Source: Auriscalpium vulgare
Taxonomy: Eukaryota; Basidiomycota; Agaricomycetes; Russulales; Auriscalpiaceae
Length of the DNA stretch: 64,000 nucleotides
Assembly (NCBI GenBank): GCA_019915015.1
Contig: JAHBBC010000017.1
Coordinates: 1,116,001-1,180,000 of the forward strand
Reading direction: 5' to 3'
Below are positions 1-64,000 of this stretch, one piece after another. The translations under genes were made by a program, and so were the position numbers. Numbering within the stretch: the stretch's first letter is position 1; each line of letters begins with the position of its first letter. Under the pieces are notes generated by a model, which did no database searches, was not told the origin of the DNA, and was given only the letters and a program-made list of their open reading frames with translations.

Positions 1-3000
1 GAATCTCGATGGAATTTAAACGAAGTCTGACGCAAATAACATCTGAGGAAATACCTGTGTCAAGCAGTTCTAGTAAAGCCTTGAGAGGGTTGCTGATATC
101 AGCAAATGGGCACCGAGTCGATGACCATCCAGGCCCGCCAAAATGGTCCCAGACCTCCGTGATCCACGACCGAGGCATGATCAGCGTGCCCAGCTTATGG
201 CGCTGATGTATCAATTTCGTCGTGATGAATATGGCGCATATGCGGTCCAGCAGGCTGCACAAAGTCCCGAGGGCGACAGGGACCTTTCTGTCAATTATAT
301 GCCTAAAGATTGATCAGCTGAGTCCATGCGATATAGACCCAGTGTGACATACTGGACAAATCTTATGCCGTCGTCCAGCCTTCCACCATCCTTGAGAAAA
401 GATACGATCCAGCGCATCACATATTGCGGACGCCCCGTACTTGGGTTGGACCATACAAGGTCTTGATTGAATGCTTGAAGAGGGGCATTGATGCACGACA
501 CACGGTGCAAATGCCGATCGGTCGTTCTTTTGTCCAGGCGAAGGCCGAGTATGACCGTGTTCAAGAAGTTGGTCAGGAAGTCATTGTACAGTTCAGGCCG
601 CCTTGGGTTTTGGCTAAAGAGTACGTCCTCGATCCAAGTCCTAATGATGGCAAATAGCTCGGGCACCTTCGGTATCTGATCAAGACGCATGACGAAAATC
701 GACCCGCTGAGATGCTGCATGGGATTGAGTGCGCTCTCGAGGCGCCTTAGCCATTTCCTGAAAATGTGCACCGAGGTTGCTTTAGTAAGGACAAGATCAT
801 ATAGCTCATGAAGTCCCACCTTCTCATTTTAATGCGGGAGACAAAATCCTCACCATAAGGCATGACGTGCAGGTAGTGAACAATCACGATAATCTGGAGA
901 TGAAACAGTATCCGGCGATGATACCAAGCCTCGTCCACTTGGTGGGCTCGTGGCGGAAAATGCTGTGTGTCACAGTGGCCAAAGAAGAGCTTTCTCAGGC
1001 AGGGATTGAAGAAACTAACACGTCCGCATATTTCTTCGAGCTTCTTGACCCGCAGCTGAAGGCGCTCGGATAAAGCGCGACGTAGGGTGTCAGCGAAGAC
1101 CCTGTTTGGTACGGCGTTGCCCGTTGCAATGTTCTCCTCGTTCCATGGGATTCGATCGTAAAGGAAGGTCCCCGGAATGAGAGTCACAAGATCTTCGTTC
1201 CGTCTCCGCACGCCAAACAAAGTCTGCGCGAGTACGGAGTTCCACGGCATCTTGTCCAACGCGAGCAAGTGGATGCCATAAGCATATGTGATGCATCGCT
1301 TCTGAGAGAAAAGAACCGCGACTTCTGTATCCAAGTCCACATGGGACCAGTCGTCGAAGATAAAGTCGAGAGACATGATGAGGACAGCTCGGGGAGTGTC
1401 TCTTCCGACAAGAGCTTTGGCGCGTCGCCGATCGCCGGAATTGATGCTCTCGACCAGGCGAATCTGAAGACATTGCACTCAAAAACATTCACATTGAATA
1501 AAGGCTTACTCACGGTGGAGAGATCTTCATCCCTTAATATTCTGGCACCCAGACTCCCAAGGAGGCTCAAGACAGTACTCATGGGCTCCTTCTCATCATG
1601 CAACCACGAGCGCATGCCAAAGACATATGCCGCCATATGACCGCCACAAGAGCGTCCCTAGCTCTCTCCTGCGAGTCGTTCTGCGTTGAAGATGTGTCCT
1701 GAAGAAGGAGCCTGACACCGTCCAGTACTTTGCCGTCTTTCAGGCACTGTTCCCCAGCTTCTGCAAATTTGTTCTCCTCCGACAGAATGGCAGCATGGGC
1801 ATCACCAAAATCATGGTGGAGCATGAATTCGGCTCGCTCTTCAGCATTGGGGAACAACTCGGCCGCCTTCCTATGAGAAATTCCAGAGTCTCGGGTTGCA
1901 AGACTAATGATGCCGACTTACCCGAGCTGATTGTCCTCCAGATAAGAGTAGCGCGCGACGTCGACTATTTCGCTCCGTACGGACTCGTCGACATGTTGGC
2001 ATGGTCCTTCACGATAGACACAGACTCGTCCAGCATGTTGGCATCGAAAAACTGCCGCGCGGCCTTCGTATACTGCTCTGCCTGATAGTACGCTTCAGCG
2101 GCCTGCTTGTGATAACCAACTTCTTCGTAGCAGTCTCCGGCCTGAGCATAACATACTTGCGCTGACGGTTCTTTTTCGTGTTGGACGCACAATCTAGGAA
2201 TGCAACGGCCGCAGAGACATACGCCTGTCTTCGTTGCTTGGTAGGCACTTGGCTAGCTTCTTGACGGCTCAAGAAAGCCCTTGCAATCGCTGCGTTTTCA
2301 GGGTCCTGAGCGCGATCGAAAGCATCCGCAGCTTCGTCGTAGTGCTGATGCCGCAGATAATTCTCTGCAGAAATGCGCCAGCCTTCGGATTGGGTAGAGA
2401 TCGCAAACCTCGCGATGCTTTCCTGTGACGTAGCAATGATATTTTCAGCGATCCATAGATCCTGCGTGGATACAGTCAATGTGAGACTACGGACTAGGCG
2501 GATGTCGCTACCTTGAGCTGCGCGCAGGCACGCGCATGGTCCACAATCCATAGTCGCTTCTTGGCACGCGTGACAGCGACATAAAGATGCTTCAACTTGA
2601 GTGATTGCAGCCATGAGCATGACAAAGTTCCGCTCCCGTCTGACTGTTGCTCACCTCTGTGACAAGTGAAAGATATTCATCAAGATCGCGGCTCCACCCT
2701 CCAGAAACAGCTGCGTTTATGAGGTGGCGCCAGAGCCTGTCGCTGGCGTATGTTTGCTCGAAAAAGTGATACACCAAAACCTGTAGCAACGCTCAGTCAC
2801 CAGTAGAGTATCGAAGAACTGATGAAACAAATCTCACGTCGTCAAACTCGAGTCCCTTGCTCTGCTCAATGGTCCTACATCCAGAAACCAGCTCAGTCGA
2901 GGTCCATCTCTGATCGATGAGACAAACGCACAGAACAGGATTTCTCGTACCAAGCTCTTTGAAGAGGGCTTTCAGCTTCACACGCGCATCGTGGTCGCGT

Positions 3001-6000
3001 ACCAGAATGCCTGGATCCGATCGTCTCAGCCGGTGCGTGTCATCCATATCAACACCACAAACATTGATTTGAGCCTAACTCCAGGCGGCCATCGCTGCAA
3101 AGGCGAATGTCAGTAATTACACCAAGCTTGTAAGTTGTCTATGCACCCGAGTGGACTGAAGAAAGTTCTCCGGGGCCAAGACCTGTGTCATTGATGAACA
3201 ACGGTTTGTCGCCAGCGATAATCCCCTTCTCCCGCTCCAGTTTGTCCACTGCCCGAGGAAAAAGACGAAGGAGATCGATTATAGATTGCGCGCATCGCAC
3301 AATACTGCCTTGCGAGCGGTAGTTGACTAGTAACTGAAACAGTGGGGGCTGTTCGACTCGAACAGGGCGTCGAAGAGCGGCTGCGTTTGACTTCTGCAAT
3401 ATTCACACATCAGACATTATTGTCATGTCGATAGGGGCAACCGACGCACCTCATATCGATACAAGAATGCTATCAACTCTTGAAAACGGAAAGCGCTTCC
3501 TGCTGCAATTGTCTGGGCCGTGTCACCAGCCCAGAAGAGTCCACGCGGATTAGTACACAAGATGCGTAGCACTGGAAATTGTAAGCGTAGAATAGCCCAG
3601 AGAAAAAAGGCAGTGGCTTACAGATGAGGTCGATAAGCAGGTTGTCCTGCACTTCATCAATATACCTAACGCGAAGTCACGTTATTTGCCATGATACGGG
3701 CTGCTTACAGTGACTTCGACTTACAGATAGTCGACTTTTCTGCCGATGACGCCATTCTCTTGAATGAATCGCAGTGCCTCGTGTGTTCTGCGCAGCTGGG
3801 AGATCAGGAGGGATGCAAAGTTTGTAGCTCGGAAAGCTCGTTTGAAGTGCACTTACCTGTCCGCCGCATCGCGCTCCCTGCGCTGTACCCTCCGTTGTTG
3901 ATACGCTTCGAAGAGCGCATAGTAGCCGTGCTGATCCCGTTTACGCTCATAGTCCTGGCTGTCGAGAGCGTAATTTGGCGCAGCTAAGCTACCTTCGGAT
4001 CCCTTGATCAGCCCTGACAGCATGCGTCAGGAGATAGGCAATGGGAGTCACAGCCTTCGTACCTATGATCTCGCTAAAAACCAAGGTCGGTGCTGCGATG
4101 GTTCGGCGCAACATTTAGTGATGGCTGTACTGCGCAGTTAAAGAGGAACGCACATAGTCCAGACGTCATGCTTTGCGGGAAGTGAGGCCAGTATTTCTCC
4201 CGGAAGGTGCTATACGTGACGAGGTCTCCTGACGATTGAAATGCCGCCGGGGCTTCCTCGCATTTTGATCCCGCTTTGAAATCGGCCTCGAGCAAGATGA
4301 AGAGCTTGGGGCATGGCATGAGAACAATCACGACTACAAAATGAAGTGACTTACATCATCGGTGGTAATGAACAAAGGGAAATGCGCATCCGATAATTCG
4401 CTGAATCGTGCAGGTAAGTCGGGGCGCCCGTTCCCACGATCATCGAGAGTCGACCACAGGCTCGAGCTTTCTCGGCGCGCCGCCCAGCTTGCAATCCTGT
4501 CGACGATATGTGCGGGCACATGTAACCCTACAGTGAGTGACTCAAGGAACTCGACGAAATCGTTCTCGACCTTCTCTGCCAAGTGGCGGGACTTCGTGAC
4601 GAACATCTGCCGGGGACGAGGCTCGCTACTGCCCGACGCCGCGAGGTTTGCCCACGCTTTTTCGATCCCGAATATCTTCAGAACGATAGTCGTTGTTTTC
4701 CTGTCCCGGAGCGTCAACTAAGTTCATAGAGGCCATGGCGTGTAGACTGACCCTGTCCCGCTGCGTCCGATAACGTAGCATGAATCGGTGTGTTCTACTA
4801 CCGCTTGTTCCTCTTCCCTGCGAAAAAACAGGTCAAGCCTCGCAACTCCGACTGATCGCAACCCACTCACGATATACGAAACACATGGGCGAGGTCTTTG
4901 CCTGCTAGGATGCCTTGCATGATAAGAGAGTCAGTTGTGTTCAAAATTGGGGTGTTGAGGTTGTTTACCGCTCCAGACATTCTGCAAACGCCGAAATGCC
5001 AATCAGCAAGACACATGCGTATACGTGAACAGAGACAACAGTCACCTGCGAGAGTAAAGTGTATTTTTGAATGCTGATAAGTACAGTCGTCACAGCCGAT
5101 GAGTCACGTGTCACGAGGGAATGTACTGAGGACTCACGCAAGACTCGAGGTATTCACCTGGAGTGGTATCAGTATGGATCTCATGCTACAAGAACGTCCA
5201 CTACGTACTGCGCCTGAAGATAAGGGACGGAGTTGGGCCACGGATGGCATGATGCGCTCGTTGATTGCCGCCGGGGCCCCATTACTGTCAAAGTACATTG
5301 GTGCGAAGACGTCGTCGCCCCCGTTTCGAGGGTGATTCCTCGCACGACAGCTAAAGGCCCGGTTAGAATTCATATACGACGAAGATGATGTGCGAGGAGA
5401 CTTCTTGACGTATCGCGAGCCGTTCTTGGCCGCGATCTGGCAACCGAGGTCGTCCCAATTTTCCCTCTTCACCTCGATGTGATTGTAGAAACCATATATC
5501 GTCAGGACTGTTTTGTTCGTAAAGTCAGCGACGCGATACTTAAGGACAATATTTGGGCAGCCACCTTGATGATTGTACTGCCGACGAAGCTTAGCCGGAG
5601 ACCTAGAAAATCACGGGATGCACGTACTCTGATACCGGGTTCCGGGATCCAGTCGACCTGATACTGCGACGAGAAATGTAAAGTGAGGCCCGTAGCTTAG
5701 AACCTTGCAGTTGCAACAGCTCTCGTACCACGATCCTCATGTCCCCAGGACATCTTGCTTCGAATATATCAACGGGGCTCTTGAATGTCAGCTTCTTCTG
5801 AGTGGTCCGTGAGAAACGACCCTCAGATAGCTCTCTACACCATATCAAATTACAGCCTGGGACAACACTCAGAGAAATCGTGGACGTACTTCAGCTTAGA
5901 CGAGAGCACGTCAAAAGTGCGGGAATCGCCGTGGCGGATCTTGGACAGAAAACCCGCAGCGTCGCGACGAGGATAAAGATGCCATTCACCGAAGTCACTG

Positions 6001-7254
6001 GGTGTGTCGAAGGACAAGTCGGCCTTCAAGGAGCTTGTCGGAGCTATAGCGTAGGCTGTAGGGTCGACGGCATCGGTAGGTGATTGTAAATCTATATCGG
6101 GTTCTGTCGGAGATGCTAGCTGTGCAACTGCCAGTTCCGGGATATTCTCTCGGAGGTAGAGTTCGCGGAACAACTCCTGCGTGGGCCGGCTTCGAAAGGC
6201 GACCAAGATTTGCTGCGAGGAGGCAATGAGCTCAAAAAAGGCTCTTCCTTCCCGTTCGAAATCAGCGTACCTGCATGATGTCTCTCTGACGAGATAGAAT
6301 GGTCCTTGCCAGAGTCTCTGCTCCAGCGCGACTCGAAGGGACCTGGACGCTCATGAGTCGAAAAGCTTGATCATCCACTTTGAGTTGAGGTTTCGCAATG
6401 GCCCTGGACTGCCTCCGCGGACGAGAGACGGACTTCCTTCTGGATGTTGTATCGTTCTCATCCTGGGCAAGAAAGTCAGGCTCTCCAAGCATTGACACGA
6501 GCTCCGCGAGAACAGGAGGCGCGCGTTCGACGTCGGTGCGCCATTGGTCCACATTCTGCGCTCGCGCACCGCCTGGTAGGTCCGCACGCCATAGGGACAG
6601 AGACAAGCGGGACAGCGCGTGTGGAGGACAAGAGTCGGAGGTGTACTCTTCGATTGTAGTCGGGAAATTCTGTAGCATTGCGGCCGTCAGTTTGTCAAAG
6701 GCGTTTTGACGAACCGCTGACCACGGCGGCGCATGAGTAGACTTCTGCGGAGAAATGATGGAAGACGCACCGGACAGGACAAATTCGAGGGTATTTTTCT
6801 GGTCTGATTGAAGACAGTACCGGAGTACGGGTAGGGATGTTTCTTCATCTATGAAGTCCTGCAAAACAGACACAGCGTCGGTAAGAGCTTCTCCACCGTC
6901 CAGTGAGGCAGGATGAAAGACGTGGAATGTCTGTAAGCTGAACGTATAATGGTCCTTGGGAGATGACTGCATCTTCAGCTCAGTGGGTAGGCACAAGACA
7001 GGGAGAAGGCCTGTCGAGCTCAGGCTAACGGTCGGCGATATAGACTCTTGTGGAGGCGAAACGAGGCAAACATGTGTCTCCGCAGCCTTCCAAACACCAG
7101 GACGCAATAGTCCTACCGTAAGTGTCCATCTGGCACATGCTGTGATATGAAGGAAGGGCAGCCTATCCAGGGGCGTCAGAGAGACTGCGATGGGCAAGAT
7201 AGTGCATAAACGCCGCGGCGAAGTATCTAACTTCCATCAGAAAGTCAGGGCATT
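1..7254 (-). CDS. TRANK1-like SF1 (UvrD-type) helicase, copy 1, 3' end beyond window
   Basis: This is a very large multi-exon protein of the TPR/ankyrin TRANK1-like helicase family, an SF1 P-loop ATPase whose cellular role is not established in fungi. The N-terminal repeat-like exon lies at about 6262-7254 (it contains AETHVCLVSPPQES and KDHYTFSLQTF). The Walker A motif GRSGTGKTTT is split by a 51-bp intron (4701-4751) and splices back exactly. Walker B reads YIDEVQDNLL near 3644-3658. A helical repeat region follows (EGWRISAENYL, YYQAEQYTKAARQFF). The sequence at 1-290 (MPRSWITEVWDHFGG) matches copy 2 and shows that the gene continues past the left edge. The true start is not visible: the frame stays coding upstream of the first exon candidate up to the inverted-repeat element at 7255. 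At least two single-base frame breaks are seen, near 2190 (an A-run) and near 7225. The family is certain, the exon borders are not. Confidence 0.82.
4701..4751 (-). other. Intron inside the Walker A codons of TRANK1-like copy 1
   Basis: On the minus strand the intron begins GTCAGT and ends GGGACAG. Joining the flanking exons gives ACA GGG AAA ACA ACG, which restores Gly-Lys-Thr-Thr of the P-loop. The intron splits the glycine codon before the catalytic lysine. The intact splice argues that this copy was recently functional here. Confidence 0.8.
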
Positions 7255-8670
7255 GGAAAGTACGGCGGTTTTGTACGGCGCCGTCACACGGCCGGAGTAC
7301 GGCGTTGATTCCGGCTTCTCGGCAGGCCCGATTCCGCCTCCCTGATTTAGATTCCCGCTATCCCACCTCTACACTTGCTGCATCCTGCTCCCGCCCGCCC
7401 TTTCCGCCGTCCGCCGCTCCAACGATGGCATCAACAACGACAGCACACGCCCGCCGCATTGTACGATCAGGAAGGGCGCTGGGCGTGAATGAACGTCGTT
7501 GCAGCCGCCTCGCGCGCTGCAATTGCGGGTCTGAGTTGCGCGCCTTAGGTTCCTTAACCGCCGCACCGCGCGGCTGACATCGAAGACGGTACCCCCCGCC
7601 CGCTCGTATGATCAGGAAGGGTGACAATGACAGGCATGAATGTAAGTACGTCGTCGGCTCCTCGCGCTGCAACTGTGGGCTATTGTTTTGGGTCACTCAA
7701 CAGCGCTTGCGCACAGCTGGCGACTGCGAGACCCTAGCCCTGCATGCCCTCGCACCGTAGCACGACATCCCCCGCATACATTTGTACTTACACATGGAAG
7801 AGACAATATATCACCCTATGTCTGTCTCCTCGCCGTTCCTGCGCGCCTTCCGCCGTTCTCCTGCTCGAGCCTGCCGCCCCGCCAGTCGCTCGATGTGATC
7901 GTGCCCGTGCGCGCCCTCCACCGCCCGCTCTCCTTCTCAAGCACCCCTGCAGCGCGTGCGTGCACGCCCCGCCCCGCCCCGCCCCTGCCTCCGCAAAAGG
8001 ATACCATATGTTTGATACGGCAGCCTTCGAGAGTGCAGACTTGCTCGCATGTCGCGCTGACGGCTACGTTGCGGCTACGTATGCGATGATCATGACGACG
8101 ACGAGCGGCCAACAGGGAAGGAGGTCAAAGTCGGCGCCGAGAGGCAGGCACGATGGGCAGCCGGTGCAGGTGTTCACCGTGTTGGGCGGGGCAAACGATT
8201 GGGAGGGAGCTGCCGAGTCGATGTGTAGGTTTACCTCGAAAGACTGTGAATAATCCCACAGTTATATTGTACAAGGGAAAAAATCACCGTGATATATACG
8301 GGTGCTCGCAAGCATTGCCCCACACTGGTGGAAATAATTCAGAATTTCATGACCAGTGTCTTGACGGTGGTGTGAGTCAAGCGTGGCCGTACGGTAGTGA
8401 AAGCACGACCGCGCGCCTGGCGCTGACTCGTACCGGCATCGGTGCATTGTGACCTTAGCTGACAATCTGCGCCAGGGCAGCCGTCTCGAAAAGATTATCG
8501 TGGTCCGGTCGAATGTAACGACTCGAGAATTATAGTGGGCAGGCGGGACGGGCACTGACGTCGCAGATCGGGTGCCAGATCTGAGACAGATTGCTCTGGG
8601 CCTATCTAGACCGGCCGATCGCCGTACTCAACGCCGTACTCCGGCCGTACAAAAAACCGCCGTACTTTCC
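7255..8670. mobile_element. Inverted-repeat DNA element (about 1.4 kb) at the 5' side of TRANK1-like copy 1
   Basis: The two ends are inverted copies. The left arm at 7255-7313 starts GGAAAGTACGGCGGTTTTG. The right arm at 8616-8670 has the same sequence in reverse complement, with small indels and an extra 11 bases in the left arm. The arms are built from GTACGGCG subunits. Both sides carry ATT (7252-7254 and 8671-8673), which could be a 3-bp target duplication, as PIF/Harbinger-type elements make, but three bases may match by chance. The interior has no transposase I recognise, so the element would be non-autonomous. It contains an imperfect direct repeat around GATCAGGAAGGG at about 7464-7530 and 7606-7680. 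Confidence 0.6.
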
Positions 8671-8890
8671 ATTTCCCGGATGTCCTCACTTCCATAGGAG
8701 GCGTCGGACGAGAGCTTGATCCCCCATGATCGAGAGTCCGCAGTCGTCTCGCGACACGAGATGGCGGCGACCTGCTGCTTCTCATCTGAGAGACGCTCTT
8801 GAGTACTTGAACGGGTGGAAAGATAGGCGCACCGAGGCTATAGCTCTTACATAGCGCGCAGTTGCATGGCGGCCTCGAGCCCATCAACGT
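8671..8890 (-). other. Possible upstream exon of TRANK1-like copy 1, cut off by the 7255-8670 element
   Basis: Read on the minus strand, one frame stays open from about 8887 to the element border. If the element and one ATT are removed, the frame continues into DFLMEV and then, after one missing base, into LDTSPRRLCTIL and the recognised first exon. This suggests the element lies inside a coding exon or a short intron. The residues in this segment are not conserved enough for me to confirm that they belong to the family. Confidence 0.35.
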
Positions 8891-10280
8891 TCATGCGCAG
8901 GGCCGCCGCGACAGTCACAATCCACCGCACGGCGTGCACTTCCTCACAGCCTTTCCTGCAAACATTCATACCTCACATCGCAGAAGGTTCGTAGCCAGCA
9001 TACGCGGTGGAAGTTTGGTGAGTTTTAGGGCAGGATACAAGCACGCGTTGTCTGCGGTGCCTCTGCGATTCCGCGCGCTTTGTATTGCGCTGCTGCGCTT
9101 CTACAACACACGCGCACCTCTCTCTCTTCGATATGTACACTCTCTTGATCCTTCAAGCTCCAAACCTGCCCCGACGCCCTATATCCCACTGACGGCCTTT
9201 GCCGACATCGTCCTCGAGTTGTCGTCAGAGGGGCCATGATCGCCGAGCGTGTCGGCCTCTCCCCACCCCGACCTATTACGCTCATCGGCAGCCTGCCCCC
9301 ACGTTCCACAGGCCCCGGCTCTCAAGGCTACGTCCGCCGCTTCCCACGGCCACGCAGCGCCCTGCGATCGCCGCCACGCTGAGGTGCGCGACAGTCTAGG
9401 TGCGTGTCGCTCTGCGCGTCGTTTGCGATGTGGCTGACGTGCATGCAAACACTTCCGGAAGAAGAACGGTGTCGGGGGGGGGGGGGGGGGGGACGTGCCC
9501 CGTGGACACTGACGGGGTTCTTCGATGGGCACGAGCAAGTGTCGTGCGGAACCGCCTGATACGCCTCTGTATGACGACTCGCGTCACTTCGTTACCAATG
9601 TGCCTGCACTACGGCCGCAACCACAACTTATATTTCCGTGCGCATTCGCTCTCTTCGCTCCTTCTATAAACTCATACTACGCGCATCAGTTGGATTTGAA
9701 GCCGTTCGAACGCGCTCGCTGCGACCGTAGGGTTCAAGGAGGGTCCGTCAGAGCGTGCACGGTGCGCATACATCGCGCTAACTTCGCATCTGCTCCACCT
9801 AAACGCACTAGGAAAGCCTGTACACCTCGTTGTTTGCTCCGGCCAGAATTTACGCTCGCATCCTGTCGCGCTCGAGGTGGTCACTTGCGTGCCTCCTGCT
9901 CAGTGCCGTATAAAAGGCTCGAGTGCGAGTATGGACGGTGGTAGATGGCTGACCACTGCAATGGCTTGCGACGTACAATTGTAGCGCTCCGGCCTATGTA
10001 CCGTCCAAACGTTGTCAATGCTTCACCGAGATCTTGTCCCACCGCGAAGATACATCACCTGTCTCGCATCTTCCGACACAGCAGTAGGCCTTCCTTGCGT
10101 CCTCACAGCAACTGTCCTTCCGCGCTGCTGGGACCTTAAGCGGGATGAAGCGCTCTGAGCGCTTGCTCGTTACCCTCGCGCCCGCATTTGGCCTGAAACT
10201 CTGATTGCCGAAGGCTCCAGGGTGCCATGACAGTGTACAACATCCTATGACAGCCGTGTACTGCTATAACCTGTCGACAG
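8891..10280. other. No gene recognised; TATA-like sites and a poly-G run
   Basis: Short open frames on both strands are arginine- and serine-rich, as expected from GC-rich noncoding DNA. TATA-like strings occur at about 9664 (TATAAACT) and 9909 (TATAAAAG), the latter without a convincing gene after it. More 5' exons of TRANK1-like copy 1 could lie here in degraded form, but I could not align any. Confidence 0.4.
9474..9492. repeat. Run of 19 G
   Basis: This is an uninterrupted G homopolymer in unassigned sequence. With the runs at 14645-14746 and 20699-20710 it fits low-quality base calling better than biology. Confidence 0.7.
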
Positions 10281-10396
10281 TCAGTCGCAGTGTTGTTCCA
10301 ATGATTGATTGGTCTATTTTCGGTGTTGTTTCCGGTCGGTATGTATTCTCTAGCGTCCTTGGGGCATCAAGACATGGCCTGCTTTTTTCTTCTCGT

Positions 10397-10403
10397 TATA
10401 AAG
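10397..10403 (+). promoter_or_regulatory. TATA box of the decayed gene copy at 10459
   Basis: TATAAAG is followed by GCGCTCTCGCC. The intact paralogue has TATAAAA followed by CGCTCTCGCC at 35545. In both loci the ATG lies 62-73 bases downstream, so the core promoter was duplicated with the gene. Confidence 0.65.
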
Positions 10404-10458
10404 CGCTCTCGCCCTTGTTCATTCGTGTTCATCCCCCTTCCCTTCACTTCTCTACTGA

Positions 10459-11830
10459 ATGGCGTCAACAGTTTGGAGCATGCTCCTAAAGAGATTCCTT
10501 CAAAGACGTCCTTCCTCAGCACTACTCATCCCTATCGATGCCGCGTATGTTTGTCTTCAGGCCTAGAATCCGGTCGCCACCCTGAGGCATTGAAAGACCC
10601 AATCGCGACTGAGCAGCCCGCTGCTCTGACACGAAGAGTACGTTGGGTACATCTCCCGGTACGTCGCAATCGTACTTTGACATGTTGCTTCTGAACCGGA
10701 CATTTACATAGTTCGCGATTTTCACAGTATCGCCAGAGCGCAGATTTCCCATTCAATGCACTGTCACTGCTCAGCAATACATACCATTGCATCGGCCGCC
10801 GCCCTACCGGGAAACTATGTTCGTCCGCGATTGCTCCGGCGGACACATCTGAGCCGTATGGGCTTGTCCCCCCCTCCTCTTCCTTGGAGCGGCCTTTGTC
10901 ATAACACGCTGAACGCAATCGACTCCGCGTGTCGACGGACCGGGGCCCAGACATAGACCACAGCCTTGTCGCCGATGATTCCCTATACCAAGACTTCATA
11001 CATGGCTCGAGTAATCAAAAACGACGTTTCTCCGTCAAAGTTATCTGCGGGCGGTATACGAGGCTGCTCATCCACAACCGTCCTACACTACGCCATTCCC
11101 GCGGGTCCTCGTTCTGCCAACCCGTACAGAATTAGAGTTATGGACACAGGAAGTTTTGCGAGATCCTTTCGCGTCCTGGAGGACCAGAAGTCAGTTCAAT
11201 GCCGTTGTTGGAAAACAACTCTTTGACGTCGATCTGTCCACCGTCGCCGAGTTCACGGATCAAAACATTTTTTCGAGGAGATTGCCGCTGTGGAAGGTAA
11301 ATATTGTGGCCCAGTAATTCGCTCCCCACCTGACACTTCACCCACAGCATCCGGGCTGAATCCGAGGCGCGGAGGCGGCGCGCAGGACGGCTGTCAGTGC
11401 ACGATTAGAGAAGTAGCGTGAGCATATGCTGCCATAGCACAGCAAGCCATAAGTGTGAGCTTGCTATCCATGTACTTTGTATGGAAAATGGCCTAATCTT
11501 CTCTCGACGTAGCTTCAAGCCTTTTCTCGCGGCTTCTGGCAAGACGCGTGCCAAAGTTAGTCCCAAGTCTCTTCCGAGAAACCTGTGCCGCGATGAGAAG
11601 CTCAAGACGACTCTTGGGCTCGCTCGCTATATACGATCAGAATGGTAGGACATCGGGGCCGGCTCTGCACGACTTTCTTCGCATGATTCTGACGCGCCGT
11701 TGACAGGCATGCTTTCGTTATCTCGTGCGTCATATCCGTCGCGCGCGGTCATGTTCTCCCGCCGCGCCGGGTTTGGCAGACGTCCGCAAGATAGGTTGTC
11801 GTATCTGAGCTGGGGACTCGGTTACTTTGT
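10459..11830 (+). pseudogene. Decayed paralogue of the hypothetical gene at 35618-37123
   Basis: The nucleotide and protein similarity to 35618-37123 runs in order through the whole locus: the start (ATGGC after TCTACTGA), NPVATL, EEYVGYISR, PLPWSGLCHNTLNAID, DIDHSLV, the FDVDLSTVAEFTD segment near 11220-11260, RAESEA, the SRLL/PK segment near 11520, and a 3' exon matching the paralogue's cysteine-rich end (GCAGACGTCCGCAAGATAGG). Stops and frame changes break it repeatedly, for example before NPVATL. Homology continues about 100 bases past the paralogue's stop. The function of the family is unknown to me. No transposon lies in its promoter, so it supplies the empty-site comparison for the paralogue. 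Confidence 0.75.
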
Positions 11831-12364
11831 GCGTTGTCTAGCCGGTTTAAGCTAAGTATTAGTTCACTGTCCACTACTTATGCATCAATTGAACATCTGA
11901 TACGCTCCCTTTCGACAACTCCTTCTCGACCCACCAAGTAACATACTTGCGCAAGCACTTGCTTAGTATCGTCGAAGCCATCCAAGGAAGGCCTTCCAAG
12001 GCGCAGCCCCATCCGAGGCCTGTTCGGAACAATCTTAAGCCGCCTTCTTCGTACTCAGGATTCCGGCTGCCAGATTGCGAGGAGTGGGGACGATGTTATG
12101 ACAGACGCGATGCACACACGACAATTCAGCTCAAGTCTAGCTAATAAGTCGTGGCTTTCTGCCAAGGTCTGAAGACGTCACTTTCATTAGGAAGGTTCCA
12201 CTGGCAGAATACATGTGTATGAAGGATATATGATGCCAGATCATAAGGTAATTAGTACAGTCACAGCAAATTGAAAGGAGAGACGAGGATAAGAGGGCAG
12301 AGGGAGATGAACATGAACCAACGGGGCGAACATGCAAACGACAAAGTCACAAAAGAATACTCAG
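11831..12364. other. Junction between the duplicated hypothetical gene and the dynein fragment
   Basis: No gene is recognised. Up to about 11960 the sequence still resembles 37123-37230. From about 12140 to 12364 one minus-strand frame could be further dynein tail sequence (FVTL near 12345), but the resemblance is weak. Whatever ended the dynein gene lies in this stretch. Confidence 0.4.
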
Positions 12365-15300
12365 AACCTCCGCGGCCTCCGCCCATAGCCCCTCGATCGA
12401 TTGTGCTCGAGGTCGTTGCGCGCTTTGAGGATCACGGCGTGCATCTCCTTCCATCGCATTCCCGAGCTTCACGCCGAGCGCCTGAGGATGTCGCGCTGCC
12501 CGCGTCGTAACTTGGCGAATTCACGCGCGGCCTGGACCTGTTTCGTAGTCGATCACGCACAGCCGAAGGTCTCTGCGTCCCCGTGTGTCGACGTCGAGCG
12601 AGCCTTCTATCGCCTGAGCAGCTGCCTGCCAGTGCGCGAGCGAGCGCCGAGGCGTTGAACACGTATTCGGTCTCAGGTCCCTAGCGCCTGGAATTGCAGC
12701 CACTTCGCGACGTATCTTTGAGCTTTGGACCTTGCTTTCACCAGTGCGAAAGGCCGCTCAAGTGTGTGTCCGAGAAGTGTGTTAGCTGCAATGGTCATAC
12801 AGCGTGGGAAAGGTACGGCTTCGACACGTCACTAAGGATGATATACTTTGTCTCTGACGGCCTGTTTGCGCCATGCATCTGAGTCCGATCTCGTACCGCG
12901 GCTCTGTATCCGCCGCAATCGGCAGACGATGCCTATGGGGCATCGTGTCAGATGGCATGCGTTGTATTGGAAGATTATACCACTCCACCGAGCCAGTTCA
13001 TGCAGCTGTTTGATCAGGTCTGCCGGGCATATTCATTGGCGGATCAGGAAGATGACCTGATTTTTGTATCCGAATCTCATGACATAGGCTTCAACTCATG
13101 CTGCCCTCGAGGAACTAAGCCGAAGTCCCAAGGTCTAATAGACAACCGGGCATTAATAGACCGACCTTTCGTTGTTCGCTTGTCCGCCTCTTCGCTTATG
13201 GCAATGGGGGGATCCCGCCGTGAGTCGCTGTCATCTGTGCGGTCGAACTCTGAGCACCAGACTTGAATGACATGGGATAGCCTTTGCGTAGGATGCCTCG
13301 ATCCTCTTGTCCAGCTCGCCACCCACTGGTCAAGGTTGGCGTAGCCCTCGAGATTCAATCGATCATCTGACAATTGCCGGAAGTCAGCACACAATGAGAT
13401 AAGAAAGGAGTATGGGGGGGAACGGACATACGGTCTGCTTGACGCGGCTCAGCAGCTCCGAGAACGCGTCTGTGGTATAGGAACATGTGCGATGTCCTCC
13501 ACCCGCACGAAGAATTTCCTTGTAGAGATCGATGACGTTGTTTGTTTTTGTCCTTGGATAACATTAGTCAGGTCCGCTCTGTCACCAACTACGCCATAAC
13601 GCACCGTGCAGCACTGACACGACACTAGCACCTCCCGAACGAACTGATGTGCCGGTTATCGCGGCCGCCGAGCTCGAGACATATCCGCGCCGCGTCGTAC
13701 TGCATGACACAAGTGGTCCATCGTATGTTTCATGCCTAGCCGGAAAGGGCCATAAGTTTCGCGTCCGCCGTCCGCCTGGTTTCCAGCGCACTTCGGCGCG
13801 TAAACCATCCGCTGCGCCTCGTTCCTGTACTCCCGCCACGAGCCACTCGATGCCCTTGTGGCTCTCGACTAATCGAGTGTCTGCCCTTACGTGCGCACCG
13901 TCCTCATCAAGCCTCACTGGCATGCGGTACACTCGCTTTGCGTCCTTTGCCATGTTCGTGATGGCGTGCGGCACTGAGTTCGAGCCACAGCAGAATTGCG
14001 CACCTCCTTGAAGAGCGTGATAATTCTGCGGGTCTAAAGTTCACCGCGAGCTGGAAGCCCGCCGCGGCGTAGGCGCCGATCTCGAACAGCCGCCCGTTCA
14101 CGCCCATTCGCTCCGGTTGATGCGTGCAGCCAAGCGTCGTAGACGGGCCGCGTGTCGAGTCTTCTTGCGGAACGCGAACTCTCGGATGTAGCTTCTGCCC
14201 TTCGGCGTAGTGGGCTCCCCATCCCTTGCCACGCACGTCTTTCGACACGCTTCATGTAGGTTCGGAGCTGCCGCTCATCTGCCGCGCCCAGATGATGGCG
14301 CCGGCTATTGGTGAAAAGGTCTCGCATTTGTGACATGTGGTAGCTTTCAGAGTAGCGGTATTGGGTTTTGAACTGGACTAGTCAGCAATTGCACTGACCT
14401 TGAGATGGTACAACACACCTTGTCATGTACACGCGCAATGTCCTGTTTTGGACCGAGTCCGATCACTGCGTCCTGATACTCCTGGATTGGGCGCCGCGAA
14501 TCTGAATACCAAGCGTCAGGATGGAATTGTTCCAGGAGAAAATAATGACCACATACCTTCGGGCGCACGAACAGGAATTGAACTTCGAAGAATACGCGGC
14601 AACATCTCGTTGGCCATGCGAGCTGTGCCTAACGCGTCGCGCAGCCCCCCCCCCCCCCCCTCTTGAAAAAAATTTTTTTTTAAAAAAAAAAAAATCCCCT
14701 GGGGGAAATCCCACCCGCGCGACAGGGGCGGGGGGGGGGGGGGGGGCGCTCGTTGTAACGCGTTCTCGGCCGTGACCGATCTCCGTGCCATCTGCTCACG
14801 TCATCACAACACGTTCATCAAGGATTAAGAAACACGACCTGTAGAAAATTCCAGGACGTCGATCCGCTTCAATGCCTCATACGCCTCTTTGACCTCTCTT
14901 CCATATCCATACCGCCAACGTCCACACCGGACACCGCCAATGCCCTTCGGTGGTCCGGTCATGACGCCAGCTGCTCATGCTGCTTTCCTGGCCCGTCTCG
15001 CAGGTACCGCATGCGATCCTGGAGCTTCCCAGCGCCGCGACGACCTTGATCGGGAATGAAGCGCTCCGGCGTATTTCGCGTCAACTCCACGCGCGACTTC
15101 GTACTCCTTGATAAGGTCGTCCCACTTGCGGAAGATGTCGACGGTCTGAGCGAGCCAGCCGCTCGAATGTTTCGTAGGGCGTGTAAGCAGACGATGCGAG
15201 GTAAGGATAAGCAGCAGCTGTCGTTGAAGTCCCGCGAGATCGCCTCTACGAGCGGGAGCGCGCGTCGGATGGGGTACGGGGACGCTTCAGTTTTGCGATT

Positions 15301-16730
15301 GAGGTGCCCTAATATGAGAACAAGCGCTTATTGAATCTTTGTCAAGGTCGGGGGCGGAGAGGGCTCGTTCAAGGGGCAATCCTTCATGAGCTGATTATAT
15401 TTGTGGCACTAGGTCGGATTTCAGGACATATGCTGCATTCGCCAATTCGAATCGACTGACCATTGTCTGTTGCATCTTTCAGCCCAGTGTCCTGCGATGA
15501 AACTGACCGTCGCGTGGAAGCGCTTCGCATTCCGCAACTAGTCCATGACATATTGACCTCCGCTGCGCAATTGGCTCTCGATGCTTCCAGCGCTCGCTCA
15601 AGCTTGAGCCGAAATTGGGATCTCCTGCGAACGCTGTGGCCGGCGCCGACGTCCCGTTTCAGTTTCGTGACGCTTGGATGGACTTGAATCCACGTGTTCA
15701 CATGCGCGTGCAAGTCTTTCAGAAGGTGCTGTCGTTGAGCAGCTTTGGCGGGATATTGAGATATTGGGGGCGAACACCTGAGGCTTGGGCCTGAGAGGAG
15801 TGAAGTTGTGGTCGTCGATAGCAGGGAGAGGCTGAAGGTACCTGTTTCGACGGGCATTTCTGGATGACGCGTGGATGGTAGGTGAGTTTCCGTGGGATCC
15901 TCTACATTCTGCTGAAGGTGCAATAATGAAGTTTTCGAGTTCGGCGAACTCTTCTTGGTCATAGGGATCCCTGCGGTCTGAGCGTCAGGCGCAGCTCAAA
16001 AAAATTGTAAAATCACCAGATGCTCCAGCCTCGCACTCACGCATCACAAGTCCATCATCGCAGCGTGTAGCACGCGCGTATGCTCAAAAGTGTAGTGGGG
16101 CCCAAGCAGATGAAAGCACGCACCCATCTTCGTATCTCCGTCTTTACCGCCTCCACTTGCTCCCACAAAACGCGTCAAACCACGGTTTGACGACGTTGCT
16201 CACGACTACATGTAAGCTTTCCGTAGGGTTTCTCGTCGCCGCCGACAGATTCAGTATATGCAGTTGTGATGATAACGGGAGATGGGATCGAGCGTCGGGC
16301 CAGCGCTTGATGAGGCGACGGTCGTGCTGTTCGCCGGTGTATACGTGAGATGTGAGGTTAGAAGATAGGATATTTGGTGGGCATATCGTCTGCAGTGGCG
16401 ACAGTTGTGATAGATTGTCATCGCATCGCCGACGGTGGAACCCGCACCTTCGACATCATCCTTTCTCTTTACGACATAGACGCACCCCGCCACCCTCACC
16501 CGCATACCTCGCCACACGCCCCCTCAACTCATCGTCAGTACATGGCTCTATGTCGTCGTGCGACGCGCCGAGGATGTGCCGGTAGTAGCTGAAGCCAATA
16601 CGCCCGCGAAGGATCCAGAGTCGAAGGACACCGCAGAGCCGTCTCTTCGTGCGGCAGCGCGCCGTTGCCGTTGAGGCCACCGTTGATGCCATTGCCGTTT
16701 GGTGGAGGCGAGGGGGTTATGGAGGGTCAT
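12365..16730 (-). pseudogene. DYN1: Cytoplasmic dynein heavy chain, N-terminal tail region only, many frameshifts
   Basis: Translations in shifting minus-strand frames follow the fungal dynein heavy chain tail in order: DELRGRVARYAGEGGGV (about 16500), LLTSHLTYTP, SLLHLQQNVE (about 15920), TKLKRDVGAG, ALVLILGHLN, LPLVEAISRDFND (about 15230), DIFRKWDDLIKEYEV (about 15120), LRDALGTAR, EYQDAVI, MSQMRDL, PIAGAIIWARQ, RQLRTYMKRVE, GVNGRLFEIG, KGIEWLVAG, LNLEGYANLDQWVA, RLSHVIQVWCSEFD, LCVIDYE, and HAVILKARNDLEHN (about 12400). These belong to the DHC_N1 tail, which dimerises and binds intermediate chains. No AAA motor, stalk or microtubule-binding domain is present, and a different gene copy follows. 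A candidate ATG is at 16728-16730. The lesions include many indels and a homopolymer block at 14645-14746. This is either a truncated relic or a real gene wrecked by poor sequence and a misjoin. Confidence 0.85.
14645..14746. other. Homopolymer block, probable base-calling artefact
   Basis: The order is 16 C, then a short spacer, 7 A, 9 T, 13 A, a few bases, 5 G, a short GC segment and 17 G. On the minus strand, dynein sequence reads RYNER just before the block and LRDALGTAR just after it. About 11 residues normally lie between them in the family, and here about 100 bases of homopolymer text replace them. Confidence 0.75.
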
Positions 16731-17279
16731 GGCGTGGGGTATGAGCGTTCTTGCCCGTCAGACTGAAGCAGACGAAGCGTCTGGGGCAAGCGGTTTGCCT
16801 GGAGTCAGGGGAAGTCCACTGACGGCTATCGCCTGATATGAGCGCGGCAAAAGTCGTCGAAGTCTGGAGCGCTGTGGAGGACTCGAAGATAGCTGGTACT
16901 TGAGGGATAGAGTCTGGCGTGGTGTCGTTTGTCGTCGGCGGGTGGTTCTCGTCGCTGCTGCGCTGAACCCGCGCTCGATACGGTAGGCACGGTCTGTGAC
17001 AAGCGGACAGTATCGCTTACACTATAAGTTTCGCTGCGAATGTGCTTTTACAAAATAACGTATGAACGTATGCGCATGCCGGCGTGAGCATGAATATGTG
17101 TCATGTACTGTAAAAATGAAATCCCGCATCGACACTCAGCCTCGTCGTCGGCTCGTTTGCGGAGGAGCGTGACGCGTGACCGGCATTTCACCTTTCCGTC
17201 CGTCCAGACTTCGCCGCATACGCCCTGCATCTTGCTTCGGAGCTCCACTCATCTGGGACCGCATTACCCACCGGCTGTA

Positions 17280-19505
17280 ATGGCACTAGAACTGACGAGC
17301 CCCGTGCCTGCTCCGTACAAGTCCCTCTCAAGCCGCAAGAACTCCAAAGGCCCCTCCCCACGAGCAGGTGAAAAAAAAGTCCAAAAGAAACGACAAGGCG
17401 AAGGCTGATCCGCCGGGTGGATGCAGGAGATGATGAGGGCTAGATGCCCGGGAGCGAAAGCGGGCACGTAGGAGGAGAAAGAGCGCAAAGGAAGGAGTAC
17501 AGGACGCGCGCGCCGGTCGACAGCGAGCAGACGGTTCAGACTGCTGCAGACACTGCTGGTGTGTATCCGTTTCCATTTTGTGGCCTACCCCCGATCGGAG
17601 TATATCGTTCCAATGTGGTAGAGGCCTCTTCCATGTTGAGAAAAAGAGAAAAACACAAGGACAAGTCGAAGCGTGTAGAGGAGTCTGCCCCCCGATGCAG
17701 GTCCGCCCCCTTCATTCGATTCTACCTGCTTTCTGATTAGCAATTGTAGATGAACCCAAATCGGAAAAGAAAAAGAAACGCAAGCAATGACGCTGACGTT
17801 GCGGGCCGAGGGATCCTCCTCCAAGTCCTGGACACAAGAGCACAAACCCAAAAGCAAACGGCTTCCTCGTCCTCCACCCCCTTATCCTCGACACCTGCCG
17901 CACCACGCTTGCACCTCCCTCTCCCAGCCCCGAAGTCGTCGTTCGCCGAGCCAATGCAATCAGCATTACCGTCGCCAAAGGCGCGAGCCCGTGCTCCCGT
18001 GCTCTCTTTCGGCGCGCTGCCCGTCCCCGATCTCTGCGCGCTGCATTCACCGGCTTCTCCCACACGACGCCCATTCAAGCGTGCACATGGTTGCCCGGCG
18101 CTCGCAGGGCCGCGACGTCGTCGGCATCGCTGAGACAGGCAGCGGCAAGACGCTCCGTTCGGCATTCCCGCACTAGCCGCGCTACTCGCCCCGTCGGCTG
18201 CCGCTCCCAAGGCCCAGTCCCAAGGGCCAAAGGCCCAGCAGGTCCAGCGTGCTCGTGATGGCACCGACGCGTGAGCTCGCACTGCAACGCACGAGACGCT
18301 CGCGGGCTCTCACGGACTATCGTGCATCGCGGTTACGGCGGCGTCAGCAGAGCCGCAGTGCGCGCGCTAACGGGCGGCGCCGCATCGTCGTGGCACGCCC
18401 GGACGTATCCTCGATCTCGTGCGCGACGGCGCGTGCGATCTCGCGCGGTGGAGTACCTGGTGCTCGTGAGGCGGATCGGCATGCTGGGACAAGGCCTTTG
18501 AAAACGTATCCGCGCTATCATTGCGTATACGCGGCGGGAGAGGAGGGCAGACGCTGATGTGTGAGTGGATAGCTTCAGTATTGAACGATGTTAGATGACT
18601 GTCGGTTTTACTTGAACAGTCAGTGCGACGTGGCCCTATGCGGTGAGGCGGCATTGCCGCGTCATTTCAGCGTGATCCTGTTCGTGTCACCGTCGGCAGT
18701 GACGATCTCAAATGCAATAGTCGCGTCGAACAATGTAGCTGGTCATATCGGGCTTATAGGCGCGGTAGTACGGAGTCGCGTATTGATAGCTGTCGAATCT
18801 TTGATGACGACCGTGAAAAGAGTAAGCGCTTCCCTACTCACCTCCTTTCTTCCTCCGCTTATGACTACCTAATCAAGCCTCCTCAAGCACCTTCATGCCC
18901 CTAGCGCCTAAACGAACACATCCTCCGATCCCCGAGGCCGCACGCATCCTCGTCTTCGTACTCTAAAAAAGGAAGCGCGCGCGTCGAGGGCATGCTGAAG
19001 CGCTTCAGGGTACTCGGTCGGCGGGCTCCACGGCGACCTTCGCAGGATGCACGCACAGCATCGCTCAGGCGGGCATTCAAGGACGGCACCCCCGCCTGCT
19101 CGTCGCGACGGACGTCGCCGCGCGCGGACTTGACATCCCGAGCGTCGTCCGTGCGTGATCAACTACTCGTTCCCGCTCACCATGAGGACTACATCCACCG
19201 CATCGGGCGACAGGTGCGCGCTTCTTTCATCCTTCTCTGCTTTGAACAGCGCTGATGTTTCATGGCTGCATAGGCCGCGGTGGACACAGCGGCAAAAGCA
19301 TCACTTTCTTTACCGGCGACAAGCACGAGCGCGCGCCTCGCGGTCGAACTTGCTCGCGTGCTGCTGTGACAGCGGATTCGACCGGAGGGTTCTGCAGAAG
19401 TTTCCAATGACGATCAAAGAAGACGCACGCGGTGTATGGAGCGTTCTTCCGGAGATGATGTGGGACATGACTGCTGTCCCGAAGAAGATCGTGTTTGACG
19501 ACTAG
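17280..19505 (+). pseudogene. DBP3: ATP-dependent RNA helicase DBP3-like (DEAD-box), many frameshifts
   Basis: DBP3 is a nucleolar DEAD-box helicase of 60S ribosome maturation. The lysine-rich N-terminus is at about 17370-17790. The Q-motif region (PIQACTWLP) and motif I AETGSGKT are near 18075-18155. Motif Ia APTRELALQ is at about 18257. The GTPGRILDLV and DEADRMLDKGFEN regions are recognisable at about 18390-18510 but carry several one-base indels, so DEAD itself does not read through. Motifs IV-VI follow, with RLLVATDVAARGLDIP, VINYSFPLT, DYIHRIGR and the GHSGKSITFFTGDKH frames. The C-terminus KFPMTIK ... AVPKKIVFDD, stop at 19503, matches the DBP3 tail, which separates it from other DEAD-box proteins. 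The gene lies head-to-head with the dynein fragment, about 550 bases apart. Exon structure cannot be given because of the indels. Confidence 0.85.
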
Positions 19506-19599
19506 ATGGCCTGCAAGCGGGATCCCGGTGCGTGTGGTAGCGGCGTGACAATACATAATTTAATATTTTTCTTGAAAGGGAAGGCGAGGTTGTCCACCC

Positions 19600-20330
19600 G
19601 TAGCATCCGGGTGTCGTAAGCGCCTACCTCATCCAATATCTAAAACATCTTATTTCGTATCGTACGGGCATGTACTGAGGCTGTTGATCGCCTGCCGCCA
19701 CTCGCTGTCCTCAAATTTGCCGATCTCAATCATTTTCTCCGCCTTCGTGCTTTGGCTTCCTGCTCGGAGGTCCCGCCTGTTAATGAGCGATTGATTCCCC
19801 TGCGACTCCCGCGCGCCGACGGCATTGTACTTTCCTGGAAGCCAACCACCATAAACCACTGTCCACTTAGCTCCAGCGGCATATTATTTAGTGTGCGCAT
19901 CAGCATTACTATAAGGTCCTACTGGAAATACCGAGAGAGGTCGTGTGGCTCATTGATGTGGAATACGGCGAAGCGCATCTCAAAGACATTTCCTACAAGA
20001 TGGGCCTCCTAGTACCAGCCACGACGATTCGAGTTGATTCTCAAGTTGTACACAAGCTTCTCGCATAGGAACCTGCAGCCTGTTCCAGGAGTACGAGGAT
20101 GAGTAGTGCTCACTGTGGCGGGAGCTCCTGGCCTCCCTAATACGGTGCGGCCGAGATGGCACTTTGCTTAGGCTGAGAAGTGAGAGGTGTGGGTAGGGGT
20201 GGGATCTGAGGAGAGGCTGGCCGCGCGAGGCGTCCCGGGCCTGCCAGGCTGAGGAAGAGAAGAATGATGGATTCGAACCGTTATTGTTCCCATGAAGTTT
20301 CTGATTCACGGTTTACGGGCGACGAGCACG
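19600..20330 (-). CDS. Unidentified gene fragment
   Basis: One minus-strand path reads MRFAVFHINEPHDLSRYFQ, then DLIVMLMRTLNNMPLELSG, QWFMV, GKYNAVGARE and ends EWRQAINSLSTCPYDTK with a stop near 19650. The composition looks like a real protein, but the frame changes at least once near 19920, where a stop interrupts it. I do not recognise the family. It is convergent with the DBP3 locus. Confidence 0.4.
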
Positions 20331-20859
20331 ACGACCTCCCTACAAGTCTCACAGTACTCCCGTATAAATTATAATGTGTTTGGGTCGCAAGTACGGGGAG
20401 GTCATCGCAAAGCCTACTCGGCGCGGTGATAGCCGGGTACGGTCAAAGCGCGGTTTTGCCGATGGCTTTGTTCTGTCTTTCTCCCACTTGCTTGGCGGTC
20501 TGGTGGGCTTGCGTGGCGCTTGGCACTCTCATTCTGAAGAATCTCAACTCCTTTACCCAAACCCCCAAGTTGCTCTGCCGCCTTCGTCCCTGGACGTTTG
20601 CGTACTCAGCAACGCCGACAAACAAACGTCGAACGGAACACGCGTAGCGTCCCATACGCTTTCTGAGGTCCCGCCGGTCACGAACCTCCTTCCGGGGTGG
20701 GGGGGGGGGGCCAAAATCTGTTTGAGCGATTAGCGCCACGATATCTGGTCAAGTTTACCAAAATCGAGAAGCGCTGTGCGATCGTGCACACATCAACAAA
20801 CATCAGCCTCGCGATCGTACGCAGGCTCGAGCATCGTCTCGTATTGTCTTCGTACCAAC
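20331..20859. other. No gene recognised; contains a run of 12 G at 20699-20710
   Basis: Open frames on both strands overlap and none has family resemblance. The G run is another possible base-calling fault. The 5' exons of the second TRANK1-like copy may begin toward the right end. Confidence 0.4.
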
Positions 20860-23800
20860 GAACTCAAGTCAAATCACGTGGACGTGATTTTGAATCCCAA
20901 GTTCTTGTTTCTCGTCGAGAACCATCATGCGGACGAGCGCGACACTCCCCGTAGAGTGGACGCCCGCGTCGTCGATGGCTTTCGACCCGCGGCGCTGCAA
21001 AGCGACGACGAAGTTAGGCGGCGGCCTTGAGTCTACTCAGGCCTCCCTTGACTCGCAGAGTATTGAGGCATATTCGAGGGCCTTCGTGAGCAGTCGGGCA
21101 TTCTGGAGTTCTTGCTATCAGGTGAGTGGCGTTTCGTCGACTCGGACGGGGTCAGGCTCCTAATCTGCTGACTGTCTTTAGTTATCTCTCATACGCTTCG
21201 GTTCGGCGTCTGAGTGGGAGTTTGATCGATACGCTGTCCAAATTGAATGACTACTCCCCGACTTCGCTGAGTTTCGAGACTCTCAGCGCTTCGCCGCCGC
21301 CCTTTTTTTTTTCTTCGCGAGACCTCAGAATGAGAGTCTTGCCTCGCTGGGTCCGAAACTTCACCAGTCCGTCCTCGAAGCGAACCAGTCCTCGATGCGT
21401 TATCTAACGACGGCTCGTCGAACATCATCAACACTAGGCGATGACGCCGTTCGTCTGAACAAGAAAACATCACACGCGCCCGCAACGCCTTCGATCAGGC
21501 GTAGTCTTGTCATCAAGAGTTGGGGACACCTGCGCCGTTTTCAGAAGATGGGGATCCCGATACCGCAAGGCTCTGTTGAAGCGAAGGAGGCCGCGGACAA
21601 GAATCTTAGTGGATCAACGGGACGACCTTGGAGGTGGCGTGCTTAGCTCCTGGGCCACGATGCCTGCGAACTGAGACTCACCGCAGACGCTGCTTGATAT
21701 CTTCCAGTTCCGGCGTTTGGCGCCTGTCCCTCAAGTCCGTGTACATTCCTGCTCCCAGCCGCAGCCGCCACACAGCCGACTCGACTGGCGCATCCCCGTC
21801 CGAGTGACGCCACACACATGGAAGACATCCCCGCCGCGTATCCGAACGTACAGCCCTGAAAGTCAGCCCTTGTACTTTTGAAAGCGCGGACGGCTTTCGG
21901 GGAGTTGGCGCATTCTGATCTCCGGACGGCGGACCAAGAATTGCGCGAGACGAGGAAGAGGACGTGAACTGTTCCGCATCATCTTGAAGAAGATCAAGTG
22001 TGTTTTCTTGCTGACTTGCTGATCGCGCTGACCGGGTTTGTCCGTGCCCCGGGAGCTGTCCAGGCCATTCTCGGATGACATCAGAACGCTTGACCGGTCC
22101 CCGGGACCGTCGTGCCCGTTTTCGAAGCCAAGATGACTCGAGATTCTCGTTTGGTGGTAAGCGGCGCGTAGCTGTCTATGTTGTCGTTCTCATCTCATTA
22201 ACGTTTTGCGCTTCCGTTATACAGATTGATTGCATCCCGATTTGGATAGTCATGTAAGCCGTACTGTTATTCACATTGGTACGGGGAGTGATTTAATCGT
22301 CGTGCGTGTCGTTACATAGGGTTAAGCGACAAGTTGTAACCTTACCGCCGTGGTGGGCTTATTTTCCTCGAGGTTTCGCTGTTAACACTTCCTACATCCA
22401 TCAAGGTTTTCGGGTCTATACGCCACTCCGAGATGGATCAGCGTCTGTGGGAACTCCTCAGTCGTCAGCTATCAGCAAAGGGAAAGAGTACCAGAAAAGG
22501 TGATTCGAATCCGCGCGAGATGCCAAGCTACGACGAATGCGACCTGTTCGTTCGTAGGTTACCTTCGTTGCAAGCCATAAACAAGCAAGACAAGTCATCC
22601 CCTACCGCTTCTTTCCCTCAAGTCGAGATGTCCTGCCCGCGAGCGGAAGAGATCCAACCAATCAGAGATTGATCGCGGAGAGGTATGTATACTGCGTCAT
22701 GATTGACAGACGGCTGACGCAACTCTCATAGCTGCACGATCTTCTTGTGTACGCTTTAATCTGTCCTGATTTGCCTGCTTGCTGATTTTCCTTCTTAGGC
22801 TGGGAAGTTTGTCACATTGGTCCGGGTACGTTCATGTTCTGTACCTTGCGTCGAAGTCAGTCTCACCAACATGCACAGGCACTGTTTGACCAGTAGGGTT
22901 ACCCTCACACCGCAGTCATGGGATACTCTTATACCCGGCACAGGTATCGTGGCGGACGAGGACGTTGGCATGAGTTTTCGAAGTTTCGTGAGTAGCCAAC
23001 CTGCGGAATGACCGTCTGCCTGATGGTTAATCCTGTTACAGCCCCACGAGCAAGAATTCATCAAACACACAAACTCTTGCTACGTTTTGGGTCGCCGCGC
23101 ACCGGGAAGGACTACGACGATGCTCTTCAAGATGTTCGGTCTGGAGAACGCGTGGCAGCAGCCTCGCTAGACGCATCCCCACCGCCCCGCAGCTCTTCTC
23201 ACGCAGTCCAGAGTTCTCGCCGACAAGGTCGAAGAAATTTTTCATCAAGCTCCTGCAGCCGCTGGCTATGCAGTCGGAAGCCGCTATTCCGGAGCTGTTT
23301 TGCGAGGCAGTAAGACAGGGAGGGACGCGGGCATGGTTGAGCGCGATGACGCTGCGGACCGGAGAGATGATCTTCCTCACGCTTCAGCGAGCTGCGGACA
23401 GCCATTTTCCTCGTGTTTATCACCTTCGATAAGGTAAGTTTTTTTTAATGAAGATGTATCCGGCTCACCGGTCCGCCGCTGTCTTCCCTGCTTTGATAGC
23501 CGATGGCAGGATGGTAAAGGTGTTCAGGAAGCGCTGGGTTTGCTCGATTCGCCTGCCGCTGTCAAGCGGTAGGTCGACAGAGTACATGCGGCAGAAACGC
23601 GCGTCGTTCGTGTCCTACGACGTTTCAGAGAAGAATACTGGCCGCATTTCCCGCAGCCTTTGACGAAGGGCTTAGGTTTGTTGACGCCTTTGATCGCTGT
23701 TTCGTATTACATGTGTTGAATTGAGGGCTTTTTAGACCATCACTAGTATTCAGCGAATTCTCTGTGAGTGTTGTGTGGATCGCCGTGGTGTTGTCAGCTC

Positions 23801-26800
23801 ATCATTTTCTTGCAGGAATTATTAAAGGCTCTGAGCAGACCATCGATGGCGCGGAAGCCTTCCTCGCCGGACACGTACCTGGCCCTCAGCATCCGCGCGC
23901 AATCCACGTTCGCGATCAAAGCGTTCGGACAGATATACATCTTTTGAAGCGTACCTTTAAGATCCGCGAGACGGGGCGACTACGATGCGGCTGATCGGTC
24001 AGTCTCGATTTCAAGCCAAGTTCGTAGAGCAGCATCTGATTCCTCTTGAAATCTAGAACGCATGCCATACTCCGGCAGATCTCCGGAACAGGGCAATGTA
24101 GCACAAAAGATAGACTTCCTGTAAGTTTTTGATCAGTCCTGTTCTGATTTGGTCCTCACTTCTGCGCTAGCTATGTGGACGAAGTCCAGGACAATCTTCT
24201 GATCGAACGCAACACGTACGTCGCCGCATGACTGACCTGTGACCATTTTCTGACCTACTCTGCAGTGCTGAGGTCGATCTGCATAATCCTGATGGTCTGT
24301 TTTGGCCGGAGACACTGCGCGACATCCTCTGTTTGAAGGCTCCGTTTCAGATTCGCGATCTCAAGGCTTTTCTGCATCGTATTGAGGTACACCATCAATA
24401 CAATTCGCACCTCCCGCTACACCTGGGGAGCACCTGTAGGAAAGCTCCAGATCGAGACGTTCAAACAGAGGCAACACAGAGCCCCCGACGTGTCCATCTC
24501 GTGACCAATTTTCTGCTCCCAGGGTGGGATAGTCAAATGCGCCCACTCTGTTATGAGCTTATCACGAAGTTCTGGCCGTATACGATGACATTCTACCGAA
24601 GGAGACGGGCGTCTGGATGGGATCAACAGCCGGTTTTCTTCTCGGGCTGGGACCAGGACAATGTCCGTACGAATCCTTTTTGTTTGGCGCTGCGTCGGTC
24701 TTCTGTCCTCGCAACCTTTTTTGCTACTGCTGAAATATCCGTAAAGAGCAATCAGATTGAGTTCGGCGCCCATCAATGTCCGTGGCCCTCCTCTGCAAAT
24801 CTCTCCGCCGATCTCATTTGCTGACAAATTTGTAGGTATTCTTGTCCGAAATGACGTCGCGCGCGTGGGAAAAAAACCAGCGCGCCAGCAAGTCGGGACT
24901 GGGCCTCATCATGTATGTCGATCCATTCTTAGGTCTGAGGCTTCGACTGAACGCATGATCATCCTTTAGGACGCTTTACGAGAGCAAGGCGTTGAATTCA
25001 TGACGTGCGTGATCTGGTCTGCTCTCATTCACTAAACTCACGGTCTCATCTCCAGGTCCCCTCTACAACTTCTCGAGGATTCCTCGCGGATGTTGCTAAG
25101 TGGCGATTGATTCTCAACGCGCTTTAAGTACCGAACGCCTAAGGTGGGCCGCGCCATTGTTGATGGATACTCGCCATGCTGGTGTATGCAATGAGGTCGG
25201 TTCTGGTCTGATCTTCCTTAGCGTAACGTTCGCTAAGGGCCATCTGTTTTGTGGGGCAGCTGAAGTTTCGGTACGTCGCTCTTACTCGGCGGCGGAAGAA
25301 TCTATGGCTTGTCGCTCGCTCGATACCGGAGAACTATCAGCGAAAGTGCGTCTACCCAATATCTGATGACAGAGTAGACATTGTTGAAACTGCTTTGAAC
25401 GGTAGATGTTTCTGGACGGCGAAGGGCCTCATCCAAAATTGGCACTCCGGGAACAGACGTGCCACAGCTTGGCGCGTTTCTCGACCCAGAAGAGTGGGCG
25501 AAGATGGCGCGACGCTGTTCGACAACAACGATACTTCCAGGCCATGCACGCTACGATCGTGCGGGAATGCCTCGCGAGAAGGCCATCGCTGCGCGTATCA
25601 CCTCGGGTGCAAACCCGTACTCTCACGCACGGCGACAAGACCATGCACGGCAGAGCGAAGGTGCCTATATTTCGGTGGGCATCCTTCGTTAGTTCGGCCA
25701 AAGACAGCCGTCAGGACGCACGGAGTACTATCGTATCGCGGCAGAAGTCATTCGTCCGCGCCGAAGAATAGGGAAGGCTGCTGAACTTTTTCAAACGCTC
25801 AAAATCCGAGGCTGTACGGTATTATCACAAAGCGGGATGTTCGACGAAGCTTATGAGATCATCCGAAGGCATCGTTCTGAGTATATGAAGACGTTCGGAG
25901 CATGTCTTTGACATCGCACGATTTTAGTACCTCCGTCGAGGGGAGCTCAAGTATGTCCTTGATGATCATGCATGTTCGAGCACCATTGACGAGCGTCTAC
26001 AGGAAAGCAGCGCAACTCTTTGACACTCTGGAAGAGAAACTGGAGTTTGCCACGGCATACGACCTCGATGCCGCCCGCGTGGAGATTTTAGTCGAGGAAG
26101 GCATGCACGCCGACGCCGCCGATCTCCTCAGAGAAGAAGGAAAAATTGTTGAAGCCATTGAACTTTACCTCCAGGATGGTGGCTCGCAGACGTCAACCCT
26201 CAAGGCCAAGGACTGTATCCTGCAGGAACTCTGGAGATCGTTTTCTTTCGCTGTTGTCCCGTCCGAAAAGTCAAGAAGGCCACGCGGAAGGTCTTTGACC
26301 ACGTTGAGAAGCTTGATACCTCGATGCTGAGCGAGTCAGACAGACAAGAGGTGAATTGATCATCCCAGTTGCCCATGCCGCTTACTAAGACCTGCATTCA
26401 GTTGCAACTATTCGCAGCAATTCAAAAATCTGATATCGGTCGACTGAGGAGCCTTGGTCAAACCATTCTTCTGTCGATGCAAAAACAAGCCTGCGGCCCT
26501 ACTCTGCCTGGATCACGCCTTCGCAGATGCCAAATCTCTGTTCTCGAAGCCTGGAGAAACCTCGGCTACCCTACAAGCATACCATAGTTACGCCCGGTTG
26601 CTGCAGGAGATCATACCCATTCCTCGCCGTGGTCCAGTCAGGCGCTAGCCAAACTACTCCACTTGAAGATTACGCCAGAGGGTGGCTTGATGCTTTCCCA
26701 AGGATCCTTCTTGCATCAATCCCATGTGCAGTACAGGGCTAGGGAACCTGTCGACGGCGATGTGGAAATCACTCAGCGCAGTCTGCTCGAGTTGTACCGA

Positions 26801-29236
26801 TTTTCGCTCTCAGAGCGGCTCCGCCAGCGTATCGAGTCAGAAGCGGACTGTTGTCTGTTGATCCGCGAGTTCGATCCTTGCCAGACAGTGGCGGCTCGCG
26901 GACGATGCGACCAAAGGGACTGCAGCAAGCAACACACTCTCGGCGCCGTTTGGTATAACCAGAGGCTTCGCTTCCACCTGCAGCAGACCCTTATTTCCAA
27001 ATCTATCAATCACTCGAGTATTCAAAACCACGGTACACAAGGTATTATGGGTTTGCCACATATGGGACATTCACGGGCTCATTCTTTGTTCCAGGATATG
27101 GTTCGAGCGTCTGTACGATTCACTCAACCCGTCCCTGGTCGCCTTTGGCTCGGCGGCTTGTCTCGATGTCAAGCTCATCCCAGAGGCGGGCAGGGCAATA
27201 AATGCGGTCAAAGAATGGGTTCGCAGCTCGCTTTACAAGCTGGATCCTTATGACCGCCAGTCCTTGTTCCTCTCCAATCTCTTGAGACTGGTCGACTTGG
27301 GAAAGACATTCGACCAGGCTGCAATCCAAGACTACCTCCCGCGGACACCGGTCGTTACTCAATACCGACCACCGCATCTGGTGCGCCAGCCGATTAATGC
27401 CTATGTCGTGGATGATCTCGTGGGTTTCTTCACAAAGGAGGAGCTGTGGAGTCTCAGTGCGGGTGCATTATTCTTCAAGTAGGTTATCGCCTCCAAGATG
27501 CATGTCTGTGATTGACAAATTATGTAGGCATATCCTGGATAGTCGCATCCCCGTCGACATCACTGTCTTATGTCGCTTCCTTGACGTGCTGTGTGGCTCA
27601 TTCGTGATTGCCAAGAAGTTATGGACCCATGGATCGCTTCACGATCTCATGCTACCCCGTAGCTGGGTCCTCGAACTCCTACCAAGTGCAGAGAAGCTGA
27701 AGAAACGACACACGCAAACGGTGCCTGTCATTGTTGATCCCATCGCTCCTCTACTAGAGCGCATTTATTCGGTCAGCAAGCCGGTGAGTGCAACGTACCT
27801 CAAGCGAGATTTCTTTTCAACAAGCCGCCAGACCATATCCTCTATCGAGAGCACCGATCGAGAAGGCGTCATGGCAGATCCGCGATCTAATGATAGCCAG
27901 AATGTAGGCTCTTGCGCCATCTTACTTTCGAACCCGCGCTGACACTGTCCCTCTAGCTGTCGAACGATATGTCTACGTAAGTGGTCATTCACTCACGGCG
28001 CCGTCTCCCTCACGACGATGGGTCGTAGTCGGATTCAACATGAACATCCGTTATCTGCAAGAACAAATCCTGACAATCCTCCGATCGCTGTACAAGCCAG
28101 AACGCAGCTTCTCGCAACTCTACGCACCGTACGTGCCATGACCTGCCCTTTTCGCGAGACAAAATTAACAAATAAATAGATATGTCCATGCCCAGCGCTG
28201 GTCGTACCTCGCGCGCACGGTAGCATCCTCCATCTCCCCGACAGTGGTACTCGACGAGATGGTGGTCCTCGCTAAACAGAACGCTCGCCCCCCTGCTCCA
28301 CGGCTAGGCGTACGCGTGGTGAAGTTTAAAGACATGGAGGACATCCGCCTGCAGCTTAGTCACGTCTCTACGCCAGCGCCGGCCCTTCGAGCCGAGGCCA
28401 CAGCCTTCGTCCCTGCTCAGAGAGCCCGGCCGTCCATTGACATGATGGCCCCGAGAGAGACTGCACACAGTGACGATGAAGACAGCTCCAGTGACGACAG
28501 CGGCTCAGAGGACGACCTCGATCATGACGATGAAAAGCCAGAGGACCTCAATGCGCTTATGCAGACCGTCGACACCAGCTCAAAAGGCGTGTCCGCAGCC
28601 GAGCTCGAGCTTCAGAAGATGGCCGCCCTCACGTTTCAGAAGGCATACCGACGTCTGCTGAGACGTAGGAACCAGTTTGTAAAGCCGGGGATCCCTACCA
28701 GTCGTGTGAAGCAATTCCTCGCCTTCCTGGCGACGGCGTCCAAGACCGAATGGCCATCGACATCCTACTACCGTTTCATCTACTCCGGCCCTCTCCCTCA
28801 TCTACTCGTTTGCCTGGACTGGCTACTTCAAACCGTCATGAAGAGCAAAATGCAAGTGAAGAAGCAATCAGCCGCAACTAAAGACAAGCATGAGGACATT
28901 GATGCGCTGTTTCAACGTCAAACCGAGCTGAAGTGAGAAATGTGACCTCATTATTTCCACGTTACTGACGCGGCTCTACGCAGCGCATGCATCAAGAAGA
29001 TTACAGCTCTTCAAAAGACGCTAGAGGCAAACTCCGACCTTCACAAGCGACGCGATCTTGCGGAACTCAAGCCGTACGTTGGCCGTGTTGTGGAGCTAGT
29101 CCAGGAATGGTCGCCACCGGAGGAATTGTTCTTTGATATGAATATAGCGGTGAAGGGAATAGTAAAGGACAGGGTGGGGCCGAAGGTGGAGAAGCCGATG
29201 TTGAATGTGGAGGACCTCTACGAGGAAGAACTCTGA
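20860..29236 (+). pseudogene. TRANK1-like SF1 helicase, copy 2, frameshifted
   Basis: Same family as 1-7254, opposite strand. N-terminal segments are LNPKFLFLVENHHADE (about 20890), ASLDSQSIEAYS (21030), SGSLIDTLSKLNDY (21210). Helicase part: VLG, then RRAPGRTTTM where the P-loop should be, and MFGLENAWQQ (23080-23150); FVSYDV then EKNTGR frames (23610); YVDEVQDNLLIERN (24175); AGDTA in a shifted frame (24310); FRYVALTRRRKNLWLVA, which is helicase motif VI (25265). Repeat region: EKLEFATAYDLDAARVEILV (26030). The 3' part is well preserved: 28244-28936 and 28982-29236, ending NVEDLYEEEL, with an acidic serine-rich stretch (DDEDSSSDDSGSEDD) and an IQ-like TFQKAYRRLLRRRN helix. Broken Walker A and repeated frame changes in the first two thirds suggest a dead copy or poor sequence. 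It converges on the ABC gene, 180 bases away. Confidence 0.8.
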
Positions 29237-29416
29237 CCTGCGTCGGTTGTAACTCTCACAAATTCTTTCCGATCCCAGGTGATCTAAGATGGTTTGATAT
29301 ATATCCTTGTGTCATATACATGGCTTGCGGTCAGATCTAAAGGACTTCAATGCAGAGATTCGACTCGACTGCCACTGTTGAGAGCGCGCCGTGACACGTC
29401 TGTATTCAATCATTGC

Positions 29417-32100
29417 TCAAAGAAATGCCTCGGCTTGCATGCGCCATAGGCGTGCATAGTCCCCATCTCGCTTCAGCAGCTCCTCGTGAGTCCCGGTCTC
29501 GAGGACAAGTGCGTCATTCATATACCTACATGCGTGCCATCAGTACTTCGTTGGTCATCGTGTATGGAGGCCAGCCCACATTATAAGATCCGCATGTCGG
29601 GTCAAATTTCCAAAACGATGCGTTGAGAACACCATGGTCTTGTTGCCTCGTAGCTCTCGCAGTCGCGCAAAAAGGTCTGAAGAGCAAAGTAATCAGCATG
29701 CATCACAGCTGCTGCACAGGCATCTCACCTTGCTCTGCTTTGGGATCTAACGAGGCGCTGGGCTCATCGAAAAGGAGCAAACCGACCGTCGGCTCTGACA
29801 CCGACGAGCGCATGAACGTTCTTGCACTGCAAAACACATCGCCACGTCAACGTCGGTAAATAGCACTAAGGAGCACACGAGGACGCACACTGCTAGCCGC
29901 TGGAGCTGACCTCCGCTAAGCCCCAGGTCGCCCGAGCCCTCACGCCCACCCGCCATGTGCCCGCGCAGCCGCGAGTGGTTGACCGAGCGCCCAAACAGCG
30001 TCTTTGTATTCTCGGGCAGCCCGGAGTACAGGTCGCGCACGGGGCGCTCGACGTACGTGTCGAAGCCGTCGGGGAGCCGGGAGACGAACTCAACGGCGCC
30101 GCCGAGGCGCGCAGCTTCCATGACCTTTTCGGGCGTGGCGGCGGCGGGGTCGCCCAAGGCGATGTTGTCGTAGATCTGCCGGTCAACACACGAGAGGTCA
30201 GAGATAGCTAAGGGACGATGAGACATTTGGGTGATAGGGACGCACGGATAAAGGGAAGAGCGTGTAGTCTTGGAAGAGGATTGCCATGGCACGGCGGAGG
30301 TCATCGAGCTTCAGGGTCGTGATGTCGCGGCCGTCAATAAGGATGGTGCCCGATGTTGTGTCATATATGCGTGCGATGAGCTTCAGAACAGTGCTCTTGC
30401 CCGACCCGTTGGTGCCCACGATGACCTGTTGCAAGCAAGCGATGATCAGCATCCCACAGAACGCACACGCAGGTAAAAGGCAGTAGACGGCTTACACATA
30501 GCTGCCCCGACTCTGCTTTGAAAGATACATCGCGCAAGGCATATTCCTCGCTGCCAGGATATCGGAACGACACGTTCCTAGGGGTGCACCGTAAGTAAAA
30601 TATCTTCCTCAGCATTTGACTGGTACTGACCTGAACTCGAGGGATATGCCGTGTTGAACAGTCTGCGCATTCTCTGGGAAAGGTGCAGTACCATCGGGAC
30701 TTTGTTCTTTATGTTCGCCGCTTCATACAACTTGCGTAGGTTGGAAAGCCGATTCGAGAGAGATCCAGCCTGTCGCATCAAACTCGACACTCTCATAGTG
30801 AAAGACGTGGTTGTTTGTTGCAAAAGATGCAGGGAGGCAAGCGAAACAGGGATGGAAGACGGATATTGTACAGCTCGTAGGGCAAAAGCGATCTGGCCGA
30901 TGCGACTTTAGCCACAGAAATGATGGTGGGAATAATTGCGCACCTGGGGAAGTTCTTCCAGGGGCAGCTCAAGGAGGCTGAGGAGACTGATCCTTTCCTT
31001 GGTCATGTGGTCCTCATATTGATCCCAGAAGTCTCTGGCACCGTTACGAGACGGTCAACTAGGGTTCGGTACTCTGGGAGATTGTCAATTTGAGTGACTT
31101 GGCAAATGAGCAATTCCTCACCTGCTTCAAGGAAGTTCACAAGTCCTCCAGCGACAAGCTCCTTACGATGTTGACCGGAGCTGATCAGCTTCTTCAGACC
31201 CTCTATTCGCAGGTAGTCCTGGTTGCGCGTAGTTGCTGCCCAGGCCCTGCCACCCATACGCAGCTCGCCGTCTTGGTTGAATTGACTGATCACATAGTTC
31301 GCAGAGCAGATGAAGGCGAGAAAAAATCCATCGCGCTGCTCACGCAGAACTGCGACCAGTACGAGCGACTGTGCGAGGAGACGTAGCCCCGGAACCGATG
31401 TTGAAGAGACTTGATATAGCTTCCCACGCGACATTCGAGCGACTGCTGGTACTGACAGATGACGAGAGCTGCTGTGATACCACAGGGTCTTCGAAGGTCG
31501 GTACGTCGAGTCGTGCCATAATGTGAAAGATGTGCGTGGAGAAGTGCAGCCTGATACGCCCGTTGAGCGCGGCAAAGAGTTTGCTCATGAAATGAGAGAG
31601 GCAGCGTCTCGCAAGCGCACATGCGACGCGTCCGCCTGCGATTTTGAAAAGAAATTGCCTATCGACGGTACGCTCATCGACCGCAATTTGAACCTGGGTA
31701 TATGACTGAGCACAGTGGATTATATGGACGACTGCGCACGCACTATCCTCAGCAGTTGTCCCGAATACCTGTTGCATGTGTCAGCTTTGGTCGACGCATC
31801 TCACTCGAAGAACCCACCATAAGCTCAAGGCCGGCAGGAGAGAGTGGCCGATCATCATGACCAGGTAGAGAGCAAGCAAGTGCCCACATATCGGGCGCAG
31901 GTCAAGAAGGTTCGCCAGACGTATGGCAGATCATTGATCATCTCGGCGTACTCCTCGAGCTTGGGCCATGCAGGCAAACGCGATAGCTTCGGGTTGCGTT
32001 GGAGGTATAGATCCCAGACGCCGAGGCGACGGTGTTCGACGTGCTCATCCTCGGCGGGGTCGAACGCTGGCCCTTTCCTGGACGATCTGCCTGCGCGCAT
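29417..32100 (-). CDS. ABC half-transporter (membrane domain plus nucleotide-binding domain)
   Basis: The start is likely ATG at 32098-32100 (MRAGRSSRKGPAF). A hydrophobic segment LALYLVMMIGHSLLPALSL (about 31850) begins the membrane domain, followed by exons with RIRLHFSTHIFHIMARLDVPTFEDP and a VLVAVL-rich helix near 31380. The nucleotide-binding domain starts at NVSFRYPGSEEYALRDVSF (30570), then Walker A GTNGSGKST (30410), the Q-loop ILFQDYTLFPLS, signature LGLSGGQLQRLA (29920), Walker B GLLLFDEPSASLDP (29770) and the H-loop FSTHRFGN, ending RMQAEAFL with the stop at 29417. The region upstream of the signature (YVERPVRDLYSG) resembles the fungal half-transporters related to HMT1-type exporters, but no substrate can be read. 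One base appears missing near 31910 (RTF to LDLRPI). All catalytic motifs are intact, so I regard it as a real gene. Confidence 0.82.
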
Positions 32101-32876
32101 GTAGACAGCCTGTAGGTGGAAGAAGATGGGGGGAGACAAGACAAGACACCATCGTGGCCTATTCCAGAATCCAAGCGGTGCAGAGTGGTGCGCAGCCGAG
32201 TCTGACTCCGACTCGCAGGCGCGCCGCATTGTGGCGCGAACGCCTCGTCAAGTACATCTCCAGCATTCAACACAATAGAATTAGAAGATGACCGTCGACA
32301 TCGGCAAAAGTGAGAAAAAATTATAGCGATTATAAGCGATTATGATGCTTCTCTCCCCGTCATAATTATGGGCATTTCGCAATCTACGTAGGTGATATGT
32401 CCTGAAAGTTATCACGAACATGCGGGAGGTCCAGCTTAGTAGATTAGTGAGGATATCCTGTCGTATAACCTAAATAAGGCAGCTACAGGCTGGATATCAT
32501 GCCTGGGAGAGCTTTGTGATAACCGGTTATAATGATCATAATAATTCTCTGATTTTGCTGATGCCGACCAGTGCTCAACTCGTTCAACGCGTTGGCTTCG
32601 CACCTGTCGCGGCCAGACGTCCGTCCCTACATAACCTCAAGCTCTATCTGGAGTCGCGCTGGTTGCGCCCGCCTCCATCATCACCGCACACGTCCCAAGT
32701 CGGCCGGTATGCACAATCCTACCCTATCGCGAAGAGGACCAAGCCCGGCCACCATCATTGACCACCAGCTTGCTCCCCGATGTAAACCTGACAACCGAAC
32801 ATTTAGAACATTGCCGACCCAGTGTTGTTCGATAATCGATTGGTTTATTGTTGGTTTTGTTCCGAGTCGATATGTC
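32101..32876. other. Intergenic; duplicated upstream region of the 35618 gene begins near 32800
   Basis: At 32321-32345 there is an imperfect tandem of TTATAGCGATTATAAGCGAT. From about 32800 the sequence (CAGTGTTGTTC, GATTGGTTTATT) matches the region upstream of the paralogue at about 10285-10330, up to the transposon insertion point. No gene is seen. Confidence 0.5.
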
Positions 32877-33136
32877 TAGGGTAGAGCACGGGTACGGGTT
32901 AAACCGCGGTATATCAGCCACGGGTATGGCGGGTACGGGTACGGTGTAGAATATGGCCACCCGCAGGCATACCGTACCCGTACGGCGGGTATCGCGGGTT
33001 ACCACGTTATTTTTGCTCAAGTTCAGACCATGCGTAGACAGCATAGAAATACTAGGAATCGCACCGTGATCCTTATGTTGAAGTTGAAGTGCTGGCATTA
33101 GCGCGGTGCACGTGATTCAATCAACAAGGCGCGTCA

Positions 33137-34482
33137 TAGTGTTGCGGGAAAAACCTCTGGCCAGTTTCCCCCCGGTAAGATACCAGTGGCGCTCCAGCCC
33201 GGGAGGTAAGAAACCGGTACATTACCAGGGAAATAGTCACGTGTTTTCTGTGTTCCCACGCCAACTACAGTAGCTTTTTTCGCGCCTGCGGCGCGATTGC
33301 CAGTGGTATACGTAGTAGTGCAACGGCACCCCCAGCCTACGCCATACTGTACGATAAAATTACAGAAAATCGGAAAAATATTCACTTTGGCTTCTGTGGA
33401 AGTGTAGGCCGTCTATCGCAGCAGCGCGCGCCCTCCTAGCTCAGCAATTGAAGCCCGGATAGTGGCCCGAAGTAAGCATCCTCGAAAGGGTTCATTGTCC
33501 AGTACTGACACGTATTAGCAAGGCTTGCTTTGAACAAATTTATTAGAAGGTTGGCAACGTGAGTACGGAATAAGGATAACAGAGAGCAGAGCCCTCGCAC
33601 CACGCGTGGTGATATACTTACGGGAAGTGCTGCAGACGTGGGGTCAGATATCTCATGCACATGCGCAGCCGCGTACGAACTGTTCGTGATGCCAGTGAGC
33701 AGAGCAATTTGACAGGTTATGACTCGGAGCCAGCGCGGCCACAAGCACCTCCAGCCCCCACACAGCGCAGCAACGCGGTCCTCACGACTCGGATGACGTG
33801 GTGTCATCCCAGTTTCGCATGCGCTCCATGACGACACCGGCGACAACGAGCTCGCGTTCAGTGGGCTTGTCTGCGGAGGGGTGTCGCATGCTCAGATGCG
33901 TGGCGCGAAGTACTTGCGCAGCCCGTCTGTCTTCACGAATTCCGCGGCGCGTGTTCATCGGCGCACTAGGCCTCTTTGCAATCGTCCACTAAAACCTGTG
34001 TTTCTCGTGGTCATTGTGATGTGTGCTCATGGTCGGGTTGGAAAAGCCCAGGGGTACGGGGTCTGCTGTTGTGGTGAAAGCAAGAAGTAGGTGTGGCTGG
34101 TAGTGCCCAAGGAGTGTGAGTGGCGAAGGTGTGCGCAAGCCTGGCGAGAAGCAGTCAAGCAGCGTGATCAATCAGATGTTGTCTGCGTGAAAGTGTGCTA
34201 GGATGTAGCTAGGATGCTCACAAATGTAGCTTCAACGCAACTCCCTCCCGCCGGAATGTGGAGGACTTACGCCCGCCGCTTCTGCATACAGGTTTCAAGA
34301 CAGATTGACGGCTGGGGACCGCGAGGTCCGTGTGCCGGGCCGGCCGACACGTCACGTGCTTGAGGTATTATACCGGGTCCATTGGGCCCTAGGATGGGGT
34401 AGGTAAGATACCGGTACTTTACAGGTATAATACCGGGGAAAAACTGTTTCGGGGAAAAACCTGGGTTTTTCCCGCAACCCTA
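33137..34482. mobile_element. Non-autonomous hAT element, copy 1 (nested in 32877-35483)
   Basis: The terminal inverted repeats are TAGTGTTGCGGGAAAAACC at the left and TAGGGTTGCGGGAAAAACC at the right in reverse complement. The 8-bp target duplication is GCGCGTCA (33129-33136 and 34483-34490). The length is 1346 bp. It is nearly identical to 38226-39560. The minus strand holds an exon-like frame with GT-AG bounded pieces (ERELVVAGVVMERMRNWDD, then a short exon ending NPFEDAYFGPLSGLQLLS), perhaps a captured gene piece. No hAT transposase motifs are seen. Confidence 0.92.
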
Positions 34483-34490
34483 GCGCGTCA

Positions 34491-35300
34491 GCGACTCTGC
34501 TCGCGGTACCGGGGGCTGTGAAGTCCCTTCTTGATCAGTGGCATCACGAACTTCGCTTCACTCGCGCGTTATCGAGGCCTCTCGTGACAATCCAATATGC
34601 ATGGCTACCAACTCGACGGCCCCGATCCAATCGTCTAAGTACTCTCCCCACTGGCGGCAAGAGGGCGCTCTCCGTCCTCCCATTCTTCTCAATTCCACCC
34701 TCATCAAATGGCCATCATGACATCAGCATGACCACCATACCGGAAGACAGCCGCGTGGGGTGCGCATTGCGCAGCGCAGGATACCTGAGACATTCAAGTT
34801 GGTGAGGGCGAGGATCTGCCGGGTGCGTGCTCAAGGGCCGGATGGCGGTTGCTTCGGGAAGCTAGACACCTGCAAAAAGTCAGTGGTTAGTGCTTTTCGG
34901 ACGTATCTGGTTCTGACGGAACTGTGGTCCAATTTCCGGGTGCCCGACCAGCCGTCCTAGCGTGTTTCGTACTCCACGACTGCAGCCCCGATTCTGGCTT
35001 CACTGCATCCATCTGCTCCTTAAGCATTCCATAACGTGTGACCTGCACCGCAAAGGAGGTCAGAGCCGGGCTCACAGGATTTTGGTGTACGAGGTGTCGA
35101 GCGAGATTGACTCGACTTCAGCCGCTAGTGACAGTTCCCTGGTAAGCAATTGTAGGTATTTTCATCGTCTGATCTACCAACTGTGCCCTCAGATCATGGT
35201 GCTGGAAGGTTTGGTCTCAGCAGCAATTCAGTCTCAAGCTTTCAAGGCAAAAGGGGAGGTGACAATGCTGACGAGGCCTGTAATTAGCTATTTGTCCTTC
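34491..35300. other. Interior of the outer hAT element, no gene
   Basis: Short open frames occur but none resembles a known protein. This is the right interior of the 32877-35483 element after the nested copy. Confidence 0.5.
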
Positions 35301-35544
35301 AAATCACTGTTTTGACCGCGGGTTCATGGCACCCGCCGCACCGCCGTTTGTACCCGCGGTTCACCGCGATAACCGCACAGATGACGGGTCGGTATGCCAC
35401 CCGTACCCGTACGGGTACGGGTTTGGCGGGTGCGGGTGCGGTCTGGTGAATCTCTACCCGCGGTATACCCGTGCTCTTCCCTAGATATGTCGTAATTTTT
35501 TGCCGTCTGACGCATGGCAACTGACCTGCCTTTGTTCTTCTCAC

Positions 35545-35551
35545 TATAAAA
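35545..35551 (+). promoter_or_regulatory. TATA box of the gene at 35618
   Basis: TATAAAA lies 67 bases upstream of the ATG at 35618 and is conserved with the decayed paralogue (10397). The hAT element ends 61 bases before it, so the distal promoter of this gene has been displaced by 2.6 kb. Confidence 0.7.
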
Positions 35552-35617
35552 CGCTCTCGCCTGCAATCGATCATGGGCATATTCCTCTTCACCTCTTCGT
35601 TTCACTCATATACTGAA

Positions 35618-37123
35618 ATGGCCTTCCTGATTCAGGAAAATGCTCAAGAAATGCTCAACGCACCTCCTGACCGCAGCACATACCTCCTCCCGATGTATGG
35701 CGCGTATGTTGTCTTCACATTCAATCCGGTCGCCACCCTGGAGACATTGGAGGACCCGATTGCGACTGAGCAGGCCGCTGCTCTGACCACGAAGAAGTAC
35801 GTGGGGTATATCTCTCGTGTAAGTCGTAATACTTCTGTTGCCGGATGTTGCTTCTGAGAGTACTGGCGATTTAGGTTTGCGATCTTGCATTGCCTGAACG
35901 CAGATATCACCGATGCACGTGTCACCTGCTCAGCAATAGCTTACCAGCTGCATCGGAAACCGACCACACCGAAGAAACTATGTTCGTCCCGATTGCTCCG
36001 GCTACACACCCCGAAGGCCGTGAGGCCTTGTCACCAACTCCTCCTCTCCCTTGGGACGGCCTTTATCATCACTCGCTGAAGGAAATCGACCTCCGTCTGA
36101 TGACGGACCAAAGCCCAAGCATAGACCACAGCCTGTCGCCTATGATACCCTTGCGCAGTGTCATCGAAATGGGGCAGGTAGTGAACGCGGACTTCTTGCG
36201 CCAAAGTCAGTTGCGGGCAGCATACGAGGCTGTTCATCCCAAATCATCAGGTACTTCGATGCCGTTGGCCGTTCCGTTGGCCGAGGATGATAGAGGCCAT
36301 GATGAAGATCAAGACGATCATGCATCCTACTACTCCGATGGGTCAGATTCTGTGGTTCTGTCAGAGTCTCACTCCTCCGCGTCCAGCGACGATCTTGACT
36401 GGCTTCCGGAAACATTTCGAGATCCTTTCGTCGTCCGGGAGGATCCAGCACATCAATTTATGCCTGTGGTTGAGTTCAATGTCGACCTTTCCACCGTTGC
36501 CGAGTTCACGGATGCAAAACATTTCTTCAAGGAGATTGCCGCTGTGGAAAGGTACGTGTAATGACCATTAAGTTCTCTCTGAGTCCCTACACCTGACACT
36601 TCGCCCACAGAATTAGGGCCGAATCCGAGGAGCGCAGCCGTGAGCGCATGGAGCGGCTGGAAGCGGAGCGATTGGCGAATGAGCGTCAGCGTGACGCCTC
36701 TGCATTGATATTGGAGCACAGCCCTAAATGTGAGCGCTGCTATGATGCTCTCTATCGATATGTGGCCTAACATTTGCTGAACGTAGCGACGAGCCTCGTC
36801 TCACGGCTCATTGGCAAACCGCGTACCAAAGTCGAGGCAGAGCCCTCCGAGTCTGAGGAATCCCTGGCGCACGATAGGGAGCACAAGAAAGAAAGACGAC
36901 TCAGACGCTATTACACGATTGGCAGGAATGGTGAGCTGCGCCGCGCTCTGCAATACTTCCTTCGCATGATTCTGACACGACATTGACAGGCATTGTCTCG
37001 TTCTCTCGCGCGGTCATATCCGTCGTGTGGTCGTGCCTCCCATGCCGTTTGGCAGACATGCGCGAAGGTAGTTTGTCGTGTTGGAATTGGGACGCATGGT
37101 CTGGCCCGTGGCAGCTAGGATGA
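35618..37123 (+). CDS. Hypothetical protein, five-exon gene with a paralogue at 10459
   Basis: The first exon starts MAFLIQENAQEML and ends at VGYISR before GTAAGT at about 35820. The second exon (about 35877-36552) is acidic and serine-rich in the middle (DDRGHDEDQDDHASYYSDG, SHSSASSDDLDWLPE) and ends FNVDLSTVAEFTDAKHFFKE, EIAAVER. Exon 3 starts IRAESEERSRERMERLEAERL, a charged helix likely to be a coiled coil. Exon 4 has SLVSRLIGKPRTKVEAEPS. The last exon reads GIVSFSRAVISVVWSCLPCRLAD, possibly a membrane-facing helix, and ends WDAWSGPWQLG with TGA at 37121. All introns have GT-AG ends and the frame is open throughout, which is unusual in this window. I do not recognise the family. The upstream ATG at 35573 is in frame but too close to the TATA box. 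Confidence 0.7.
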
Positions 37124-38225
37124 TTGCGAATGTCCACTAACACAATCAATCGAATTGATCATTTGAAACGCGTCCCGTTCGACTGCTCTCTTCTCTACTC
37201 TGAACCTCCGTGCGCTGCCGCGCACTGGCCACGTGGTGACGAAGGTGGCTGCGAAAAATACCTTGGACAGCAGCGAGCAGTGTCGACGGTCTTCCGGGAG
37301 CCTTAGCTGTCGTGATGCCAAAGAACTCGATTTCCAAAGCGAAAGGGAGGCCGGTATGCAACCACCGCGTCCACAATGGACCGTCCGATTCAACGCTGCA
37401 TGCGCCATATGAGCACCAAAGACCAGGACAAAGTAACAACTGTACGCACCTTCATTTCAGCCGCGCAACCCGCTGGTCGTGCACATTTGAGCGGTCCACA
37501 ATAAGAACTCGTTGAGTACCCATTGGCATATGCATCTGCTGAGACCACGACAGAGAGCCGCCTCGATAGCGCTGCCTCTCGCCATGGGATAATCGTGGCT
37601 CATTTCTGTGTGATCCGCCGGTGGTGCGCGAGTAGCCACCCTGGGTTGAGTTACAACTTACCAGCACTTGGATCCCAGCCGAAAGAACCGCGAAGTGCTC
37701 AATAGCACTAATGAGTGAGTCAAAGGCTTCCTGAACACGCACTAGGATCGATCCCGTGGCGCAAAAGGGAAGGACGAGGATGACGTGGCGTCATTCGAGC
37801 ACGACCTGGATGAAAGAGAGGTCAGCAGCGTCAAAGGAGTGCTAGAGAATGGCCGACGCACATGCCCATCGTCACCACCTCGATTGCCCCCGGACCTACA
37901 CTCTCCTTGCACCCTCCCAGACGCCACGATTTCATCTAACCATGGCAGCGTGTAACACACCACGTTGGGAGCGATACCGTGCCGCGCGCCGGCAGTCGCA
38001 GCCTCGCCCAAGTCGAGGGACACCGTGACATGCTGCAGAGGCCGTGTGCTTGCCAGTCGTCACGACATGGCACAGCTTGAGGCAGGCGTATAGGCATGGA
38101 GATGTTGGTGGACGCACGAGACGCGAGAGGGATGCGAGAGGGTATACCGTGACGATGTGGCGAGACAGTCGTTCGGTCGGATCGGTCCCGACTCGGAGGG
38201 AGTTCACGTGATTGGAATATCCCGG
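37124..38225 (-). other. Unassigned region, possible decayed minus-strand gene
   Basis: Minus-strand pieces such as TFVVLLCPGLWCSYGAC and AFDSLISAIEHFAVLSAG suggest hydrophobic helices, but no continuous frame can be built. At about 37915-38110 the sequence resembles 41045-41215 (CGGCAGTCGC, GCCTCGCC, AGGCAGGYGTAT in the same order), so both may derive from one duplicated gene. Loosely, the hydrophobic pieces recall the DUF6533-type seven-helix proteins common in Agaricomycetes, but this is not demonstrated. Confidence 0.35.
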
Positions 38226-39560
38226 TAGTGTTGCGGGAAAAACCTCTGGCCAGTTTCCCCCCGGTAAGATACCAGTGGCGCTCCAGCCCGGGAGGTAAGA
38301 AACCGGTACATTACCAGGGAAATAGTCACGTGTTTTCTGTGTTCCCACGCCAACTACAGTAGCTTTTTTCGCGCCTGCGGCGCGATTGCCAGTGGTATAC
38401 GTAGTAGTGCAACGGCACCCCCAGCCTACGCCATACTGTACGATAAAATTACAGAAAATCGGAAAAATATTCACTTTGGCTTCTGTGGAAGTGTAGGCCG
38501 TCTATCGCAGCAGCGCGCGCCCTCCTAGCTCAGCAATTGAAGCCGGATAGTGGCCGAAGTAAGCATCCTCGAAAGGGTTTCATTGCCCAGTACTGACAGT
38601 ATTAGCAAGCTTGCTTTGAACAAATTTATTAGAAGGTTGGCACGTGAGTAGGAATAAGGATAACAGAGAGCAGAGCCTCGCACCACGCGTGGTGATATAC
38701 TTACGGGAAGTGCTGCAGACGTGGGTCAGATATCTCATGCACATGCGCAGCCGCGTACGAACTGTTCGTGATGCCAGTGAGCAGAGCAATTTGACAGGTT
38801 ATGACTCGGAGCCAGCGCGGCCACAAGCACCTCCAGCCCACACAGCGCAGCAACGCGGTCCTCACGACTCGGATGACGTGGGTGTCATCCCAGTTTCGCA
38901 TGCGCTCCATGACGACACCGGCGACAACGAGCTCGCGTTCAGTGGGCTTGTCTGCGGAGGGTGTCGCATGCTCAGATGCGTGGCGCGAAGTACTTGCGCA
39001 GCCCGTCTGTCTTCACGAATTCCGCGGCGCGTGTTCATCGGCGCACTAGGCCTCTTTGCAATCGTCCACTAAAACCTGTGTTTCTCGTGGTCATTGTGAT
39101 GTGTGCTCATGGTCGGGTTGGAAAAGCCCAGGGGTACGGGGTCTGCGTTGTGGTGAAAGCAAGAGTAGGTGTGGCTGGTAGTGCCCAAGGAGTGTGAGTG
39201 GCGAAGGTGTGCGCAAGCCTGGCGAGAAGCAGTCAAGCAGCGTGATCAATCAGATGTTGTCTGCGTGAAAGTGTGCTAGGATGTAGCTAGGATGCTCACA
39301 AATGTAGCTTCAACGCAACTCCCTCCCGCCGGAATGTGGAGGACTTACGCCCGCCGCTTCTGCATACAGGTTTCAAGACAGATTGACGGCTGGGGACCGC
39401 GAGGTCCGTGTGCCGGGCCGGCCGACACGTCACGTGCTTGAGGTATTATACCGGGTCCATTGGGCCCTAGGATGGGGTAGGTAAGATACCGGTACTTTAC
39501 AGGTATAATACCGGGGAAAAACTGTTTCGGGGAAAAACCTGGGTTTTTCCCGCAACCCTA
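38226..39560. mobile_element. Non-autonomous hAT element, copy 2
   Basis: Same element as 33137-34482, in the same orientation. The ends are TAGTGTTGCGGGAAAAACC and CCCGCAACCCTA. The perfect 8-bp target duplication is TATCCCGG (38218-38225 and 39561-39568). The length is 1335 bp. The first 300 and last 400 bases are essentially identical to copy 1, whereas the middle differs by about a dozen one-base indels. Confidence 0.93.
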
Positions 39561-39568
39561 TATCCCGG

Positions 39569-40013
39569 GCCGTGTCAGCAAGTTCAAACTTGCCCCCATG
39601 CAGTTGCCGTCATGCAGCTCGAGCCCGCTCCATATAGACCTGGCCAACTTCTCCATGCACATCCGTCGCCACCGCATGGAGCTCTCGTATGCATCAGAAT
39701 CTGTGAGCACCCCTTCATCTGAGTCGGCCACAGAAATACACCCCATTAGCGGTGATTTTCCGACGTCCATGACACGGCTTCAAGAACTGGCGTCAGCACA
39801 ATTACAGCTAGATGAATCACCCCCGCAAGATGGGTCTAGCATGTGTCCGACTCGCGTCTTCGCGGTCTCGACGCGCAGAAGCCTATCGTCATGCCGAGTG
39901 ATTACCTTCCCTCTGCGACCTTGCGTGCGTCCTTCGCCGTAACCTTCGGAGGATTCGGAGTCCTCCTTATGCGGCGCTCGGTCTTCGTATGAAGTGCGCA
40001 CAGTGCGACTCGG
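39569..40013. other. Upstream region of the LysM gene
   Basis: No gene is supported here. Overlapping open frames on both strands (serine-rich on plus, MDVGKSPLMG on minus) have no family resemblance. Confidence 0.4.
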
Positions 40014-40020
40014 TATAAAT
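40014..40020 (+). promoter_or_regulatory. TATA box of the LysM effector gene
   Basis: TATAAAT lies 52 bases upstream of the ATG at 40072, with a short pyrimidine-rich leader (CTCTCTGCTGC) between them. Confidence 0.7.
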
Positions 40021-40071
40021 GCTTTTCGCCTCGTCACTCTCTGCTGCAGAGTTCACCGGTCGCATTAGATC

Positions 40072-40806
40072 ATGTTCACTCCTGCCCCAGCCGTTTTACT
40101 ATCCGTCTTCCTCTGGGGGATGTCACTCACCAACGTGAAGGCTGCCGGACCCGGGCGACTTGCGACGGTGAGTGCTAAGCCTACGACGCAGCACTGGCAC
40201 ACTTCCCTGGGCTGCACACTGACTCGCTGTCCCCAGAACTGTACAGAATATCGTATGTTTGCGTGGCAAATGGGTTTTGATGGGTCCTGGTTGACAGATT
40301 TCCCTCTGTGCATGACAGGCGACACGTGCAGCACCATATACTCATGGTCGGGGGTCACTCCTTCGAAGCTTCAGTCGCTCAACCCGGGTATTCAATGTGA
40401 GATGTTCCACGCTATGCATATGCACGATGAGGACTGATCTTTCGCTCTCTAGGCAACTCTCTTACTCCGGGACAATCCATCTGCATATCGTGTAAGTGAA
40501 TAGGCACGCAAGGCTGGGCATGTTGTGCTCACAAAGTTTAAAGCGTATACGCCAGTTTGCACGGTCGACGTCACCGCGACTGGGACGTCCTGCGTGCCAA
40601 TTGTCACGGCATCAAACATCACGATCGCGGAATTCTACCAGCTCAACGATAACGTCGACAGTGCGTGTGACAATCTCGTAGTGGGGAGCCCAGTGAGTGG
40701 GCTGCGATATCATGCGGGCCCTTTCTGACGCCGCCGCCTTCAGTACTGCGTGAGCACGGATCAGTGCTTCCCAGGAAACACCGATCCGTTTTGCGACCAA
40801 GACTGA
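40072..40806 (+). CDS. Secreted LysM-domain protein (chitin-binding effector type)
   Basis: The gene has six short exons. The first encodes a signal peptide (MFTPAPAVLLSVFLWGMSLT, cleavage likely near VKA). Splicing 40072-40167, 40237-40252, 40298-40396, 40453-40491, about 40544-40691 and about 40743-40806 gives a mature protein with two LysM modules. The first carries NCTEY, GDTCSTIYSWSG, KLQSLNPGIQC and LTPGQSICI. The second carries TVTA-like GTSCVPIV, NITIAEFYQLND, CDNLVVG and YCVSTDQC. The cysteine spacing is typical of fungal LysM proteins, which bind chitin oligomers outside the cell and in plant-associated fungi hide chitin from host recognition. It ends PFCDQD. Every frame is open. 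The exact donor at the fourth exon is uncertain. Confidence 0.88.
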
Positions 40807-43573
40807 GCCGAAGACACGGTATAACATAAAGGCTGCAGCTCTGATCGCGTGGTCGTACGACCCCTTCAGACCTCTGTGTACCGTAGTCTACCTCATGATG
40901 ATGCCGTCCATCGTCTGCGCAGAGACACAATGTATTATCCTGGTTCGTTACAAAGAGTCTGTGCCAAGCTGTACCTGAACCTGAAAAGTCACGACCAGCA
41001 AATCGCGAGCGCTCGAAAATATAGCGCAGTGCAGCCCCCGCGCCTACATCCTCCCATACGCCGCGATCTCATCTAACCGTGGCATATTGGGCGCGAACGT
41101 GCCGCACGCCGGCAGTCGCGGCCTCGCCAAAGTCAAGAAACGTGCGCTTCGACGTGGCGCAGGCTGAGGCAGGTGTATGCGCAGGGAGATGCCGGTGGAC
41201 AGACGAGAACGTAGGAAAGTATCAGGGTCGGTAGGCGATAAGTTGTGCGTGGCGATTGCGTTCTGATAGGTGGATTTCGCTGCGACAACGCCCCACCTGT
41301 CGGGTGGTGGGACGGCCTGCAGCGAAGCACATTGATAGCACCCGCCATCGAAGTCCATCCAACGCCTCGGTGCGTGCACGGCGAGCTTGGCATACGGCGT
41401 TGTCCGCGGACGGTGCAGCCGGAGCTGGGAGACGAGAGGTTGGGCGCCGCGCATATATGTTCAGCTGGTAGGTGAAGCGCTGGGGAGTCGGGGCGGTGTC
41501 CACGGGGAAGCTGCAGGCAGCGGTGCGTCCCATATTGAAGGCGTGGCGCACAGCCTGTTTCTGTTGCGATAATCTTGACATCTTGACACACACGAGCAAG
41601 GTTAACCTGCGTCAAGTCCAAAGACGCGGTTCAGCTGGGAGATAGCGGAATAGTAAGGAACTCGTACCATCGACGAGCAGCTTGAATTGGATGAGCGCCG
41701 CTGTGCTCGAGTCTCAGCCGCGCGGCATCTTCACCGTTGCACGCGTGCCCAGAATGTTGAGCAGGTTCGCCGGAGTGCAGCAGTGCGATACGCTCGGCCT
41801 GCACGATGGTCAAGATCGAGTCAACCTTGCCCGCCCTCTGCGTCTTTAGAAAGTCAGCGAGCGGCAGATTATGTGAAAGGTAGCGCACGTACAGGGGAAG
41901 CACATATGGCGCTCTATCAGCCCGCAGTTACACGTATTGAGGATGGGGATGGACAGGTACCGCAGGACACACATCAGCATCTCTTTCTGTACGTGAACGG
42001 CAACAGGAGAGGACGTACGGAGGAGCTGACGACGGAGTGGCTCAGCCAGAACACGACGCAGGGCGCTCAGCGCGCGGGCTGGGTACACGCGTGGCGGGCG
42101 TGGATTGAGGACGACGACGACGCGGTGGAGGATATGCCTTCAAATGAAGCCGCTCAGCAGGCGTAGTCCACCGGATCCTATCTCCCAAGACAGATTCACG
42201 AGACTGAAACGTGCAGGCCGATAAACGAAGATCTTGCGTTGTAGGGAGACACGCCACATGGGCAAGGACAAAGAGAACGGTCGGCCGTGTTTGCGCTGGC
42301 GAGATCCGACTGTACTTGCGGGGCCTGGGGCTGCTGGTCGCCTCTGGTGGAGCAACCGTTGCGAACTCTGACCGGGAATGTATGCGCCTCAGGTCAATGA
42401 GCGGCTCATAGAGCGGCATCTGCAAATAATGGTCAAGTGGACAGATCTCGTGGGATGTCAAAATATAGACGTACCAGAGGTGCTGCGCATACAAGCCATT
42501 GGCCGAGAGCGATGTACTCCGGTCGAGTAAGACGAACCGGCTCGCGGGATAAGCGCCACCGCTCCATTGCGTTGACGGTCTCCGGGTTCAAGGGACCACT
42601 GAATGCGGTGCAGAATGGCGACGGGAGGGAGGGAAGCAATGTGATGCACTCGTTGCCATGTGATCGAGTCTTCGGGGATGAGACTACACCCGACCTGACA
42701 CCGCAAGTTCTCTGACTTGCATGCCAAGGTTCGTCAGCTAGCGCAGCAGAGGGTGCAGGCTGCGGCGTACTTACACCTCAGCGCCGCTCACTACACTCGT
42801 CTCTTGTGTCCAGGAAGTCGTCGGTGCGTGCGCATGAGCATGTGCTTCAGCGAGGTGCAGTTTGAGCCCGTGCGCATGCGTGGACGGCGGGGTGCGAGGC
42901 AGTATTGAAAGTTGATCGTGGTACCGCCGTGTTACCACCCCGACCCTGGGACAGGACAGATTTGTCGCTAACATGGGCGAGGCCACTGAGCACTGGGCCG
43001 GGGGTGAGATGCACAATATGGCTGCGGCGTTGAGACGGATGTGTGGGTACTGGAGGATGAGCGGCGACGCGAGTGGGGATCATGGTTGCGGTTGGAGAGC
43101 GCGGAGATCCTGTTTCGGTACGGCTGCAATGATGCAGACGTCGGTTGTCACCGTCTGCCAGCAGTGGCAGGCTTTTAGCGCGTCGACAGTGCCCGCGCGC
43201 TCAGCGTCTTACATGGGAAGAGTTGGTTTGGCCGGGTGTTGTGTTTTCGGCCAGGTGTTTCGAGGGAATGATAAGAAATGCAAACGCAGCTGTGACATTG
43301 GTCGTTCGACTGGATTACTTCACCACCACGCATTTGTTGAGCGGGTGTGGCGGCGCATCGCCGCGATGGATTACTAATAGCACATCGACATCGCCCCTTC
43401 GACAGCAACTACAACAGGTCTCCGTGAAGACGCAGATGTACAAGTTCGTCAAGCCACTCATGACTCGAGTGAAGCAGCGGAAAGTTGCCCTCGTTGATCG
43501 GAGTCAGTCGTACTTGTTTGTCAACACGACCTATGTAGCACACTGAGTGATGTACACAGATCGCGAATCGACA
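40807..43573. other. Unassigned 2.8 kb, no gene convincingly supported
   Basis: Overlapping frames exist on both strands: plus 41687-42166, plus 42973-43546, minus 41133-41621 and minus 42042-42494. None shows motifs. Minus-strand pieces such as VQKEMLMCVLRYLSIPI and AERIALLHSGEP could be exons of the same decayed gene seen at 37.1-38.1 kb, with which 41045-41215 shares a block of sequence. Near 42830-42880 a short CATGCGCA/CATGTGC run occurs. Confidence 0.35.
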
Positions 43574-46500
43574 ATGATGAAAAACCCGCTATCCGAGGCC
43601 ACCCCGACAACGTTGCTGGCACTGTTGCGAGAAATCAGTGAAGTCAGCACTCAAGTACCTTACATCAAGGGAGCTGCTGGAGTGTTATCGAGGATCATTA
43701 TGATCACTGATGTGTGTCAGCCTTGAGCTGTATTGATTGTCCAGGTCAAACTGACTCGTGCTGGCTGAACCACAGACCCTGAGCATATATGAGGGTGAAT
43801 TGGATGAGGTCAATAGCAATGTTGTGCAGTTTGCATCACTCCTTGCTGGGGCCTCATCATATGCTCAAAACCATGCTTGGATAATTCCTCCAGATTTGCA
43901 GCCTGTGTTGGAACTATGGCCACAGTAAGTTCACTATCAATTTTCTGTTCTTATTTTCTTGCTCTTTGTGTCGGTCATATCACAGCCTTGCTCCACCCAA
44001 GACAGTGTCTTCTGCTAACCTTCCTCTTGTATAGAGAGCTCAGGGATATTGAAAGTAGTCTAAATCAATACACACATGAAAAAAAATCAACATGGAGAAG
44101 AATATGTCATATCATAACTGACAGGGGCAATGGCCAGAATCAAATATTGCAATGAACAATTCAAGAAGCTCTCAGAAGCCTATCAGGTATAGTTGGCCAG
44201 AATGAGTGATGCACAAGAATGCTCAATTATTCTCCAGTCAAGTCTGGTAATCACTATCAAGGCAAATGCAGATCATATTCTGGAGGTGGGCCTTGGATTT
44301 GTTGTGCTTTCTGGTCTTAATACACAATAGTGACTTTTTACCTAGACCCCTTTACCAGCCAAAGGTGTGTGTGTCTTTCTAATTTGCTAAGTTTATACTG
44401 GAGATGTTTTGACAGGTTAAACATCAACATACCATCTTACCCTTCAATCTTTCAGGGGCGTGATGATCATATGATGATTCTAACAGAATTATTTGGAAAC
44501 AAAGTTAAACTACCTGCTCGAGCTGCACTTCTTGGCCCAGGTGGAATTGGAAAGACTACTTTGGCTTTGGCGGTCCTACACAACCCTCTAGTGGTGCATA
44601 CCTTTGATGAAAGGATATATTTTGTGTCATGTGAAGGATGTCTTTCTATGGCTATGCTGTTGAATGAGATGGCAAAAGCTTTGGGCATCACAAATGACTC
44701 TGATAGTGCCTCGCTTGAAACAAGCATACTTTTGAGTCTAGAGTCATCTTCAAGCTTGCTATGTGTTGACAATTTGGAGACATTGTGGAGGAGTGATATA
44801 AAGATGCACGTGGAAGTTTTCCTACAGAAAATAACAACTGTATCATCTGTGAGTGTACTAGTAACAATGAGAGGTTCAGAACATCCAGGGGATATTGCTT
44901 GGTCCAAGCCTCTGTTAAGACCCTTAGAGCCACTAGGCTTCCAGACTGCTCAACAAATATTTCAACAGATATCAGATCAATGGAATGAGTGGGCAGAAAG
45001 ACTGGTTCAAGCTGTTGAGGGTCTTCCTCTAGCAATCACAATAATTGGTCACCTTGCACAATCATATCACTGCAAAAAACTATGGGAACAATGGCAGGAG
45101 CTGGATATTAAAATAATTGATCGAGGAAATGGTCATCGTCTTACTAGTCTTGAGACTTCAATTCAGCTGTCTATCTCACAGTTGAGACACTCTACTGCAA
45201 TATTACTTCTAAGCTTGCTAGGGGTTCTTCCAGGTGGTTTATCTGTCCAAAATATTGATGATTTTCAGTCACTGTTTCCTAACTCTCAAAATATAAAAGA
45301 GGGTATTAAGCCTTTGTTAGAGAGCAGTTTAGCATATATTTTGTTTGATACACTACATGTGCACCCCCTTATTCAACATTACTGTCAAAATCATCTTCCA
45401 TTGTCTCAACAGTATGCCAAGCTGCTACAGCAGTATTACATTGAGCTCAGTGTGGGAAATACCAACAGTCACAGCCAAAGTCACATATCTACCAAACAAC
45501 TCATGGAATATAAAAATACAGGTTATATCTTGTTACAATCTTTGAAGACTGATGTCCCTACTATATCCATGGTGAATGCTGTCATATCACACTCCTGGGT
45601 GTTAGCACAGGAAACAGGTTCATTTGATGTAGAGTTGTTTGAGGCATTAGAACATTCAAGGCAGTCTCTTTCATCTCAGTTAGTTGTTAGATACCAGATA
45701 CAATGGGGTCTGTGTCTCAGACGCTGTGGAAAACATGATGAAGCATATGCTAAATTTCTAACAACCTTGAATATGCCCAAGCGCAGATACATCGGGATGA
45801 AGAATATGAAGCAGACATATTGAGGCACATAGGTGTTATACACAGTCTCCGTAATGAAATTGACACAGCTCGCACCTTTTGGGAGAAGGCATTTCTGTTG
45901 TATGAGAAAGTCCACTGTATTGAAGGACAGGCTTATATTCTATCTCAATTGAGCACTGCATCATGCCTGAGAAGTTCATATCAGCAAGCAAAAGAATATG
46001 CAAAGAAATCTATTGAACTATATGAAAGTATCGAGGATGATTTTAGCATTGGAAATGCTCTGCTTTTCTTAGGGGATGCTCTTCAATGGGAGGGTAACAT
46101 GGATGAAGCCCGAGTCAATTTTTGAAATCTCTGGATGTTTTCATAAAAGCAAATAGTAGAGGTGGGCAAAGCTCAGCATATGAGTCTTTGGGATGCTCAT
46201 ACATGTCAGAAAATAATTATGCAATGGCAAAGGACTATCTTAATAAGTCTCTGTTGCTTAGAAAACAAATCAATAATGTGGCTTCTTACTCTTCTGTCTT
46301 GGATTTTTTAGGGGAACTGCATCTATGCTTACAAGAATATGAAACTGCATTAGACTATTATCACCAGGCTGTAGATATTCATCGAGCAAGTCATCACACA
46401 ATCCAAGAGGGTGGAGCTCTTTGTAGTATTGCTGATGTGTATCTGGATATGGGAAAGAGATCAGAGGCTATCAAGTATCTGAATCAGGCCATAGCACTTC

Positions 46501-46964
46501 ATGAAACCTGTGATAATGCAGTCCGATATCTAGGAAAAGACTTACAGATCCTGGGAAAAGTATACTATGACGATGACAAACCAGATTTGGCAAGAGAGTT
46601 TTGGACAAAGGCAATAGTTATGCATACCAAAGCCAGTAACAAGGAACCACTTGCACATACTCTTATGTTTATAGGATGGACCTACTCAGATCAATGGAGT
46701 ACAGACATAGCAAGGGGGTATTTCTTGCAGGCACTATCAATTTGTGAAGAATACAGCTTTCCGCGTACACATGCAAGAGTTCTAAGATCTCTTGGAGATA
46801 TGTACAGAGATGACAAAGAGTTGGAAATAGCTATAGGGTGGTACAAAAAGGCTTTGGGAGTTCAAAAGAAAATCTCCAATATCAAAGCCACTGAATATCT
46901 TCACAATGCTATAGCAGAGGCAACAAATACTATGACTGAACAACCGCCACAATCTGAGCCTTAG
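43574..46964 (+). CDS. NLR/STAND protein: N-terminal helical domain, NB-ARC, TPR array
   Basis: The N-terminal exons (from MMKNPLSEATPTTLLALL at 43574) contain VPYIKGAAGVLSRIIMITD, then ELRDIESSLNQYT and QSSLVITIKANADHIL frames. This matches the four-helix N-terminal domain of Agaricomycete NLRs, often compared with MLKL/HeLo-type membrane-acting domains. The NB-ARC part follows: the IFQGRDD linker, P-loop GPGGIGKTTLA (44534-44566), Walker B region SSLLCVDNLE, VLVTMRG, and GLPLAIT (about 45019). TPR repeats fill 45700-46964, with at least six helix pairs such as AKEYAKKSIELYESIEDD and ALDYYHQAVDIH, ending MTEQPPQSEP. The expected role is a signal-sensing NTPase switch in allorecognition or programmed cell death. 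One base is missing at about 45770 (TTG/GAA) and one in a T-run at 46120; otherwise the frame is intact. The AT-rich composition is unlike its neighbours. Confidence 0.85.
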
Positions 46965-47504
46965 CTGCTCAGACATTACAGTGCGTGCTAATTGATTCAC
47001 AAGCTAACCTCAACTTACACTCTATTCAGGTGTTTGATTGTATCAAGAAGTATCATTGTATTCTCCAAATAGGCTCAAAGTGTACTCTATAAATAAACAA
47101 TTTACTTGCAACTTACCCTGAAATCCCTGATCTCAATTGGGAACCGGCTTGTTGGTAGCTTATTAACCTTTCCCATATGGTAATTCCTTAACTCCCACAC
47201 TCTGAACTCTCATGCTCGGCGTCACGTGGACTTCCGCTTGTTCCCCCAAATGCTGTCACTGTAGTGAATGCTGTCACTATAGTGAATGCCGTTGTTCTGG
47301 CGTGCTTGGATGAACCTACTAAAATCCCACAAAATATTGATATATTAGATATTTTTATTCATTCATAATATAGGGCTCAATTGACCACGGATTGCATTGC
47401 TCACGACTGTATCCTTGTCGGTACAAGAAGATGATGATATACCACGTATACTGTCTCTATCCTAACCAAACTGCGCACGTCAAATCTGGGCTCTATCAAA
47501 TTCA
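46965..47504. other. 3' flank of the NLR gene, AT-rich
   Basis: The sequence stays AT-rich to about 47390 and carries AATAAA at 47093-47098, a plausible polyadenylation signal 130 bases after the stop. No gene is seen. GC content rises sharply after about 47400. Confidence 0.55.
47251..47286. repeat. Two tandem 18-bp units with a palindromic core
   Basis: TGCTGTCACTGTAGTGAA is followed directly by TGCTGTCACTATAGTGAA. The second unit contains the perfect palindrome CACTATAGTG and the first differs by one base. The purpose is unknown; it could be a small element footprint or a protein-binding site. Confidence 0.7.
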
Positions 47505-49880
47505 TTAGCCAATACCCGGCTGGACGGTGCGCACCACGTACCGCTTTGCGACGGGGTCGTCGCAGGCCTCGTCTGCGCCTCGTTTCGTGCCCCGCGGTAG
47601 CGCCGCAACGAGCTGCGACACAACCCGGTCGACATCTTCAATGGCAGAGAGAACCTCACCTACATCGTCATCCGTCCTGGTTGCTGCTGCCTACCAGACA
47701 ATGGTGATCAGGACCAGGACGAAGCTGTTTCTCCCGCCCCTGAAAAGCTCGGGCCATGTCTCGTCGGGGACGACCTTGTGCTTCAACGGCCAATCACTCT
47801 CGCCCTGCCGCCATGCGGGCTGCATCCACGTCCACCAGATCCGCCATTTGGCTGCGAACGTGCTGACGGTGCCGATCTTCGGCGGCTTGGAATACTTGCG
47901 GCCAATCTTGAACCACGCCTTGATCGCCGCCGGCCGGTAGTTCTTGTTGCAGCTCAAGCCAGCCTATCCTTATCCTTATAACGGCAGTGGTCAGCGTAGG
48001 GACAGTCACATACGAATCTGTGCATACCTGATTGTTGTCCATGATATGCATCTCCACGGTCAACCACGCATTGATAAGGTGCTGCCAATCGGGCTTGTCA
48101 ATGGCTGTGGCCACGAAGGCGTATGCATCTTGTAGCCAGCCCTGCAGACCGGTGATAAAGACGTCGTGGCTTGCAAGCATGTTGCAATTAGTGGGCGTGA
48201 GCATTGTCAATGGGGCGCTTGGCGTGGCGGCAGGCTGGTCGGAGACAGCGGACAATGCGGCAGGTAGGATACTAGTGTCTGCTGCGAGGCTTCTTCATTG
48301 TTGTCGTTGTCGTCGTTGTCGTCATTGTCGTTGCATGTGTTGTCATTGTCGTGTGTTGTCGTCATTGTTGTTTTCTTCACCTTCCTCCTCCTTCTCTCTT
48401 CAGCCTTTAGGTCGGCGAGAATCTCTGCGTGCGTGGCCTCGTCAAGGTCATCCGCAGAGCTACACAATTTTCAGTAAAAAGGCAGGATGGAGAGCATTGA
48501 GCGACTTACAGTCCTTGCCAGGGCTTCGAAGTGAACACTTACGGCCCATTGACGGTGCATGCTTGCGCTTTGTCCTCCACCCCTTCTCCTTGGGCGCTCC
48601 CAGTTCCGCAACGAGCTTGCTGCCAGCGCCGCGTAAGCCGAGCGCGTCCAGGGTGGCCTGCAAATTTGCGATGTTGGCAAGCCGCTGCCTATCTGTGGGA
48701 GTGCCTGACAACGTCGGAAGCGCAGTAGGAGGCATTGCGATGCCCGCAGAAGTGTCGTTTGGCTGGCAAGTTGGGGCAGAGGACTGGGGAGTCGGGGGAG
48801 ATGCCAGAGAAAGTGTACCGCCAGATGTAGCGCCGGGGGCGGCACCGGCGACCGGCACGGCTATTTCGGAGTTTGACGGCGCAGTCGTCTGTGTCACGGC
48901 GGTCTCATTCAACACTGCAACAGCCGTCGATGTCGCAATGTCCGACTCGAACACCTGTGGCCCATCTGGAGCTGTGAAGAAAGCAGGTGAGCTAGGTTAT
49001 ATCGTCTGTCAATCAAGGCGGCTTACGGAAGATTCGGTGCAGGTATTCAACGAACGGCTTCTCAACACTCTCTTTGAACCCGGGATATTGTGACTTGAAG
49101 CTCTTCCCATCCACCGTAGCTGTATGAATCCTGGACCGTAATGCTCAGGCACCAAACCGGTGCAAGAAAGCGGGGAAGACTCACAAAAATGACCGTAGCT
49201 CCCCGTCATCGCCGGGCACTGGTCCTCCCAAGGTGAACAAGCCAACCCATCCAGTCAATCGGTAGATCTCTTTCAGGGCAACGGCCACTGTTTGAGGGAG
49301 CAGGTCGATGGCTCTGGCAATGCCGGTGAGTGCAAGGCATGCAGAATGTGGATGCGGCAACTTACTTTAGCATATCATCTAGCTTCTCTTCATCGGGAGC
49401 CACAGGGCAATCTGCCCCGATACCCTCATCAAATGCCACGGCCACAGCCTCCTTCACCTCTGCTGACTCTGTCTCCAGCAGCTTGCGGCACCGCCTGTTA
49501 CGGAAGGCCAGTGCACCGCTTTTTTGGCCCGGGTACCATCGCTAGGTGTATCTTCCACTCGAGCTCAATGATTGCCTGAAGTTTTGCCTCCCAGTACATG
49601 CTCTTGTACGTTTGGTACGACACCAGGCGCCTAGTGGACTTTCCGGACAGGTCAAGAACTTTGCTCGTGGCTGCAGCACGCAACTGCGCTCTGCGCAAGT
49701 GGTTGTTGTACCACTGCTTCAAGCGCTGGTTGGTTCATCAGTTCAAAGCTCGGCGGCGCATGATGACAATGCACCTTTAGAATGGGTGGGTCATTCGCCG
49801 TAGAAGTCTCCGGTTCATCTTTGCCGTCCGGCCAACGGTGCTTGAGGCCGCCGCCTCTGCCTACCACGTTGGAATGGCCG
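47505..49880 (-). CDS. Conserved Agaricomycete orphan-family protein
   Basis: Minus-strand exons read RWPDGKDEPETS (49820), WYNNHLRRAQLRAAATSKV (49690), LEWKIHLAMVPGPKKR, LETESAEVKEAVAVAFDEG (49470), EIYRLTGWVGLFTLGGPVPG (49260), a proline/serine/threonine-rich linker (48460-48950), GLQGWLQDAYAFVATAIDKP (48140), IKAWFKIGRKYSKPP (47920), WRIWWTWMQPAWRQGESDW (47830), FRGGRNSFVLVLITIVW (47720) and a tail RGTKRGADEA ending TVQPGIG with the stop at 47505. This order matches a multi-copy family found in mushrooms and polypores with no assigned function. The KxWFKxGRKY and WWTWMQPAWR blocks are its most conserved parts. Start not determined. The frame is mostly intact. Confidence 0.65.
48296..48376. 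repeat. TTGTCG-type microsatellite inside the orphan gene
   Basis: Imperfect TTGTCG/TTGTTG units on plus encode an Asp/Asn-rich run (DNDNTCNDNDDNDDNDNNEE) on the minus strand within the linker of the 47505-49880 gene. Confidence 0.75.
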
Positions 49881-51689
49881 CGCACCGCAACCCGCCGCCT
49901 GAACATCCGGACAGCCTTGTTTTCCACTTTGCGCAACCCGTGGCTGCCGCCGCTACGCCGAACGCTGATCAGGGACCCGCAGATCCTCCTGCGAACCCTC
50001 CAGTTCCCATCACCTCTGTCCGCCGTCTGCCGCTCCCACCGGCTCATCCTCCGCTGCATCCACATCCGTCCCCGCGTCTGCCGTTCCCACCGGCTCGTCC
50101 GTCTCCGAGTCCCTTCATGCTTCTGCGACCAGTCAAGCTGCCACTGCCGCAAGAGTGGAGGACTTTGAGCAGCTTTCAAACGTCATGCACCAGCTCAACA
50201 TCGAAAATCTCATTGGCATCATGCAGGACAAAGTCGACAGCAGCGGGCCCGGCCCCGCCGTTATGACCCTATCCCTTGCCGTCAACCCCAACCACCGCCA
50301 CAGTGATGGGCGTCCAACTGGTAGTGAGGCGGATATATACTGATATGCAATCCTCAGAGCGCAGTAGTGAACGTATCGATTTGAGGGAGTGCAGTCAGGG
50401 TCCCGAGACTACGCACGGCAAATCCTGCTCGGTGTACGAGCGGGACACGGTGACTAGGACTTGGATCGGAGGGCGCGAGAGGCTGGGGGAGAGGACAATA
50501 GTGCGCGGGCTAGACACGGCACGGATCACCGAAATGATGCAGTGCTGGAGACGCGACGGGCAAGCTCCCAAGAATGTGTCACAGAAGCTAGGAATGTCGG
50601 AGGGGACACGAGGACTATTTTGAAAGTTGAAGGGGAATTACGCAGCGGTGGCAATGGTCGGGGGAATATATTGAGGACGAGAGGGACGAAGTACGAGGTG
50701 GTGACAAAGGAACAGAGGGGCGTATATAGGCCTGATCTCTGTGTTGAAGGTGCGGGGTGTCGAGGGAGAGAGTGGTGAGGTGTAGGGAGATTTCAAAGGG
50801 CGAGAGGGGATTTGTCGAGGGTCGTGGTATTGATATTCGTATTGATATTGCGGCGTGGTATTGGTGTCAAAGTTTCGTGCATCTAAGAGCTTAGAGCGAC
50901 GGGTTGTGGTGAAGTCAGGCACTTCAGAAGCTCTTTCGAGATCCTGAGTACGAGGGGGAATAGTAACTTGTTATTTCGTCTTCTAGCGACTCAGAACTAT
51001 TTGTACGACAAGCGAGTCAGAAATCTGTATCGTACGGACGTTGACATAGTGAAGACAAATACGATCTAAAACGCGGGAGACATGGGTCAGATATCACGGG
51101 GTGTACAAAGTGGACGGGGGAGTGAGTATACGAGGGATGTGGCAAGAGAGGATCGTTGAATTAAGGGATGGTTTAGGTTTAGTTCCGACTTATGATCGCT
51201 GCTAGGGGGCGAAGTGCGTGTAGCGCGGCTAGCGCTTAGATTGTAAGGCGCTGGTGGTGTATTGTAAAGTCAAGTGGGGTATCCAATGTATTCCGGGTGT
51301 AAATTGAAGGGAGGGACGTACGACGGGCGGTCTTGGCTCGCTGTGTAGCGCTCCTGCCTATCTCGGACGGCTGTGGATTAACGTAGGCGGGACCGTATCG
51401 TGGGTCGGTGTGGGGAATATCGAGGAATCAGGGGACGCAGAAGGGAAGTGTGATTGACAGCGGCGCATCATGGCGGGGAAGGATTGTGGCGTGTGGCTCC
51501 GAGTCAGATAGCCGCTGTGTGACTGCTGTGCGGGGCCTTAGGATTGTGGCGTGTGGCTCGGGGCGCTTGGTGGGCGTGTAGGCTATTTTGAGTGCGTTTG
51601 GGGCGCTTTCAATAGACGCTGCGGGGTGGTAGTGAAACCTGATGGTGCGGACCGAGGCCGGCGGGCCGATGTCACGTGATTTCAAAAGA
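49881..51689. other. No gene recognised; purine-rich tract
   Basis: At 49838-50266 the plus strand is proline-rich and the minus strand arginine-rich, typical of low-complexity GC DNA; the frame VEDFEQLSNVMHQLNIENLI (50150-50215) is the only coding-like piece. From 50380 to 51430 the plus strand is strongly enriched in G and A with no supported frame. Confidence 0.4.
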
Positions 51690-52244
51690 TGCCGAAAATG
51701 CCAAAAGTCGGGGGTTTCTCCGCTAGACGGCTGGGCAGGCGTATCAACGGCGAAAGCCGCTATCGCGCCATCCTGCGCACGAACGACCTGGTAAGCCTTG
51801 ATGACTAATATTCGTCTGCATTTCACTAATCTGCCTTGACAGCCTGATGGCATGGTGAACCTGCGCTTGCCGGCGTACAAATCGGGCTCCAAAGCGGACG
51901 ACAATGAAGACCGCGTGTCCATTGTGGAGCCAGTGCTAGCCGCATCCCAGGATGACACCATCGTTAATGTGCCTTCTCCCGCCCCGCCGACGCCCTCCAC
52001 GAACCTCTCGTCCCTCAGCAACATCACCAGCACTGGCTCCGTGCGCGCTTCAACACCTGGCCTCGCCGTACCCCAGACGGCGTTCACCTTCCCTGGCCTG
52101 ACGCCCAAGATTGCCGGCAACACGGCAAGGCAGGGCATCGCTAGGCCGAGCGCCCGCACGCCGCTGTCTCCTGCGGGATGGGCACGCAACGTCCACTTGG
52201 GGGGGGAATGGCCAGTGCAAGCATGGCAGTACAATTACTCTTAA
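51690..52244 (+). CDS. Short hypothetical gene or C-terminal fragment
   Basis: ATG at 51690 opens MPKMPKVGGFSARRLGRRIN. A GT-AG intron of 52 bases (about 51791-51842, GTAAGC to TTGACAG) joins RTNDL to PDGMVNLRLPAYKSGSK, and the frame continues through serine/proline-rich sequence to a TAA at 52242. The last few residues come from a repeated 40-bp block (52196-52235), so the original 3' end may have been replaced. A 268-residue minus-strand frame overlaps it but looks like a shadow. Function unknown. Confidence 0.4.
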
Positions 52245-52660
52245 TTGTGAGGGAGGAGGGAGGGGGAGGGGTAATTCACAATATGCCAAGTGCAATTGAA
52301 AGTTCTCTGTAAACCAAGTTATACTTTCCAGCTATATCTCAGCTGCATTTAGGCTAGTGCAGGGACAGTTGAATTATTATAGACTGTACTATATATCAAA
52401 ACAGATGCCTTGTATCCTCTTGTTCCGTATATGTCAGATATTGTGTTGAACTTCTCCTCAGTGATACAAACCCTGCCTGTGGTTATCCCATCATGAAACC
52501 ATGTTTCAGCTGAGTCTCCTATTATACGTGCAGTAAAATGAGCATGTGCAAAATAGATAATACCTTTCAGCTTGTACATTACCTTATTATCGCTACCGCC
52601 AACATGCATGGTCTGTTTTACTTGGGGTCAGTGGCCATTGCAAGCATGGCAGTACAATCA
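52196..52660. repeat. Direct repeat flanking a 385-bp AT-rich segment
   Basis: At 52196-52235 and 52621-52660 the same block occurs: CTTGGGG, a few variable bases, TGGCCA, then TGCAAGCATGGCAGTACAAT. The DNA between the copies is AT-rich, in contrast to the GC-rich DNA on the left. It may be an insertion footprint or a duplication made when the AT-rich segment arrived. Confidence 0.7.
52349..52609 (-). pseudogene. Fragment of an Agaricomycete repeat-family protein
   Basis: The 86-residue frame reads MHVGGSDNKVMYKLKGIIYF, then HFTARII, TWFHDGITTGR. The pattern of hydrophobic strand, HFTARI, then W(Y/F)HDG recalls a C-terminal segment common in mushroom repeat-associated proteins and, distantly, the histidine box of ubiquitin-specific peptidases. 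It is isolated, AT-rich and bounded by the direct repeats at 52196 and 52621. The assignment is weak. Confidence 0.35.
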
Positions 52661-52962
52661 CTATAATCATTTTTTATTTTTACTTTTCTTACATATTACA
52701 TATAATAACAACAGATGCTAAGCCACTATATTCTCTACTCAGTGTATTAGGCTCAGTTTAATTATAACTTAACACATGCTGTTCGGTTTCTGTAGACAGA
52801 GCACAGGCTCCAGTCTGGCTGTGTGTGGAACCAGAATTATGATATGTGACATAGGCAGGTATATATTTAGTGGGGTTTCATATACTCCACCTGGTACTAA
52901 CAGATCCTCGCCTGTGAACTCGAGGATGAGAGCCACCTCCGCCTGGTCGTCCAACGACATCT

Positions 52963-54967
52963 CTAGAGCCGAGAATCCCTGTGTTTGCTGGCGCTCTGAA
53001 TGATGCGACGCAAGTCTTGTTCTACCGTTGGGACAGTTGTGGTCGCCTTGGTGTTGGGATCGGTGATTGTGATGGTCTGTCGCTCGTTGACAAAGTTGCG
53101 GACTATGCTCCCGGTGAGAACATCAAAGGGCCTCCCGAGCAGGATGTTGTAGGCTGGAGAACAGATAACATGTATCCGTACATAGAGCGTAATGTTGCCT
53201 AGCTTCAGTGCCACGTTGCGGGCGAGACCGAGGGACTTGTCAATCAAGCCATTGGAAGAAAGCATGTCCAGCATGATCGCAGGGTCATATGCCGAGCCGA
53301 GGAAATGGCAGACGTCTTCGGACATGGAGATGACCTGCGACCCCAGGTCAAGAATAGCCTTGATGTGTGCTTGATTATCCACCAAGGGCAGGACTGCACG
53401 CAACACGGATGACTCCTTTGCGACCACGAGCGGGGCCGGCTTTTCCACCAAGGCACTCATCAACGTCAGTATCGGGTCAGACAGAACCAGCGACCCTATG
53501 GGTGGCTCTGTATGGCCTGCAGGAACGATGCCGGCATATGCGAGGTGTACCCCCTCACTCAATCCCTCTCTTGCTTGTGCTCCTCTTCGTACAAGTCGCC
53601 CGGCAGATCCGACCACTCCTTGGTATGCTCTTTGCTCTCCATCACAACCGTGTGCAAGACTGCCACAGGGGAGTCTCCGCTGGACAACACCGGAGCCGCT
53701 ACGCAACGCGGAGTGATGGCGTAGCGCAACTGTGAGCGTACCTCCGGTGCCAGCAACAGTAGTACGCTCTGCGTCAGAGTGACGGAGGTTCCCATTGCAC
53801 GCCCGTAGACTTCTTTAGTGACTTCCTCACTGTGGATGGGCGTGTCTTTTGTATAGGCGGCGACTAGTTCCTTCCCTTTATCTGGTCGCGATGCGTCTCC
53901 GACCGGTATGTACGTCGCGTCGGGTACCGAGGCGACAGGATGAATGGGTTCCGGCTCAGCTTCCTCGGTGCCCTTTTCTTTGGTCGGCTCGTCCTCGCTT
54001 GCTTCCCTTGTCGCTTCCGCAACCTCCTCCTTGTTGGGCACCGCGAACATAACCTTCGGTCGTTTAGGCGTGCATTTCAACGGCAGTATCACCACATCAG
54101 GGATGAGTTTCTTGGTTCGCACCCTCTCCCCGGCAGGGGGCTGGTGGTGGCAACTTGCTGTTGCGAATCGCCGTCTCCCTTCGAACCCAACCCATGTTTT
54201 GTTGTTCCTTCATAAGCGTCAGCACCGCTATCTCTTGACGCAACTCCTCGAGTCGATTGTTGTCCGTCAATGGTGGAATTAACCGGATGAGCCCTGCGAC
54301 GGGTTGGTCGCGTGCAGGACGGAGCGGGTAGTTGATGACTGCAATGGGGCCTGTCGATGCCAACATCATTGTCTCCGTCACATTGCCCGCGACTCTGGCC
54401 GCAACGTCCCCGCGCAGTCCGGACGGATCCGTGCAATAAAACTCATCTACTCACACCTGTATCGGACCCATGCCAAATGGCACTGGTCGGCCGTTCTTGA
54501 GCACCACCTGGTTCATCTCGTTGCGTACCACCCGTCCTGTCGCTATGTAGTCTTGTAGAACAAGGCATTCTTGGATGAAGTGATCGGGCCTGTTGCAGAA
54601 CGATTCTCGGATGAAGTGATCGGGCCCATTGCAGAACGGACACCTGGCACCATCTTGCCCTGGGGCCGGGCACGGGCGGTCAAAGCGTGCGGCCAACGCC
54701 ACCATCGACCGCAAAACTGACAGGCGGCACGGCTGCTCAAGCGGCTCAAACATATCGGGTTTGGCGCGCCGCTCTCCTCGTCCTCGTCGTCGAACACCGC
54801 GTCCTCGTCTGCCTTTAGCTCCAGCGCGTGCTTGTTGTAGCCCTCGTCCTTGTCCCACGCCAACGTTGTGCGTGTCATCGTGGTTCGTCGGGTGTGGCAG
54901 GCAGCGGCGGCCATGCACTGAAGGCTACAGGGCACACCGCGCAAACGTCAGCAGCACCGGCGTATAG
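52963..54967 (-). mobile_element. Ty3/Gypsy LTR retrotransposon relic: gag zinc knuckle and retropepsin
   Basis: Upstream (54450-54920) a gag C-terminal part has a CCHC-type knuckle region (CPFCNGPDHFI ... CNRPDHFIQEC) followed by DYIATGRVVRNEMNQVVLKN, GRPVPFG, as in Basidiomycete gag proteins. Downstream (52963-53706) the protease reads IKAILDLGSQVISMSEDVC, LGLARNVALKLGNITLYVRI, and SPAYNILLGRPFDVLTGS, ending before ITDPNTKATTTVPT. The active-site triplet is D-L-G rather than the usual D-S/T-G. No reverse transcriptase, RNase H or integrase follows, and no LTRs were found, so this is a gag-protease fragment. The frame changes near 53560 and 54450. A further in-frame piece (LEMSLDDQAEVALILEFTGE) runs to about 52890. 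Confidence 0.75.
54573..54638 (-). repeat. 36-bp tandem duplication inside the gag zinc knuckle
   Basis: GGATGAAGTGATCGGGCC, then two variable bases and TTGCAGAACG, occurs at 54573 and again at 54609. On the minus strand it doubles half of the knuckle (FCN-PDHFI), giving two CN-PDHFI blocks but a single final cysteine. Confidence 0.8.
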
Positions 54968-55794
54968 TAGACAAATGACATGTACCGTTGCTCATGCGCT
55001 ACCAATCGCTCGTGTTCAGAGTGTGGTAGCCGGTATCTCCCCGGCTGGCGATGTTCGAGCATTCAGCAAGGGAGTGCAATAGGGTGGCAGCGATGGCGAG
55101 TCAGTGCAATGCCTTTCAGCGTCAAATAAGATGTGCAATGCTCACAGTGTGTGCCGTGATGACCTAGTAGGTCCCGAGTTACGCGTGTTTGGTGGTGCGC
55201 CCTCCAGAGAGCAGTTCAAAGGGGACGTACGTGCTGCGCGGGAGGCGCCGTGTCCGACACCTGCAACATTGCAGAAACGCCTGGCGAGCAGGAGAAGCAG
55301 GAAAAATGAAGGAGGGATCGTTGTGGGCTCTGTTGAAGGGTGGTCATTGAGCCAAGGTGCTCCGTGACGCGTGTATGGCACGATCAACAACTTGAACAAG
55401 GTAGGCGCTGCACGACGCGACGTGTTGCGACGCGCTCGGCGCTCATTCACCTCAGCATGAAGCAGGCCTTTCGAGGACATCCCGGAGAGCATGATTGTTC
55501 ATTGAGTTGGGGTTTCACGTATCTCGCTACAGTGATAAGTATTTATGGGTTTTAGGTAATATTATCTGGGGATGGAGGCATTATCAGCGCGGGTTGAGAG
55601 CGGGAGTGCGACAGCAGTCGAGAAACAGCCATTAGTACAGTAAACAGCGCACGTAGCGTTTAGAAAATAAGGCAGGGCTTTCATAATTTTTTATATCAGC
55701 AGATTATAGCAAATATGCGTACAGTGCGGAAGTGCGTCGCAGCGACAGCGAACAGAAATTAGTGGACAGCGGGGAGCGTTCAAGTGAGGAGAAG
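54968..55794. other. No gene recognised
   Basis: Overlapping open frames on both strands lack family resemblance. The sequence becomes AT-richer after 55500. No LTR-like repeat of the neighbouring retroelement was seen here. Confidence 0.4.
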
Positions 55795-57325
55795 TTATCG
55801 CATACTATAAGAATATCTAAGAAGAATGAAGCATCGTCTTTGGACCCGGCACGGCGAGGATGTCCGCAATATGAATAATAACAATATGAGCACATCACCT
55901 AGAACGGACCCATCAGCATTCCAGATGTACGGCGCCGGAAGGGTGTAGTCTGCATCGTCATCCGTGATCTGGACGAATATGTTAGCAAAGTCCTCTGCGG
56001 TTGGGGACATGTCACGCACCACATGATCGCGGAGCTCATCACCCTCCTCCACATCTCCCGATTTGCCAGCAACCTCTCCGTCTATTTCCGGGTGCTGCGA
56101 CGCTCCAAATGCACTGCTGTCGACCAGGACGACCTTGGCAACAGCCCGGTCAACATCGAGGTCCACCTGGATGAGGCGGATGGTGACCTCGCGGACCAAG
56201 ACGCACTTGATGACCTTGCGCCAGCCGAGCGGCACGCACTTCCCTTCCATGCACTCGGCGAAGGGAAACATCGAACGCATGGTCGCCTCAATGATCTGAT
56301 GCCCACGCTTGCCGTAGCTTGAATGAGGTCAGAACGTCTGCTGAGCGGTGTGGTAGGTATGGTACTCACTATCCCGCAAAAGTCTCCTTGAACTGAGAGA
56401 TCGCATTGAGGTTCTCGCCCATGGCCGTCACCTCCGCCTCGAAATACTCATTTTCCACGGGGTTGACGAGGATACCGCAGATGTCGGCCTTCAGCAAGAC
56501 GATGCGGGCCGCCAGAAGGTCAAATTTGGGCTGGAGCGGCCACCCCAATGCCAGTGCATGTGGAAAGTGCTCGATCTCGAATCAATGTTGATTACAGTAC
56601 TCAGCGGACTGCTCGAGCCGGATGCGTGTGCCGGGGGAGGCTTGTACGAGCTCCTGATAGAGCTCTTCGAGGCGCTTTGACCCTTGGAAGCCGGGTGGGT
56701 AGGGTGCACCGCAGAAGCTGCACATCGGGCCCGATACCTCCTCGAGGTTGATGTCGTCCATGACATCCTTGAGGGAAGGCAGTGCTGGAGGAGATGCGGG
56801 GACATCATTGTCATCGCCAAGCTCATAGAGAGGCTCGAGGACGAGCTCCAGTGGGGCGGTGAAGTTAGGCAGGACGGTACGGCTGTACTTCTTCATGTGC
56901 GCCGTGAGGTCTGAGAAAGAAGCGTCCCACGACAAGCCCCTCTCAATGAAGGCCTTCTTCACAGGGCCAGGTATCTCCCTGTAGGCATCAAAATACTTGC
57001 GGAAGGTCGTCTTCACGTATTTGGTTGCGTCCGGCCAGGCGAGGTTATACCGGGCCTCGACCGTTTCCCCTCGCACGCGCTTCCGCTCCTGCTCGGCCAT
57101 GACGTGGAAACCATGGTCAATTTTGCACACAGAATAGGCAAACGGCCACGAGCATCCGCTGCCATTTCCGTGCGTGATAGTGGTGAGGGAATGGGCGGCG
57201 GTGGAGGATGACGGCGCAGGCAAAAGTGCATGCTTGATGGTCAATGGGATACGCGGGCCCAAAACAGGTGCCGGAGGGAGTCTCGTATGGGAATAGCGCG
57301 GGGTAGGGGGAGCCGATTGATGCAC
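55795..57325 (-). pseudogene. RTC4-domain protein with one nonsense change
   Basis: The N-terminal part has WPFAYSVCKIDHGFHVMAEQ and a KYVKTTFRKYFDAYREIP helix, a block found with this domain in Agaricomycetes. From 56790 to 55950 it follows the RTC4-like domain (restriction of telomere capping 4): MCSFCGAPYPPG with paired cysteines, EYCNQH, FEIEHFPHALALGWPLQPKF, LLKADICGILVNP, YFEAEVTAMGENL, then GHQIIEATMRSMFP, CVLVREVTIRLIQVDLDVDRA and SSAFGASQHPEID. At 56582-56584 the codon after CNQH is TGA where the family has arginine (CGA), a single C-to-T change; the frame reads on correctly after it. At least two introns are present. RTC4 in yeast is linked to telomere capping, but these expanded copies have no known role. 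The 3' end is approximate. Confidence 0.7.
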
Positions 57326-57444
57326 GGGAGGCGGAGCGTTGCCTGGTGTAGACGGTCAGACTCAAAGTACGCATCATTCAACGGCGGACGTACCGCTCGG
57401 ACGAGCAACGCTCGTGTCTGCAAGTTGACGAGACTTGTGCCCTT

Positions 57445-59125
57445 CTATGTCTTGAATCTCCGACGCCGGTTGTTTGAAGCTGCCCCTCCCTCGCTCTCCG
57501 CCTCCAACCCGGGAAGGTCGGTGAGGATCTCTCGGGCGCTCGGTCTCAGGCGGAGGAGCAGAGGCCCGTTCGCTTGTACTGTGAGTGGCGTATCTAGGCC
57601 GACTGTGATCCATGTGTTGCGCTCGACACTGTAGTAATCGAAGCGGGTCGGTCGACCGCTGACAGTAAAGTCGCCAATAGACTCCAGTGTTCTGAGCATG
57701 ACGCGAGGAAAATTTGGGAAATAATCCTGGGAGCGGTACGGGTCGGTGCCCGACTAAGACAGACATGATCAGGCCTTGAGCGGTGCATGTCAAGCGAAAG
57801 ACTTACCGCAAAGTACAAGACAACTTCGACGGTCTTACGCTGCCGTTGGTCCATCTCGTTGCGCTGGCTAATCTCCGCCTGCCCGATGGCACGCTCGCGA
57901 GCTGCAGTATCGGATACATGCGTCCATGCCTCCGGGAGATTTCTTGCAAGCGACTTGGCTCTCTCAGGTAGTTGGGCGCTGTTGCGCGCGGACGTGGCAG
58001 TGGTCGTGCACTGCGCAGGCATTGCGGCGGTCGGGCGCTGGGATGACGGAGCAGTGGTCGTGCGCTCGGCAGGCACAGCGGCAGTCGTGTGCTTGGAAGG
58101 TGGAACGGGGGCCGTGTGTTGCAACAGCGGAGCAGGGGTCGGGCGCTGGGACAGCAGATCGGGAGTCGTGCGTTCAGGCTGGGACAACGGAGCGGTGGCG
58201 GTTGCGGGCTCGGGGGACACAGCGGTGGTTTCAATCGCTAGAAACACATACTGCCAGCAGGGAAAACACAAAGATACTAACATTGCATCGTACCTGGCAC
58301 AATGTGGACCCCGCAGGTGCGCTGCAGTCCGATCAGCCTGGCGTCGCTCTGCCGTTTGACGCAGCACGTCTTGCATAGGCGTACATTCGCGCACATTCGG
58401 TTGCCTGACCGCGTGCAGGCATTGTTTGCACATGGAATTTGCTTCCCTTTTAATGCTGTGATGACCAAAGTTGTCGTCGCTGCTGAGGCCACCGCGGCTG
58501 CCGGAGCAGGGGCGACAGTCACAGCAGGGGGTACTGGAGACAAGCTGGGAAGGCTCTCCGAACGGACACGGAGGACGAATTGTTCGGCAGGCAGTGAGGC
58601 GAGGGCTGCTAGCTGGCCCTGCGCACGGAGGTTGAGACGCTCAGCGTCTTCGTACTCGTAGGACGGCGTATGAATGTCGGTCCAGTGACATATGGGATTA
58701 CTACACTGTAGGAAAAATAATGTAAGGGGAAAACGAGCGCAAGAAATACTCACAGTTTGGCAGATCGCACCGCGGCCCTCCGGCCCCCGTCTTCCCTTTC
58801 CTTGATACACCCGAAACTCACCCATCGAGTGTGCACATTTTGCACAGATTGCGGTGCTTGCCACGTCTGGATCGGGCATTGGGGAAGACAGCGGGGCGGG
58901 CGACAGTGAGTTGGCAGTCGCATTACACAAGTCTCGATCGAGCGGCAGTGGGCAGAGAGCGGGGGCACAAACTCTATCCAATATAACTGTACAGTTACTT
59001 ACATGATCCATCAAGCCTGCAGGGGGCGTTGGCAGAGAGAGTGTTACATTTGAACGAGTGACGGGGCAGGAGAGGTATTGTGAGCCATCGAAGAAGCACG
59101 TACAACTGCTATTGGGCTTGGGCAT
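57445..59125 (-). CDS. Zinc-finger protein with GRF-like and cysteine-rich motifs
   Basis: The start MPKPNSSCTCFFDGSQYLSC is followed by introns with GT-AG ends at about 58985-59013 and 58706-58753. The second exon holds CAKCAHSMGEFRVYQGK and RRGPEGRGAICQTC, then CHWTD across the intron, in an order like a GRF zinc finger (CxxC, basic GR, C, C-W-D). Next is CANNACTRSGNRMCANVRLC and KTCCVKRQSDA, a second cysteine cluster. A low-complexity linker of repeated TAPxxQRPT-type units fills about 57970-58240. The end (VEVVLYF, VMLRTLESIGDFTVSGRP, TPLTVQANGPLLLRLRP) resembles a small beta domain seen in this family, finishing RRRRFKT with the stop at 57445. It may bind nucleic acid. It is co-oriented between the RTC4-domain gene and the large orphan gene. 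Confidence 0.6.
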
Positions 59126-59252
59126 TTACGGTTCGAATTTCGTGAGCTTACGTGATCCGCGCGTCAATTAAGACACGGCCCCGACGCGCTGCGCGACGGG
59201 ATTTTGATTGCAACGGCTTCATGTCCTTTACTATCTATGTCTACAAGAGTAT

Positions 59253-62200
59253 CTATGCTTGTTTCCCCCCTCCTTGACAATCTGACGAGCTTTCCACTTG
59301 CATCGGGGCCATATTCGGCTCCATCAGACCTTTTGACCGTGAGATCACAGCTTGCAGCTTCTCGAGCTTCTCTGCCTTCCGTGTAGAATCCTTCTTCAAG
59401 CCAATGGTAGTGTCCCCAGCTTTCCTACGCTTGTCAAGCTGGTCCTCGAGCTGTGCGCTTGTCATCTCTCGTAAGATTTCCACGTCGTCAACGAGTTTGA
59501 TCCCGTCGAGTCGCTCGACCTTGTCTGCCCTTTTCTTCTCCTTCACAACATCCTTTGCATGCTTCACCTCCACAACCTCTTTGTCGTGCAAAACCTGGGC
59601 AGCCCGAGCTTTGGATGCAAGCCCACTGGAGTCGAGTGCTCGAGCCTCACGCATGAGGTGGAGATGGTCTTCTGGCTGGGTGAGGATGGCTGCCATGAAG
59701 CCCTCTGTATTGCTGTGAGTGTATGTTGCTTGAGCATTGTATGCATGAGTCATTGAATTTGGCTTGGTACGAGCATGCAGTCGGAACGATCCCAGGGCAC
59801 CCTCGTTGGCATCATTTGTCGCCGGCATCCACGTGCGTTGACGTTCAGACGCCGTCGCGTTGTCTATAAGTCCGCCCGGCGCGAATTCTGATGTGAAGCG
59901 CTCCCATGTTGTCAAAGCGCCATGCAGGAAGGCAACCAATGCACCTTCAAGATGTGGAAGGCTTGGTGCCAACGCGCGAACAGCGTACATCGCCTCCGGG
60001 CGATGCCACTGCTGTCCGTCCATCGCGCCGGCTGCAGCAGTTGCGTCGCTTGCAAGCAGAAGGCCAGGGTTGGCAATCAGCTTCTTGATGAAGCGGAGAA
60101 CATCATGATGAAATGGTCCGTAGTTCAGCATATTCCCGTCCCCTCTTTCTGACCCGCGCACGACCCGCATGTAGGGGTGTGTGACGGACTGTGCATACAG
60201 CACCAGCACAGCAAGCTCTGTTTGTGTCGGGATGTCCTGGAGGGCATTGTACACGTTCTGTTCCATATGGTTCAAGGTGCGCGTTGTTTTCTTGTCCTTG
60301 ATAAGCTCAAGAAGCTCGACGAGGCCTGACCGGTACACCAGGATCTCCGCCGCCGCCTCGCAGTAAGATTGATATCTTGTATTGCTCGTGTCGGGGAATT
60401 TTGTTTGACGGTTGTAGTGCTTGCGAAGGTAGTTTTGGTACGTGTCTTGAGCACCTTTCTTATCGTCTTTGTGATTGAACAATGCCCCTGCAAGTTCGGC
60501 CGTCTTGACACCGCCGCACGATGTGACCTCCTGCGCGCGCACTTCTGCCGCTGTCGAAGCTTCGGCACCGTCCGCGATACCCTGCAACGTCGCCGCGTTA
60601 TCCCGATTTGCCAGGGGAATTGGGCCAGAGATATTGTGAGCCGCCCAGAATTCTTGCATCGCCCGATTTCCTCCCTTGACAGAATTCAACTCTTTGTGCA
60701 TACAGCACCCGCACCAAATGAAGAGGTCAAGCTCCCGCTTTTTCTCGTCTGGCAGGTCGCCGTAAGCCTCCTTTCCCAGTTGGAGCGACAGGTCCTTCAT
60801 CGCTGACACTTCACAGACTGTCTTCTGCTCTGCACTTAGCGCGTCCCATGCCGCCTCGCCGCCAGCATCCCCGACCTTCTTCCGGTTGGTCTCCAGCAAC
60901 ATTGTGATCAAGTCCTTGGTAGGCCGCGCAATAAGAGAGGCACGTCCGAGTTCCGCATGCAGGCATTCGGCTTTCCACATACACGCGAGCCGGTAGAGCT
61001 TCTGCTGGTCGGCCGCATGATCGGTGTTCAGTCCCGTCCACTTGCGGATGATCTCCTCGGACTCAAGAGTGATAGATGTGCGCTTTGCGAGCGGGCTCTG
61101 TGTGTATGCATTGGCTACAGCGGTGAGGCTCTCTTTGATCCCTTCAAGCTGGCTTTCACTAGTATGATTGACAGTTGTCTGAACCGACAGCAATCGAACC
61201 TTGTGCGCAGGTGCCGGATTGGAGTTGTCGGCGTCGCCGGCTGCCTTGCCGTCATAAGAAGGTGCCGTCACTGCAATGTGGCGCGATTCGTACTGCAAGT
61301 CCTTGTGCAACGTCCCATCGCAGCTCACTGTGAAGCCTCACAGGTACATCGTCAACTATGGTCTTGTTGTGGAGAACAGGATGCTTACTCGACGCTCTAG
61401 ATACCTCATACCCAAGCTGGATATTTGAGGCGATCCCGCCTTCCTTAATCACCCGCCCAACGGTGCGCCGGCTCATTCCCTTCCTTTAACTTCGACACCC
61501 GCCATCTTCGCAGCATATATTACGGCCTTCCCGATATGTTCCTGGGAGCAGCCAGACTTCACAAGCAGCCGCGCGAGTGCTCGCATTGCAGGTTTGTACG
61601 CTCGCCCACGTTTGACGCTGATCACTCGCGCGCCTGCCTGTCCACGTTTCTTGCCAGCCTCGAGAGCCTTCTGGATGCGATGGGGAAGGCGATATAGCTT
61701 GGCCTTCAAGTTGTGCATTTGAACCGCAACGGCGCGACGCTCCTTTTCCTGCATAGCTTTCTGAAGAAGCAATTCATTCACCTCTGTTTCTTTGGCCCGA
61801 AGCTCGGACGCTAGACGGGCGCGTTCGAAGTCCACGGCTTCCGAAGACGTGCTGTGACCTCGTAAGTCTCCTAGATCCGCGATCTTGCGTGCAAGTTTAA
61901 TCTTGAAGTGTTCCATAGCGCGATTGGCCTTTGCACGAGCTCTGGTAAGCTTCCGTCGCTCGTTACGAACCATTTGATCCCTCTTCGACAGCCGGCTTTC
62001 CAATAAAGCGAGCAGGTCCCGCGCGGTCTCCAGGGCGGTATCCGACACCTTTTGTTTTGCTAGGGTAGCCTTGTGAAGCTTCCGTGCACTGGCAGTGTCT
62101 TTGCGTGCCCTTGCGAGCAGATCCGAGGTGGATGTCAGAGAGGTAGTCAAGGCCTGGACCTCCTGAGCAGTCGCTGCACCAGAGCGCGTGTCATGCCGCC

Positions 62201-62342
62201 CGTTGTTACTTTCGCCTCCCGGGGCCAAGTTCTCCTTTCGAGCAAGGGCATCAGGCAGCTTGCCATGTCGTACAGCCCGAGCGCAGGCGAGGGTATCCCG
62301 CCGGGCAGCTGTTTGCTTGAACTTCAGTCTTTGTATCTTCAT
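59253..62342 (-). CDS. Large Agaricomycete orphan protein (about 1,000 residues)
   Basis: Two long frames belong together. The first (61473-62342) is a lysine/arginine-rich coiled-coil region (LLARARKDTASARKLHKATL; ERRAVAVQMHNLKAKL) ending KAVIYAAKMAGVEVKGRE. The frame resumes one base later as MSRRTVGRVIKEGGIASNIQ, then an intron (GTAAGC to TTCACAG, about 61332-61391) leads to SCDGTLHKDLQYESRHIAV. The main 59253-61328 exon contains GLNTDHAADQQKL, LDLFIWCGCCMHKELNS, GALFNHKDDKKG, FPDTSNTRYQSYCEAAAEIL, NHMEQNVYNALQDIPT, FAPGGLIDNATASER and WMPATNDANEGALGSFRLH, ending with a charged helical tail. This is a highly expanded family in mushrooms and polypores with no function assigned; its copy number and patchy spread suggest mobility. 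One missing A at about 61475 breaks the gene. Confidence 0.75.
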
Positions 62343-64000
62343 TTTGTTAGCTGTGAAGCATGCTAGTTATTCTCCATATCTTATGAAAGCATATCAACAC
62401 ACTCACAGATTGATTTGAGGCTGATAGAAGCATTTACAAGGCCATCGACGACGCGTCGCAGCACCGTTGATTGCGGCCGCAGCGGCACGTGATCAAGTAC
62501 GAGCCAATCAAGTGCCTTTACTTGCCCCCGCACTCGAGAGCAGACTAGCGTCAGTCTCCCTCAACTTTTGCTCGACTACAACAGATGAGTGTGTTTGTAT
62601 ATATGAGTTACAGATTTCGGTCAGAGGATTACACCGCGGGTTGCCCCAAATCGCTCCCGGCATGTAAGTGGCGGGATGTGGGATCTATCCCGCATCTACG
62701 CTATTTATGCGCAGAATCGCGCGACGCGCAAAAGTAGCGGCGAGACGGGATCGCCGCCGTTTCTGCGCCGGTTCTATCCCAGATTCGCGCCAGTTCTGTG
62801 CATGTAGCAGATTCAGGACCCTGGCCGGCTGGTTTGCTTCGACATATTGCAATATACTAATACTGCATGCTTGTATTGACTGGATTATGCTACACATGGG
62901 ACAGTCTACGGTACAAATGACTACAATACCCGTCACTCTTGCTCACGTCGCCCTTCGCTCACCTGCAGGGCTGTCTCAGCGGCTCTGTAGCACATCACAA
63001 TGAGCAATCAGATAGGACAGACATGAAGAACTTAATACTGACCGTGGCCGAAGAAGCGTGGAGCTCGAGAAAGTGAACTAAATGCATAGGATGAGCCGAG
63101 TCCGACAGACTGAGTGTAGCGGAAGCAGGACTTACCTCCACTGCAATCGGGACCGACCTACAATGAAAAGGTGAGTAACAGCGCCCCAAAGAGACATATA
63201 GCACTCACCCGGAGCGCATATATCCACCTTGCGATGCCCTTGAGGCCTCTGCAGCGGGTGTGGCGCGCATACCGGGCTGAGCACACCATCGACGTTGCTC
63301 AAGTAAGCCGAGGAGTCGACATTGGGAGGCTCAATGAGGGGACGAGTCTTGGAGGCAGGGCGGGAGGGCAGGGCGTGCGGGTGAGGGAGGTGGTGGTGTG
63401 GGGGAAAGGGAGCTCAAGAGACAAGTCGAGAGGCTGCGGTATAAATGAGAGACGACTCGGACATGTTGTTTGCCCGTTGTTTGGCTTGAGCCGCGCGGCA
63501 CTGGCTCGGCATTGTGTGTACCGGAAATATATTGGTGGCGATTTAGGCTGCAAATTTACGCTGGGGTTAATGTGGCGGAAATGGCACGGAGCGTCGATTT
63601 GGCGGAGAGGTAGCGTAGATATTGTATCTACTCCACATCTATCTGGAGGCGATTTAGGGCAACCCGCGGTGTTAGTTCCCCCAACAGTAGAAAGTGTTCT
63701 AATGAGTAAACATGGACTGATTTTGGGGTTCAAATGACTCTCAAAGTAATCCTCTGACCAAAACCCCTTCGCAATGAATATATAATGGACTACCTACTCC
63801 AATTCATGTGCAAGTGACCTCTATAGCGGAAAACGAGACTCACTCGAGGGTGCTACTTTTTGCGCGCCTGCCGCTTCAAATCTTTCAGCCACAGGCCGTG
63901 AGAACAAAATCCACTACAACCCAAATGCCCAAGCCCACTGCTATACACGCGACGTGCTGCCCCTACAGTGGGGTTTACCGCATGCGGATGCGGACGCGTC
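62343..64000. other. Right end of window, no gene; inverted repeat
   Basis: No coding frame is convincing, although 63171-63737 (plus) and 63299-63733 (minus) are both open. The repeat pair at 62619-62700 and 63612-63759 is described separately. Near 62670-62690 there is a small hairpin (CGGGAT ... ATCCCG). Confidence 0.45.
62619..63759. repeat. Inverted repeat, possible non-autonomous DNA element of 1.1 kb
   Basis: The left arm at 62619-62700 runs GGTCAGAGGATTA, CACCGCGGGTTGCC, CAAATCGC, CTACG. The right arm at 63612-63759 has the reverse complement in the same order: GCGTAGAT, GCGATTTAGGGC, AACCCGCGGTG, then about 75 extra bases and TAATCCTCTGACC. No target duplication was found at these borders, so the true ends may lie elsewhere. 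A related block GGCGATTTAGGCTGC occurs at 63537. Confidence 0.55.

Follow-up and report, generated by a model that had tools for sequence, protein, structure and literature searches.

A CpG-poor island over a fungal NLR gene, probably the footprint of methylation-driven decay in an amplified receptor family

The locus and its NLR gene

The window analysed here is a stretch of 64 kb on contig C17 of an assembly of 51.6 Mb in 96 contigs. Its top AT segment, 3883 bp long, reaches a score of 220.7, against 46.9 for the runner-up, and GC in the 500-bp windows around it (38–52 kb) is ~0.49–0.62, with surroundings at ~0.57. The first-pass annotation had described an AT-rich island with sharp borders in GC-rich surroundings, and both the maximum-scoring segment and the 500-bp GC windows bear this out. 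CpG o/e is 0.26 across the depleted domain in Table 1 and 0.05–0.30 per 500-bp block from 44001 to 47000, compared with 1.05 in the window outside 43–48 kb; the NLR body itself has a CpG o/e of 0.18, with TpG at 1.31 and CpA at 1.45. What chiefly marks the island is its shortage of CpG.

Table 1. Features of the 64-kb window, in window coordinates
Feature	Position	Strand	Remarks
Upstream block, recurring near other NLR copies	39610..42683	+	Normal composition (CpG o/e 1.09)
Open frame in the recurring block, sub-threshold LysM match	40072..40437	+	E 0.0078, 16.6 bits (Pfam cut-off 20.9)
CpG-depleted domain	43501..47400	.	600-bp scan; borders averaged over 17 (exon 1) and 15 (stop) copies
NLR exon 1, conserved helical N-terminal segment	43574..43714	+	Intermediate composition; tblastn and aligned-copy composition
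AT-rich segment	43632..47514	.	GC 0.402; maximum-scoring segment of the window
Long open frame: NB-ARC (domain 44525..45172) and start of helical/TPR part	44330..45823	+	Frames, Pfam
TPR region, frame piece 2	45820..46125	+	Broken at both ends relative to intact copies
TPR region, frame piece 3	46122..46964	+	Through stop codon
Second CpG-poor AT stretch, dispersed-repeat fragment, not NLR	52201..52900	.	o/e 0.18; 50 DNA matches

Within the AT segment lies a single NLR gene (+ strand), made up of exon 1, the NB-ARC and then TPR repeats up to the stop codon. Its frame is broken into the three open pieces of Table 1, a stretch that its twin on contig C38, L017, reads through in a single frame of 873 codons. 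In the gene region, the window copy has four one- or two-base gaps relative to L017 and to L020, an 88% relative, and the breaks may be real or may reflect an unpolished stretch of the assembly. Of 21 fragments searched by tblastn (the window and 20 further loci), 19 contain exon 1. The NB-ARC scores above the Pfam cut-off in the family, and the P-loop columns G236, G239, G241, K242 and T243 are invariant across 24 aligned homologues. TPR_12 was matched in P0001, the intact twin (E 5.7e-36), and a TPR superhelix appears in the predicted model of the homologue P0003, where helices 33–182 suggest a helical bundle at the N-terminus. No Pfam family was found in the N-terminal helical region, and the fold search, which returned mostly TPR proteins, barely probed the N-terminal fold. 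The architecture first proposed for the gene (helical N-terminus, NB-ARC, TPR) agrees with the exon 1, NB-ARC and TPR_12 matches.

By its sequence, the window gene belongs to the fungal NLRs, STAND proteins built of an effector, an NB-ARC and repeats, and it resembles the NB-ARC/TPR NLRs of Agaricomycetes, a large and fast-turning family with a helical N-terminus, NB-ARC and TPR array. By analogy with other STAND NLRs, the TPR array would very likely sense a non-self or altered-self ligand, the NB-ARC would act as a switch and oligomerize, and the N-terminal helices would execute a response that is probably cell death or rejection.

Complete or partial copies of the block upstream of the gene lie near NLRs at several sites on C17, C38, C40 and C43. 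Weaker matches lie on C1 and C10 with no listed NLR nearby, and the N-terminus of the small frame within the block resembles a signal peptide by eye. The depleted stretch at 52.2–52.9 kb is a mobile repeat, some relatives of which lie within open frames of ~2,470–2,480 codons. Neither the tRNA search nor the Rfam search gave a match in the window, and Pfam gave none in eight of its other frames.

One CpG-poor island per NLR copy

A Pfam search for NB-ARC found at least 40 places in the genome, 13 of them on C17, with an open frame of at least 780 codons at 29 of the 40. Twenty of the 40 were taken with ~10 kb each, besides the window, and the other 19 as the domain only. All 20 loci with flanks are AT segments with a GC of 0.38–0.41 within DNA of 0.51–0.65, the segments of L027 and L028 being shorter than those of the other loci. 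CpG depletion was found in 40 of 40 NB-ARC domains (o/e 0.00–0.36), although some of these pieces are only ~200 bp long.

The borders follow the gene. In 17 copies aligned at exon 1, upstream DNA has a GC of ~0.58 and a CpG o/e of ~1.1, which drops from 100 bp 5' of the ATG; exon 1 is intermediate (GC 0.47, o/e 0.55), and the 300 bp after it have a GC of 0.435 and an o/e of 0.13. It had been suggested that the composition break might fall inside the gene, and the profile places it there, at the 5' end. From +200 to +1500, o/e stays at 0.05–0.18 except for one bin of 0.47 at +800. In the 15 copies aligned at the stop codon, o/e is 0.13–0.39 across the final kilobase and 0.22 just 3' of the stop, and the depletion fades 100–500 bp past it, reaching ~1 by 400–500 bp. 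Non-coding parts are depleted too, with an o/e of 0.12 in the interval from exon 1 to the long frame and 0.32 in the first 150 bp 3' of the stop. When the window and the 20 loci were cut into non-overlapping 600-bp windows, leaving out those at borders and calling an o/e below 0.45 depleted, 112 of 126 windows within NLRs were depleted, vs 2 of 283 outside. The two exceptions are the stretch at window position 52201 and one at 7201 in L024, which adjoins its NLR. A sliding scan added three depleted runs of 600 bp that lie outside NLRs, in L009, L015 and L016, and a depleted NLR 5' piece in L027. With the repeat at 52.2–52.9 kb depleted as well, we rejected the idea that depletion is exclusive to NLRs.

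Retrotransposons and a further gene family served as controls. CpG o/e was 0.94–1.12 at the 12 best-scoring RVT_1 loci (3.5 kb) and 0.97–1.54 at 12 lower-scoring or truncated RVT_1 domains picked by hand from 150 scored, so that none of the 24 RVT_1 retrotransposon loci measured is depleted (o/e 0.94–1.54). The same holds for the six P450 domains measured out of 107 matches (o/e 1.12–1.35). Since multi-copy retrotransposons, in fungi the usual target of methylation, are undepleted, duplication alone does not leave the CpG footprint. Further multi-copy families in the genome are the fungal kinases (141 matches) and the KDZ transposons (168 matches).

A second group of NLR type was reached through a NACHT search, which gave 55 places, 21 of them the NB-ARC genes again; 28 of the 34 others were measured. 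Twenty of these 28 are depleted (o/e 0.05–0.39) and eight are not (0.95–1.25). All 20 depleted places have a paralogue with 62% protein identity or more and none of the eight undepleted places has one above 48% (Mann-Whitney p 5e-5), paralogy being judged within the 28 measured places. On a tree of the 28 NACHT domains the depletion label needs 2 changes, vs 7.1 in shuffles, which means that the association with copy number comes from a small number of independent events. A pure copy-number rule holds among the NACHT genes measured; however, the undepleted retrotransposons led us to reject it as a general rule. L072, one of the eight undepleted places, looks more like NB-ARC than NACHT by eye.

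CpG change between copies and its possible causes

CpG change was counted in pairs of copies at least 80% identical, with L027 and L028 excluded. Pooled over NLR bodies, CpG>T was found at 381 of 1326 sites vs CpH>T at 4347 of 48229, and pooled over flanks CpG>T at 551 of 13058 vs other C>T at 823 of 28478, in counts that are not independent because pairs share sequences. Between the window copy and L017, the CpG>T ratio is 9.5 for the body, against 2.3 for the flanks, the body counts, rebuilt from rounded rates, being 13/49 vs 58/2070 (Fisher p 2e-9). For L017 and L020 the ratio is 9.8 in the body vs 1.2–2.2 in the flanks, and for L020 and the window copy 5.1 vs 1.8. More distant body pairs give 1.8–4.9, as saturation predicts, and L023 and L024, a 99% pair, have too few changes for a ratio. 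Among the dinucleotide indices, (CA+TG)/(AC+GT) is raised in NLR bodies, and TA/AT is 0.65–0.78 in eight of them vs 0.58–0.77 in their flanks. Together, the CpG depletion, the excess of TpG and CpA and the raised CpG>T change make up a MIP-like signature of methylation and deamination.

By context, CpG>T in NLR bodies is most frequent at ACG (0.42), followed by GCG (0.32), CCG (0.29) and TCG (0.17). This order, with ACG at the top and TCG at the bottom, is that of spontaneous 5-methylcytosine decay in mammals. For Microbotryum, by contrast with TCG as the least mutated context here, a TpCpG bias is reported in the available part of PMC4352252. CpG o/e is 0.39 at CGN codons, where both transitions alter the protein, and 0.11–0.13 at codon phases where one transition can be silent, a pattern of mutation working against purifying selection. 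In 11 intact pairs and three regions, dN/dS is 0.19–0.42, showing the intact NLR frames to be under purifying selection; no positive selection over whole regions was seen, dN/dS being below 0.5 in 33 of 33 values.

Retrotransposon pairs gave a pooled CpG>T of 367/11656 vs 538/30655 (ratio 1.8). Single pairs ranged from below 1 to ~4, with higher ratios where few sites were counted, and L029/L031 showed 0.024 vs 0.006. As CpG>T is raised in some of these pairs, the process may extend beyond NLRs, and a part of the retrotransposons may be methylated but still young.

CpG loss accounts for a different share of the AT shift depending on the reference. At sites outside CpG-capable contexts, GC is 0.486 in NB-ARC (27 measured), 0.473 in depleted NACHT and 0.473 in RVT, and this equality makes CpG loss the whole difference from the retrotransposon coding DNA of the genome. 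Relative to flanks (0.465 in NLRs vs 0.589 in CpG-free contexts) and P450s (0.614), a further AT bias remains, and CpG loss explains the shift only in part.

We consider it likely that the island is a CpG-decay footprint, driven by methylation, on a member of an old, amplified and native NB-ARC/TPR NLR family. Multi-copy NLR bodies would have been methylated at CpG for a long time by fungal DNMT1-type enzymes, and 5-methylcytosine would then deaminate to T, with purifying selection keeping most frames intact. Putative CpG methyltransferase genes are present in the genome, as judged from domain matches to DNA_methylase (PF00145) at C9, C4 and C12 and to DNMT1-RFD (PF12047) at C4, beside one of them. 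That such methylation would be a functional gene-body mark aimed at immune receptors is a stronger claim and an unlikely one, and the raised CpG change in some retrotransposon pairs implies that methylation may not be aimed at NLRs. Alternatively, NLR bodies might be methylated as a gene class, through transcription or a histone mark and regardless of duplication, and the way the depleted domain follows the gene and spares the promoter side, in two NLR-type groups, would suit this; we regard it as improbable nonetheless, given that all eight low-copy NACHT-domain places (putative NLRs) are undepleted, that a non-NLR repeat is depleted and that fungal gene-body methylation is generally negligible according to the part of the review PMC13297926 at hand. 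A RIP-like pre-meiotic process, mutating CpG in duplicated NLRs directly as a diversifying mutator without a long methylated phase, would account for the restriction of depletion to multi-copy genes among the NACHT places; CpG-type 'RIP-like' change has been described for basidiomycetes in the accessible portions of PMC4352252, PMC4014442 and PMC4457147, and RIP, as C>T change in duplicated sequence, has been proposed to feed the diversity of Podospora NLR repeats in those of PMC4986451. Here, unlike in RIP, the change is at CpG, gene-long and accompanied by mostly intact frames (at least 780 codons at 29 of 40 places, with the low dN/dS of the 11 intact pairs), and near-identical retrotransposons are undepleted. 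TA/AT is hardly raised and CpA and TpG are overrepresented, opposite to the pattern of classic CpA RIP, and the low rate at TCG departs from the Microbotryum bias. Classic RIP is rejected on dinucleotide indices, CpG context and intact frames, and RIP of all long duplicated DNA disagrees with the 24 undepleted RVT_1 loci, which leaves the RIP-like reading, in our judgement, rather unlikely.

It has little to recommend it, in our view, that selection rather than mutation strips CpG from NLR genes, through codon preference or avoidance of silencing: silent positions show the strongest depletion, and depleted copies keep intact frames, as such selection would have it, but the sequence separating exon 1 from the long frame is equally depleted (0.12), TpG and CpA, which C>T decay produces, are overrepresented, and twins show elevated CpG>T change. 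Arrival of the gene, horizontally or by introgression, from an AT-rich and CpG-poor genome was the reading first offered for the island, and it draws on the sharp composition borders and on the segmental duplication and exchange of the locus. The exchange part stands, with a 96% twin (L017) on another contig over 9.5 kb, an 88% relative over 7.2 kb and mosaic identity among the relatives of the window copy; recent arrival does not. The composition is common to the 40 NB-ARC domains, with islands at all 20 loci that have flanks, and the CpG-poor state to 20 of 28 measured NACHT places, GC outside CpG contexts (0.473–0.486) equals that in the coding DNA of the genome's own retrotransposons (0.473), and CpG change is still raised between the 96% twins. 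The nearest homologues found are Auriscalpium NLRs (best 57%) with a like amino-acid signature. Contradicted by the family-wide composition and the other evidence at hand, arrival from outside is rejected as barely credible, and NLR-bearing AT islands in fungal genomes need not mean horizontal transfer.

Age of the state, known systems and family dynamics

The best relative of the NLR is an Auriscalpium vulgare protein of 57% identity, while the GH5 frame beside one NLR copy is 89% identical to its Auriscalpium vulgare counterpart, a difference indicating that NLRs turn over quickly. These identities place the genome with an Auriscalpiaceae-like fungus of the Russulales. Homologues are also found in Artomyces pyxidatus. 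The amino-acid ratio GARP/FYMINK was compared in 34 named NLR relatives, taken from 120 listed of 156. It is 0.65–0.96 in all 13 Auriscalpium vulgare NLRs, a low-GC signature, against 0.60–0.85 in the 16 frames of our own genome, and mixed in Artomyces (0.77, 0.86, 1.04 and 1.38); in 17 NLRs of other fungi it is 0.91–2.31, a range that just overlaps that of A. vulgare. At the level of proteins, this hints that the low-GC, CpG-poor state of the NLRs may be older than the species from which the window comes. A like composition in relatives had been named at the outset as what would speak against recent arrival, and the protein signature agrees with it indirectly.

CpG methylation signatures have been described for basidiomycete repeats (available parts of PMC4352252 and PMC13297926). 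The MIP-like methylation of basidiomycete transposons by Masc2/DNMT1-RFD enzymes shares with our case the CpG>TpG signature, and a DNMT1-RFD match is present here. The same review, as far as its text was available, describes fungal methylation as lying mainly on transposons, with gene-body methylation largely lost. Unlike in those transposons, the clearest CpG-decay footprint in this genome is seen on genes of immune-type receptors, whose frames are open and where the borders follow the gene sharply, and not on the retrotransposons tested. In Arabidopsis, CG methylation covers NLR bodies and highly variable NLRs are less methylated, according to the available part of PMC11093987. A CG-type mark over NLR bodies would be common to both, though it is putative here, from CpG decay, and the eroded NLRs here are the amplified, fast-turning ones. 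In Rhizoctonia solani AG8, CpG hypermutation between nuclei has a CpG>TpG bias that reaches genes (PMC4014442, in part); there, levels are similar in genes and repeats, whereas here certain gene families are affected, with sharp borders.

In the literature searched by titles and abstracts, where subscription papers lie mostly outside coverage, we found no description of CpG-eroded gene bodies in fungal NLR families, nor did the available parts of PMC13297926, PMC12994199, PMC4986451, PMC5974365, PMC4352252, PMC4014442, PMC4457147 and PMC11093987 contain one. If the methylation reading is true, the locus offers a concrete and cheap test of how a genome marks amplified NLRs, and it would bear on whether non-self recognition in mushrooms is shaped by silencing and on CpG decay as a possible source of receptor diversity.

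Copies multiply by segmental duplication, often together with a shared 5' block. Divergence among L009, L011, L022 and L026 is 2–8% between 1.4 kb upstream and +400, apart from a first bin of 12%, and climbs to ~20% in the TPR part, and homology stops just past the stop codon; these four copies combine a common 5' block with a sensor that diverges. CpG decay is not supported as the driver of this gradient, which starts at ~+400 and is equally strong at non-CpG sites. The trio to which the window copy belongs has a milder divergence peak in the TPR part, and L014, L015 and L019 show no gradient and have little in common beyond the gene.

Elements and recurring sequence around the NLR

Features flanking the NB-ARC/TPR gene (o/e, CpG observed/expected ratio)
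Feature	Window coordinates	CpG	Detail
Repeat	38223-39561	normal	~1.34 kb
Recurring block	39610-42683		weak LysM-type frame at 40072-40437
Dispersed-repeat fragment, AT-rich	52201-52900	poor (o/e 0.18)	

The region spanning 36000-49700 of the window matches separate pieces of contig C38 (56136-65600 and 5253-8925) at 93-98% identity. This arrangement reflects rearrangement of a haplotype or, alternatively, segmental duplication. The smaller of them, C38 5253-8925, runs uninterrupted without the repeat at 38223-39561, which therefore looks like a recent insertion. Five copies of that repeat, 99% identical to it, were found on contigs C1, C13, C17 and C19 (two on the last). The block with the weak LysM-type frame recurs close to other NLR copies on C17, C38, C40 and C43 and is possibly a neighbour gene travelling with the NLR.

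The dispersed-repeat fragment had 50 matches in a DNA search, and relatives of its 86-codon frame lie elsewhere within open frames of ~2,470-2,480 codons. This repeat is also carried by C38, in inverted orientation.

Layout of two other NB-ARC loci

At locus L010 (C38:8000-17900), the NLR is split by a ~1.4-kb insertion; a piece related to the dispersed-repeat fragment at 52201-52900 interrupts this gene. Locus L018 (C10:740700-750600) contains a tandem arrangement of one NLR body and the greater part of another, both lying in a single 6-kb CpG-poor stretch.

NACHT frames on C2

Thirteen NACHT frames, each of ~520-590 codons, are located at about 1.5-3.15 Mb of C2. All ten that were fetched and measured are CpG-poor (o/e 0.05-0.20), and three of these ten encode identical domains.
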